From an uncultured Faecalicatena sp. (GTDB taxonomy: Bacteria; Bacillota; Clostridia; Lachnospirales; Lachnospiraceae): a stretch of DNA of 41,639 nt. Positions within the stretch are counted from its first letter, which is position 1. Each line of letters begins with the position of its first letter. Both the position numbers and the translations under genes were made by a program. The notes beneath the pieces were generated by a model. That model was given only the letters and a program-made list of their open reading frames with translations. It searched no databases and was not told the DNA's origin. The stretch is from NCBI GenBank assembly GCA_948468385.1, contig CAOKHZ010000035.1:1-41639 (forward strand), in the 5' to 3' direction. Positions 1 to 41,639 of the stretch are shown in pieces.

Positions 1-3000
1 CGCGCAAGCCATCTTTCACGTCATCGCCCGCATTACCAGAACCACTGGCGTTTCCAGTACCGTCGCTGTTTCCAGAAGCCTCGTCCTTTCCAGAACCACT
101 GGCGTTTCCGTCACTTCCCGCGTCGCCGCTTCCTTCGCTCTCCTTGGCATCCTCATACGACTTCTCCAGCAGATTGTTCAGCTTGTCATAGTCATATCTG
201 ACCTTCTTTCCCGTAGGCATCGTCCACGAGGTGAGCCGCCCCATCTCGTCATAGCCGTACTGCTCCTTACGCCCGGCCGGGTCTTCCCTTGAGGTCAGAT
301 TGCCTTCCAAGTCATACGTGTACTTCGTCACCTTCCCCCGCGCGTCCTCGTAGGAGGTCACATTACCCATCACGTCGTAGCCATACTTGGTCACGTTGCC
401 CAGCGGGTCGGTGACTTTGACAAGATTGTCGTTCGCGTCATACTCGAAATGGCTCTTCACGCCCGTGAAGTCGGTCAGCGTGATGACGTTGCCGTGCGGG
501 TCATATTCGTAGCCGTTCGTGTCGCCCTTCTTGTTCGTGTAGGCGACGACACGCCCGTCCGCGTCGTACGTCCAGTTTTCCTTCTGACCCAGCGCGTCCG
601 TCCGCTGCGTCATCCAGCCGTCCTTGTCATAGAGGGCTTGTTCCACGTAGCCCATCGGGTCGGTCACGGAGGTCAGGTTGTAATTGTTGTCATAATCATA
701 GCTGGTCGTTCTTCCGCCCGGCCTTGTAAGCGTAATAATGTTACCCGCCGGGTCATAGGTAACAGATGTCACCTTACCCAACGGATCCGCCAACGCCACC
801 AGTCTTCCGGCCAAGTCATACGAGTACGTATCGGTGCGCCCCAATGGGTCGGTCACAGAGGTCAAATTGCCCGCCGCGTCATAGCCAAAACTGCTTGTCC
901 CGCCCACCGCGTTCGTCATGGACGTGATGTCGTGCACACGGTTGTAGATATAGGTCGTGACGCTCCCCAGGCTGTCTGATTCCTTGACCACGTTGTCGGC
1001 CAGGTCATAACCAAGCTTCTTCTCATAGCCCAGCGGGCTCGTCATCCTGGTAATCCTGCCCGCCTTGTCATAAGCGTAACGGTACTCGCCGCCGTTCGGC
1101 AGCGTGATTTTCGTCACGTTCCCATTCAAGTCCACGCCATACTCGGTCACGTTGCCCATCGGGTCGGTGACGGAGGTCACGTTCCCGTGCTTGTCATAGC
1201 CATAGAGGGTTTCCAGACCCTTCGGGGAAATCTCCTTCACCAGGTTGCCCGCCGCGTCGTACTCGTACTCCGTGATCAATTCCAACGAATCCTTGTATTT
1301 CGTCAGGTTGCCAAGGGCGTCATAGCGGTACTCCTGCACGCGCCCCATGGCGGAAACTTCCTTGATCAAACGGTCGATCTCGTCATACTCATACGTGTAA
1401 GTGCCGCCGTTTCCGTCCGTCACGCCCGTCAGGTTGTCATTTCCATCATATGTATACGAAGAGACCACGCCGTTCTCGTCCGTGTACTTGATCAGATTTC
1501 CATTGCCGTCGTACACGTAACCCAACGTGCCACCCAACGGGTTCGTCTGCGAGACGAGCCGGTTAATCTGGTCATAGGCATACTGCCAGACCGCCCCGTC
1601 CGCCTCGGACATGGAAACGAGGTTGCCCGCCTTGTCATAAGCAAATGTCGTGCGGCGGCCTTCCGCGTCGGTCACCGCCGCCAGGCGATCCATCACGTCA
1701 TATTCATACGACGTGACGCTCCCGTCGGCCTCCGTCACCTGCAACAGACGGCCATATTTGTCATACGCATAGGACGTGACACGCCCCAGGCTGTCGGTCT
1801 GGCTCGTCACATTGCCCGCCGCGTCATACATCCACGCGGTCGAATGTCCCTCGCTGTCCTTCGCGCTCAAAGTCCGCCCCAGGCCGTCATAAGTATATTC
1901 CACGGACAAGCCCTGCACGTCAGTCACCTTGGTAAGCCGTCCCTCGCCGTCATATTCCATGGACAAAACGTCCCCGGTCGGGTACGTCGTCTTCACGTGG
2001 TTGCCGGTCTTGTCATAGGCGTAAGCATACTTCCGTCCCAACGCGTCCGTCATTTCCAACACGTTTCCGCGCGAATCATAGGCATAATGCGTCTCGCCCT
2101 TCAAGGCGTCGACGGTCTTTTCCAGATTTCCCAGCACGTCGTACTGCAAGGCCGTCAGGTTGCCGTTTCCGTCGGTCAGGGAATTGATCTCGTTCGTGGC
2201 ATTGTACGTGTAGCGGCTCGTGTTGCCGTTCCCGTCCACGCTCTCGACCAGGTTTCCGTTCGCGTCATACTTCATCGTCTGGGTCGAGCCGTCGGCGTAA
2301 GCCACCCTGGTAACGCGCCCCGCGCCGTCATATTCGTAAGCGGCCGTGCGTCCTTCCTCGTCCGTCACCAAGACCTGCCGGTTGGCTGCGTCATATGCAC
2401 TCGACACCACGCCGCCCTCCGGGTTCGTCACGGATACGAGGTTCCCGTTATTGTCATAAGCGTAACTCCAAACGCGCCCGCCCTCGTCCGTCTCGGACAG
2501 AACCTGCCCTTTCGCGTCATACTGATAGTACGAAGTCGCGCCCAATACGTCCGTTTTCGCCGTCATGTTTCCCAACGCGTCGTAAATCGCACGCTCAACG
2601 CCGCCGTCCGCATAACGCGTCTCGGTCACATTTCCTAGAGCATCATAAGATTTTTCCAACACGTTGCCGGTGCTGTCGGTGTAGCGCACCTGCCGCCCCA
2701 GCACGTCGTACTCGGAAGTGGCGGTATTTCCCGCGCCGTCCGTCATGGCGGTCAGGTTGCCCGCCGCGTCATAGGTGAACGTGACCGTCCCGGCCTCCTC
2801 ACTGCTTTGGCTTATGACACGCCCCATCGAATCGTAAGCGGTCGTGACCACGTTCCCCAAGGCGTCGGTCTGCTTCGTCTGGTTCCCGTTCTTGTCATAA
2901 GAAAACGTCGTCGTGCCGCCATCCGGCAATGTCTGGCTCGTCATGCGGTAGCCCGCGTCATACGTGTAGGTCGTCGTCTGGCCGTTCGGCTCGGTGACGG

Positions 3001-6000
3001 ACGTGATGTTGCCTACCGCGTCGCGGCCATACTTCGTCGTCCCGCCATCTGCCGCCGTTTCCGACACCTTGTTGCCTTCCATGTCATAGGCAATGGCCGT
3101 CGCAAAGCCCAGCGGGTCGGTCATGCTCGTCGGCAGACCCATCCCGTTGTATCCAAAGCCCCACGCATTCCCATTTCCATCCGTGTACGAGACGAGGTTC
3201 GCCCCGTCGTAGGCGTAAATCGTGCGGATTCCATTTCCATCGGTCATGGCAATGACGCGGTGCGCGCCGTCGTACTCATAGCCCGTCGTGTTGCCGTTCG
3301 CGTCCGTGCTTTGCACGAGGTCGCCCGCCTCGTTATATTGCATCGTGGTCACGCCGCCATTGTAATTGGTGACGGAAGTGACCTGGTTTTTCCCGTTATA
3401 CGTGTAATGCGCCGCCGCCCCGTCCTCGCGGGTCATCGTGACGACGTTGCCCGCGCCGTCATAGGCGTAGGTTCTCGTGCCGCCCGCCGTCGTCTCGGAT
3501 TCCAATTGGTTCTGCCCGTTATAGGCGCACGTCTTCGTCGTTCCATCGGGGTACTCGACGAGGGTCGTGCGGTACATTTCGTCATAATGGTAGACGGTGA
3601 CGTTTCCCTCGTTGTCGGTCGTGGTCGTCTGACCCTCCCCGTAGGCAAACGTGGCCGTGTTCCCATTGGCATCCGTCTGTGCCGTGACACGCCCCTCCCC
3701 GTCGTAGGTGTTCGTGACCACGGTGTTGCCGTTCTCGTCCTCCCACGCGGTCATCAGCCCATTTTCATCATAATGATACGTGCGCCTGCCGCCATTGGCG
3801 TTCGTGTAGGCAACGAGCCGGTGGTTTTCATCGTATTCATAGGCCAGCTTTCCGCCGTCGGGGCGGGTCACGCCCGTCACGAACCCCCTCGCGTCCTGCT
3901 CAAATGCGAACGCCTTGCCCGAGGGAAGCGTAATCTTCGTCAGCCCATAATTTTCATCGTAATCGAACGTCGTCTGAAAGCCCAGGCGGTCGGTCACAAA
4001 GCGCAGCACGCCGTATTTGTCAAACGACCACACGTTTTTCTCGCCGTCCGTCAACTCCCATCCGATATGATCCTTGTCCGTTCCTTCATAATGCACCGGG
4101 TGCAGTTCGAGCGCGTGGCCGGCCGGCGCACGATAGCTTCCGTCCTCATTTCTGGCAAAGTACAAATACCCGCCGTCGCCCTGCGTGTAGAAAATGCCGC
4201 CGTCCTCCATCTGCGTAAGGCCCCGCTCGTATTCGAAGCTCCACCCACGGCCGAACATGCTTACCTGGTTCGCGCCCTTGGAGTTGTAGCTACGCGTGAG
4301 GGCGAACTCGCCGCCCAGGTCGGCCAGTGCCGCGTCCTCTTGTTCCATGTAGAAGTTGCCGGTGTTTAAGTTGACCGGCTCAAAACCGAATTCGCAATGC
4401 AGGCCGCGCCCCATCAGCGCGCCGTCGATTTTCATCTTGTCGATGTCGGTCAGCTCGCCCGGGCTATACGGGACATTCGTCTGCGGGTTGCGGATGAAGA
4501 GCGTGTTGCCCGCGATGACCAGCGCGTCCTGCACCTGGTTGTCCCTCATGATGTCAACAAGCGGCACGCCATAATAACGGGCAATCTTCGGCAGCGTGTC
4601 GAACTGCTTCACTTCGTAAATGAGGAAGCTGTCGCTCGCCACTTCTTTCCCCGTCTCGATTTCGCCGTCCGCGTTCTCCTTCGAAGCCCGCGCCTTGATG
4701 GTATAGAGCTTGTCCTTCTCAAGCCCCGCGTAAAGCGTTCCCTGCCAGTTGCTGTCCTTCCCGTAATATTTGTTCGCCTGCGGGAAAATGAGGTTGTAGG
4801 CGGTGCTGTCCGGATACGCGTACAAGCCCTCGGCCTTCGTCTGGCGGTGCGCCTCTGCCGCCTCCTCGTCCGGAACCAGGTAATATTCCACCGTCGCCCC
4901 GCTCTTTGCCAAGCCGTCCGCGAAAATGCCGTCAAACGTCAGTTTCCCGCCGACCGCCTTTTCCGTCATCGGCCGCAACGTGATCGTCGTGTCGTCGAGC
5001 GACAAGTCCCGTAAGAATGGGTCTTCTGCCGGGGACCACTCCACGGTCAGGGTCGGCCCGTACACGGAATTGCGGTTGTTCAATACCTCGCACTGCATGG
5101 CCGCGTCCAGACCGGAGGCCTCGTCGACGGCCTTTAACACCATGCCGTTGTTGGCGTACGTCCCCTGCACCCAGTCGTTGACCAGCTCCTTCACGTTGTA
5201 CTGGATGTACTGGTTCGCCCTGGGGCTGGCGTTTTGCACGTCGATGAACGTGTGATTGGCCGGCTGCGTCATCCACGTCACGCCCCCGTCCCACGCATCG
5301 TCCACCCGGTATAGGCCGAACTGGGACGCGCCGTTGCTGAAATTCGTCCGCTGGCTGACGGAGAACGTCGCACTGTCAATCTTCACGTCGGCGGGTATGG
5401 ACTCCAGCCCGCCGGTGATTTTGATGTAGGTGCGGCAAATCCGGTGTATCGAGCCGAACTCGATGTTGCCGGACACGATGCCGTCGTCGTAGCCGACATA
5501 CGGATAGTTGTTGTCGCCAATGTTGACGTTGGGGCTGCCCTGCTCCACGCCAATCATGCTGAACGACTCGCGGCCCACGTTGACCGTGCTCGGGTCGATG
5601 CGCACTGGGTACTGGCGTGCCGTATCGGACAGCCATTCCTTGTCCGGCGTGACCGTGAGGAAGATCCTTCCGTCCCCCTCTTCGACCAGCCCCATCTCGA
5701 TGTGGATGCTCACCTCGCCCGCCGCGTCCTCCATCGAGGGGGCCTCGAGGATGAACCTTGCCTCTTCACGAGCCTCGCCCGCGTCCTTATCCTCCGGGTA
5801 AATGTAAATCTGGTTGTCTATCAACTCGGCCTTCAAGCCGGGAATCTTCAATTCATATCGAAATGCATCCTGCTCCATCGGTTTTCGCAGAATGATGTCT
5901 TCCTTGATATTCTCATTTAAAACCGTGTACTGCACGTCGATGCCATCATACACCTGATTGTAACGGATGGCGTTGTCCTTGACCACAGAGTGGGAAAAGT

Positions 6001-6958
6001 CGCCGCCCTGCGGCACGACTTCCATCATGTCGTCGCCGCGCACGAGCACCATCCCGGCCTCCGGGGTGATGTTCTTCGGGAGCACGACCAGGTAGTCGTT
6101 CCGCTTGTTGTGCACGAAGCCCGCGTCGTTCTGGCCGCCGTTAGTGCCGTCCTCTTCGTCCGTTTCGCCCGAAGCCGCCGCGCTGGCCGCGTAGGCCGTT
6201 GTCTCCGTCTCCACCAGCGTGTTGTCGGCCAATTGGAACTCGCCCTCGTCGTCCTGGTACGTTCCCACGTAGCCACCGATGACGGTCGTGTACCGCCCGT
6301 CCCCGGTGCGGTATGTGCGGGAACCGCCGTCGAAGCTGACCAGCTCGCCCTCCGGCTCCTCCGATATCGGATAAAAGTCCTCGGGTTCCCTGCGCTCGGC
6401 CTCTGGGTCGGAGGGGATTTTGCCTTCTTCGGAATCGGCGTCGGCCGTATCGGCATCCGCGTCGGAACCATCCTCAAAGCCGGTATCGGCATCCCTATCC
6501 GTCGCGTCGCCATCGGTCTCGTTGACCTCCTTATCCGTCGCATCGGCATCCTTATCTGTCTCGTCAGCATCCATGTCAGAGCCAGACACGTCAACAACCG
6601 CATTGTCGGCATCCGTGTCAGGGCCAGACACGTCAACATCCGCATTGTCGGCATCCGTGTCAGAGCCAGATGCATTGGCATCGTTGGTATTCGCGTCCGT
6701 ATTCGTCTTATCGGAACCCGCGCCATCAGGATGATCCGCGTCGGACGCTTCTGGTAACGCGCCGTCCGTCACGCCCGCCTCTTCCAGTGACTGCAAGGCC
6801 TCCGGCCTTGAAAAGTCCACCGTCCGCGGGGTGTTCTCCACCACGTCCTTCGCCTCAACGAAAAGCGGGCCCGTCCCCTGCAATGCCAGAATCGCCGCCA
6901 GCAGGAGGGCGACGGAAGTCTTAAGGTATCGTTTTCTGATTTTCCTCTTTCGTAACAT
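1..6958 (-). CDS. Giant secreted RHS/YD-repeat protein (5' 2319 codons; 3' end outside window)
   Basis: The minus-strand frame is open from an ATG at 6958 to the left edge, with AGGAGG 8 nt upstream. Residues 1-36 form a Lys/Arg-rich, hydrophobic signal peptide. Residues ~45-180 are an Asp/Ala/Thr-rich stalk with 14-residue repeats. Residues ~490-650 look like a DNRLRE domain. Residues ~779-826 match LysM (YEVKQFDTLPKIARYYGVP), a peptidoglycan-binding fold. Residues ~855-930 match DUF6531 (PVNLNTGNFYMEQEDAALADL, then GRGWSFEYE). From ~940 on, there are dozens of YD repeats such as GNLTSVTDPLGRTDTYSYD. The last ~50 residues in view are a Gly/Ser/Asp-rich linker. RHS proteins of this form encapsulate or display a C-terminal toxin or act as wall-bound surface proteins; the C-terminus is not visible, so toxin activity is inference. 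The promoter region carries a 10-bp array of 0A-like boxes. Confidence 0.93.
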   Translation of the reverse strand, partial: MLRKRKIRKRYLKTSVALLLAAILALQGTGPLFVEAKDVVENTPRTVDFSRPEALQSLEEAGVTDGALPEASDADHPDGAGSDKTNTDANTNDANASGSDTDADNADVDVSGPDTDADNAVVDVSGSDMDADETDKDADATDKEVNETDGDATDRDADTGFEDGSDADADTADADSEEGKIPSDPEAERREPEDFYPISEEPEGELVSFDGGSRTYRTGDGRYTTVIGGYVGTYQDDEGEFQLADNTLVETETTAYAASAAASGETDEEDGTNGGQNDAGFVHNKRNDYLVVLPKNITPEAGMVLVRGDDMMEVVPQGGDFSHSVVKDNAIRYNQVYDGIDVQYTVLNENIKEDIILRKPMEQDAFRYELKIPGLKAELIDNQIYIYPEDKDAGEAREEARFILEAPSMEDAAGEVSIHIEMGLVEEGDGRIFLTVTPDKEWLSDTARQYPVRIDPSTVNVGRESFSMIGVEQGSPNVNIGDNNYPYVGYDDGIVSGNIEFGSIHRICRTYIKITGGLESIPADVKIDSATFSVSQRTNFSNGASQFGLYRVDDAWDGGVTWMTQPANHTFIDVQNASPRANQYIQYNVKELVNDWVQGTYANNGMVLKAVDEASGLDAAMQCEVLNNRNSVYGPTLTVEWSPAEDPFLRDLSLDDTTITLRPMTEKAVGGKLTFDGIFADGLAKSGATVEYYLVPDEEAAEAHRQTKAEGLYAYPDSTAYNLIFPQANKYYGKDSNWQGTLYAGLEKDKLYTIKARASKENADGEIETGKEVASDSFLIYEVKQFDTLPKIARYYGVPLVDIMRDNQVQDALVIAGNTLFIRNPQTNVPYSPGELTDIDKMKIDGALMGRGLHCEFGFEPVNLNTGNFYMEQEDAALADLGGEFALTRSYNSKGANQVSMFGRGWSFEYERGLTQMEDGGIFYTQGDGGYLYFARNEDGSYRAPAGHALELHPVHYEGTDKDHIGWELTDGEKNVWSFDKYGVLRFVTDRLGFQTTFDYDENYGLTKITLPSGKAFAFEQDARGFVTGVTRPDGGKLAYEYDENHRLVAYTNANGGRRTYHYDENGLMTAWEDENGNTVVTNTYDGEGRVTAQTDANGNTATFAYGEGQTTTTDNEGNVTVYHYDEMYRTTLVEYPDGTTKTCAYNGQNQLESETTAGGTRTYAYDGAGNVVTMTREDGAAAHYTYNGKNQVTSVTNYNGGVTTMQYNEAGDLVQSTDANGNTTGYEYDGAHRVIAMTDGNGIRTIYAYDGANLVSYTDGNGNAWGFGYNGMGLPTSMTDPLGFATAIAYDMEGNKVSETAADGGTTKYGRDAVGNITSVTEPNGQTTTYTYDAGYRMTSQTLPDGGTTTFSYDKNGNQTKQTDALGNVVTTAYDSMGRVISQSSEEAGTVTFTYDAAGNLTAMTDGAGNTATSEYDVLGRQVRYTDSTGNVLEKSYDALGNVTETRYADGGVERAIYDALGNMTAKTDVLGATSYYQYDAKGQVLSETDEGGRVWSYAYDNNGNLVSVTNPEGGVVSSAYDAANRQVLVTDEEGRTAAYEYDGAGRVTRVAYADGSTQTMKYDANGNLVESVDGNGNTSRYTYNATNEINSLTDGNGNLTALQYDVLGNLEKTVDALKGETHYAYDSRGNVLEMTDALGRKYAYAYDKTGNHVKTTYPTGDVLSMEYDGEGRLTKVTDVQGLSVEYTYDGLGRTLSAKDSEGHSTAWMYDAAGNVTSQTDSLGRVTSYAYDKYGRLLQVTEADGSVTSYEYDVMDRLAAVTDAEGRRTTFAYDKAGNLVSMSEADGAVWQYAYDQINRLVSQTNPLGGTLGYVYDGNGNLIKYTDENGVVSSYTYDGNDNLTGVTDGNGGTYTYEYDEIDRLIKEVSAMGRVQEYRYDALGNLTKYKDSLELITEYEYDAAGNLVKEISPKGLETLYGYDKHGNVTSVTDPMGNVTEYGVDLNGNVTKITLPNGGEYRYAYDKAGRITRMTSPLGYEKKLGYDLADNVVKESDSLGSVTTYIYNRVHDITSMTNAVGGTSSFGYDAAGNLTSVTDPLGRTDTYSYDLAGRLVALADPLGKVTSVTYDPAGNIITLTRPGGRTTSYDYDNNYNLTSVTDPMGYVEQALYDKDGWMTQRTDALGQKENWTYDADGRVVAYTNKKGDTNGYEYDPHGNVITLTDFTGVKSHFEYDANDNLVKVTDPLGNVTKYGYDVMGNVTSYEDARGKVTKYTYDLEGNLTSREDPAGRKEQYGYDEMGRLTSWTMPTGKKVRYDYDKLNNLLEKSYEDAKESEGSGDAGSDGNASGSGKDEASGNSDGTGNASGSGNAGDDVKDGLR
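6565..6678 (-). repeat. 42-bp tandem repeat in the RHS stalk
   Basis: About 2.7 copies of a 42-bp unit encode 14-residue blocks of the type SGPDTDADNADVDV. The second and third units begin at 6607 and 6649. The flanking stalk is made of shorter degenerate DADATDK-type units, so length variation by slippage is likely. Confidence 0.8.
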
Positions 6959-7023
6959 AGGGCATTCCTCCTCGTATCCTTTGTAAATGTAATAGCAAAT
7001 GGAAAGATATTCCACTTACTCCT

Positions 7024-7191
7024 ACATATCATTGTAACGAACTATGCGAGAAAAATCATTTAATATAAATCGAATCTTTTCGAACTCCCACCATCCCCCA
7101 TATTTCCCTTATTTTCAAGCTTTTCTCAAATTTTTTCGAACTTTTTCGAACTTTTTCGAACTCTTTCGAACCTTCTCGAACTTTCTCAACC
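7024..7191 (-). promoter_or_regulatory. RHS promoter region with 10-bp-periodic GTTCGAA (0A-like) box array
   Basis: On the plus strand, TCGAA recurs at exactly 10-bp steps ending at 7140, 7150, 7160, 7170 and 7180, with degenerate TCAA units on each side (7111-7130 and 7181-7190). A further pair sits at 7070-7085, also 10 bp apart. In the transcribed direction the unit is GTTCGAAAAA. A candidate -10 (TACAAT) lies at 7036-7031 with no good -35, so the 7070-7085 pair falls at about -46 to -61, a usual activator position. The core TCGAA matches the end of the Spo0A 0A box (TGTCGAA), and tandem 0A boxes are known to be 10 bp apart. A Spo0A-like regulator is encoded 1.5 kb upstream. Binding is inferred. 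Confidence 0.7.
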
Positions 7192-7193
7192 CC

Positions 7194-8495
7194 TCAGCAA
7201 ATCACCCGCCTTCCCTGGCCGTCAAATATCAGCCGTACGACTTTGGTAAACATTTGCCCTTTCGGAAAATGTTGTTCAAGCATGTAACTAATCTTATACT
7301 TATCCAAAACCTCAAACACATCTGCCATTCCATGCCCCGTTCCATCCGTCGTCACGCCTCGTTGCCCCAGACGTTTCAACACATGTCTCGGAAAAGCCGC
7401 CCCGTTATCATACACGGAAATCTCATACTCTCCATCCTGATTGTTTCCCATACAAATTAAGACTTGTCCCTCGTCTCCTTTTTTCAAAACCACTTTCTCC
7501 GCATTACGGTAAATATCTCCAAACATTCGCAAAAGCAATCCGATTTCTATTTTTTGTCCTTTCAAGAGCGGGCTTATCGGAGCTTGCACAATAATGTCCA
7601 CCTCAATTTCCTTGTGCGCCGCCTCCAACAAATATCTCTCTAACATGTCGTCCAGCAAAGGGCTTCCCGTGGATACAAACGCCTTTGCGGCAAGCGCTTC
7701 CGCCCTTGTTAGCTTTTCATCCGTGTGACAAAGTTCCTGCAACTCCGCCATGGTTTTATTCAATTCTTCTGAATCCCCCGACAAATCCTTCATCTTTTCC
7801 AGAACTCTTTCCACCGTGGGAAACACCTCTTTCTCACGGTGATGATACCTGATTAATTCCTTCCTGCTTTCATCCTCTACTTTTTTGTTCAACGCCCACA
7901 ATACACAGACACCTAACGCAAATAAGAACGAAGCAGTCAGAAACCAATACACGTTACTGTTTTCGTCTCCGCTTCCGACAAATGCCAACACCACACCTTT
8001 CGCAAACAGTAAACAGAAACTCATGCCAGCAACTGCAATCGAAGAATTATTTTTCCTAAAATCAAACCATTTTCCTCTTTGTATTAACGGGAAAACGCCC
8101 AAAAGTATGATATATGTTAAAATTGCCATCACATGTGCAACAAATTGATAATTTTCCCCGGGAGAACATCCTTGCAATACATATGCCATCATTCCCGTAA
8201 AAACACCTATCACATCAATAGCCACGCAAATCATTGTTAAATACATAAAATTCCGTCCTATATTCTTTTTACAATAAAGAATCGTATAAAAATATAATAC
8301 TACCATTTCAATCAGATAGCGAACACTTATATTCGAAAATGGTAAAACACTTATTGCAATACACACCCCCACCGTAGTTATGGTTAAAATTTGATACTTC
8401 CATTCTCTTTTCACACGACATTCTTCTGACAATGTCCAAAAAACAATTAACATTGCCAAAATCCTCATCCATCCTATAATTAATTGCATTATCAT
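7194..8495 (-). CDS. AgrC-like membrane sensor histidine kinase (GHKL ATPase)
   Basis: The N-terminal half has about seven hydrophobic segments (starting MIMQLIIGWMRILAMLIVFW), and the C-terminal ~200 residues are a GHKL kinase domain. The N box is DIYRNAEKVV, the G1 box DNGAAFP and the G2 box GTGHGMADVFEVL. The layout (multi-spanning sensor, short linker helix with YHHREKEV, GHKL domain) is that of AgrC/ComD-type peptide pheromone kinases; no canonical HD(Y/F) phospho-acceptor motif is obvious, so the phosphorylated His is uncertain. The frame is open further upstream to 8639, but that stretch is non-hydrophobic and contains a perfect terminator hairpin, so I start at 8495, behind AAGGGAAGAG. 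It lies downstream of the response regulator and a 14-codon ORF and is the likely sensor of the circuit. Confidence 0.88.
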   Translation of the reverse strand: MIMQLIIGWMRILAMLIVFWTLSEECRVKREWKYQILTITTVGVCIAISVLPFSNISVRYLIEMVVLYFYTILYCKKNIGRNFMYLTMICVAIDVIGVFTGMMAYVLQGCSPGENYQFVAHVMAILTYIILLGVFPLIQRGKWFDFRKNNSSIAVAGMSFCLLFAKGVVLAFVGSGDENSNVYWFLTASFLFALGVCVLWALNKKVEDESRKELIRYHHREKEVFPTVERVLEKMKDLSGDSEELNKTMAELQELCHTDEKLTRAEALAAKAFVSTGSPLLDDMLERYLLEAAHKEIEVDIIVQAPISPLLKGQKIEIGLLLRMFGDIYRNAEKVVLKKGDEGQVLICMGNNQDGEYEISVYDNGAAFPRHVLKRLGQRGVTTDGTGHGMADVFEVLDKYKISYMLEQHFPKGQMFTKVVRLIFDGQGRRVIC

Positions 8496-8513
8496 TTGTT
8501 TCTCTTCCCTTCT

Positions 8514-8555
8514 AAAAAAGGAATGGACGGCACTTCCCGCATCGCCCATTCCTTT
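8514..8555 (-). terminator. Rho-independent terminator between the 14-codon ORF and the kinase gene
   Basis: A perfect 10-bp stem (AAAGGAATGG / CCATTCCTTT, loop 8527-8545) is followed on the minus strand by six T residues (8519-8514). It starts 5 bases after the stop of the small ORF. Read-through would couple kinase expression to the upstream genes, so it could act as an attenuator. Confidence 0.75.
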
Positions 8556-8560
8556 ATCTT

Positions 8561-8605
8561 TTACAGATGTCCTAAGAAATACTTCATCCATTCCCAAAAG
8601 CTCAT
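8561..8605 (-). CDS. Putative 14-residue peptide (MSFWEWMKYFLGHL), possible signal or leader peptide
   Basis: ATG at 8605, stop TAA at 8563-8561. The ribosome site AAGGGAGGGAAGAAG is close to ideal, with about 7 nt between GGGAGG and the ATG, better than that of either flanking regulatory gene. The product is short, aromatic and amphipathic (two Trp, two Phe, one Tyr), with no leader and no Cys for lactone formation. It lies between a Spo0A-like regulator and an AgrC-like kinase and is bracketed by two hairpins. It could be a leaderless peptide pheromone or modulin-like peptide, or a leader peptide controlling read-through at the terminator just downstream. No AgrB-type processing protease is visible. 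It is too short for standard gene finders, and translation is unproven. Confidence 0.5.
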   Translation of the reverse strand: MSFWEWMKYFLGHL

Positions 8606-8662
8606 CTTCTTCCCTCCCTTGCATGTTTTCACATAACATACTATTTGGAGAGAGAAAAGTCC

Positions 8663-8688
8663 GTCGAATCCGGTCAGAGGAATTCGAC
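8663..8688 (-). promoter_or_regulatory. Inverted pair of GTCGAA boxes / 9-bp hairpin after the response regulator
   Basis: On the minus strand, GTCGAATTC and GGATTCGAC form a 9-bp stem (one G-T pair, loop of 8) followed by GGACTTTTCTC. It can be read as a weak terminator of the response-regulator gene or as two 0A-like boxes in inverted orientation in front of the 14-codon ORF. The two readings are not exclusive. Confidence 0.5.
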
Positions 8689-8705
8689 TTATTCTTACAA
8701 GCCCG

Positions 8706-9506
8706 TTACCTTATCCATTTTTTTGCCATATTTCTAAGAAATTCCGCATTTGTCGGCCTGCCGCTCTCACGGCTCCACTCATACGGATACAATTTTCGCA
8801 ATTTCTTTTCATACCCACATAACCACACCTTTTCGATACTCTTTCGAATGTTTATCTCCACGTTCCTGCCATTCGTCTTACAGACATATGCCACATAAGG
8901 GTACACATCCTTCGTGATACTAACATCCTTTTTCTCCGACAGCACAATGTAAAGAAGAGCCTCCACACATTGCTCCGTACCGCATCCACTGCCTGAAAAC
9001 CCCATTTCTTCCAACGTCACCCGAATATCTTCCCTATAGACTTTCCCCTGCGTTTGCAAATTTACCTTATCCGCATATACATTCATGCCTTCTCTCGGTT
9101 TCCACCGCGTAGCTACCATCTCGACAAAAGTCAAAGGTTTATCCAATGTAAAATTTTTTCCTCCCTTAATGCAAACGCAGTTTGCTCCCCGATTATAAAG
9201 CGATTTTGAAAGGTCTTTCCACGTAACCTTGGTAACCACCACGACAAACGGCCTTCCCCCCTGCAATTCATTCAAACCATCCAGAAAACTGATTCCAAAA
9301 TCTCCGCCCAATTCCAGGTCAAGTATGACCGCGTCCACCCTCGTGCCTTGTAAAATCCGAAGTGCCTCCCGCGTATCATCCGTCTCCCCCGCCAGGCATA
9401 ATCCCGGATGTCTCTCCTTCATCAGCCTTTTATACTCTTCGCGGACTTCCACCTCGTCCTCCACAATCAGAACTCTCTTCGCATCCAAAACCGTACCTCT
9501 TCTCAT
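8706..9506 (-). CDS. Spo0A-like response regulator (receiver + Spo0A_C DNA-binding domain)
   Basis: The receiver domain begins AKRVLIVEDEVEVREEY (acidic pocket), with the phospho-acceptor Asp in VDAVILDLELGG and a Lys-bearing C-terminal part (VVVVTKVTW). The C-terminal ~110 residues match the Spo0A DNA-binding domain, ending GRPTNAEFLRNMAKKW, the counterpart of the conserved GKPTNSEF block of Spo0A. From the ATG at 9506, preceded by GGCGG at 8 nt, the protein is 266 residues, almost exactly Spo0A's usual length. The frame continues up to an ATG at 9599 but without a good ribosome site. It is unlikely to be the sporulation master regulator itself, because it sits in an accessory operon with an AgrC-like kinase, which is not typical of spo0A loci. 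It is the probable binder of the nearby GTCGAA arrays. Confidence 0.88.
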   Translation of the reverse strand: MRRGTVLDAKRVLIVEDEVEVREEYKRLMKERHPGLCLAGETDDTREALRILQGTRVDAVILDLELGGDFGISFLDGLNELQGGRPFVVVVTKVTWKDLSKSLYNRGANCVCIKGGKNFTLDKPLTFVEMVATRWKPREGMNVYADKVNLQTQGKVYREDIRVTLEEMGFSGSGCGTEQCVEALLYIVLSEKKDVSITKDVYPYVAYVCKTNGRNVEINIRKSIEKVWLCGYEKKLRKLYPYEWSRESGRPTNAEFLRNMAKKWIR

Positions 9507-9619
9507 GTATATTACCGCCGTTTTTAGGGAACTCACAAAACCTTCACGCCCATGGATGGGAGTAAAACGGTCAGGCAAACCGTCCTGCTCCGTTTTCATA
9601 GGCTTTCCGTCCCACTATT

Positions 9620-9654
9620 TATAGGAAACGCATAAATTTAATGCGTTTCCTATA
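9620..9654 (-). promoter_or_regulatory. 14-bp perfect inverted repeat at the response-regulator transcription start
   Basis: TATAGGAAACGCAT and its exact complement are separated by 7 bases. It starts just downstream of the -10 at 9662-9657, so it would form a very stable hairpin at the mRNA 5' end, or serve as an operator covering the start site. It is different in sequence from the GTCGAA boxes. Confidence 0.7.
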
Positions 9655-9656
9655 AT

Positions 9657-9685
9657 ATTGTACCAAGGTGGCGAAGAGATTTCAA
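9657..9685 (-). promoter_or_regulatory. Sigma-A-type promoter of the response-regulator gene
   Basis: On the minus strand TTGAAA (9685-9680), exactly 17 bases, then TACAAT (9662-9657). The last GTCGA unit of the upstream array touches the -35 element. Confidence 0.78.
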
Positions 9686-9720
9686 TCGACTTTTTTCGAC
9701 CTTTTTCGACCTTTTTCAAT
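9683..9720 (-). promoter_or_regulatory. Tandem 0A-like boxes (GTCGAA, 10-bp period) upstream of the response regulator
   Basis: TCGAC occurs on the plus strand at 9686-9690, 9696-9700 and 9706-9710, with a degenerate TCAAT at 9716-9720. In the transcribed direction this is (G/A)GTCGAAAAA repeated every 10 bp. Six of seven positions match the 0A box TGTCGAA, and the 3-bp gap between boxes equals that of known tandem 0A sites. The array abuts and overlaps the -35, the arrangement of a class II-type activator or autoregulation. Confidence 0.72.
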
Positions 9721-9777
9721 TTATGTCATTGGCATCCATACAATTGAAATCATGCACCATCCTCCTCATTCGAGATT

Positions 9778-12426
9778 TCAATTTTTCTCAAACGTCAGAG
9801 CCACGTCAACATCGGCTGATTTCTTACTTCGATAAAGCATCTGCGGCAATAAGATGGAAATCGTCCCGAAAAGCAGGAACATGCCAAGCCACGCCTCGAT
9901 CGGATAGTGAAACATAAAATAATACAGCTTCCCCTCCATATAATCCTTCAACAGAAACAACAGCCCATTTCCCACCGTGAGAATTAAAATGGTGCTTACC
10001 CCAAAATAAATCAGACTTTCCAAAGCCAGCATCCCTCGTATTTGTTTCTTCGTCACCCCGATATTTCCCAGCAACTCGAACTCCCGCCGCCTCGACGTGG
10101 CGTTTCCCATCGACATGCTCGTATAGTTCACGATTCCGGCAAACACCAGGAACAGACTGACGACAAACATCAGTATGCGGCTGCCGATAATGTAAGTTTC
10201 ATTTTCCGCAATCGCGTCCGAATTGCAGGTAATGGAAAACAATTCGAGCATGGAGGGCTGTCCCGTCTCCAGAAACGCGATGTTGGCCTGGTTCATCCAA
10301 TTTTTCAACACCTCCTTGGCCGTCGGCTCCTGCCCCTCCTCCACGTTGAAGCGAATTGCAAAATTCTGCACGGTCATATGCTCCCCCAGCATGTCAAACG
10401 TTTCCTCGCCCACCGCCAGCCAAATCGTCGCATCATCCGGCCACGCCAGACTCAGACGCGGGAATGCCTCGTCTTCCACGTTCAGGTACCCGCAATTGAC
10501 CAACGTGGCTCTTTCTTCCGGGCTTGTCGGCACGCCCACGACCAACTCGCTGACACTGAACTCGCTTCCGATTTTTTTCCCGACCTTTTCCTCCTCGCCA
10601 TTTAACATATTTTTATGCAAAATAAACGCACCGTTTCCCATTCGCATGACTTCCTGCAAATCTTCCTTCCCCATGGACTTTTCCGCATATTTAAGCAGTT
10701 GTCCCATGTCCTCCCCGTCAAACACTTGTATGATAATCCACGCGTCCCTATAACCATTCAGAACCTCCATATTAGCCAGACCCTCATCGCTCAACGCGGG
10801 AATGTAGCCCCTGATTTTTTCCACCTTGTCCGTCACCTTTACCTGTGCAAGCAAATCCTCCACGTCTTGGTCAGAAAAAAATTTCCTTCCCCCTGCGCCC
10901 TGGTCGGAAAAAACCCCACTTCCCTCCATCCCCCATGGCATCGTAATCACACGCATCGCCGCGCTCTGCCTGATTCCAATCACGAAATCTGGATTGGCCT
11001 CTAGTTCATTCATCTTGTCAATCCCGCTCGAAATCACGCTGGCACAAAGGATAATCTCCCACCCCAAGACGAGTGAACACACAATGCTAATGAATTTTTT
11101 CTTCGAACGCAACACATTCATCCACGCCAGTTCTGACAACACATTCCTTCTACTCTTTTTCTCGACCAGCTTGTGAAGATTGACCTTTTTCGCCGCCTTG
11201 CCATCGGTAAAGTCGACCGCCTCCCGGAACGAAAGCTTTTGCATCTTTTGCAACGCGACCCCCGTGGCCACGGCCATCGCAACCCCCGTCAAAGCAACGG
11301 ATATAAGCAGCCACCTGAAATCAAAGGCGGAGACCACTATCACTTCCCCACCGGCTTTCGTAAGCCCGCCAAGGTACAATTTGCCAATGATTCGCGGAAA
11401 CAAGCCGCACACGATAATATTTCCCACCGCCACGCCGAAGCCCGTCCCCCCCAACCAGACGCCCCACGCCTGCCTTTTGTAAATCCGTCCCACTTCCTTG
11501 TCCGTCACGCCAAATGACTTCCACAGAACGAACTCCCGGACATCCGACTCCAACGAAACCAGTTTCAAATTATAAAGTATGAAAAACAAAAACAGAAAGA
11601 GGAACACGCAAAAAACGACCGCCATGCCGTAGCTTCCCATGGAGGCGCGCATCGCCCGGTATCCCGCCGAATCATTGGCAACGATATACTGATCGTCGTT
11701 CAGACGAATCTTGGAAGTAAGCTGCTGGCTAACCTGCGACCCGTTCAAATAATCCTGATCCGTCTCCAACAAAATCCTACAAGGAAAAAGCGTCATTCCC
11801 GCCTTGCTTAAACGTTCTTTTGCAAGGAAGGCCCTCGAAAGCCCGCCCACGCCGTTTGGGTACTCCTCAAAATAGCCCGACAGCACGAATTCCTGTCCAC
11901 CCTCCAGTTTTCCGATTGTAAAATCGTCCCAATAAAATTCCAACGAAATCGTCATCCCTATCTTTGGCTCGTTAACGCCAAGCCGTTCCAACACCTTGGT
12001 GGACAACATGATTTCCTCGCATTTTTGCGGGTAGGCTCCTTCCATATGGAACAACGCGGGCAAAATCATCGTCTGAAACGTCTCCGCCTCGTAAATGACG
12101 CAATCACAAAACGGGGTTCCCTCCGTAAAGAGCTTCCCCGCCCGCTTCTCATACCCGACATGGCTTGCGAAAGAAAGATCCTCGATTTCGTCGCTTATGT
12201 CTTCCGTCCCGTTCTCCACGTAGGCATCCGCCGTCGTTCCTGCGGTACAGACAAAACTTTTCACGTCCGCATTTAATTTTCCTTGAACCAGGCTGAACAC
12301 ACAGAACGAACTGAGGGTAACCATCGCCACCGTGCACAATAAAATCAAATTGAAGACCTTGTTTTTCCGCCAGTACGCCCTCACCAGCAAACGCGTCGCC
12401 GAAAGGTGCTTCCCCGTCCCCTTCAT
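9778..12426 (-). CDS. ABC transporter permease, FtsX/MacB type (882 aa)
   Basis: The N-terminus is a cytoplasmic basic stretch then a membrane helix (VFNLILLCTVAMVTLSSFCV). A large extracytoplasmic region of ~200 residues follows, then a three-helix FtsX block (~275-400; FCVFLFLFLFFILYNL, TGFGVAVGNIIVCGLF, LLISVALTGVAMAV). After this come a second helix (~450), a second large extracellular domain (~480-720) and a final FtsX block near the C-terminus (LMFVVSLFLVFAGIVNYTSM). It overlaps the ATPase gene by 4 bases (ATGA), so the two are translationally coupled. Such systems export peptides or lipoproteins or confer resistance to antimicrobial peptides. The substrate is unknown. It sits directly upstream of the response-regulator operon on the same strand. 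Confidence 0.87.
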   Translation of the reverse strand: MKGTGKHLSATRLLVRAYWRKNKVFNLILLCTVAMVTLSSFCVFSLVQGKLNADVKSFVCTAGTTADAYVENGTEDISDEIEDLSFASHVGYEKRAGKLFTEGTPFCDCVIYEAETFQTMILPALFHMEGAYPQKCEEIMLSTKVLERLGVNEPKIGMTISLEFYWDDFTIGKLEGGQEFVLSGYFEEYPNGVGGLSRAFLAKERLSKAGMTLFPCRILLETDQDYLNGSQVSQQLTSKIRLNDDQYIVANDSAGYRAMRASMGSYGMAVVFCVFLFLFLFFILYNLKLVSLESDVREFVLWKSFGVTDKEVGRIYKRQAWGVWLGGTGFGVAVGNIIVCGLFPRIIGKLYLGGLTKAGGEVIVVSAFDFRWLLISVALTGVAMAVATGVALQKMQKLSFREAVDFTDGKAAKKVNLHKLVEKKSRRNVLSELAWMNVLRSKKKFISIVCSLVLGWEIILCASVISSGIDKMNELEANPDFVIGIRQSAAMRVITMPWGMEGSGVFSDQGAGGRKFFSDQDVEDLLAQVKVTDKVEKIRGYIPALSDEGLANMEVLNGYRDAWIIIQVFDGEDMGQLLKYAEKSMGKEDLQEVMRMGNGAFILHKNMLNGEEEKVGKKIGSEFSVSELVVGVPTSPEERATLVNCGYLNVEDEAFPRLSLAWPDDATIWLAVGEETFDMLGEHMTVQNFAIRFNVEEGQEPTAKEVLKNWMNQANIAFLETGQPSMLELFSITCNSDAIAENETYIIGSRILMFVVSLFLVFAGIVNYTSMSMGNATSRRREFELLGNIGVTKKQIRGMLALESLIYFGVSTILILTVGNGLLFLLKDYMEGKLYYFMFHYPIEAWLGMFLLFGTISILLPQMLYRSKKSADVDVALTFEKN

Positions 12427-13175
12427 GACAACGCCCTCCCTGGCGCGGAAAGTTTCCCCGCCTCCTTCATGACAACGTCCTCCCCGTTATCTATTACGGA
12501 AAATGCCTCCCTATCGGAAATGCTTAGCTTCCCGTCCTTCATGTGGAAAATCCGATCGGCAACCCGCGCGATACGCTCGTCATGCGTCACAAGAAGGATG
12601 GTCTGATGATAACGCTCGCCCAGAGACTTCATCAGCCGAATGACATCCTCGCCATTCTTTGAATCCAGGTTTCCCGTCGGCTCGTCGGCCAGAATGACTG
12701 AGGGACGCGTATACAACGCCCTCGCGATTGCCACCCGCTGCTGCTCGCCGCCCGACAGAATGCCAGGCATCAAAAACAACTTCTCCCTGATGCCCAGCTC
12801 GTCCACGATTTCCAAGACTTCCTCTTCTCTGACATCGCGGTTCACCAACCTGGACGGCAGAATAATATTGTCAAACACGCTCAGTTCGGGAATCAAGTTG
12901 AACTTCTGAAAAATGATTCCGACATGCTCCCGGCGAAACCGCGTGCGCTCTTCCTCCGACAAGGTCTGCAACTCCACCCCGTCTACGTCGATATAGCCCC
13001 GATCCGCCTTCTCCAAACCGCTGATGACATTGAGCAGCGTCGTCTTTCCGCTGCCCGACGCGCCGAGAATGACAATGAACTCGCCCCGTTCCACCTCGAA
13101 CGAAACCTCGTCCAAGGCCGCCAGCGTGTTATCCCCGTTTGCATATAACTTCCTCAAACCATGTGCCTTTATCAT
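12423..13175 (-). CDS. ABC transporter ATP-binding protein, LolD/MacB family
   Basis: Complete ABC ATPase: Walker A GASGSGKTT, Q-loop in GIIFQKFNLIPELSVFDN, signature LSGGEQQRVAIARAL, Walker B VILADEPTGNLDSKNG, H-loop LVTHDERIA. The Q-loop and signature are those of the MacB/LolD/FtsE group, which partners FtsX-type permeases. The frame extends further up, but the ATG at 13175 has AGGGAGG at the right distance and matches family length (250 residues). It begins 19 bases after the GntR gene, so the three genes probably form one operon. Confidence 0.93.
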   Translation of the reverse strand: MIKAHGLRKLYANGDNTLAALDEVSFEVERGEFIVILGASGSGKTTLLNVISGLEKADRGYIDVDGVELQTLSEEERTRFRREHVGIIFQKFNLIPELSVFDNIILPSRLVNRDVREEEVLEIVDELGIREKLFLMPGILSGGEQQRVAIARALYTRPSVILADEPTGNLDSKNGEDVIRLMKSLGERYHQTILLVTHDERIARVADRIFHMKDGKLSISDREAFSVIDNGEDVVMKEAGKLSAPGRALS

Positions 13176-13194
13176 CGATAACCTCCCTAAAAAT

Positions 13195-13902
13195 TCAATC
13201 ATAATAAATCTTCCGGCTTCCCCGGATGCTTTCATTTATCGACTTTTCAATCCACGCAATGGCCCCTTCCGTGTCCCGGTCACGAATGTACGTCCACAAC
13301 GTGTAATTATTATCATAAAGCGCGGAAATGCCATACAACGTACAAAAATGTTCCCAAAGGGTAAAGACCGGCGTTCGAAACGACTGGAAAATCAGAGGAA
13401 TCAAGGCGTTTTTGGAAATCAGCGCGAAATCATGTTGAAAATCAAACGCCGCCTGCGAAGCCTCGCTGATACCGCCCGCCTTGCGGATACGTTCCACGTC
13501 GCCGCGCAGCACTTCGACCTCCTCGTCGGTTATGTCGGGAATGCACAGTCTGGCCGCCAGCGTGTCAAGCGCGATACGCACCTCAAGTATCGATTTCACC
13601 TCGTCATTGCGCAAACGCCCGCCATTAAACTTCATAATCGAAATCAGCGTGTCAATCGTCCCGTTCTTGCGATAATCCTCCACGTAGGTGCCGCTTCTCG
13701 GTTTTACGACAAGGAAACCTTTCTTTTCCAAATCTGCAAGGCCGTTATTCACCACGGATCTGCTGACCTGCATCGACTCTGCCAACTGCCGTTCCGTCGG
13801 CAGCTTCTCCCCAATTTTCAATTTCCCCGACAAAATCAAGTCTTCCAACTGCTGAACGAACAGTTCCCGCAAAGTCGGAGAACTAATCTTCTTGAATTCC
13901 AT
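13195..13902 (-). CDS. GntR-family transcriptional regulator (FadR/FCD subfamily)
   Basis: The N-terminal winged helix-turn-helix has the GntR hallmark KIGEKLPTERQLAESMQVSRSVVNNGLADLEKKGFLVVKPRSGTYV (quoted in two parts: KIGEKLPTERQLAESMQVSR and the wing GFLVVKPRSGTYV). The C-terminal all-helical FCD-type effector domain includes ILEVRIALDTLAARL and the FDFQHDF motif. The ATG at 13902 follows AAGGGAG at 6 nt; the frame upstream to 14019 lacks a ribosome site. Two copies of a TGGTTGTACCA dyad lie in the divergent intergenic region, the right type of site for this subfamily. It therefore probably controls both its own operon with the ABC transporter and the Fe-S oxidoreductase operon facing away. 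The ligand is unknown. Confidence 0.9.
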   Translation of the reverse strand: MEFKKISSPTLRELFVQQLEDLILSGKLKIGEKLPTERQLAESMQVSRSVVNNGLADLEKKGFLVVKPRSGTYVEDYRKNGTIDTLISIMKFNGGRLRNDEVKSILEVRIALDTLAARLCIPDITDEEVEVLRGDVERIRKAGGISEASQAAFDFQHDFALISKNALIPLIFQSFRTPVFTLWEHFCTLYGISALYDNNYTLWTYIRDRDTEGAIAWIEKSINESIRGSRKIYYD

Positions 13903-14026
13903 GATATACTCCCTTCCAAATCCTTTTTCCAGCTCCGATATGAACCCGCCATCCAACCTGAAACCTTCGGCATAATCATTCTGTTTCTCCAGTATAAATG
14001 AAAACAAACCACATTTCAACAGGATT

Positions 14027-14037
14027 TGGTTGTACCA
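14027..14037. promoter_or_regulatory. GntR/FadR-type operator, copy 1
   Basis: TGGT-TGT-ACCA, a 4-3-4 dyad like the FadR/PdhR class (TGGTNNNACCA). It lies 125 bases in front of the regulator gene's ATG. Confidence 0.65.
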
Positions 14038-14121
14038 GATACCAAAACCAATTTTTGTAGTGCATTTTTCTGATAAACGACAACAAATTTTATATATTTT
14101 TTACAAAAATTTTATCAAACG

Positions 14122-14150
14122 TTGACGCTTTATACAGACAATGTTAAAAT
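14122..14150 (+). promoter_or_regulatory. Promoter of the Fe-S/FAD oxidoreductase operon
   Basis: TTGACG (14122-14127), 17 bases, TAAAAT (14145-14150). The predicted start near 14157 gives a leader of about 240 nt. Confidence 0.72.
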
Positions 14151-14173
14151 AATGTCAGCAATATTACTAAAAC

Positions 14174-14368
14174 AGTCCGATTCACAGTTATCTGGAAGTT
14201 GTCAAATTCATTCATCAAGCGACTTATAAGAAGCGGCTTTCCTACTTCCATGTAACCGAATCGGACTCTTGGTACAACCAACGTTTGCCATGCGGAGCCG
14301 GGAATTGCGCGAGCATCCACCAAAGGATAAAATCACGCACGTCAGCATAGGAAACCGCATTCGGCAAA
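14174..14368 (+). ncRNA. Strongly structured mRNA leader (two long-range stems), candidate cis-regulatory RNA
   Basis: Stem 1: AGTCCGATTC (14174-14183) pairs perfectly with GAATCGGACT (14258-14267). Stacked inside are GTTA/TAAC (14187-14190 with 14253-14256) and GGAAGT/ACTTCC (14194-14199 with 14244-14249), enclosing a 44-nt apical region. Stem 2: TTTGCCATGCGG (14284-14295) pairs with CCGCAT-TC-GGCAAA (14355-14368), 12 bp with a 2-nt bulge, enclosing ~60 nt with an internal ATCC/GGAT hairpin. Copy 2 of the GntR operator sits between the stems. I do not recognise a known riboswitch class. Confidence 0.5.
14269..14281. promoter_or_regulatory. GntR/FadR-type operator, copy 2 (inside the leader)
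   Basis: TTGGTACAACCAA, a 5-3-5 dyad whose core is the exact reverse complement of copy 1 at 14027. Located ~112 bases downstream of the predicted start, it would act as a roadblock site. Confidence 0.68.
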
Positions 14369-14396
14369 ACAGAAAAAACAAAAAGGAGTGAGGCTT

Positions 14397-17120
14397 ATGA
14401 GTGGAAGTAAAACGAATGAAGCCCCAAGAGAGTCCATCTTGAAACTCGGCCAGATGATTACCGACCGTATCGGGCACAAGGTGACGGTGGACGACCCGGA
14501 ATACTGGGGACTGGCCTGCGTCGTAACGGACGAGATGGCCGAAATCGCGCTGAAAATGAAAGTGCGCAAACCTTTGACGTTCGAGCAACTGATGAAAGCG
14601 ACCGGAAAGAGCCGAGAGGTGCTCGAACCCATCGTAAACGAAATGTGCATCGTGGGATTGTTGGAGTACAACTGGGAAAATCCAGAGCACGTCAAACAGT
14701 ACGTGCTTCCGATGTTCGTGCCAGGCAGCGCCGAATTCACCAACATGAACAAAAAGCAGTTGGAGGAACACCCGGAACTGGGACGTTTCTTCGAGCGAAT
14801 GTCCAGACTCCCGCTTGAGAAAGTAACGCCGATGGTGCCGCCAGGAGGAGCCGGCATCGGCATGCACGTCATTCCGGTGGAAAAGGCCATCGAATCGGAA
14901 AACCAGTCCGTTGACGTCGAGCACATTTCACACTGGTTAAAAAAATATGACGGAAAATATGCGGCAAGTCCTTGTTCCTGCCGTTACTCCCGCCAGACCT
15001 TCGACGAGGGCTGCGCGGATGACCCGGAAGATTGGTGCATCGCGGTCGGCGACATGGCGGATTACGTCGTGGAGACCCAAAAAGGCGGACGCTACATTAC
15101 ATACGAAGAAGCCCTGGCGATATTAAAGCGTGCCGAAGACAATGGATTCGTACACCAGATTACGAACATTGATGGCAAGGACAAAATTTTCGCCATTTGC
15201 AACTGTAACGTCAACGTCTGTTACGCGCTGCGCACGTCCCAGCTTTTCAACACGCCGAACATGTCCCGCTCTGCATACGTGGCAAGGACCACGACGGAAA
15301 ACTGTGTCGCCTGCGGCCGTTGCGTGGAATATTGTCCGGCAGGAGCCGTAAAGCTCGGTCAGAAGCTTTGCACCAAGGACGGCCCGGTGGTATATCCGAA
15401 GCAAGAATTGCCGGATGCGGCCAAATGGGGGCCGGACAAATGGACGGAGGATTACCGCGACAAGAACCGTATCAATTGTTATGATACCGGAACCGCGCCG
15501 TGTAAGACCGCATGTCCGGCGCATATCGCGGTGCAAGGATATCTCAAGATGGCGGCGCAGGGAAGATATACCGAAGCCCTGGCGTTAATCAAGAAGGAAA
15601 ATCCGTTCCCGGCGGTCTGCGGAAATGTCTGTAACAGACGCTGCGAAGACGCTTGTACCAGAGGGACGATAGACCAGGCGATTGCCATTGACGAAGTAAA
15701 GAAATTTATCGCGCGGAAAGACTTGGAGGCCGAGACAAGGTACGTGCCCCCGATTATCCCGCCATCGACAAGCGACGACGGTTTCTCGGAGCAAATTGCC
15801 ATCATCGGAGGCGGCCCGGCCGGTTTAAGCTGCGCGTTCTATCTGGCAGAAAAGGGCTACAAGCCGACTGTCTTCGAAAAAAATGAGAGGCCGGGCGGAA
15901 TGCTTGTTTACGGAATCCCGTCTTTCAAGCTAGAAAAAGACGTGGTCGACGCGGAAATTGACATTATCCGGCAGATGGGCGTGGATATCCGCTGCGGTAT
16001 CGAGGTCGGCAAAGACGTGACTCTCGATGATTTGCGTGCAGAAGGCTACCAGGCATTTTATATCGCCATCGGCTGCCAGGGCGGAAGAAAGGCCGGTATC
16101 GAGGGCGAGGATGCCACGGGCGTGATGACCGCCGTTGACTTCCTAAGAGCGGTCGGCGCGGATGAGTCCTATCAGGTTCCGGGCAGAAGCGTCGTACTCG
16201 GCGGCGGAAACGTGGCCATCGACGTGGCTCGCACAAGCAGCCGCTGCGGCTCCCCGGAAGTATCCATGTTCTGCCTGGAAAGCCGCGACATCATGCCCGC
16301 CTCCAAGGACGAGATAGCCGAAGCGGAGGAAGAGGGCATCGTCATCAACTGCGGTTGGGGTCCGAAAGAAATCTTGACAGAAGACGGCAAGGTAACGGGC
16401 ATCATTTTGAAGAAATGCGTCTCCGTATTTGACAACAGCCACCGTTTCGACCCGAAATATAACGAGGACGAGACGATTACCGTGCCGTGCGAGCACGTGT
16501 TCCTAAGCATCGGCCAGAGCATCGTCTGGGGCGACCTGCTAGAAGGCTCCAAGGTAGAATTCGGACGCGGCGGGGCGGCCGTGGCAGACCCGGTTACTTA
16601 TCAGACGAACGAGCCGGACGTGTTTGTCGGCGGCGACGTTTACACCGGGCCGAAGTTCGCGATTGACGCCATCGCGGCCGGAAAAGAGGCGGCCGTCTCC
16701 ATCCACCGCTTCGTACAGCCGCACAGCAGCCTGACGATTGGACGCAACCGCCGCCAGTTTGTCGAGCTTGACAAGGAAAATATCAAGGTGGAGGATTACG
16801 ACCACTCCGAGCGTCAAATCCCGCCGATGGATGAATCCATTGACCATAAGAAATCCTTCCGCGACGCGCGCAAGCCATTTACGGAAGAGCAGGTCAAGAC
16901 CGAGACGGCGCGCTGCTTAGGATGCGGAGCCTCCGTCGTGGATGAAAACCGCTGTATCGGTTGCGGCGTGTGTACGACGAAATGTGAGTTCGACGCGATA
17001 CATTTGTACCGCGAACATCCGGAATGCAGCAACATGTACCGGTCGGAAGACAAATTCAAGGCAATACTGCCATACGCGATAAAACGCGGGCTGAAAATCA
17101 AGTTTGGAAAGAAAGATTAA
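14397..17120 (+). CDS. GltD-type FAD/NAD(P)H oxidoreductase with multiple [4Fe-4S] domains (907 aa)
   Basis: Residues 1-~300 hold an unusual N-terminal module with Cys-rich motifs (SPCSCRYS, CNCNVNVC). A ferredoxin-like motif follows (CVACGRCVEYCPAGAV), then a GltD-type Fe-S segment (CKTACPAHIAVQGYLK, CGNVCNRRCEDACTRG). An FAD Rossmann motif (IAIIGGGPAGLSCAFYLAEKG, residues ~465-485), an NAD(P)H motif (SVVLGGGNVAIDVARTSS) and a terminal ferredoxin (CLGCGAS, CIGCGVCTTKCEFDAIHL) complete it. The family transfers electrons from NAD(P)H through FAD to Fe-S clusters and on to a partner. The ATG at 14397 follows AAAGGAG at 8 nt. A DUF5692 membrane protein follows ~120 bases downstream. The substrate is not evident; it could reduce an organic acceptor or supply low-potential electrons. 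Confidence 0.9.
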   Translation: MSGSKTNEAPRESILKLGQMITDRIGHKVTVDDPEYWGLACVVTDEMAEIALKMKVRKPLTFEQLMKATGKSREVLEPIVNEMCIVGLLEYNWENPEHVKQYVLPMFVPGSAEFTNMNKKQLEEHPELGRFFERMSRLPLEKVTPMVPPGGAGIGMHVIPVEKAIESENQSVDVEHISHWLKKYDGKYAASPCSCRYSRQTFDEGCADDPEDWCIAVGDMADYVVETQKGGRYITYEEALAILKRAEDNGFVHQITNIDGKDKIFAICNCNVNVCYALRTSQLFNTPNMSRSAYVARTTTENCVACGRCVEYCPAGAVKLGQKLCTKDGPVVYPKQELPDAAKWGPDKWTEDYRDKNRINCYDTGTAPCKTACPAHIAVQGYLKMAAQGRYTEALALIKKENPFPAVCGNVCNRRCEDACTRGTIDQAIAIDEVKKFIARKDLEAETRYVPPIIPPSTSDDGFSEQIAIIGGGPAGLSCAFYLAEKGYKPTVFEKNERPGGMLVYGIPSFKLEKDVVDAEIDIIRQMGVDIRCGIEVGKDVTLDDLRAEGYQAFYIAIGCQGGRKAGIEGEDATGVMTAVDFLRAVGADESYQVPGRSVVLGGGNVAIDVARTSSRCGSPEVSMFCLESRDIMPASKDEIAEAEEEGIVINCGWGPKEILTEDGKVTGIILKKCVSVFDNSHRFDPKYNEDETITVPCEHVFLSIGQSIVWGDLLEGSKVEFGRGGAAVADPVTYQTNEPDVFVGGDVYTGPKFAIDAIAAGKEAAVSIHRFVQPHSSLTIGRNRRQFVELDKENIKVEDYDHSERQIPPMDESIDHKKSFRDARKPFTEEQVKTETARCLGCGASVVDENRCIGCGVCTTKCEFDAIHLYREHPECSNMYRSEDKFKAILPYAIKRGLKIKFGKKD

Positions 17121-17239
17121 GAAAACTCCGCATAACTAAGCTCGAAAGAACCTCGCCAAGGTATGCGGGGTACATTCGCACGTAGGCACTCAAAGCACGA
17201 GTGCCAAGTGCTCATAGTAAGGAAAGAGAGGGATTTATT

Positions 17240-18280
17240 ATGTTATTTCAAGTTTATGGGGACGGTGCCGGCTGGCAACTGTTCGGATGGGTATTGGTAT
17301 TTGCAGGATTGATTCTGGCGAACGAATTCGCCCGCCGCACGAAGCAAGGCGGCATCATCTGCTTCTTCGTGCTTCCGGCGGTATTGACGGTGTATTTCAT
17401 CGCCATCTACGTCTGCGCCGCGATGGGTATGGATTGGGCTTTAAATAACCCGACCTACGTCCATATGAACAGTTGGTTCCATTACGCGAAGCTGTATGCG
17501 GCAACCGCCGGATGTATCGGTTTCATGATGCTTAAGTACAAATGGAACATCGGCAAGACGGAATGGTTCAAGGTATTCCCGTTCGTCATCGTGGCAATCA
17601 ACATCCTGATTGCGGTGGTCAGCGATTTTGAGTCCGGCATCAAAGGAATGATGGCTCTGCAACAATTTGGTGACCGCTGGTGGCTGTCCTCTGAAAACGT
17701 ATGGCTGTACGGCGGCTGGTGGAACTGGGTGAACGGCATCGCCGGAATCTTAAACATCCTCTGTATGACCGGCTGGTGGGGAATTTATTCTTCCAAGGAC
17801 AAAAAAGACATGCTGTGGCCGGACATGACCTGGTGCTTCATCATCGCCTATGACTTGTGGAACTTCGAGTACACGTACAACAACCTGCCGACCCACGCCT
17901 GGTACTGCGGTTTGGCTTTGTTACTGGCCCCGACCTTTGCCAACATGTTGTGGAACAAGGGCGGTTGGATTCAAAACCGTGCCAACACGTTGGCCTTGTG
18001 GTGCATGTTTGCCCAAGTATTCCCGATGTTCCAGGATTACAGCCAATTCACGACCATCCCGGTACTTTATGCGGACGGCTTTATGGATGCGGCGGTACGC
18101 CCGACGGCGGCAAACCCGACCATGCAAGGCGTGGTAGCCATCCTCGCGCTGGCGGCGAACGTAGTATGCTTTGCATTTATCATCAAGCGTTCCATCGAGC
18201 AGAAGAAGAACCCTTATAAGCAGGAAATCTTCACGGACCAGAAAGATTTCCAGATTGCATACGCAAGGGCGGAGAAATAA
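17240..18280 (+). CDS. DUF5692-family integral membrane protein
   Basis: A 346-residue, very hydrophobic and Trp-rich protein with about eight or nine membrane segments (for example FGWVLVFAGLILANEFA, ICFFVLPAVLTVYFIAIYVCA, GVVAILALAANVVCFAFII) and a short charged C-terminal tail. Typical stretches are WWNWVNGIAGILNILCMTGW and YDLWNFEYTYNNLPTHAWYC, which I associate with the DUF5692 family; no function is established that I can cite. The ATG at 17240 follows GAGAGGG. It shares the operon of the Fe-S/FAD oxidoreductase, so a role as membrane partner or transporter of that enzyme's substrate is plausible but inferred. It ends before a strong bidirectional terminator. Confidence 0.8.
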   Translation: MLFQVYGDGAGWQLFGWVLVFAGLILANEFARRTKQGGIICFFVLPAVLTVYFIAIYVCAAMGMDWALNNPTYVHMNSWFHYAKLYAATAGCIGFMMLKYKWNIGKTEWFKVFPFVIVAINILIAVVSDFESGIKGMMALQQFGDRWWLSSENVWLYGGWWNWVNGIAGILNILCMTGWWGIYSSKDKKDMLWPDMTWCFIIAYDLWNFEYTYNNLPTHAWYCGLALLLAPTFANMLWNKGGWIQNRANTLALWCMFAQVFPMFQDYSQFTTIPVLYADGFMDAAVRPTAANPTMQGVVAILALAANVVCFAFIIKRSIEQKKNPYKQEIFTDQKDFQIAYARAEK

Positions 18281-18365
18281 GTTTTCAGAAATAAAGACCA
18301 TAATGGCCGCATTTCCCCGGCAGGAGAAACAAACACAAAACAACACCCTTGTCATCCGCAAGGAG

Positions 18366-18406
18366 AAAAACACTGGATGCCGTAAATGACGGCTCCAGTG
18401 TTTTTT
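18366..18406. terminator. Bidirectional terminator between convergent operons
   Basis: AACACTGGA-t-GCCG pairs with CGGC-TCCAGTGTT, flanked by A-run and T-run (TTTTTT on the plus strand, TTTTT on the minus). It closes the DUF5692 operon and the opposing minus-strand operon. A second stem (TTTTGCCGG/CCGGCAAAA, 18450-18475) lies just beyond it without a T-run. Confidence 0.85.
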
Positions 18407-18491
18407 AATGAAAAATATTCAAACACCACTGTTTCCATTTGCTTTTTGCCGGCCTCGCAAGTCCGGCAAAACAAGCAGACGGATTATTTTC

Positions 18492-18674
18492 CTAAACGCG
18501 CCGGTCGCGCACCTGGGAATTATAATGCTTGTTCAACAATGGTCGGATTACATAATAAATCAGCTTGTTTTCCGCATTCGTCATGTAAATGGTAAATGTC
18601 ACTGCAAAGCCGGCCAACGCGGTGATTAGAAGCGTCTTAATTATTTTGACCAAAAACGTCGGAACTTTCTTCAT
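18492..18674 (-). CDS. Small single-span membrane protein (60 aa)
   Basis: Start ATG at 18674 after AAGGCGG. The sequence has a basic N-terminus (MKKVPTFLVKIIK), one membrane helix (TLLITALAGFAVTFTIYM) and a positively charged tail. It begins 18 bases after the dehydratase-family gene and ends before the shared terminator, so it is the last gene of that operon. I do not recognise a family. Confidence 0.6.
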   Translation of the reverse strand: MKKVPTFLVKIIKTLLITALAGFAVTFTIYMTNAENKLIYYVIRPLLNKHYNSQVRDRRV

Positions 18675-18692
18675 CTGTCAACACCGCCTTTC

Positions 18693-20300
18693 TTAATAAG
18701 CTTCGGAATCGTCAAAATCAACAAGTGTCGGATCCAGTGGTTGCTCGTTTAGGACTATGGACATATAATCGCTGATGCGCTTGCGCATGTCCCTGCGTGA
18801 AACCGTGCGGCAGTCCTCCAGGTCATGCTCCAGGAAAACAAAATGGAAGCCAAGATCTCTGGCCTGCTCTTCCATCATCGCATGAACGCCATTCATTCCT
18901 TTGCAGGAGACATTGTCGTTGAAAATTACCATGTCGCAGTTAAACCTCTTCGCCCATTCCCAGACTGCGTTGACATTTTCCCATCCTCCCACCGCGTGGT
19001 GGCGCATGGTGGCCTTTTCGGAGAGCAATGCCAGATCCTTGATGGCCTCTTCTGAATCCGTGGTGTTGATTTGATTATACCCCATCGTGGAATCCATGTT
19101 CAGCACGATATTGATGCCCCAGCAGTTTTCCACCCAGGTTGGAAAGTCCGTATAATACACCGCGGACGGTCCCCATAGAAATGCCCGATGGCGCGTCTTT
19201 CCCGAAAACGGCTCATATTTCTCCTTGTAGGCTTTCGTAATCAGCTTCAACACCTTGCGGTCAGTTTTCGTGAAATAGGAATCCTGCCCATTGACCGAAG
19301 CCCAGGAATATAGCCGGTACAAGGATTCGGCAATACCCACGAGCGCACAGTATGGCGTCTTCATGAATTCCCATTTTTCAAGCTCAATGGCATTCTGCTC
19401 ATTCATTTCCTTCGCGTGTTTGAACAACTCGTCCCAATCATATGTAACGCCGTATTCCTTTTCAATAAAGGCTATCGTGTCCTTCAGCATCTGGGTGGAA
19501 TAGGGATGCGCGCCAGGCTCATTATGGATCATGGCCAGGGTGACCGGCATGTCCGGAAGCCCTACCCGGCGACGCTGGAACATGGAAGTCGCCTCGCTGG
19601 CGTTACAAGGCATGTTGGTGGTAATGAACGCCTTGCCGATGATTGGAAAAGCATCATCGATGGCCACACCCGTCTCCGCCGCGCAACGGGAACAGACATC
19701 CGCCGGAAGGCCGAAAGACTCTGCCACGTCAATATAGTAAGGTTCCAGTTGCTGGTCAATGTCACAGATGATAAATTCCGGCAACGTCTGCAAGGGAATC
19801 GGAATCAAATCCTTGAACCCGGTCAGGAACAATGGGGGCAGCACCTCGTCATAAGGAATCATTTGATCCGACAAAGGGCCTCCGCCCAGACGCTTGTCAT
19901 TGGACAGCACGAGGGCAATTTTCTTCGTCAAGCTCTGCACGATGGCATGCATGTTGTGGTGCGCGATTCGCAGTTCATACCCCCGATAGCCTTCAAACAA
20001 ACGGTCAATGAACATAAAGGTTCCCAGGTAAGAACCCATCCACCGATATTCCCAGAAGCCTTTCAGACAAGGGATGGGGGCTGACGCGACCATGGCGGTC
20101 ATGGATCCCAGGTTCTTCATCCACTGGCCGTAATCATAGAGCGTGTCCCTTATGCCGCGCCATTCCCGGTACTTGGCCACGCCGGTCTTATCATAATAAC
20201 GGCTTCTAAGCCCGCCAATACCGCGCCTGGCCTGCCAGAGAGGGTCGAACCGTTGCAGTTTCTTGTCAATTCTTTGAACCAGTCCGTCTATCATAATCAT
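18693..20300 (-). CDS. 2-hydroxyacyl-CoA dehydratase / benzoyl-CoA reductase family protein (535 aa)
   Basis: The fold-level signature of the HgdA/HgdB (HGD-D) family is spread over the protein: a Cys-bearing block around residues 205-245 (ADVCSRCAAETGVAIDDAF, TTNMPCNASEATSM), a central IHNEPGAHPYSTQ segment, and a C-terminal block with FNCDMVIFNDNVSCKGMNGV. In characterised members, Cys residues bind a [4Fe-4S] cluster used for ketyl-radical dehydration or reduction of acyl-CoA substrates. The start at 20300 follows GGAGGTG and overlaps the upstream subunit gene by 4 bases. The pair probably forms a heterodimer. No activator ATPase (HgdC type) or CoA-transferase is in the window. Confidence 0.82.
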   Translation of the reverse strand: MIMIDGLVQRIDKKLQRFDPLWQARRGIGGLRSRYYDKTGVAKYREWRGIRDTLYDYGQWMKNLGSMTAMVASAPIPCLKGFWEYRWMGSYLGTFMFIDRLFEGYRGYELRIAHHNMHAIVQSLTKKIALVLSNDKRLGGGPLSDQMIPYDEVLPPLFLTGFKDLIPIPLQTLPEFIICDIDQQLEPYYIDVAESFGLPADVCSRCAAETGVAIDDAFPIIGKAFITTNMPCNASEATSMFQRRRVGLPDMPVTLAMIHNEPGAHPYSTQMLKDTIAFIEKEYGVTYDWDELFKHAKEMNEQNAIELEKWEFMKTPYCALVGIAESLYRLYSWASVNGQDSYFTKTDRKVLKLITKAYKEKYEPFSGKTRHRAFLWGPSAVYYTDFPTWVENCWGINIVLNMDSTMGYNQINTTDSEEAIKDLALLSEKATMRHHAVGGWENVNAVWEWAKRFNCDMVIFNDNVSCKGMNGVHAMMEEQARDLGFHFVFLEHDLEDCRTVSRRDMRKRISDYMSIVLNEQPLDPTLVDFDDSEAY

Positions 20301-21490
20301 GCCTTGTCACCTCCCGGGATTTTTTTAATTTCCAATGCTTCGACAAATGCTTGGAAACGGGTACGGAGCTGCTCGATGCTCCCCAGCGAGTATTCCTTCT
20401 CAATGGTGCAGCACGGAATACCCATCTCATTGGTGAAAATGTTGGAGGCCAGAACCTTTTCATAACTCCAGAATTCACAGAACTTCATGTTCTCGTAGAT
20501 CACGCCGTCGGCACCGTATTCTTTGGCAAGGCGGCGCACCTCTTCGTGGCGCTGGTCAATCTTGCCGCCGTCCATAAAGCGGGCACATTGATTCCACTGT
20601 AAATAATGACGGCAAATCGCGTCGTACGCGCTTTCACCCTCTTGGAGGATGATTTGCTCACGGCCGGGGAAACTGCCAAAACAGTAGCGGTCAGCAACGA
20701 CCATGGCACCGCACATCTCGATTAGTTTCGTAAACTCCGGGTCATCAATCTCGGAGCCGGCCAGGACGACACGGGCACGAAACGGGAACTTAGGTTCCGG
20801 CTCCCTGCTTTTAAGCTCCTCCAGCGTATCTTTCAGGTAAGGTAATATCAGAGCGTGCGGGCACACCTGGCTTACCAGCTCAATCACATGGAATTCGTAC
20901 CCGGTGATTGGCGGGTTGGGGAGCTTGCGGTAATTCCCGATTTCCGTGATAACCTGGCTGATTTCATTGTGGAGCCGGACGGCTTCGCGCATGGCATCCT
21001 CGGAAACGTCAATGCCAAACCGGTCACGCAGTTCATCCACCACCTTCAGTTTCAGCTGGGATTTGTAATAATCCAGGCTTGTCTTGTCTCCCTTCATGGG
21101 CGGGTCAATAATTGTGACAAAAAAACGATCGTTCTTGACGGGCCTTAGCAGGAAAAAGTGCTCCTCCATGCGCTCCATGGCCGCACAGCACTCCGCGCCA
21201 AAAAGCGCGTCAAGATAATGATATCCGCCTTCCATGGCGCGTTCCAAAATGGCCCGGACATAAGGGCAGTTTCTGGTGGTCATGTAATAGTCGGCGATGT
21301 TTGTGGATCTCATGCCGGGAGCCCGCAGGCGGCTTGAAAAACAGCCCGGGAGATTTAACAGTGCTTCCGGGATATAATAACAATTATACCCAAGCGCACG
21401 TTTTCCGTCCTCCACGGCCCGCGCGACCAGCTCGTTGCGGGCATCCCGCAGGAGATCCTCAAAGTAGATGAAATGTTTTAAATCTTTCAA
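20297..21490 (-). CDS. 2-hydroxyacyl-CoA dehydratase family protein, second subunit (397 aa)
   Basis: N-terminal block typical of the family (NCYYIPEALLNLPGCFSSRL, TTRNCPYVRAILERAM, FGAECCAAMERM) and the C-terminal block EYGADGVIYENMKFCEFWSYE, which carries the Cys normally involved in cluster or substrate binding. The start codon is TTG at 21490, six bases after AGAGGTG. It is followed by the 535-residue partner with a 4-base overlap. The order and coupling resemble HgdA-HgdB or FldB-FldC pairs, but sequence divergence, in particular the long partner, means the substrate cannot be named. Confidence 0.84.
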   Translation of the reverse strand: MKDLKHFIYFEDLLRDARNELVARAVEDGKRALGYNCYYIPEALLNLPGCFSSRLRAPGMRSTNIADYYMTTRNCPYVRAILERAMEGGYHYLDALFGAECCAAMERMEEHFFLLRPVKNDRFFVTIIDPPMKGDKTSLDYYKSQLKLKVVDELRDRFGIDVSEDAMREAVRLHNEISQVITEIGNYRKLPNPPITGYEFHVIELVSQVCPHALILPYLKDTLEELKSREPEPKFPFRARVVLAGSEIDDPEFTKLIEMCGAMVVADRYCFGSFPGREQIILQEGESAYDAICRHYLQWNQCARFMDGGKIDQRHEEVRRLAKEYGADGVIYENMKFCEFWSYEKVLASNIFTNEMGIPCCTIEKEYSLGSIEQLRTRFQAFVEALEIKKIPGGDKA

Positions 21491-21585
21491 TTGTTACACC
21501 TCTTTTCTTAGTAAGTTTTACATGAGTCAATTATATCATCCCTAGAAAAAGCGGTCAACAAATATGTGCTTTAACTCTCCTTATG

Positions 21586-21750
21586 GTTACTATTCACGGC
21601 CTGCGGCCGCGATAGTAACGGCATTCGGCCATTTAAAATCGCCTATGGCAATGGCCGAAATGCCCAATCGACACCATCACTTTATCGAACGGAGGCTGTG
21701 CGGCGAGGCGCACAGCCCCGTGAAAAGTAACCTCCTGATGTTACTTTTCA
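21586..21750. repeat. Compact multi-hairpin element with near-perfect terminal inverted repeats (MITE-like)
   Basis: Four consecutive hairpins: GTTACTAT/ATAGTAAC (21586-21619), GGCATTCGGCCAT with ATGGCCGAAATGCC (21620-21664), GGCTGTGC/GCACAGCC (21694-21717), and TGAAAAGTAAC/GTTACTTTTCA (21721-21750). In addition GTTACTATTCACGG at the left end and CCGTGAAAAGTAAC at 21718-21731 are inverted copies (13 of 14). No ORF. It lies between two unrelated genes and looks like a small mobile or structured-RNA element. Confidence 0.65.
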
Positions 21751-21770
21751 ACGAAAAAAGGGAATCACTC

Positions 21771-21799
21771 TTGTATTCCTTATTGGCTTTGGCTATAAT
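21771..21799 (+). promoter_or_regulatory. Promoter of the DUF4143 ATPase
   Basis: TTGTAT (21771-21776), 17 bases, TATAAT (21794-21799), 39 bases ahead of the start codon. Confidence 0.7.
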
Positions 21800-21837
21800 A
21801 ATATCACGTATTAAATTAGCCGAAAGGAGTGATTAGC

Positions 21838-23067
21838 TTGACATCCTATATAAAACGTCACGCGGAATCCACCGTGCAACAGCTTTCCAACATGTTTGGC
21901 GCAGTTTTGGTCGCGGGTCCCAGGCAAGTCGGCAAGACGACGATGTTGCAGAAATTAACCGCAGGGATAAACTACGTCACGCTCGATGACCTGATACTCT
22001 TGGCCAGTGCCAAAGAGGAGGGCAACACCTTTTTCAAAGATAATCCGCCACCGGTTTTTGTGGATGAAATCCAAAAGGCATCGGAATTATTTTCCCAAAT
22101 TAAAATGATTCTTGACCGGGAACATAAAAAGGGGCAGTTTTTTATGTGTGGTTCACAGCAATTTCAAATGATGCAAGGAGTCAGCGAGTCCCTTTCCGGC
22201 CGCGTCGGACTGTTGACCTTGCTTGGTTTCTCCCTGCGCGAGCGATACGGCGTCACCGACAACACGCCGTTTCTTCCCACGGCCGAATATTTCGCAGAGC
22301 GCAAAAAGACGTTACCTGAAATTTCCTATGATGACGTTTGGCAAATGATTCACCGGGGTTCCATGCCGGAGCTCTGTGAAAATTCTGATTTTGACTGGCA
22401 AATGTTTTACGGCGCGTACGTCCGCACCTATATTGAGCGGGACGTCCGCGATTTGTCCGAGGTGGGCGACATCATCAAATTTGCACGCTTCATGACGGCG
22501 GTCGCGGCTTCCACCGGCCAGCTTGTCAATGTCGCGTCCCTCGCACGCGACGTGGGCGTCAGCCAACCGACGGCAGAGCGGTGGCTTTCCATCCTCGTCG
22601 CCTCCAACATCGTTTACTTGTTAAGGCCCTACTCCAATAATGTCACAAAGCGGGCGGTCAAGACTCCGAAATTATATTTCCTTGATACCGGCCTTGCGGC
22701 ATATTTAACAAAATGGAACACCGTGGACGTACTAAAAAGTGGCGCGATGGCAGGAGCCTTTTTTGAAACCTTCGTCATTTCGGAAATCCTTAAAAGCTAT
22801 TATAACAAAGGCATCGTTGAGCCGCCCTTGTATTTTTATCGGGACAAGGACATGAACGAGATTGACTTGCTGATTGAAGACGGCGGGACTCTTTATCCGT
22901 TGGAAATGAAAAAACACGCCGATCCAAGAAAACGAGACATCGAGGCTTTCGATTTGCTGGACAAGATTCCCGGGATAAAGCGCGGGGCGGGCGGGGTCAT
23001 CTGCCTATATGACCGCCTCGTCACGCTTAAGGAAAACGACCGCGCCATCCCCATCAATTATCTGTAA
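21838..23067 (+). CDS. AAA-type ATP-binding protein with DUF4143 domain
   Basis: Walker A GPRQVGKTTML (residues ~27-37), Walker B-like PPPVFVDEIQKA, sensor region FFMCGSQQFQMM, and a C-terminal DUF4143 / PD-(D/E)XK-like part (YFLDTGLAAYLTKW, FFETFVISEILK, RDKDMNEIDLLIEDGGTLYPLEMKK). The E-x-D and E-x-K arrangement of the last block resembles a nuclease core. The TTG at 21838 is preferred because AAGGAG lies 9 bases ahead; a GTG at 21829 would overlap the ribosome site. The family is abundant in gut anaerobes and its role is unclear. It appears intact and has its own promoter. Confidence 0.85.
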   Translation: MTSYIKRHAESTVQQLSNMFGAVLVAGPRQVGKTTMLQKLTAGINYVTLDDLILLASAKEEGNTFFKDNPPPVFVDEIQKASELFSQIKMILDREHKKGQFFMCGSQQFQMMQGVSESLSGRVGLLTLLGFSLRERYGVTDNTPFLPTAEYFAERKKTLPEISYDDVWQMIHRGSMPELCENSDFDWQMFYGAYVRTYIERDVRDLSEVGDIIKFARFMTAVAASTGQLVNVASLARDVGVSQPTAERWLSILVASNIVYLLRPYSNNVTKRAVKTPKLYFLDTGLAAYLTKWNTVDVLKSGAMAGAFFETFVISEILKSYYNKGIVEPPLYFYRDKDMNEIDLLIEDGGTLYPLEMKKHADPRKRDIEAFDLLDKIPGIKRGAGGVICLYDRLVTLKENDRAIPINYL

Positions 23068-23081
23068 ATCTACCAGTATAC

Positions 23082-23138
23082 TAGTATAGTCCACACTAAT
23101 TCCCCTTATGTTTTGCTTAATTAGTGAGGACTATACTA
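23082..23138. repeat. 20-bp inverted repeat (19/20) between DUF4143 gene and AraC remnant
   Basis: TAGTATAGTCCACACTAATT is mirrored at 23119-23138 with one mismatch around a 17-base spacer. It may terminate the convergent genes or be a small mobile-element scar; there is no clear T-run. Confidence 0.6.
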
Positions 23139-23646
23139 TCCGTCCTGAATCCCTTTCGATATTTTCCGGGAGTAGTCCCCTCGCGCTTTTTGAATAAAGA
23201 GGCGAAGTGGCTCTCATCCGCAATGCCTATCATTTCGCAAATCTCCCGGATGGTAAGATTGGTATTTTGAAGTAAATATTTGGCGTGCGCCATCCGCAGC
23301 CGGATGATAGAAAATATTTCTTTCCGTCGTATTCCAAGATGCCGTTTCCGTCATAAGTGTAGAGAATTAAAAAGGAATTGTAATCCGACCTTTTTGTAAA
23401 ATATTTTTCATCGGCAGTTATTACACAGAAAAATTGTAATAAGAAGCCCATATGTGCACAGATGGTGTCGGGAAGACAGAACGCGATGTTTTCCACCCTC
23501 CCACTTATTTGGTATTTTGAATTGGCATCCATGTACTCACGTGTGTTTTCTGATAACTCCCGGGCATCCTCCAAAAGTTTTTTGAATTCCCGTTGGGTAT
23601 AAGGAACCTTGTGTACATTTTTCAAAAAACGGATATCCATCGCCAT
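23117..23646 (-). pseudogene. AraC-family regulator, internally deleted and frameshifted
   Basis: The N-terminal part reads as a sugar-binding/cupin-like domain (SFLILYTYDGNGILEYDGKKY). At about 23315 it is joined out of frame to the C-terminal AraC helix-turn-helix (RLRMAHAKYLLQNTNLTI, REICEMIGIADESHFASLFK, KREGTTPGKYRKGF). The first frame stops at 23230; the second continues to a stop at 23117. The total of about 175 codons is far below the ~280-300 of the family, so roughly 100 codons are missing. It faces away from the GH78 remnant, the usual pairing of a carbohydrate regulator and glycosidase. Confidence 0.8.
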
Positions 23647-23649
23647 TTA

Positions 23650-24679
23650 TTCAGCCTTGCCCGAGGCCGGGAACTTTACCTGCTCAAACCCAATGGTCAA
23701 TCAGCTTGTAAGCAATGTAAAATGGAGTCAAAAATCAAACTTCGTGGACATACCCACGGATTGCCCTACCAGAGAAAGAGTCGGCTGGACGGCGGACATT
23801 TCCGTATTTGCCGAAACCGCCTGCTATCTGACACATCCAAGACAGTTTTTGACAAAATGGCTGCAAGACTACATGAAAGCCATGATTTACCCTGACACGG
23901 AAGTGACGACGGCATGGTTTTTCAAAACAACGACACAGCTTGCGGAGATGGCCGCCATTTTAGGGCATGAAAAAGATTATCAAAAATTCCATGCATTGTC
24001 CTGCAAATTAAAAGAGGTATATAAACACCATTTTTTAAAAAAGGATCGCGTCGCCTCCAAGAGACAGTGCAAGTATGTCCGGCCGTTGTCCATGCATCTC
24101 GTCGATGGCACCGCGGCAGAAACGATTGCGGCCAAACTAAATGAAATATGTATCGCGGGAGAATATAAAATCGGCACCAGGTTTTTGACCACCTGGCAAG
24201 TATTACAAGTATTGACAGATTATGGTTATGCAGACACCGCATATAGAATGCTTGAAAACACGAAACAACCCGGGTGGCTTTATGCAGTATCGAAGGGTGC
24301 CACCACCGTCTGGGAAAACTGGGAAGGCATCACAAAAAAAGGGGAGCCGGTAGATTCCCATAACCATTACGCACCCGGAGCCGTGGTGGCATGGCTATTT
24401 TCCCATTGTGCCGGAATCCGTCCGCTAAAGCCGGGATTTGAAGAGGTGTTAATCCGGCCATTTTCCGGCGGAAGCCTGACGTTTGCCAGGGCAGAATATG
24501 AAAGCTGCAAAGGAACCATCGTTTCCGAGTGGAAACGCGACGGTGATGTATTTATGTTGCAAGTCGAGATACCGGACGGCGTACATGCCCGTATAGAACT
24601 GCCAGACGAAAGCCACGATGAACTATTCGGGGGAAAGGGCGAATGGAGCGTCCCATTCCGCTCTCCCGCAATCTCATAA
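23650..24679 (+). pseudogene. Bacterial alpha-L-rhamnosidase (GH78), truncated remnant
   Basis: The segment NFVDIPTDCPTRERVGWTAD is the GH78 (alpha/alpha)6-barrel hallmark and contains the catalytic acid region. ISVFAETACYLTHPRQFLTKWLQDY follows, and then WENWEGITKKGEPVDSHNHY (second family hallmark) and a C-terminal beta domain. Intact GH78 enzymes are about 800-1000 residues; here the N-terminal half is absent and the barrel appears shortened between the Asp motif and the TTAWFFKTTTQ segment. The open frame begins at 23609 inside the opposing AraC remnant, so its first ~14 codons are not rhamnosidase. No ribosome site is seen. Confidence 0.82.
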
Positions 24680-24705
24680 AACGCCGGAAAAATATTTTCG
24701 GCACA

Positions 24706-24765
24706 TCAACACCCAAATTTCTCCCTCATATATGAGCGGGGGAATCTGGGCGTTCCTTTTTCCAT
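24706..24765 (+). terminator. Terminator-like hairpin downstream of the GH78 remnant
   Basis: AACACCCAAATTTC pairs imperfectly with GAATCTGGGCGTT around CCCTCATATATGAGCGGG, followed by CCTTTTTCC. Confidence 0.65.
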
Positions 24766-24787
24766 CCTTTTCATAATGGTGATGTTA

Positions 24788-24809
24788 GGGTCAAAACATG
24801 TTTTGACCC
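24788..24809. repeat. Perfect 22-bp palindrome
   Basis: GGGTCAAAACA followed immediately by its exact reverse complement, in a ~330-bp stretch (24766-25095) where I see no gene. The rest of the stretch is T-rich, with scattered TTTTTCAA motifs (24986-25070) lacking a regular period. Confidence 0.75.
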
Positions 24810-25095
24810 CATAATGCCCACGGATTACTCCGCACTATGTGCTCCTTAAAATTCCCGTAGTAAAAACGCCATATACGACAGGAGCGTGAGCACTTGCCCC
24901 AACCGTCCCACGTTATAATCCCCGCATCCTCAATCCATTGCAAATTTGCTTTTCCTTATAAGCTAAAGCATACATAAAAAAGTAAATTTTTTCAAGGGTG
25001 TTTTTACGAAATCTTACATTTTTTCAAAGAACTTTTTATTCCTATTCTAAACTTTTTCAAACGACTTTTTTGTGGACATTTGAAGCAAATGCCAA

Positions 25096-25135
25096 ACAAG
25101 GGCGAATGCAAGACATTTCCTGCATTCGCCCTTGT
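25096..25135 (-). terminator. Terminator of the PD-(D/E)XK ATPase gene
   Basis: A 15-bp perfect stem (ACAAGGGCGAATGCA and complement, loop of 10), 22 bases past the stop codon. Confidence 0.8.
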
Positions 25136-25156
25136 GATTATCGCTCCCGGAAAGGC

Positions 25157-26628
25157 TCACTCCTCTCCAATCAGCACCCTCTTCCCTTGGAACGCGAATC
25201 CGTATTTACGAATCCTATCTTCGGAAAATCCCTTCGCCCCCAGGCCTGCCGCATATTTTTTCTCTTCAATTTGCACGAGTGCCCGCTTCAACGTGTCTTC
25301 CAAGCATGTTTCCCTTTTCGAATCCAGCACCTTGAATTCCAATATCATGGCATCAACATCACCAAGCAATAATGCCTTGATAAAATTGTCATAAACCGTT
25401 TCATCCTCCGCGAACCAGTCCCGAATCACGTCGGCAAACATGATACGAACTTCCTTGTTTGTCAGTGCCAGCATGTAATTTTCCCGTCCCGACCATTCAT
25501 CAAACCCATGTCGTTTCACTTTTAAATACCCACATGCCAGCAAAAGACTCCATACGGCGCTTTCTCTATTGGAAAGCTGACTAAAGACAACCTGCTCGTC
25601 CAATTCCTTTTCTACGGCATTTCCACGAAGCAGTTCCTCAAACTCCTCTTTTATTTTGGCGCTTCCCTCACGAAGCAGCTTGCTCACGAGAATATTGCTG
25701 GAAGAATTCGCCCAGTATGCCGCAAACCTTTGCTTCTCCAAATAGTTTAAAATCGACCATGGGTTATAAATATCCGCACAATTCCCAAATGTAAAACCGT
25801 CATACCAATCCCGCACCTGTCCCACTTTATCTGCCAGGCCAAATTCTGATAACGCGTCTGCCACCTCGTCACTCGTAAACCCAAATGCATCTGCATATTT
25901 CACGGACGTGGCCGTCACCACCTCCGGATTATTCAAACCCGAAAAAATGGACTCTTTGCTAACGCGCGTAATTCCGGTCATAAGAGCACGTTCCAAATAA
26001 GGATTTGTCTTAAATGACGCATTGAAAATTCCCCTGATAAAAGATACCAGTTCTTCCCAATATCCGTGCACATACGCTTCCTGCATCGGCGTGTCGTACT
26101 CATCCAGCAAAATAATGACACGCTTTCCATGATAACGTGCCAAATAATTTGACAGCTGATGGATTGCCATTGTCGCCTCGACCTCCCCCATGCCCATCCG
26201 GATACTTTTGAAGAAATCGCATTCCTGCTCCGTCAGCACGCCACTTTCCAGCAAATAGTTATGCTGCGCATACAGATTTGCCAAAATCTGACAAATCTTT
26301 TCCCGTGTCGTCTTATAATCCGATTCCTTGACATTGGCAAAGGACAAGCTAATAACCGGATAAGTACCTTGCATCATCCGATACCGCTCCTCGCTCCAAA
26401 TGGACAATCCCTCAAACAAATCCGCCCGATTGGAATAATCCACGGAAAAAAACTGCTCCACCATGCTCATCGTCAATGTTTTTCCGAAACGCCTGGGTCG
26501 CATAATCAGTGTCACACTGTCTCCACCATCCCACCACTCGCGGATAAAGTCCGTTTTATCAATATAAAAAAATCATTTTCCCGTATGATTTCAAAATTCT
26601 GATGCCCGATTGCCACCGTCCTCGCCAT
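25157..26628 (-). pseudogene. AAA-ATPase-like / PD-(D/E)XK nuclease-domain protein with frameshift in a poly-A tract
   Basis: The gene starts at an ATG at 26628, seven bases after GAGGA, reading MARTVAIGHQNFEIIRENDF. It then loses frame at a run of seven A (26566-26572, seven T in the coding strand). Adding one T restores FFYIDKTDFIREWWDGGDSV and joins TLIMRPRRFGKTLTMSM, the usual Walker A of the family. Downstream the protein is intact: Walker B VIILLDEYDTPMQEA, and the C-terminal nuclease core MILEFKVLD with ALVQIEEKKYA. The break is one base in a homopolymer, so it may be a phase-variable switch, a true null, or a sequencing error. The usual length (about 490 residues) is reached if repaired. 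Confidence 0.85.
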
Positions 26629-26858
26629 AAAAGTTTCCTCGCTTTCCACTCACATGACATGTGGTTTTTAACCTTTCGCGGCCGTAAGCCGCATATGAGA
26701 AGCACGCTTCGTCCCTTTTATAGAAAGTATAACTGTTTTTCACCTATTTCACAATCCATTTCTCAAAACAGCTCTTTAAATGGTTCCTTTTCACGGGGGT
26801 GCCCAAACAGCAGTGAAACCGTGCGCTCGAGGCAAGTTATTGTTCAGCTCCAAGTCAG

Positions 26859-27497
26859 TCACTGTGCTAACCGGCTCAGAGGATGCCGAATCACCGTCTT
26901 CAAATTTTCCGGCTTGCATTTTCGCGCGTCGCTCAAATAAATCTCGTGGTGACGGCGAATGCCGCCCATGTCGGGAACGCACCCCTGCTCCCCAGCGAAC
27001 GCGTCCATGGCCTCTATCGTCGCGGGCTCGTCGTCATACGGCCCGACGTGCATGCACTGTACGCACAAACCTTCGTCATACGTAAAAAATTCCACCTTGG
27101 AAAAGTCAGTTTTCTTTTTTGCCGTGGCTTCTGCCACCGCCCATTCAAATTCTTCCTTCGTCACAAATTCCGGCAGCCGGATCATGGAAATCCACTCGAA
27201 ATTTTCCTTGTGGGAATAATCAATCCCCTTTACGCCCTCCTGCCACCATAAGCCTTCCAAGGGCGGCACGACATAATCAAAATACCCTTCCATCCGATGA
27301 TTCCCCATCTTGCTCATCTTGATGGTAAATGCAATTCCATACAAAAGGCCAATCGACTGCTTGTAGGCACCGCCCTCTATGTTTGGATCCCCCTTTCCCC
27401 GCACCGCGATAAAATTCATGGGCGGCACAGTCACAAGCTGTGGCTTTTTCTTCGGCAGATAAAACTCTTTATATTCTTTCTTATAATCAAACGCCAT
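26859..27497 (-). CDS. GyrI-like small-molecule-binding domain protein
   Basis: A 212-residue protein starting at 27497 behind GGAGGAAAAAAG. Motifs: PQLVTVPPMNFIAVRGKGDPN, YGIAFTIKMSK, and FFTYDEGLCVQCMHVGPYDDEP, typical of the GyrI-like (SOUL-related) stand-alone family in Firmicutes. It lacks the DNA-binding domain of AraC/MerR fusions. Likely a small-molecule binder or hydrolase. It follows a DUF3795 gene by 84 bases on the same strand. Confidence 0.82.
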   Translation of the reverse strand: MAFDYKKEYKEFYLPKKKPQLVTVPPMNFIAVRGKGDPNIEGGAYKQSIGLLYGIAFTIKMSKMGNHRMEGYFDYVVPPLEGLWWQEGVKGIDYSHKENFEWISMIRLPEFVTKEEFEWAVAEATAKKKTDFSKVEFFTYDEGLCVQCMHVGPYDDEPATIEAMDAFAGEQGCVPDMGGIRRHHEIYLSDARKCKPENLKTVIRHPLSRLAQ

Positions 27498-27581
27498 CTC
27501 TTTTTTCCTCCCTATATGACAACATCACAAGTAACATTTTCCCACACGTTTTCACACGGTCAGCGCAGTGCACAAACCCGG

Positions 27582-27860
27582 TCAAAGTGCAGCCTCACGC
27601 CAACATTTACACTGCTCGATTCGTTTTCCATCATCACCTTGTCTTTCATCATACGCAAACTGGTTCAGCAAGTCGCAAGGAAACTCCTCGCACTGTCCAC
27701 AATGCTCCAATTGTCTTTCTTCACAACAGTCCTTGAGCGGGCAACCCTCGCCCCAAAACGGTTTTTGAATATGTACGCAGCCCGCACATCCCATCTGTTC
27801 GCGATACGCACATTCCCCACATAAAATTCCACATCTTGATTCTATCGTTTTACCATTCAT
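27582..27860 (-). CDS. DUF3795-like Cys-rich protein (92 aa)
   Basis: Fourteen Cys in 92 residues, arranged as ESRCGILCGECAYR, GCAGCVH, GCPLKDCCEE, HCGQCEEFPCDLL and QCKCW, the DUF3795 pattern of a small metal-binding protein. The ATG at 27860 follows AAAGGACGG at 7 bases. Probably cotranscribed with the GyrI-like gene. Confidence 0.82.
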   Translation of the reverse strand: MNGKTIESRCGILCGECAYREQMGCAGCVHIQKPFWGEGCPLKDCCEERQLEHCGQCEEFPCDLLNQFAYDERQGDDGKRIEQCKCWREAAL

Positions 27861-27940
27861 AATAAGACCGTCCTTTCTTTTGTTTACTTGTCAGCCAAGT
27901 GTTCATAAATTATACCAAAACAACCACGACAACTGTATGT

Positions 27941-28000
27941 CATGATTAAATCATCCAACGGTCATGATTTTAAATACCTTTTTCGAATTCCCTCCGCGAA
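27941..28000. repeat. 60-bp direct repeat, left copy (flanks toxin-antitoxin module)
   Basis: 59 of 60 bases identical to 28714-28773 (single T/C difference at 27951/28724). It contains a copy of the last 13 codons and the terminator region of the WYL regulator gene, here without the gene. Confidence 0.9.
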
Positions 28001-28030
28001 GTTTTTCCAGATCCGTTGTAAATTTTATCA

Positions 28031-28059
28031 TTGAATTTTACAGCAAATCAAGCTATACT
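28031..28059 (+). promoter_or_regulatory. Promoter of the toxin-antitoxin operon
   Basis: TTGAAT (28031-28036), 17 bases, TATACT (28054-28059). Confidence 0.65.
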
Positions 28060-28105
28060 ATGATTATAGAAACAATTAATAAAATAGAGAAGGGAGCCGA
28101 ATGAC

Positions 28106-28360
28106 ATGCCAAATATTAAACCTATTTCTGATTTACGTAATTATAGCGAGGTGCTGCATGACGTTGCGGTTGGAGCACCCGTTTTCCTAACAAAGAACGG
28201 TCGAGGCAAATATGCAATCGTTGATATGCAAGACTATGAAAAAACACAAGCGACACTCCGATTGATGAAAGAACTCACGAAAGGCCGAAAATCTGGTGAT
28301 GAGAAAGGCTGGCTGACATTAGAAGCCGTGGAGGAAAACCTCGGGCTGACCCATGAATAA
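28106..28360 (+). CDS. Antitoxin, Phd/YefM-RelB family (84 aa)
   Basis: MPNIKPISDLRNYSEVLHDV then GAPVFLTKNGRGKYAIVDMQDYEKTQAT, the Phd/YefM N-terminal DNA-binding fold followed by a toxin-binding tail (WLTLEAVEENLGLTHE). AAGGGAG lies 9 bases ahead of the ATG. It overlaps the toxin gene by 8 bases. Such antitoxins repress their own operon. Confidence 0.93.
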   Translation: MPNIKPISDLRNYSEVLHDVAVGAPVFLTKNGRGKYAIVDMQDYEKTQATLRLMKELTKGRKSGDEKGWLTLEAVEENLGLTHE

Positions 28361-28688
28361 TTTGTATTTATCCGACGAGGCACAAAACGACCTCGCGGAA
28401 ATTAAAGCCTATATTACAGAAGAACTCGAGAACCCTGATGCGGCTCTTGCCACAGTAAAAAAAATCACAAAAAATATACGCATTTTAAAAAACCACGCAT
28501 ATGCCGGAGCACCCCTATCTTCAATAACGGACACCGACAGTGACTACCGTTTCCTTGTATGTGGAAATTATCTTGTTTTTTATAGAGCCTGCGAAAGCAA
28601 TATTTATGTGGATCGCATTCTATATGGTCGCCGTGATTATATGCGCGTCCTATTTGACGATACACGAGCACCAAAGACAAGCGAATAA
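28353..28688 (+). CDS. RelE/ParE-family toxin (111 aa)
   Basis: Starts LYLSDEAQNDLAEIKAYITEE and contains DYRFLVCGNYLVFYRACESN and YVDRILYGRRDYMRVLF, the RelE/ParE fold core. The Arg and Tyr residues of YRFLV and RILYGRRDYM suit the RelE-type ribosome-dependent RNase or ParE-type gyrase poison; the two cannot be told apart here. It is translationally coupled to the antitoxin. The last ~8 residues (DDTRAPKTSE) look unconserved. Confidence 0.92.
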   Translation: MNNLYLSDEAQNDLAEIKAYITEELENPDAALATVKKITKNIRILKNHAYAGAPLSSITDTDSDYRFLVCGNYLVFYRACESNIYVDRILYGRRDYMRVLFDDTRAPKTSE

Positions 28689-28713
28689 AACGTCAACACA
28701 AAAAGTTTCCTTG

Positions 28714-28773
28714 CATGATTAAACCATCCAACGGTCATGATTTTAAATACCTTTTTCGAATTCCCTCCGCGAA
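28714..28773. repeat. 60-bp direct repeat, right copy
   Basis: Spans the stop codon (28735) and last 13 codons of the WYL regulator and its downstream hairpin (AATCAT/ATGATT). It is the probable original copy, with the left one created when the toxin-antitoxin module arrived. Confidence 0.9.
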
Positions 28774-29643
28774 TGCCAGCACCTCCCCGCGAAATTCCGC
28801 CGGTTCCAAAAGTTCCGCCCCGTCCCCAAAAGAGGCAATCCAGCCGACGATGTTCATTTTGTCCGTAAATCCAAAGGAAAAAAGCAGCGTCCCATCCGGC
28901 TGCGTGGTAAAGCTGTCCATGCCAAATTCTTCGATAAGCCGCCACTTATATTCCGCCCCTATGATGGCCTTCACCTGGTACACGGTCGGAAACACCCGCT
29001 CCCCCGAAAGCTCCGGCAATGGGGCGGCACGCTTTTCAAACGCCTCGCCCGCCTGCAAGTCCGTCATCCTCCCCAGCTTAAAAAGCCGAAAATCCGCCCT
29101 GCTTTCGCACCATCCCCAAAGGTACCAATTGGCCCACTGGAATATCAGGTTATATGGTTCCACGGTTCGTCTGGATTCCCCTTTGGGAGCAAAATAAGTA
29201 AAAGAAACCTTTCGTCCAAAAAGAATCGCGTCGTGCAGTAATTCAATCTTCGGAGCCAGAGACGCCTTGTACCAGGAAGACAAATCGATTAAAATATGCG
29301 CGTCTCCCTTCAACAAATCTGACGCGCCCGCCGACAACTTCTCCATCAACTGGGCGTAACGATTGGTTCCGCTTACGCTGTCCAGACTCCGAAGCCCTGC
29401 CAAAATGGCCTGCATGTCCGACGTGCTTAAGCACGTGCGGTCGATTTTGTATCCCTCCATGATGGAAATGCCGCCATTTCGCCCCGGCTCCGTCACCAGC
29501 GGAATCCCCGCCATACAAAGGGCCTCTACGTCCCTATTGATGGTGCGGCGTGAAACCTCGAATTTCTCCGCAAGGTATGGCGCGGTCACCTTCTCCCGCT
29601 GTAATAAAATAGATAAGATTCCTATCATTCGGTCAAGTTTCAT
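28735..29643 (-). CDS. YafY-type transcriptional regulator (HTH_11 + WYL domain)
   Basis: N-terminal helix-turn-helix (MKLDRMIGILSILLQREKVT, APYLAEKFEVSRRTINRDVE), a linker LVTEPGRNGGISIMEGYK, and the WYL domain (PYNLIFQWANWYLWGWCES, RLFKLGRMTDL) with a C-terminal extension ending EGIRKRYLKS. 302 residues is normal for the family. The start at 29643 overlaps the end of the upstream HTH gene by 11 bases. WYL regulators respond to nucleic acid or other ligands; the target is unknown, although the adjacent GyrI-like and DUF3795 genes commonly accompany such regulators. Confidence 0.9.
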   Translation of the reverse strand: MKLDRMIGILSILLQREKVTAPYLAEKFEVSRRTINRDVEALCMAGIPLVTEPGRNGGISIMEGYKIDRTCLSTSDMQAILAGLRSLDSVSGTNRYAQLMEKLSAGASDLLKGDAHILIDLSSWYKASLAPKIELLHDAILFGRKVSFTYFAPKGESRRTVEPYNLIFQWANWYLWGWCESRADFRLFKLGRMTDLQAGEAFEKRAAPLPELSGERVFPTVYQVKAIIGAEYKWRLIEEFGMDSFTTQPDGTLLFSFGFTDKMNIVGWIASFGDGAELLEPAEFRGEVLAFAEGIRKRYLKS

Positions 29644-29884
29644 GGGATCCCTCCCTCGTATGCAAACACGATTTTTTATCTGCCGTCAGAACCAGCGTCC
29701 CTATAGGAACCTGCCCAAACAAATCCCGGATCTCGTCCGCGCACCCTAAGGCCATCGCAAGTTTGGTCAATAACAAAAGGGAAATTTGTCCCATCGACTC
29801 AAACCGCTTAAGCGACCCTAAGCTTACGCCGCTCATCCGGCTCAATTTTTCCTGCGAAATGGAACGCCGCCACTTTCTCTTCAA
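29633..29884 (-). CDS. Small XRE-type helix-turn-helix protein, possibly N-terminally truncated (83 aa)
   Basis: SISQEKLSRMSGVSLGSLKRFESMGQISLLLLTKLAMALGC is the core (SISQEKLSRMSGVSLGSLKR, then ISLLLLTKLAMALG) of an XRE-type HTH as found in HipB-like proteins. The only start is a TTG at 29884 with a poorly spaced ribosome site, and the first helix of the fold is shortened. The GGAGG at 29925-29920 is better placed for another frame. The N-terminus may thus be frameshifted. It is coupled to the WYL regulator. Confidence 0.65.
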   Translation of the reverse strand: MKRKWRRSISQEKLSRMSGVSLGSLKRFESMGQISLLLLTKLAMALGCADEIRDLFGQVPIGTLVLTADKKSCLHTREGSHET

Positions 29885-29934
29885 GCCCTTCTCTGTCTAA
29901 TATATTATCTATTTCCTCCAAAAACAAATAATTC

Positions 29935-29952
29935 TGGATATTATATTATCCA
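29935..29952. promoter_or_regulatory. Dyad TGGATA-N6-TATCCA upstream of the HTH/WYL pair
   Basis: Six-base inverted arms around an AT-rich centre, ~50 bases ahead of the HTH start; candidate autoregulatory operator. Confidence 0.4.
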
Positions 29953-30060
29953 AAATCATTTTACATCATTCCCATTTTCTTGTCCATGGGTTTTCACTTT
30001 TTCTCCGCCCCCTTCTAAAAAATCGAAAAAAGCATCATAAAGGAAAGTCAAAAACAGCCG

Positions 30061-30180
30061 TTAGCTTTTAGAAATTTTAAAAAGCGACCTTGAAACGGCC
30101 TATTTACAAGGGTTCTGGGACTTGCGGCCGACAAACTGAGATTTTTCTATATGGTAATGGATATAGAAAATCCTTTCAAG
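30061..30180 (+). repeat. Leader repeat copy A (upstream of tail chaperone gene)
   Basis: About 115 bp beginning TTAGCTTTTAGAAATTTT, containing CCTATTTACAAGGG and TTTTTCTATATGGTAATGG. It recurs at 31045, 37452 and 37761 with roughly 80% identity by eye. In copies A, B and C an uninterrupted frame encodes (K/E)RPIYKG...EIFLYG; copy D has a stop in it. Each copy lies just ahead of tail-module sequence. Confidence 0.8.
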
Positions 30181-30206
30181 CAAAAACAAGAAAGCAGGTG
30201 TTATTT

Positions 30207-30872
30207 ATGAAACTAAGTTATTTTGAATTGTTGTCACCCGAACCCATACAGATGCCCGACATAGGGCACGTCATCTGTCCGACATTGCGGGATGTTTCTT
30301 CCCTCGGCCACCTAAATTATCTGCAATGCCTGAACATTTTGACGATGGAGCCAAGAACGCTTTTCTCCTCCACGGAAGGCCGCGCCATTTTGCAGACCGT
30401 GTTAAACTTCTTTATCAAGGAAAACGTCGTTTCCTTGCCGGATCACCCGGTACTTTTCGTCAAAAACAAGGACACAAATGTCGGAACCATCACGCTAGAT
30501 AACTATCCAGAATTATGCAATGTCATCTGCCAACGCATCAAGCATTCCGCCGCCATGCGGGAAGACGCGTCAAAGGTCAAAAGCAAAAAGGCCGCGGAAA
30601 TCATGCAAAAGCTGGAAAATGGAAGAAAAAAGACCGCAAAACAAACAAAAACGGATGAAAACATGGAACTCGCCAACATCATATCCGCTGTTGCAAACAA
30701 AAGTCCGTCGCTCAACATGATAAACATCTGGGATTTGACGATTTTCCAGCTTTGGGATTGCTTCCAAAGGCTTTTAAACAACAACATATATGACATGCAA
30801 GCCATGGCCGCCGTGACGTGGGGAAGCAAAGACGACCACTTCGACGCGAACGCATGGTGTAAAAAACTTTAA
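30207..30872 (+). CDS. Phage tail-assembly-chaperone-like protein (221 aa)
   Basis: MKLSYFELLSPEPIQMPDIG at the start and LANIISAVANKSPSLNMINI plus WDLTIFQLWDCFQRLLNNN near the end match a family seen next to the tail tube and tape-measure genes of Clostridia phages. The position before the tape measure suggests a tail-assembly chaperone; this is inferred from context. The ATG at 30207 follows CAGGTG weakly. A Lys-rich middle (KSKKAAEIMQKLENGRKK) is also normal. The frame upstream to 30090 belongs to the leader repeat. Its last ~28 codons recur as degraded copies at 31170 and 37880. Confidence 0.68.
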   Translation: MKLSYFELLSPEPIQMPDIGHVICPTLRDVSSLGHLNYLQCLNILTMEPRTLFSSTEGRAILQTVLNFFIKENVVSLPDHPVLFVKNKDTNVGTITLDNYPELCNVICQRIKHSAAMREDASKVKSKKAAEIMQKLENGRKKTAKQTKTDENMELANIISAVANKSPSLNMINIWDLTIFQLWDCFQRLLNNNIYDMQAMAAVTWGSKDDHFDANAWCKKL

Positions 30873-30879
30873 AAAAGGC

Positions 30880-30972
30880 AGGAATCTTCCAAAAACCTTA
30901 TTAACAGCCGCCTGAAATCATTAAACAATACGATGTACGTGAAGGTACCGGCAAATTTTTCAAAGACACCAA
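30880..30972 (+). pseudogene. Degenerate tape-measure N-terminal remnant
   Basis: The stretch reads INSRLKSLNNTMYVKV followed by NFSKT, clearly related to INNDLKSLNNTMYVRVLAKL of the fragments at 38016, 39076 and 40347. Only about 28 codons survive, directly after the chaperone-like gene. Confidence 0.75.
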
Positions 30973-31044
30973 AAATTCCGTTCCTTGTTTGTTTAGAAAA
31001 TATAATGCGCAAACTACTCACGCGCGAAGGATAAAAAACGTTTG

Positions 31045-31262
31045 TTAGCTTTTAGAAATTTTAAAAAACAGCCTTGAAACGCCCTATTTACAAGGGGTTC
31101 CAGACCTATGCTTGGCAACTTGAGATTTTCCTATATGGTAGGGAATATAGAAAAGCATTCCTATACCAAACAATACCATCCATGATATTCAGGCCATGAC
31201 GGTTGCGACAAGCGGAAACATGAATAACCATCTTGGCGCAACCGTTTGGTCTTAGAATATAC
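31045..31262 (+). repeat. Leader repeat copy B plus chaperone C-terminal remnant
   Basis: The 115-bp leader repeat is followed at 31170-31255 by a degraded copy of the chaperone gene's end, reading NNTIHDIQAMTVATSGNMNN, versus NNNIYDMQAMAAVTWGSKDD in the intact gene at 30207. The ribosome site AAGGAGGA of the tail-tube gene comes immediately after. Confidence 0.8.
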
Positions 31263-31297
31263 AATTATCATAACACAAAACAAGGAGGAACAAAAAA

Positions 31298-32029
31298 ATG
31301 AGCAACAAAAACATGGTAAACAGGGAGGTCTGTGACCTCATTTTTGTGGACTATTCCACAAGGAAGCCCTTTCTCAACCTGGACTTCGCAAACGTGACCA
31401 CGACGGAGCTTACCGGCGAGTCCGTGTTCGCCTACGGCGGCAAGGGACACCCGAAGCGGGTGCAGTTCGCGGGAGAACGCGGCGGCACGCTGACGATTGA
31501 AACGCAGATACAGACGGTCAAGCTGTGGCAGCTGATTACCGGCGGCGAGGTGAGCAAGTCCGCAAAATTCGTGACAAGGGTGGAAGCCGTCGTTGACGAC
31601 GCGGGAACCGGAATCACGCTTTCTGACACGCCGGTGGCCGGAAGCGTGGTCGTATACGCGGATGGCGATGATTGTGGCAAAGAACTGGCCTGCACCGTTG
31701 CCGACAAGGCCATCACGCTGACGACCGCCGTCACGGGTGGTGACAAGGTCATCGTGTATTACATGAAGGAAGTGACTGACAAGGTGGAGAGAATCAACAT
31801 CAAGTCCACGAGCTTCCCGAAGAACCTCACCGTATACGGCGACACGGTGATGAAGACCGAGGACGACGACCTCCTTCCGTACAAGCTGACCGCGTACAAG
31901 GCGGCCCCGCAGGGCAACATGTCGCTCTCCTTCTCCAACTCGGGAGACCCGGGCAGCATCACGATCACCTGCGACCTCCTGGCCGACGGTGACGACAACA
32001 TCCTCGACCTGGTTTTAATCGAGGAGTAA
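31298..32029 (+). CDS. Phage tail tube / major tail protein-like (243 aa)
   Basis: Begins MSNKNMVNREVCDLIFVDYS and contains a beta-rich core (FAYGGKGHPKRVQFAGERGG, TLTIETQIQTVKLWQLITGG) and a C-terminal jelly-like domain ending ITCDLLADGDDNILDLVLIEE. This is the tail-tube-type structural family that sits before the tape measure in Clostridia phages. A strong AAGGAGGAAC precedes the ATG. Higher GC and NNC codon use than its flanks, as for the tape-measure half that follows. It appears intact. Confidence 0.75.
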   Translation: MSNKNMVNREVCDLIFVDYSTRKPFLNLDFANVTTTELTGESVFAYGGKGHPKRVQFAGERGGTLTIETQIQTVKLWQLITGGEVSKSAKFVTRVEAVVDDAGTGITLSDTPVAGSVVVYADGDDCGKELACTVADKAITLTTAVTGGDKVIVYYMKEVTDKVERINIKSTSFPKNLTVYGDTVMKTEDDDLLPYKLTAYKAAPQGNMSLSFSNSGDPGSITITCDLLADGDDNILDLVLIEE

Positions 32030-32138
32030 CGCAATATCCCGCGGCAATCGCCAGGGTCATGCTTGCAGAACCCTGGCTCATTGCCTATGGGAATAAAAAA
32101 GAAGCAAAAACTAAAAAAAGAAAGGATGATAAAAAATC

Positions 32139-33350
32139 ATGAAAAACTCAATTGACGAATTACTAAAGGCGCTGAACAAGGAGATCTCCGAGGCCTCGCA
32201 GACCATCGGCAAGAGTTTCAACCTAAACTCCGGCGTCAAGCAACTGGTCTCGCAGATTCAGAGCGCGATATCCGACCTGAAGGCGGTCAACTCCATGCTG
32301 ACGGAAATCCGCATGGAGAACGACAAGCTCTCGAAAAAGGTGCTTGCCCAACTTGGCAAGGAATCCTTTGGCATCGCGGGCAAGTACGGAAAAGCCGCCA
32401 CGGACTACCTGGCCAGCGTGCAGAAGATGGTGCGGGCGGGACATGAAAACGCGGCCAGCATCGCCGAGCTTTCCCTGGCGGCACAGAACGCGGGCAACAT
32501 GACTGCCGACCTGGCCGAACGAATGATACTCACGACTGACAAGGCCTACAAGATGAACGGCTCCGTCGCGAACCTGACCAAGGTGCTCGACGGCATGAAC
32601 CAGATATCGAACAATAACAACGTGAACATGGCGGAACTTTCCGAAGGACTGTCAAGCATCAGCCAGGTGGCGGCATCCCTCGGGGTGGACGCGGGCGAGG
32701 CGGCCGCCGCGCTAGGAGCCATGATGGAGGCGACACAAGCGGAAAGTTCGCAGGCGGCAAACGCCCTAGAGACAATCCTGCTTTACACCCGGCAAGTGTC
32801 CGACATCGGAAAAGGCGTTGACACGGAAGGGCTGTCGGCCTACGAACGCGCCTGCAACGCGTTAAATGTCAGGCTAAGGGAAACAAAGGACGGCGTGGTT
32901 GAACTTCGCGACCCGATGGAGGTGTTAGGCGAATTATCCGCCGCATACAACAAATTGAGTGACTCCAGCACGCGCAAGACAAACTTGTTGGACTCCCTCG
33001 GCGGCGGTCAGACCGCGGCACAGATGGACGCGTTGCTCGGCCAGTGGTCCACTTATGAATCCATGCTCGGTCAGTACAAGTCCGGAGCCGGCTCGATGGC
33101 GAGGGACGCAGAAAAACTGGCCGACTCATGGGTGGGCGCGTCGAACCGGCTTTACAACACATTGACCAGCACCGTGTCAAACGTCGTCAATTCCGATGCC
33201 GTCATCGCGGTGACAAACGGCCTAAATGGCATCCTCTCCGTCGTCAACAAGGTCACGGAAGACCTCGGGTCGCTCGGAACCATCGGAATCGGAGCCGGAT
33301 TATTTGCCGGACTAAAAAACGTGGGTAGGGTGAAACGTGACCCCTCATGA
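32139..33350 (+). pseudogene. Phage tail tape-measure protein, N-terminal part (interrupted)
   Basis: Coiled-coil N-terminus (IDELLKALNKEISEASQTIG) followed by a tape-measure (PhageMin_Tail-type) core: AELSEGLSSISQVAASLGVD, AGEAAAALGAMMEATQAESS, AANALETILLYTRQVSDIGK, SDSSTRKTNLLDSLGGGQTA. Homology ends at about 33322 in GAGLFAGLKNVGR; the last codons before the stop come from inserted DNA. The matching C-terminal part resumes at ~34490 in another frame. The start at 32139 has AAAGGATG ahead of it. The gene is a split tape measure, so no functional tail is expected from this copy. Confidence 0.82.
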
Positions 33351-33778
33351 ACGAATATGCCCACGATGCATGCGTTTCCCACCCAGAGGGTGGGTTTTTA
33401 CATGCGTCCTTCGTGAAATACACGATTGAATCCCGTGTGGAATCAACCACCGCATGCCCGACACGGGCATGGCAGATATGGCATCCCTCTACAGTATGGA
33501 TGCACCCTTTCGCAATTAAGGGTCTTGAAAGTCAGTATACAGGAAACGCTACTCCCCCACGTGGTGACACGGACGGCACAGTGACAATGCGGAGCCTGAT
33601 GACAACGAGCAGATGACAGCGTGCGGTAACGTACAGAAATCCTTTTAAGGATGGAAACCTCGATGAACGAGTGCTAATCTCAGAGAGCACCAGGGCGGGC
33701 GGTGTTGGGTGAAACTCCCGGTGCTGCAAGGCGTGCTCCAAACTTTGCCGAGTGTGACGGTTAGTAATTGACGTTAGG
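33325..33778 (+). other. Group II intron-like 5' RNA remnant (no reverse transcriptase, no domain V seen)
   Basis: The sequence begins GTGGGTAGGG at the break in the tape measure and continues with hairpins such as CCACCC-agag-GGGTGG. It has patterns I associate with domain I of bacterial group II introns: GCGGTAACGTACAGAAATCC, GGAAACCTCGATGAACGAG, GCTAATCTCAGAGAGC, GGGCGGGCGGTGTTGGGTG. No intron-encoded protein and no domain V/VI motif appear before the sequence changes at about 33780, so it would be a 5' fragment. Recognition is from memory of the family, and the 5' GTGYG rule is only loosely met. Confidence 0.45.
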
Positions 33779-33931
33779 AATCTTGTCTCCTACGATCACA
33801 CAATTGTGGAAACATCATCGCTGGACAAGAGGGCGATGGTAGAAGAATTACCCCCATATATTAAAGAAGAGATGTACAACGGAGTCGATGAAATAAAAAT
33901 GAACCATCAGGATAATTTGACGGTTCAGTAA
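33779..33931 (+). pseudogene. Unrecognised ~50-codon C-terminal gene fragment
   Basis: Open frame reading NLVSYDHTIVETSSLDKRAM, then EELPPYIKEEMYNGVDEIKM and ending NLTVQ. It has no start or ribosome site and begins at the end of the intron-like segment. I do not recognise the parent gene. Confidence 0.4.
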
Positions 33932-34000
33932 GCATTTCAAAAAACAATGTATGATGTAAGCAAATTCAAAAGTAAAAGAAATCTCACGCTATTGATAAGA

Positions 34001-34402
34001 TTACCATGTGTATCCGCAACTATTGCATTTAAATGATTTGTTAATCTTGTTTGAAAAGATGCCAAGGCCTAGGATGCTCGCACCGCGCTCCGCGCCGGAA
34101 ATGGAACGGACATTCGTGCTGCCACAAGTGGGACATTTTGCTCCTGACCCTTGATAGCTAGCCCATGGAGAGCCTTGGCTCTTTTCCCACGCTTCACGTT
34201 CCTCTCTTATTTTAGGGTCATAAGTATCTTTGATAAGCGTTTCAATGTAGTGACTGATTAATTCCTCCTTTTGCTTATCAGACATATCCATTGACTCCTC
34301 CGGCGTAATTTCAGTCTCGATTCTCGGTTCCTTACAAAATGAACACATGCGATTCACTTTGAAACTTGCACACTTTGGACAAATTTTCATTGTTGGTACC
34401 AA
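34001..34402 (-). CDS. Zinc-ribbon protein, antisense inside the split tape measure (133 aa)
   Basis: N-terminal CPKCASFKVNRMCSFCKE and C-terminal CPTCGSTNVRSISGAERGAS with FKCNSCGYTW form two CxxC/CxxC zinc ribbons separated by a charged helix. The C-terminal part is homologous to that of the three plus-strand zinc-ribbon proteins at 38390, 39665 and 41027. The start is TTG at 34402, 7 bases after AGGAG; the ATG at 34390 is too far away. It lies in the insert between the two tape-measure halves, in reverse orientation and AT-rich surroundings, as expected for an inserted moron-type gene. Function unknown. Confidence 0.78.
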   Translation of the reverse strand: MVPTMKICPKCASFKVNRMCSFCKEPRIETEITPEESMDMSDKQKEELISHYIETLIKDTYDPKIREEREAWEKSQGSPWASYQGSGAKCPTCGSTNVRSISGAERGASILGLGIFSNKINKSFKCNSCGYTW

Positions 34403-34489
34403 TTTATCATCTCCTTATTTTTATATATTTTCAGTTTACTACAAAACACTAAAAAAATAAACCTATTTTTTATTTTCATAAAAGCATTC

Positions 34490-37249
34490 AGCATCTTTCG
34501 TGATACTCCACAATCACGAAATCATAGTACGGTATTCAAAACATATGAAACGGATGTTGATACCCTTAGCAGTAAAATAGGATTTAATAAACGAAGCTTT
34601 TCAGAATGGAGTTCACAAGTAAGCCAGTCTTTCAACGAGGCCGGAAGAGGACTTAGCGGATTCAAAGAAGCATTCTCGACCGCTTTTCATTCTCCCCAAA
34701 AGACAAATGAAATAAAACCAATTGAAGCCTCTAAATTTGATGTGTTATTTGAAAGGGATACAGAAACCTTTTTTAAAGATTTCAACCAGAACGGCTCCGA
34801 ATCCCTCTCAACCTTATCGCAATGGTGTGACCAATTTGAGGCAATGGACAAAACCATGCGTTCTTATCTTGTCGACTGTATGCAAAAGCAAGTTCCAGCT
34901 TCATTTGATGATTATAACAAATATGTGAAATCCGCGATAAAAAATAACGAAGAATTTTCACTTTCTACCAAACTAGGTTCCATGGGTCTTCAAGCTCTTG
35001 CCACGGCTGGTAACATGCTCATTTCCTGGGTCGCGTCAGCGGCTCTGCAGTTCGCGACAGAAAAACTTTATGAGATGGCAAACGCCTCCAAAATCGCCAA
35101 GGAAAAGGCGGAAGGTTTCGCGGCCTCGGCCAGCACCGCCATGCAGAACATGTCAAACAATGCAAACACCATTGCCGGACTCAACGCGGAATACCAGTCC
35201 CTGGCAAAGGGCGTGAACAACCTGGGAGAAAATGTGTCCCTCTCCGCCGAGCAATACGCCCGATACAAGGAAATCATCGGACAGGTGTCCGACATCATGC
35301 CAGGCATGGCGACCCGCTTCAATTCGCAAGGGGAAGCCATCGCCTTTACCAGTGGAAAGTTGGACGACCTGACGAAATCATACGAGAACTACATGCAGGC
35401 GCAGGCCAAGGAATTCGTCACAAAGGGCGACGAGGACGGGAACACGTTCCAGGACGCTCTCGACAACTTTAACAACAACAGCGAGATGGGAACCGGTGAA
35501 AATTTTTGGAACACGATTAAAAATTCATTCGGTTTCTATGACGAGGATGACCTGCCGGTGGATACCATGATTGGCACATTGAAGGAGCTACAAGGCAAGA
35601 CCAAGGAAGAAGTCGTTGCATTCCTAAAGGATGTCGACTTTGACGCAAATGGCCAATACATGCAGACCGAAGGCAATCGCGCGAAGGCAATCGCCCAAAG
35701 CATCCTTGAGACAACTACCGGCGAAATTCAGGACATGTCCGACAAGGAATTCCAAGTGCTTCAGGACTCCATCGCGTCCAACATCCAACGCATGCAAAAT
35801 GAAACCGACGTGGACATGAGCGGCGTTACCGCCGGGTTGCTCCAAACCGCCTACGCAAACGACAACTTCTGGGCCATGGGGGAGGAGCAGAGGAATGGCG
35901 TGACCACCATGCTGTCCTCCATCAACGCCGACACGTGGAAGGCACTCGGAAAAACGACGGAGGCCGACGCACAAGCCTTCGTAAACGACCTCATCGCCTC
36001 TATTTCGAACAAAAACGGAGACGTGTCAAACGCGTGGAACAAGCTGTTCGAACTGGATTCCTCGACCCTGAGTGCGGACGAATACGCCACCCAGGCCGAG
36101 GCGTTCATGAAAACCATTTGCGAAGCAATGGGAATTACGGATGAAAGCGAACAAAAGAAGTTCATGATTTCCATCGGGTTCGACATCGACACGACCAGGG
36201 GAATGGTGGGCGGATTGAAAAAAAAGCTTGCCAATGACGATGCGGGAACGCCTAAAGAAACCCGCGATGAACTCAATGCAAAAACCAATGACTGGGTAGA
36301 CACCTTAACGGAAAAGGAACTGGAGTTGGCAAATTCCGGCGCATTTGAGGAGGCGTTGGAAAAACGAAAAGATGCACTTGACGGGGCAGCTTTGTCCGTC
36401 GCAGATTACATGGACATACTGGAAGATTTAAAAAGCAAGGAAGCAGCCATGGGAGAAACGACCCCGTCACGCACGCTCGCCGACATCAACTCCGACAAGT
36501 CTTCCCTGGATTCTCTTTTTAATAAGTTCGAGTCCAGCGAGACCGGCGGTCTCGGGCAGGAGGAAGTCGCAACCATCCTGGAGGAAAACCCGGAATATAT
36601 CCAATACCTCACCAAGGTCGGCGACCAGTACCGGTTAAACCAAAAGGCGCTCGACGACTGGAACGCCATCATGAAGCAACAAGAAGGAGCCATTGACAAC
36701 CAGATGGGCGGGAACGCGTACCTTGAAAACTACGGCGGCCTATTGGAAAACATCAAGGGCGACGAGTCGCACGGCGAAGGAAACGGGCTGGGCAACACCG
36801 GCATGGCAGAGGAAAAGATGGACGCGCTCATTGAAAAGAACCGGGAATTAAATCAATCCTTGAAGGAAGGAAAGATTTCCACGGCCGAGTACTTCGACAG
36901 CCTTTCCGAAAAGATTACGGACAGCGGGCTGGAAGAAGCCCTTGGTTCCTTGAACGGGCAGTTTGACGATACGACGGATTACCTGGAGGAAACGGTCAGC
37001 GTGCTCGGTGCCGAATTATCAGACGCGATGCTGCAATCAAATAAACGATTCCTGAAAGGTGAGACGAGCGTCAGCGACTACGCGGATGAATTGAAAAGCG
37101 GAGCGAAGGCACAGCAGAAACTATTGAAATCCACATACGGGCTCGCCATCGGGCAAGACGGGTACGCCGAAGCCATGGAAGGAGCAGACGAGGCGGGAAA
37201 CCTCATGGACTCGGTGATGGATGACAGCCGGTTTTCGGAATATGATTGA
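34490..37249 (+). pseudogene. Phage tail tape-measure protein, C-terminal part
   Basis: Open frame of about 920 codons without a phage-like start; recognisable tape-measure sequence begins IFRDTPQSRNHSTVFKTY. There is a hydrophobic central segment (LGSMGLQALATAGNMLISWV, ASAALQFATEKLYEMANASK) and then long alternating helical repeats typical of tape measures (AEGFAASASTAMQNMSNNAN, SLSAEQYARYKEIIGQVSDI). The first ATG (34742) is internal and has no ribosome site. The frame stops at 37249; the expected continuation, DAVKDLITSAVGANLSEEMK, lies in a shifted frame directly downstream. Hence the part is broken at both ends. Confidence 0.82.
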
Positions 37250-37340
37250 CGCGGTAAAAGACCTCATCACGTCGGCAGTAGGGGCGAACTTGTCCGAGGA
37301 AATGAAAAGCATCTGGAAACCCTCGGCATACAACATGTAA
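37243..37340 (+). pseudogene. Frameshifted end of the tape-measure C-terminal part
   Basis: Overlaps the previous stop (ATATGATTGA) and reads MIDAVKDLITSAVGANLSEE to a stop at 37338-37340. It is a natural continuation of the coiled-coil tail, so a single indel near 37245 separates it from the main frame. Confidence 0.65.
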
Positions 37341-37451
37341 TGTACAAACCATTTTATATAGACACAAGGAACTGGAAGTGAAAATTCCATTCCTTGTTTG
37401 TGTACAAAATATAATATGCAAACAATGAAAATATTGAAGAAAAAATGCTTG

Positions 37452-37563
37452 TTAGCTTTTAGAAATTTGCAAATATGGCCTTGGAACGCCCTATTTACAA
37501 GGGGTTTCGGACTTGCGGCTGGCGAATTGAGATTTTCCTATATGGTAAGGAAGATAGAAAATC
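37452..37563 (+). repeat. Leader repeat copy C
   Basis: Third copy of the 115-bp leader, preceded at 37388-37425 by CCTTGTTTGTGTACAAAATA, a segment that also precedes copies B and D. No intact gene follows before copy D. Confidence 0.8.
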
Positions 37564-37760
37564 CTCTCAAACCAAAAACGTTTATCAGACATACTTCTTT
37601 CTTTTCTACAAATGGCGGTACTGCCCTTCTGGCGACATCGTCATTTGTTATTACAAGATTGATGATAACAAAAAGACATTTCTTCACTCCGATTTGCATG
37701 CAGGTTTGTGTACAAAATACGACGCGCAAACCACTCACGCATTGAAAGAAAAAATGCTTG

Positions 37761-38010
37761 TTAGCTTTTAGAAATTTTTTAAAACGTCCTCGAAACGCCC
37801 TATTTACAAGGGATTTTGGACTTGCGATTAGCAACTTGAGATTTTCCTATATGGTAAGGAATATAGAAGAGCAATCCCATGCCAAACAATACCATCCACG
37901 ATATTCAGGCCATGGCCATTACGCTAATGTCAAAACAAGAACAACCACCTTGGTGTAGCGGCCTGGTCTTAGGATATACAATTACCATAACACAAAACAA
38001 GGAGGATATA
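37761..38010 (+). repeat. Leader repeat copy D plus chaperone C-terminal remnant
   Basis: Fourth leader copy, followed at 37880-37960 by a second degraded chaperone end (NNTIHDIQAMAITLMSKQEQ) and by a near-copy of the 31240-31290 ribosome-site segment (AACACAAAACAAGGAGGA). Confidence 0.8.
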
Positions 38011-38015
38011 AAAAA

Positions 38016-38327
38016 ACGAGTAACCTCACCGTAGACGTAATAGCAAAACTAAACAAACAACTATCAAAGAGTTCCATCAACAACGACTTGAAATCGTTGA
38101 ATAGCACGATGTACGTGAGAGTGTTGGCGAAGCTTTCAAAAACGCTCGCTTCAAGAGAATTGAAAAAACAATTAAAGGAACTGGACAGCGAATCGGCCGC
38201 CCAGTCCGCCGAGGAAAAGTGGAAGCAACTGGCCGCACGGTTCAAGGACTTCTTCTCTTCGGCCGCCATCTTAAAATATGTGCAAAACACAAAAAGAAAA
38301 TTCGAAAAGCCTCTTCGTGTCTATTGA
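38016..38327 (+). pseudogene. Tape-measure N-terminal fragment 1 (start codon lost, internal deletion)
   Basis: Homologous to the fragments at 39076 and 40347 but the ATG is ACG (38016-38018) behind an intact AAGGAGG, and ~71 codons between KKQLKELD and AAQSAEEKW are missing. It ends QNTKRKFEKPLRVY; its stop codon overlaps the -35 element of the zinc-ribbon gene downstream. Confidence 0.82.
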
Positions 38328-38352
38328 AATCATGGTTAGATAATGATACAAT
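38324..38352 (+). promoter_or_regulatory. Promoter of zinc-ribbon gene 1
   Basis: TTGAAA, 17 bases, TACAAT (38347-38352). An inverted pair ATCATG...CATGAT (38329-38358) brackets the -10. Confidence 0.78.
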
Positions 38353-38389
38353 CATGATACTTTAGGAAAACACGAGGGAGGTTTTTACC

Positions 38390-38980
38390 ATGGGAAAGAA
38401 AATCGTTTGTGAATCATGCGGGACGATTTTTCCATTTGAAAAGGCGAAGGACATGACGGAGTGCCCCGTTTGCGGAGCCGCTTTTGATGAAGAGGAGCCA
38501 ACACAAAAGGAACCGCTTAGTTTTGGTGAAGGTATTGAATTAGGACCATATGACTCGTTTGACGAGGATAAAATTGACTTTTGGTGGTACAGCATAGACG
38601 AACCCGGTATATTAGGTGCAAATCATCCGGGAATGACCTATACCATGTGTGCCAAATGCAAAAAGTCTTTTAGTTTAGCAACATATCCACTTGCCAGAAT
38701 AGAAAATTATGTATTTATTGGTTCTGAAAACTATGATACATGTAGGCAATGTGGAAACGAGTTGAAGAATCACATCCTTTCCAAACGTCCAGAGGACTGG
38801 GTGGATACAAGACCGTTAGTCAGAACAACCGAAAACATTCCCAAATGCCCCACTTGTAGTTCGACCAACATCCGAAAGTTATCGGCCACATCAAAGCTCG
38901 TGGATGTCGCCGTGTGGGGTGTTCTTTCCCGAAAGGCACACAAGCAATGGCACTGCGACAACTGTGGCAGTGAATGGTAA
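38390..38980 (+). CDS. Triple zinc-ribbon protein 1 (moron-like, 196 aa)
   Basis: Six CxxC pairs in three ribbons: CESCGTIFPFEK with CPVCGAAF (N-terminal), CAKCKKSF with CRQCGNEL (central) and CPTCSSTNIRKL with CDNCGSEW (C-terminal). Between the last two pairs is a hydrophobic stretch, LVDVAVWGVLSRKAHKQW. The N- and C-terminal thirds are nearly identical to the copies at 39665 and 41027, while the centre differs strongly. GAGGGAGG precedes the ATG. It has its own promoter and terminator between phage tail fragments, the definition of a moron. Function unknown. Confidence 0.85.
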   Translation: MGKKIVCESCGTIFPFEKAKDMTECPVCGAAFDEEEPTQKEPLSFGEGIELGPYDSFDEDKIDFWWYSIDEPGILGANHPGMTYTMCAKCKKSFSLATYPLARIENYVFIGSENYDTCRQCGNELKNHILSKRPEDWVDTRPLVRTTENIPKCPTCSSTNIRKLSATSKLVDVAVWGVLSRKAHKQWHCDNCGSEW

Positions 38981-39015
38981 AACAACAAAATTTAGAATCA
39001 GAAGACCTAAGTCAT

Positions 39016-39043
39016 AAGACGGTTCATGGAGAGCCGTCTTTTT
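39016..39043 (+). terminator. Terminator of zinc-ribbon gene 1
   Basis: AAGACGGTTC / GAGCCGTCTT, 10-bp stem (one G-T pair), loop ATGGA, then TTT. Confidence 0.88.
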
Positions 39044-39075
39044 GTATGCAGATTTTTAAAGGAGGATATTCAAAA

Positions 39076-39603
39076 ATGAGCAAATTAACAGTAGACGTAA
39101 TAGCAAAATTAAACAAACAACTATCAAAGAGTTCCATCAACAACGACTTGAAATCGTTGAACAACACGATGTACGTAAGAGTGTTGGCGAAACTTTCAAA
39201 AACGCTCGTTTCAAGAGAATTGAAAAAACAACTAAAAGAACTGGACAACATGAAGGTCAACGTCGGAACGAAGATCAAGGTGAACAAGAGTACGGAAGCC
39301 GAATTACGAAAAAGCATCAAGGGATTGCAAAAGACCGTGTCCGACCTGGAGATTGGCCTGAACACGTCCAAGATGAAAGCCGAACTGCAATCCATGAAAA
39401 ACGAGATGCGGCAAAAGATTGACAAGTCCCAACTGGCAGACTTCAACCGGGAAGTAAAAAACAGCGAAGCGGCCGCCCAGTCCGCCGCGGGAACATGGAA
39501 ACAACTGGCCGCACGGTTCAAGGACTTCTTCTCTTCGACCACCATCTCCAAAGAAGTGCAAAACACAAAAAGAAAACTCGAAAAGCCCCTTCGTGTCTAT
39601 TGA
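39076..39603 (+). pseudogene. Tape-measure N-terminal fragment 2 (175 codons, ORF intact)
   Basis: MSKLTVDVIAKLNKQLSKSS, then coiled-coil LRKSIKGLQKTVSDLEIGLN and the tape-measure hallmark GTWKQLAARFKDFFSSTTIS, which in full proteins leads into the main domain. Here it is cut after ISKEVQNTKRKLEKPLRVY. AAAGGAGG precedes the ATG, so a 175-residue product could be made. Apart from its last 14 codons it is almost identical to fragment 3, pointing to recent duplication or gene conversion. Could act as a silent donor cassette or be simple debris. Confidence 0.75.
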
Positions 39604-39628
39604 AATCATGGTTAAATAATGATACAAT
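39600..39628 (+). promoter_or_regulatory. Promoter of zinc-ribbon gene 2
   Basis: TTGAAA, 17 bases, TACAAT (39623-39628); ATCATG...CATGAT dyad at 39605-39634. Confidence 0.78.
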
Positions 39629-39664
39629 CATGATACTTTAGGAAAACGCGAGGGAGGTTTTACC

Positions 39665-40255
39665 ATGGGAAAGAAAATAGTTTGTGAATCATGCGGGACG
39701 ATTTTTCCATTTGAAAAGGCGAAGGACATGACTGAGTGTCCCGTTTGTGGAGCCGCTTTTGATGAAGATGAGCCAACACAAAAAGAACCGCTTAGTTTTG
39801 GTGATGGTGTTGAATTAGGGCCATATGACTCGTTTGACGAGGATAAGATTGACTTTTGGTGGTATAACATAAGTGAACCTGGAGCACATGGGGAAAAAGA
39901 TCGTGGACACACCTATACCACTTGTACCAAATGTAAACAGCTTGTTGGTGCCGCACCCTATCCAATTGCTAGAACACAAGACTACCTACTTATCAGTTCT
40001 AAATACCATGGTAGATGTGGTAGTTGTGGAAATGAATTGAAAAACCACATCCTTTCCAAACGTCCTGCAAACTGGGTAGATACAAGACCATTAGTTAGAG
40101 AAACCAATAACACCCCCAAATGCCCCACTTGTAGCTCGACCAACATCCGAAAGTTGTCAGCCACTTCAAAGCTCGTGGATGTCGCCGTGTGGGGCGTTCT
40201 TTCCCGAAAGGCACACAAGCAGTGGCACTGCGACAACTGTGGCAGTGAATGGTAA
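39665..40255 (+). CDS. Triple zinc-ribbon protein 2 (196 aa)
   Basis: Same length and layout as copy 1: N-terminal CESC/CPVC ribbon, central CTKCKQLVGAAPYPIART with CGSCGNEL, C-terminal CPTC/CDNC ribbon. It differs from copy 1 mostly in residues ~70-120, including KDRGHTYTTCTKCKQLV and LLISSKYHGRCG. GAGGGAGG precedes the start. Confidence 0.85.
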   Translation: MGKKIVCESCGTIFPFEKAKDMTECPVCGAAFDEDEPTQKEPLSFGDGVELGPYDSFDEDKIDFWWYNISEPGAHGEKDRGHTYTTCTKCKQLVGAAPYPIARTQDYLLISSKYHGRCGSCGNELKNHILSKRPANWVDTRPLVRETNNTPKCPTCSSTNIRKLSATSKLVDVAVWGVLSRKAHKQWHCDNCGSEW

Positions 40256-40290
40256 AACAATGAAATTTAGAATCAGAAAACTTAGAACAT

Positions 40291-40319
40291 AAGGCGGTTC
40301 ATGAAGAGCCGTCTTTTTT
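40291..40319 (+). terminator. Terminator of zinc-ribbon gene 2
   Basis: AAGGCGGTTC / GAGCCGTCTT stem, loop ATGAA, then TTTT; the same element as at 39016 with two changes. Confidence 0.86.
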
Positions 40320-40346
40320 GTATGCAAAAAAGGAGGATATACAAAA

Positions 40347-40892
40347 ATGAGCAAATTAACAGTAGACGTAATAGCAAAATTAAACAAACAACTATCAAAG
40401 AGTTCCATCAACAACGACTTGAAATCGTTGAACAACACGATGTACGTAAGAGTGTTGGCGAAACTTTCAAAAACGCTCGTTTCAAGAGAATTGAAAAAAC
40501 AACTAAAAGAACTGGACAACATGAAGGTCAACGTCGGAACGAAGATCAAGGTGAACAAGAGTACGGAAGCCGAATTACGAAAAAGCATCAAGGGATTGCA
40601 AAAGACCGTGTCCGACCTGGAGATTGGCCTGAACACGTCCAAGATGAAAGCCGAACTGCAATCCATGAAAAACGAGATGCGGCAAAAGATTGACAAGTCC
40701 CAACTGGCAGACTTCAATCGGGAAGTAAAAAACAGCGAATCAGCCGCCCAGTCCGCTGAAGGAACGTGGAAACAACTGACCGCACGGTTCAAGGACTTCT
40801 TCTCTTCGACCGCCATCTCAAAGGAGATTCTCTCCCAGGTACGTCAGGCGGTTGACACCGCAACAGTCTATCCACTTACAAGGTATCCTTGA
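40347..40892 (+). pseudogene. Tape-measure N-terminal fragment 3 (181 codons)
   Basis: As fragment 2 through FKDFFSS, but continues TAISKEILSQVRQAVDTATV before stopping at YPLTRYP. The EILSQVRQAVDT stretch is the authentic tape-measure continuation, so this fragment keeps a little more of the parent than fragment 2. AAAAGGAGG precedes the ATG. The 74 bases after the stop hold nothing recognisable until the next promoter. Confidence 0.75.
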
Positions 40893-40963
40893 ACGGCAGA
40901 ACAACAAAAGACCCCCTAAAGAAAACATAATGAAAAAAATTTTCAAAATCCCTCAAACGTTTA

Positions 40964-40992
40964 TTGAAATAAAAAAAGGAGGATGGTAAAAT
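40964..40992 (+). promoter_or_regulatory. Promoter of zinc-ribbon gene 3
   Basis: TTGAAA, 17 bases, TAAAAT (40987-40992). The spacer and surroundings differ from promoters 1 and 2, and the ATCATG dyad is absent. Confidence 0.72.
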
Positions 40993-41026
40993 TATAGCAA
41001 AGCAAAAACTAGAGGGAGGTTTTACC

Positions 41027-41626
41027 ATGGGAAAGAAAATTGTTTGTGAATCATGCGGGACGATTTTTCCATTTGAAAAGGCGAAAGATATGACGGAGTG
41101 TCCCGTTTGTGGAGCGGCTTTCGATGAAGAAGAGCCGAAGCAGGAAAAACCACTTAGTTTTAGTGAAGGTGTCGAATTAGGCCCATATGACTCGTTTGAT
41201 GAGGATAAAATTGACTTTTGGTGGGAAAGCATACATGAACCGGGAATTTATGGCGAGACAGATAACGGATATACAAATTTAATTTGTACTCAATGCAAAC
41301 GAGTTGTAGGTTGCACACGATATCCTATCGCCAAAATAGGTAATTATGTATTAATTGATTCTAAACAAAACAAAGCATGCAAATATTGTGAGAACATTAT
41401 GAAGAATCATATTCTTTTAAAACGCCCAGAAGAATGGGTAGCTTCAAGGAGAAAAATTAGTGCTGTTAATGTATCTGATAACACCCCCAGATGTCCCACT
41501 TGCAGTTCAACAAACATCCGCAAGTTATCTGCAACATCAAAACTCGTGGATGTCGCCGTGTGGGGCGTTCTTTCCCGAAAGGCACACAAGCAGTGGCACT
41601 GCGACAACTGTGGCAGTGAATGGTAA
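41027..41626 (+). CDS. Triple zinc-ribbon protein 3 (199 aa)
   Basis: Conserved N- and C-terminal ribbons as in copies 1 and 2, with the most divergent centre: CTQCKRVVGCTRYPIAKIGN and CKYCENIMKNHILLKRP, plus a 3-residue longer linker (KISAVNVSDNTPRCPTC). AGAGGGAGG precedes the ATG. It ends 13 bases before the window edge, so its terminator is not fully in view. Confidence 0.85.
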   Translation: MGKKIVCESCGTIFPFEKAKDMTECPVCGAAFDEEEPKQEKPLSFSEGVELGPYDSFDEDKIDFWWESIHEPGIYGETDNGYTNLICTQCKRVVGCTRYPIAKIGNYVLIDSKQNKACKYCENIMKNHILLKRPEEWVASRRKISAVNVSDNTPRCPTCSSTNIRKLSATSKLVDVAVWGVLSRKAHKQWHCDNCGSEW

Positions 41627-41639
41627 AACAATAAATTTT

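Follow-up and report, generated by a model that had tools for sequence, protein, structure and literature searches.

A response regulator, a multi-span sensor histidine kinase and, between the two, a gene of only 14 codons lie together on the minus strand of the window analysed here, a stretch of 41,639 nucleotides from an uncultured Faecalicatena species. The same trio, found in this gut bacterium, recurs in relatives and looks like a peptide-sensing system that has not been described so far. We consider it fairly probable that regulator, kinase and micropeptide form one three-gene, peptide-sensing two-component unit. The same strand also carries two arrays of TCGA boxes with a 10-bp period, one before the regulator and the other between the kinase and an RHS gene. 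A peptide- or signal-responsive circuit had already been proposed in the initial annotation, and the presence of a peptide gene within the cassette makes a peptide signal plausible.

The regulator and its kinase

The regulator ORF (8706-9599, minus strand) matches the Pfam families Response_reg (E 7.8e-12) and Spo0A_C (E 3.5e-19). Its relatives suggest a start at the ATG at 9506, which gives a protein of 266 residues (8706..9506) in a frame open to 9599. This agrees with the initial annotation of a response regulator ending in a Spo0A-type DNA-binding domain, and the further proposal of a Spo0A paralogue is supported in that the protein is distinct from Spo0A itself: it shares only 27% identity with the Spo0A that the genome encodes on contig C1, and scores 70.8 bits against the Spo0A equivalog model TIGR02875, below its cut-off of 200. 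LytTR is absent from the regulator in the Pfam search, its output domain being Spo0A_C. The recognition helix reads NVEINIRKSIE, compared with RVERAIRHAIE in Spo0A, and owing to these differences the assignment of the TCGA boxes to this regulator stays putative.

The kinase ORF (7194-8639, minus strand) probably starts at the ATG at 8495 and then encodes 433 residues (7194..8495; frame open to 8639). Its HATPase_c match (E 3.4e-5) falls just under Pfam's cut-off, and H219, N331 and GTG(H)G are conserved across six aligned kinases. The label 'AgrC-like' given to it earlier suits its architecture, with seven hydrophobic stretches, but no AgrC-type model, including HATPase_c_5 of Pfam, matches the window kinase. 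Among distant relatives, seven of nine kinases match HATPase_c_5 weakly (best E 2.3e-6). The 210-bp gap between regulator and kinase contains the micropeptide gene (MSFWEWMKYFLGHL; 8561..8605, minus strand), which is preceded by the Shine-Dalgarno sequence GGGAGG and conserved in alignment A7.

Recurrence and properties of the micropeptide gene

Micropeptide genes were called by a rule that asks for an ATG, 10-25 codons and a Shine-Dalgarno match, and that was framed after the gaps of 15 loci had been seen and their peptides read. It finds such a gene in 26 of 27 homologous gaps (mean 2.83 and maximum 9 in 200 shuffles), although, the loci being related, neither this count nor those that follow represent independent events. 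For this count 30 bases of the regulator end were added in L093 and L097, whose peptides had been seen by eye; L144, also read by eye, is the single miss. In the 12 gaps retrieved only once the rule stood, their ends left untouched, the gene is called in nine (mean 1.22 and maximum 5 in 500 shuffles), the misses being L093, L097 and L144. Within the same loci, 19 of 21 regulator-kinase gaps contain a called gene, compared with 4 of 55 intergenic gaps that lie elsewhere and are about as long (Fisher p 4e-12; kinase starts shifted or gap trimmed for L074, L075, L076 and L081).

Several loci stand outside the 27 gaps. The regulator is absent from the piece in L072 and cut by a contig end in L048, contig ends cut L077/L095 and L146, regulator and peptide gene are both missing from L148, and in L046 and L047 the piece carries a regulator but no kinase of this type. 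L049 is also outside; its candidate MSLLDWFVRFWF, which lies before its kinases, is a control hit among the 4 of 55 and one of the 28 peptides used in the property analysis. In the wider family, the kinase has a Spo0A-like regulator, recognised by profile, as its neighbour in most family loci (9 of 11 and 6 of 6) and in 5 of 7 untruncated class loci. L143/L149 has kinase and peptide gene without a regulator within about 6 kb, and in L145 stops interrupt the kinase. The peptide gene, the paralogous locus and this wider family had escaped the first reading of the sequence. Mobile carriage of the cassette was rejected, as the window kinase has no match in the plasmids or phages searched and a profile of the distant kinases finds no relative in viral contigs.

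The micropeptide gene runs on the opposite strand from the kinase gene in 14 of 15 distant family loci; it is therefore no leader peptide, and attenuation of the kinase by such a leader was rejected. In class loci it shares the strand of the kinase in five of six cases.

The 28 peptides are 12-19 residues long (14 in the window) with a net charge between -2 and +2. Trp makes up 14.8% of their residues and is present in 27 of them, while Cys occurs in three. Two starts or ORFs were called in L079, L080, L081, L092, L093 and L094, of which one was taken for this analysis; the longer start in L092 would yield 21 residues. The mean hydrophobic moment is 0.657 compared with 0.414 in shuffles (sd 0.026), a value reached by none of 2000 shuffles, and it peaks at 100 degrees, the angle of a helix. 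At the level of sequence there is selection on the peptide itself, for which an amphipathic helix, rich in Trp and placed at the membrane, is predicted. No processing, protease or export gene is conserved next to the micropeptide gene among the neighbouring ORFs viewed. The ABC transporter at 9778-13235 was rejected as a dedicated exporter: of the 27 loci searched, 24 contain nothing that matches it, including the orthologous L042, and ATPase hits appear only in L151, L115 and L112.

What such a peptide does can be read in more than one way. It is possible, though doubtful, that instead of signalling from outside the cell it sits as a micropeptide at the inner face of the membrane and tunes its kinase by feedback, like MgrB (47 residues) on PhoQ. 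Both are small products paired with one sensor kinase and, here by prediction, associated with the membrane; however, the membrane protein MgrB has the length needed to cross the bilayer, whereas about 14 residues are too short for this, and the peptide gene here lies between the two genes of its presumed partners. The lack of a leader, the rarity of Cys, the strong amphipathic helix and the lack of a conserved exporter among the neighbouring ORFs viewed would fit an inner modulator, and MgrB is described as an inhibitor of PhoQ in PMC8404706.

Box arrays and promoter-like elements

Array 1 (9683..9720, minus strand; GGTCGAAAAA), detected by TRF and pattern scans, consists of three perfect TCGA boxes and a degenerate one (TTGA) in 10-bp steps, and is found at the same position in L042. 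Array 2 (7121..7190, minus strand; GTTCGAAAAA) lies in the kinase-RHS interval and has seven in-phase boxes, five perfect and two with one mismatch; its counterpart in L042 is at 8590-8645. Two extra boxes (7070..7084, minus strand; TTCGAAAAGATTCGA) upstream of the promoter-like elements of the RHS gene are conserved in L042 at 8687. The two arrays of exact 10-bp period, noticed earlier before the regulator and the RHS gene, are confirmed by these results, as is their singularity in the window: TRF reports no other TCGA array over its whole length at a score of 30 or more.

The triple pattern TCGA-N6-TCGA-N6-TCGA occurs at six sites in the 4.25-Mb genome, four of them in the window arrays and two on contig C5, where a paralogous regulator/kinase pair is located, while the reversed control occurs nowhere in this genome and once across all 12 genomes of the genus. 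A longer pattern with up to three mismatches gives nine matches in the genome, all at these two loci (control 0). Pairs of the form TTCGA-N5-TTCGA number 22 over both strands compared with 6 for the control, and 12 of the 22 fall in the window arrays or the C5 locus. On a genome-wide scale the triple arrays are hence confined to the window and its paralogous locus, but single pairs also occur elsewhere.

The congener G006 has both arrays with their positions kept, but among the six close loci L043 is without a TCGA pair and L044 has one isolated pair, and in distant gaps the array is strong in only 2 of 15, the lag-10 signal staying below z 2 in 13. An array common to every locus was rejected, since L082 and L093 account for the lag-10 signal over the 15 distant gaps. 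Because L043, L044 and most distant gaps lack a strong array, the arrays are lineage-specific and do not define the system, whose core is the trio. The earlier interpretation as a whole is partly supported: the distinct Spo0A-type regulator, the confined triple arrays and their conservation in G006 speak for it, and the loci without a strong array speak against it. The box TTTTTGT, present in 10 of 15 distant gaps (shuffle mean 2.4, maximum 6), was set aside as a general box because it was chosen after looking. A 57-residue gene in G006 was rejected as a further target: five of six family copies were scanned (all but L154), and the G006 copy alone has an array.

Promoter-like elements adjoin the arrays at a fixed spacing that is conserved in L042. 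TTGAAA-N17-TACAAT (9657..9685, minus strand) abuts array 1, with the same elements in L042, and TTAAAT-N21-TACAAT (7031..7063, minus strand) precedes the RHS gene, where L042 has TTGAAT-N21-TACAAT. Before the micropeptide gene, TTCGAC-N22-TATGTT (8635..8668, minus strand) has the same spacing in all five loci compared; L044, the sixth close locus, was left out. A putative third box set before this gene (TCGA, CTGA, TCGA in 10-bp steps; 8659..8688, minus strand) is degenerate and was read by eye, its support resting on conserved columns in A7. It was rejected as a third array: a strict scan with at most one mismatch per box finds no trio there in the window, L043 or L044, recovers the expected trio in L042 (shuffle share 0.001), and in L029 and L045 settles on in-phase boxes that lie one or two steps further upstream (0.011 and 0.009).

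The gene at 2..7015 (minus strand), cut by the contig end and probably starting at the ATG at 6958, encodes a secreted-looking RHS/YD-repeat protein with 39 RHS_repeat stretches, DUF6531 and LysM (Pfam); an orthologue beside the L042 array is 81% identical where the two align. Judging from its position and from the conserved spacing of its promoter-like elements, this gene is a putative target that the regulator probably drives, and the regulator is probably autoregulated through the array boxes. That the arrays are instead phased A-tracts bending DNA near promoters is unlikely: while both arrays repeat AAAAA with a 10-bp period and phased T-tracts accompany different boxes in L082 and L093, TCGA is retained where the A-tract is broken (GTTCGAGAAGG), and triple arrays cluster at loci of Spo0A-type regulators, the box of Spo0A being TGTCGAA (PMC3485338).

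A proposed mechanism and its known counterparts

In the reading that we prefer, the leaderless micropeptide of 12-19 residues would be a ligand or modulator of the kinase, which in turn would phosphorylate the regulator. In this lineage, the regulator would then bind TCGA boxes repeated in tandem every 10 bp next to -35-like elements and raise both its own operon, in a positive loop, and the RHS surface-protein gene. We infer phosphotransfer, box binding, activation and the action of the peptide on this kinase; with three small parts, the cassette can be rebuilt with a reporter and tested directly. It is quite possible, if still tentative, that Clostridia possess a widespread, unannotated class of leaderless, exporter-free, Trp-rich helical ligands of 12-19 residues, whose dedicated multi-span kinases signal to Spo0A_C regulators outside sporulation. 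Gene finders usually drop genes as short as these, so a signalling class of gut Clostridia may have gone unread.

The agr system (AgrBDCA) is similar in its multi-span kinase, weakly GHKL-like in distant members here, in the small peptide gene within the cassette, and in the divergent peptide and kinase genes of 14 of 15 distant family loci. It differs in its LytTR output, where the present system has Spo0A_C, and in AgrB, whose gene is absent from the 210-bp gap of the window. Moreover, AgrD has a leader and a Cys/Ser ring, whereas here a length of 12-19 residues leaves no room for a leader and Cys occurs in only 3 of 28 peptides.

Phenol-soluble modulins are leaderless, and by sequence the peptides resemble them as short amphipathic helices. 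The peptides here are nevertheless 12-19 residues long, Trp-rich and tied to a regulator/kinase pair, with no conserved exporter seen near their genes in the neighbouring ORFs viewed. Trp-rich amphipathic helices are often membrane-active, and the peptide could be a small toxin or antimicrobial effector under two-component control instead of a ligand; we regard this as quite unlikely, since the peptides found here, unlike cationic killers, carry a net charge of -2 to +2, and no immunity gene stood out in the neighbourhoods viewed. Phenol-soluble modulins, small amphipathic alpha-helical peptides according to PMC5052566, would be the precedent for such an effector.

Spo0A shares with the preferred system the receiver and Spo0A_C domains, the TCGA-core boxes and the place of these boxes beside -35 elements. 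That Spo0A boxes adjoin -35 elements is known from work on spoIIG and spoIIE. The regulator differs in its score below the equivalog cut-off, its low identity and its altered recognition helix, and also in having a kinase gene as its partner, while the sporulation kinases verified so far are orphans (PMC6136694). Its putative boxes are GGTCGAA or AGTCGAA in array 1 and GTTCGAA in array 2; compared with TGTCGAA, C4 and G5 are kept and G2 is lost in array 2 (contacts from PMC3485338). It is very unlikely that the regulator is an extra sporulation input sharing the boxes of Spo0A, with the arrays as true Spo0A targets: Spo0A is present in the genome and binds TGTCGAA, but triple arrays are confined to two paralogous loci and array 2 has a T at the contacted G2 (PMC3485338).

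The Spo0A_C domain is treated in PMC6136694 as unique to Spo0A. Here it appears as the output of a separate, kinase-paired family whose members domain-based surveys would count as Spo0A; if the proposed class of peptide ligands is real, the output domain of Spo0A would have been recruited for communication outside sporulation. The domain is present by Pfam in all three relatives scanned (L073, L079 and L049).

A regulator–micropeptide–kinase cassette

The general finding of this analysis is a cassette that joins a Spo0A-like response regulator, a micropeptide gene and a histidine kinase. In the window, which is contig C35 of an assembly of 62 contigs totalling 4.25 Mb, the locus lies on the minus strand and runs in the order array 1 of TCGA boxes (9683–9720), response regulator (8706–9506), 14-codon micropeptide gene (8561–8605), histidine kinase (7194–8495), array 2 (7121–7190 plus 7070–7084) and an RHS/YD-repeat gene (2–7015) that runs off the contig end. 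The N-terminal region of the RHS gene is rich in Asp and contains a 42-bp tandem repeat of 2.6 copies (6563–6670).

The regulator matches the Pfam families Response_reg and Spo0A_C, and the solved DNA-binding domains that resemble it are those of Spo0A (1fc3, 1lq1; E ~1e-6). On the Spo0A equivalog model it reaches 70.8 bits, versus a cut-off of 200, and a separate Spo0A with 27% identity to it is encoded on contig C1 of the same genome. Its paralogue on contig C5 is 54% and 46% identical over two stretches. The recognition helix reads NVEINIRKSIE in the window regulator, RVERAIRHAIE in the genome's own Spo0A and SVERAMQNAIN in the distant member L073. Close regulators were found at E 1e-20 in at least 4 of 12 genus genomes and at least 4 of 397 family genomes (own genome in both counts), and at E 1e-40, using a profile, in at least one of 392 order genomes, the own genome itself; these shares, like those of the kinase searches below, are lower bounds because the searches score only few candidates per genome. 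As judged by these searches, the close regulator is rare. Two regulators of genome G161 (loci L046 and L047) match the Spo0A-like profile A1 on a fetched piece that contains no such kinase, and may belong to an additional branch of the domain, distinct from Spo0A.

The initial annotation had called the kinase AgrC-like, which holds for its architecture of seven hydrophobic stretches but not as a proven family. Six aligned kinases share His219, the N-box (GDIYRNA) and the G-box (GTGHG; GTGQG in L044). HATPase_c matches the window kinase just short of the Pfam cut-off (E 3.4e-5); among nine distant relatives it is matched in all nine and HATPase_c_5 in seven (E up to 0.1). A profile search of solved structures returned nothing below E 0.1. 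When named records were scanned with the kinase, four close loci emerged, all from Lachnospiraceae and three of them in assemblies of MGBC, a mouse-gut collection; the fifth match, an Ignavibacterium MAG, is weak. The close locus L043 has two kinases, one on each side of a single regulator. Its peptide gene lies between the regulator and the second kinase, which the contig end truncates; no peptide gene was seen before the first kinase.

A conserved micropeptide and its wider family

The micropeptide gene of the window starts ATG AGC TTT TGG, is preceded by GGGAGG and encodes MSFWEWMKYFLGHL. Each of five other close loci carries one such gene, with the products MSFWEWLKYFLGNI (orthologue L042), MTFIEWLKYLFKRG (C5 paralogue), MTFWEWLRYLLRRG (L045), MSFWEWILGILQRGS (L043) and MSWEGFWQWFLYAIKR (L044). 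Directly before its Shine-Dalgarno sequence a short inverted repeat, ATGTT...AACAT (8623–8639), is kept in five aligned loci and may form an RNA hairpin or serve as an operator.

Micro-ORFs were called on both strands as ATG frames of 10–25 codons inside a gap, with at least five contiguous bases of AAAGGAGGTGA located 3–12 bases upstream. This rule, fixed only once 15 gaps had been inspected by eye, called 19 of 21 regulator–kinase gaps (200 shuffles: mean 2.16, maximum 7) and 4 of 55 comparison intergenic gaps of 140–360 bp from the same loci, one of the four being the kinase-linked candidate of L049. On 27 gaps it called 26 (shuffles: mean 2.83, maximum 9); Trp makes up 14.5% of these calls versus 1.6% of shuffle calls, and the mean moment is 0.665 versus 0.366. 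In 12 gaps fetched after the rule was set, with their ends untouched, it called nine, compared with a mean of 1.22 and a maximum of 5 over 500 shuffles. For 28 peptides the moment, which has its maximum at 100 degrees, is 0.657 versus 0.414 (sd 0.026) when residues are shuffled within each peptide, and none of 2000 shuffles reaches the observed value. These results suggest that selection acts on a helical peptide; the locus counts are not independent events since the loci are related. The micropeptides show no leader, and no conserved exporter was seen beside the genes.

A first kinase profile matched at least 13 of 397 family genomes: 11 with fetched loci, G012 and the own genome. A regulator matching profile A1 lies directly before the kinase in nine of these 11 loci, the exceptions being L072 and the cut L077. 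The second profile matched at least 16 of 397, comprising nine earlier genomes, G335 and six new loci, and here the regulator adjoins the kinase in all six, after the kinase in L094 and only partly open in L097. In the class at least 9 of 361 genomes matched, own genome included; seven new untruncated loci contain the regulator in five cases and the micropeptide gene in six (five by rule, L144 by eye). At L143 / L149 (contig C8 of G761, from another family of the class) the kinase is accompanied by a micropeptide gene for MSFWEWILYILR, which resembles the peptide of the window, but a Spo0A-like regulator is absent within ~6 kb, and L148 has neither regulator nor micropeptide gene. The micropeptide gene and the kinase lie on opposite strands at 14 of 15 distant family loci (exception L098) and share a strand at five of six class loci. 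Among the matches listed in searches of PMC papers, which cover few subscription titles and no preprints, none describes the trio.

Box arrays and promoter-like elements

The initial annotation had reported a Spo0A-type regulator, a kinase and two arrays, with no comparable array elsewhere in the window. The observation is right and, given the control scans, not due to chance. TTCGA-N5-TTCGA occurs 22 times in the own genome (reversed control: 6), and 12 of these sites belong to the window arrays or to the C5 locus. Triple TCGA at 10 bp, scanned over 12 genus genomes, yields six sites in the own genome (four in the window, two at C5), seven in G006 (five at the orthologous locus, two at one further site), one in G003 and none in the other nine, with a single control site (G001). 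The longer pattern KTCGAAAAARKTCGAAAAARKTCGA, with up to three mismatches, places all nine matches of the own genome at C35 or C5; G006 has 13 (C28 4, C15 2, C1 3, C16 3, C18 1), and the control gives 0.

The orthologue L042 of G006 (identity along the aligned part: regulator 89%, kinase 78%, RHS 81%) has both arrays at the same places. In L045 five boxes, with three mismatches, remain as a remnant behind the kinase, followed by sequence not common to L042. L043 contains not a single TCGA pair, and in L044 there is one, standing alone. The account built on the arrays holds for the window's lineage.

Promoter-like elements adjoin the arrays at spacings identical between relatives: TTGAAA-N17-TACAAT before the regulator and TT(A/G)AAT-N21-TACAAT before the RHS gene, each in the window and L042, and TTGAAT-N21-TATAAT after the C5 array. 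Long spacers with boxes at −35 are also features of Spo0A-activated promoters, spoIIG among them. A further element, TT(C/T)GAC-N22-TATGTT, precedes the micropeptide gene in five of five loci compared (L044 left out); in the conserved alignment columns, degenerate boxes at 10-bp steps overlap it, which the strict scan does not accept in the window.

Proposed working and further arrays

Comparison of the loci establishes, at the level of sequence, that three genes recur as a unit with a real peptide; we infer the remaining steps, namely sensing, phosphorylation, box occupancy and activation. Most likely, the micropeptide would form an amphipathic helix at the membrane and be sensed by the kinase, which would phosphorylate the regulator; bound to tandem boxes adjoining −35-like elements, the regulator would then lift both the RHS gene and its own operon, in which peptide and kinase are included. 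The micropeptide may be either a pheromone or an inner modulator. The two paralogous systems of the own genome have different peptides, and together with kinases that are 42% identical this could keep them apart.

Several further repeats and neighbours were observed. Locus L093 has, from position 1378, a long 10-bp array of a different box, GTGGATTTTT, which separates the kinase from a micropeptide gene of opposite orientation, and TTGGTTTTRA occurs ~5 times in L082. On contig C5 of the own genome (L029, 11034–12245), the array is followed by a gene matching DUF87/HerA that seems to lack its own start. On contig C1 of G006 (L111, 5954–6055), ~10 boxes at 10-bp steps separate a MATE transporter gene from a 57-aa gene that matches no Pfam family. 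This 57-aa family has six copies in three of 12 genus genomes, namely the own genome (G000), G006 and G011, and the close regulator is present in each of the three; among five copies scanned, an array accompanies only the one at L111.
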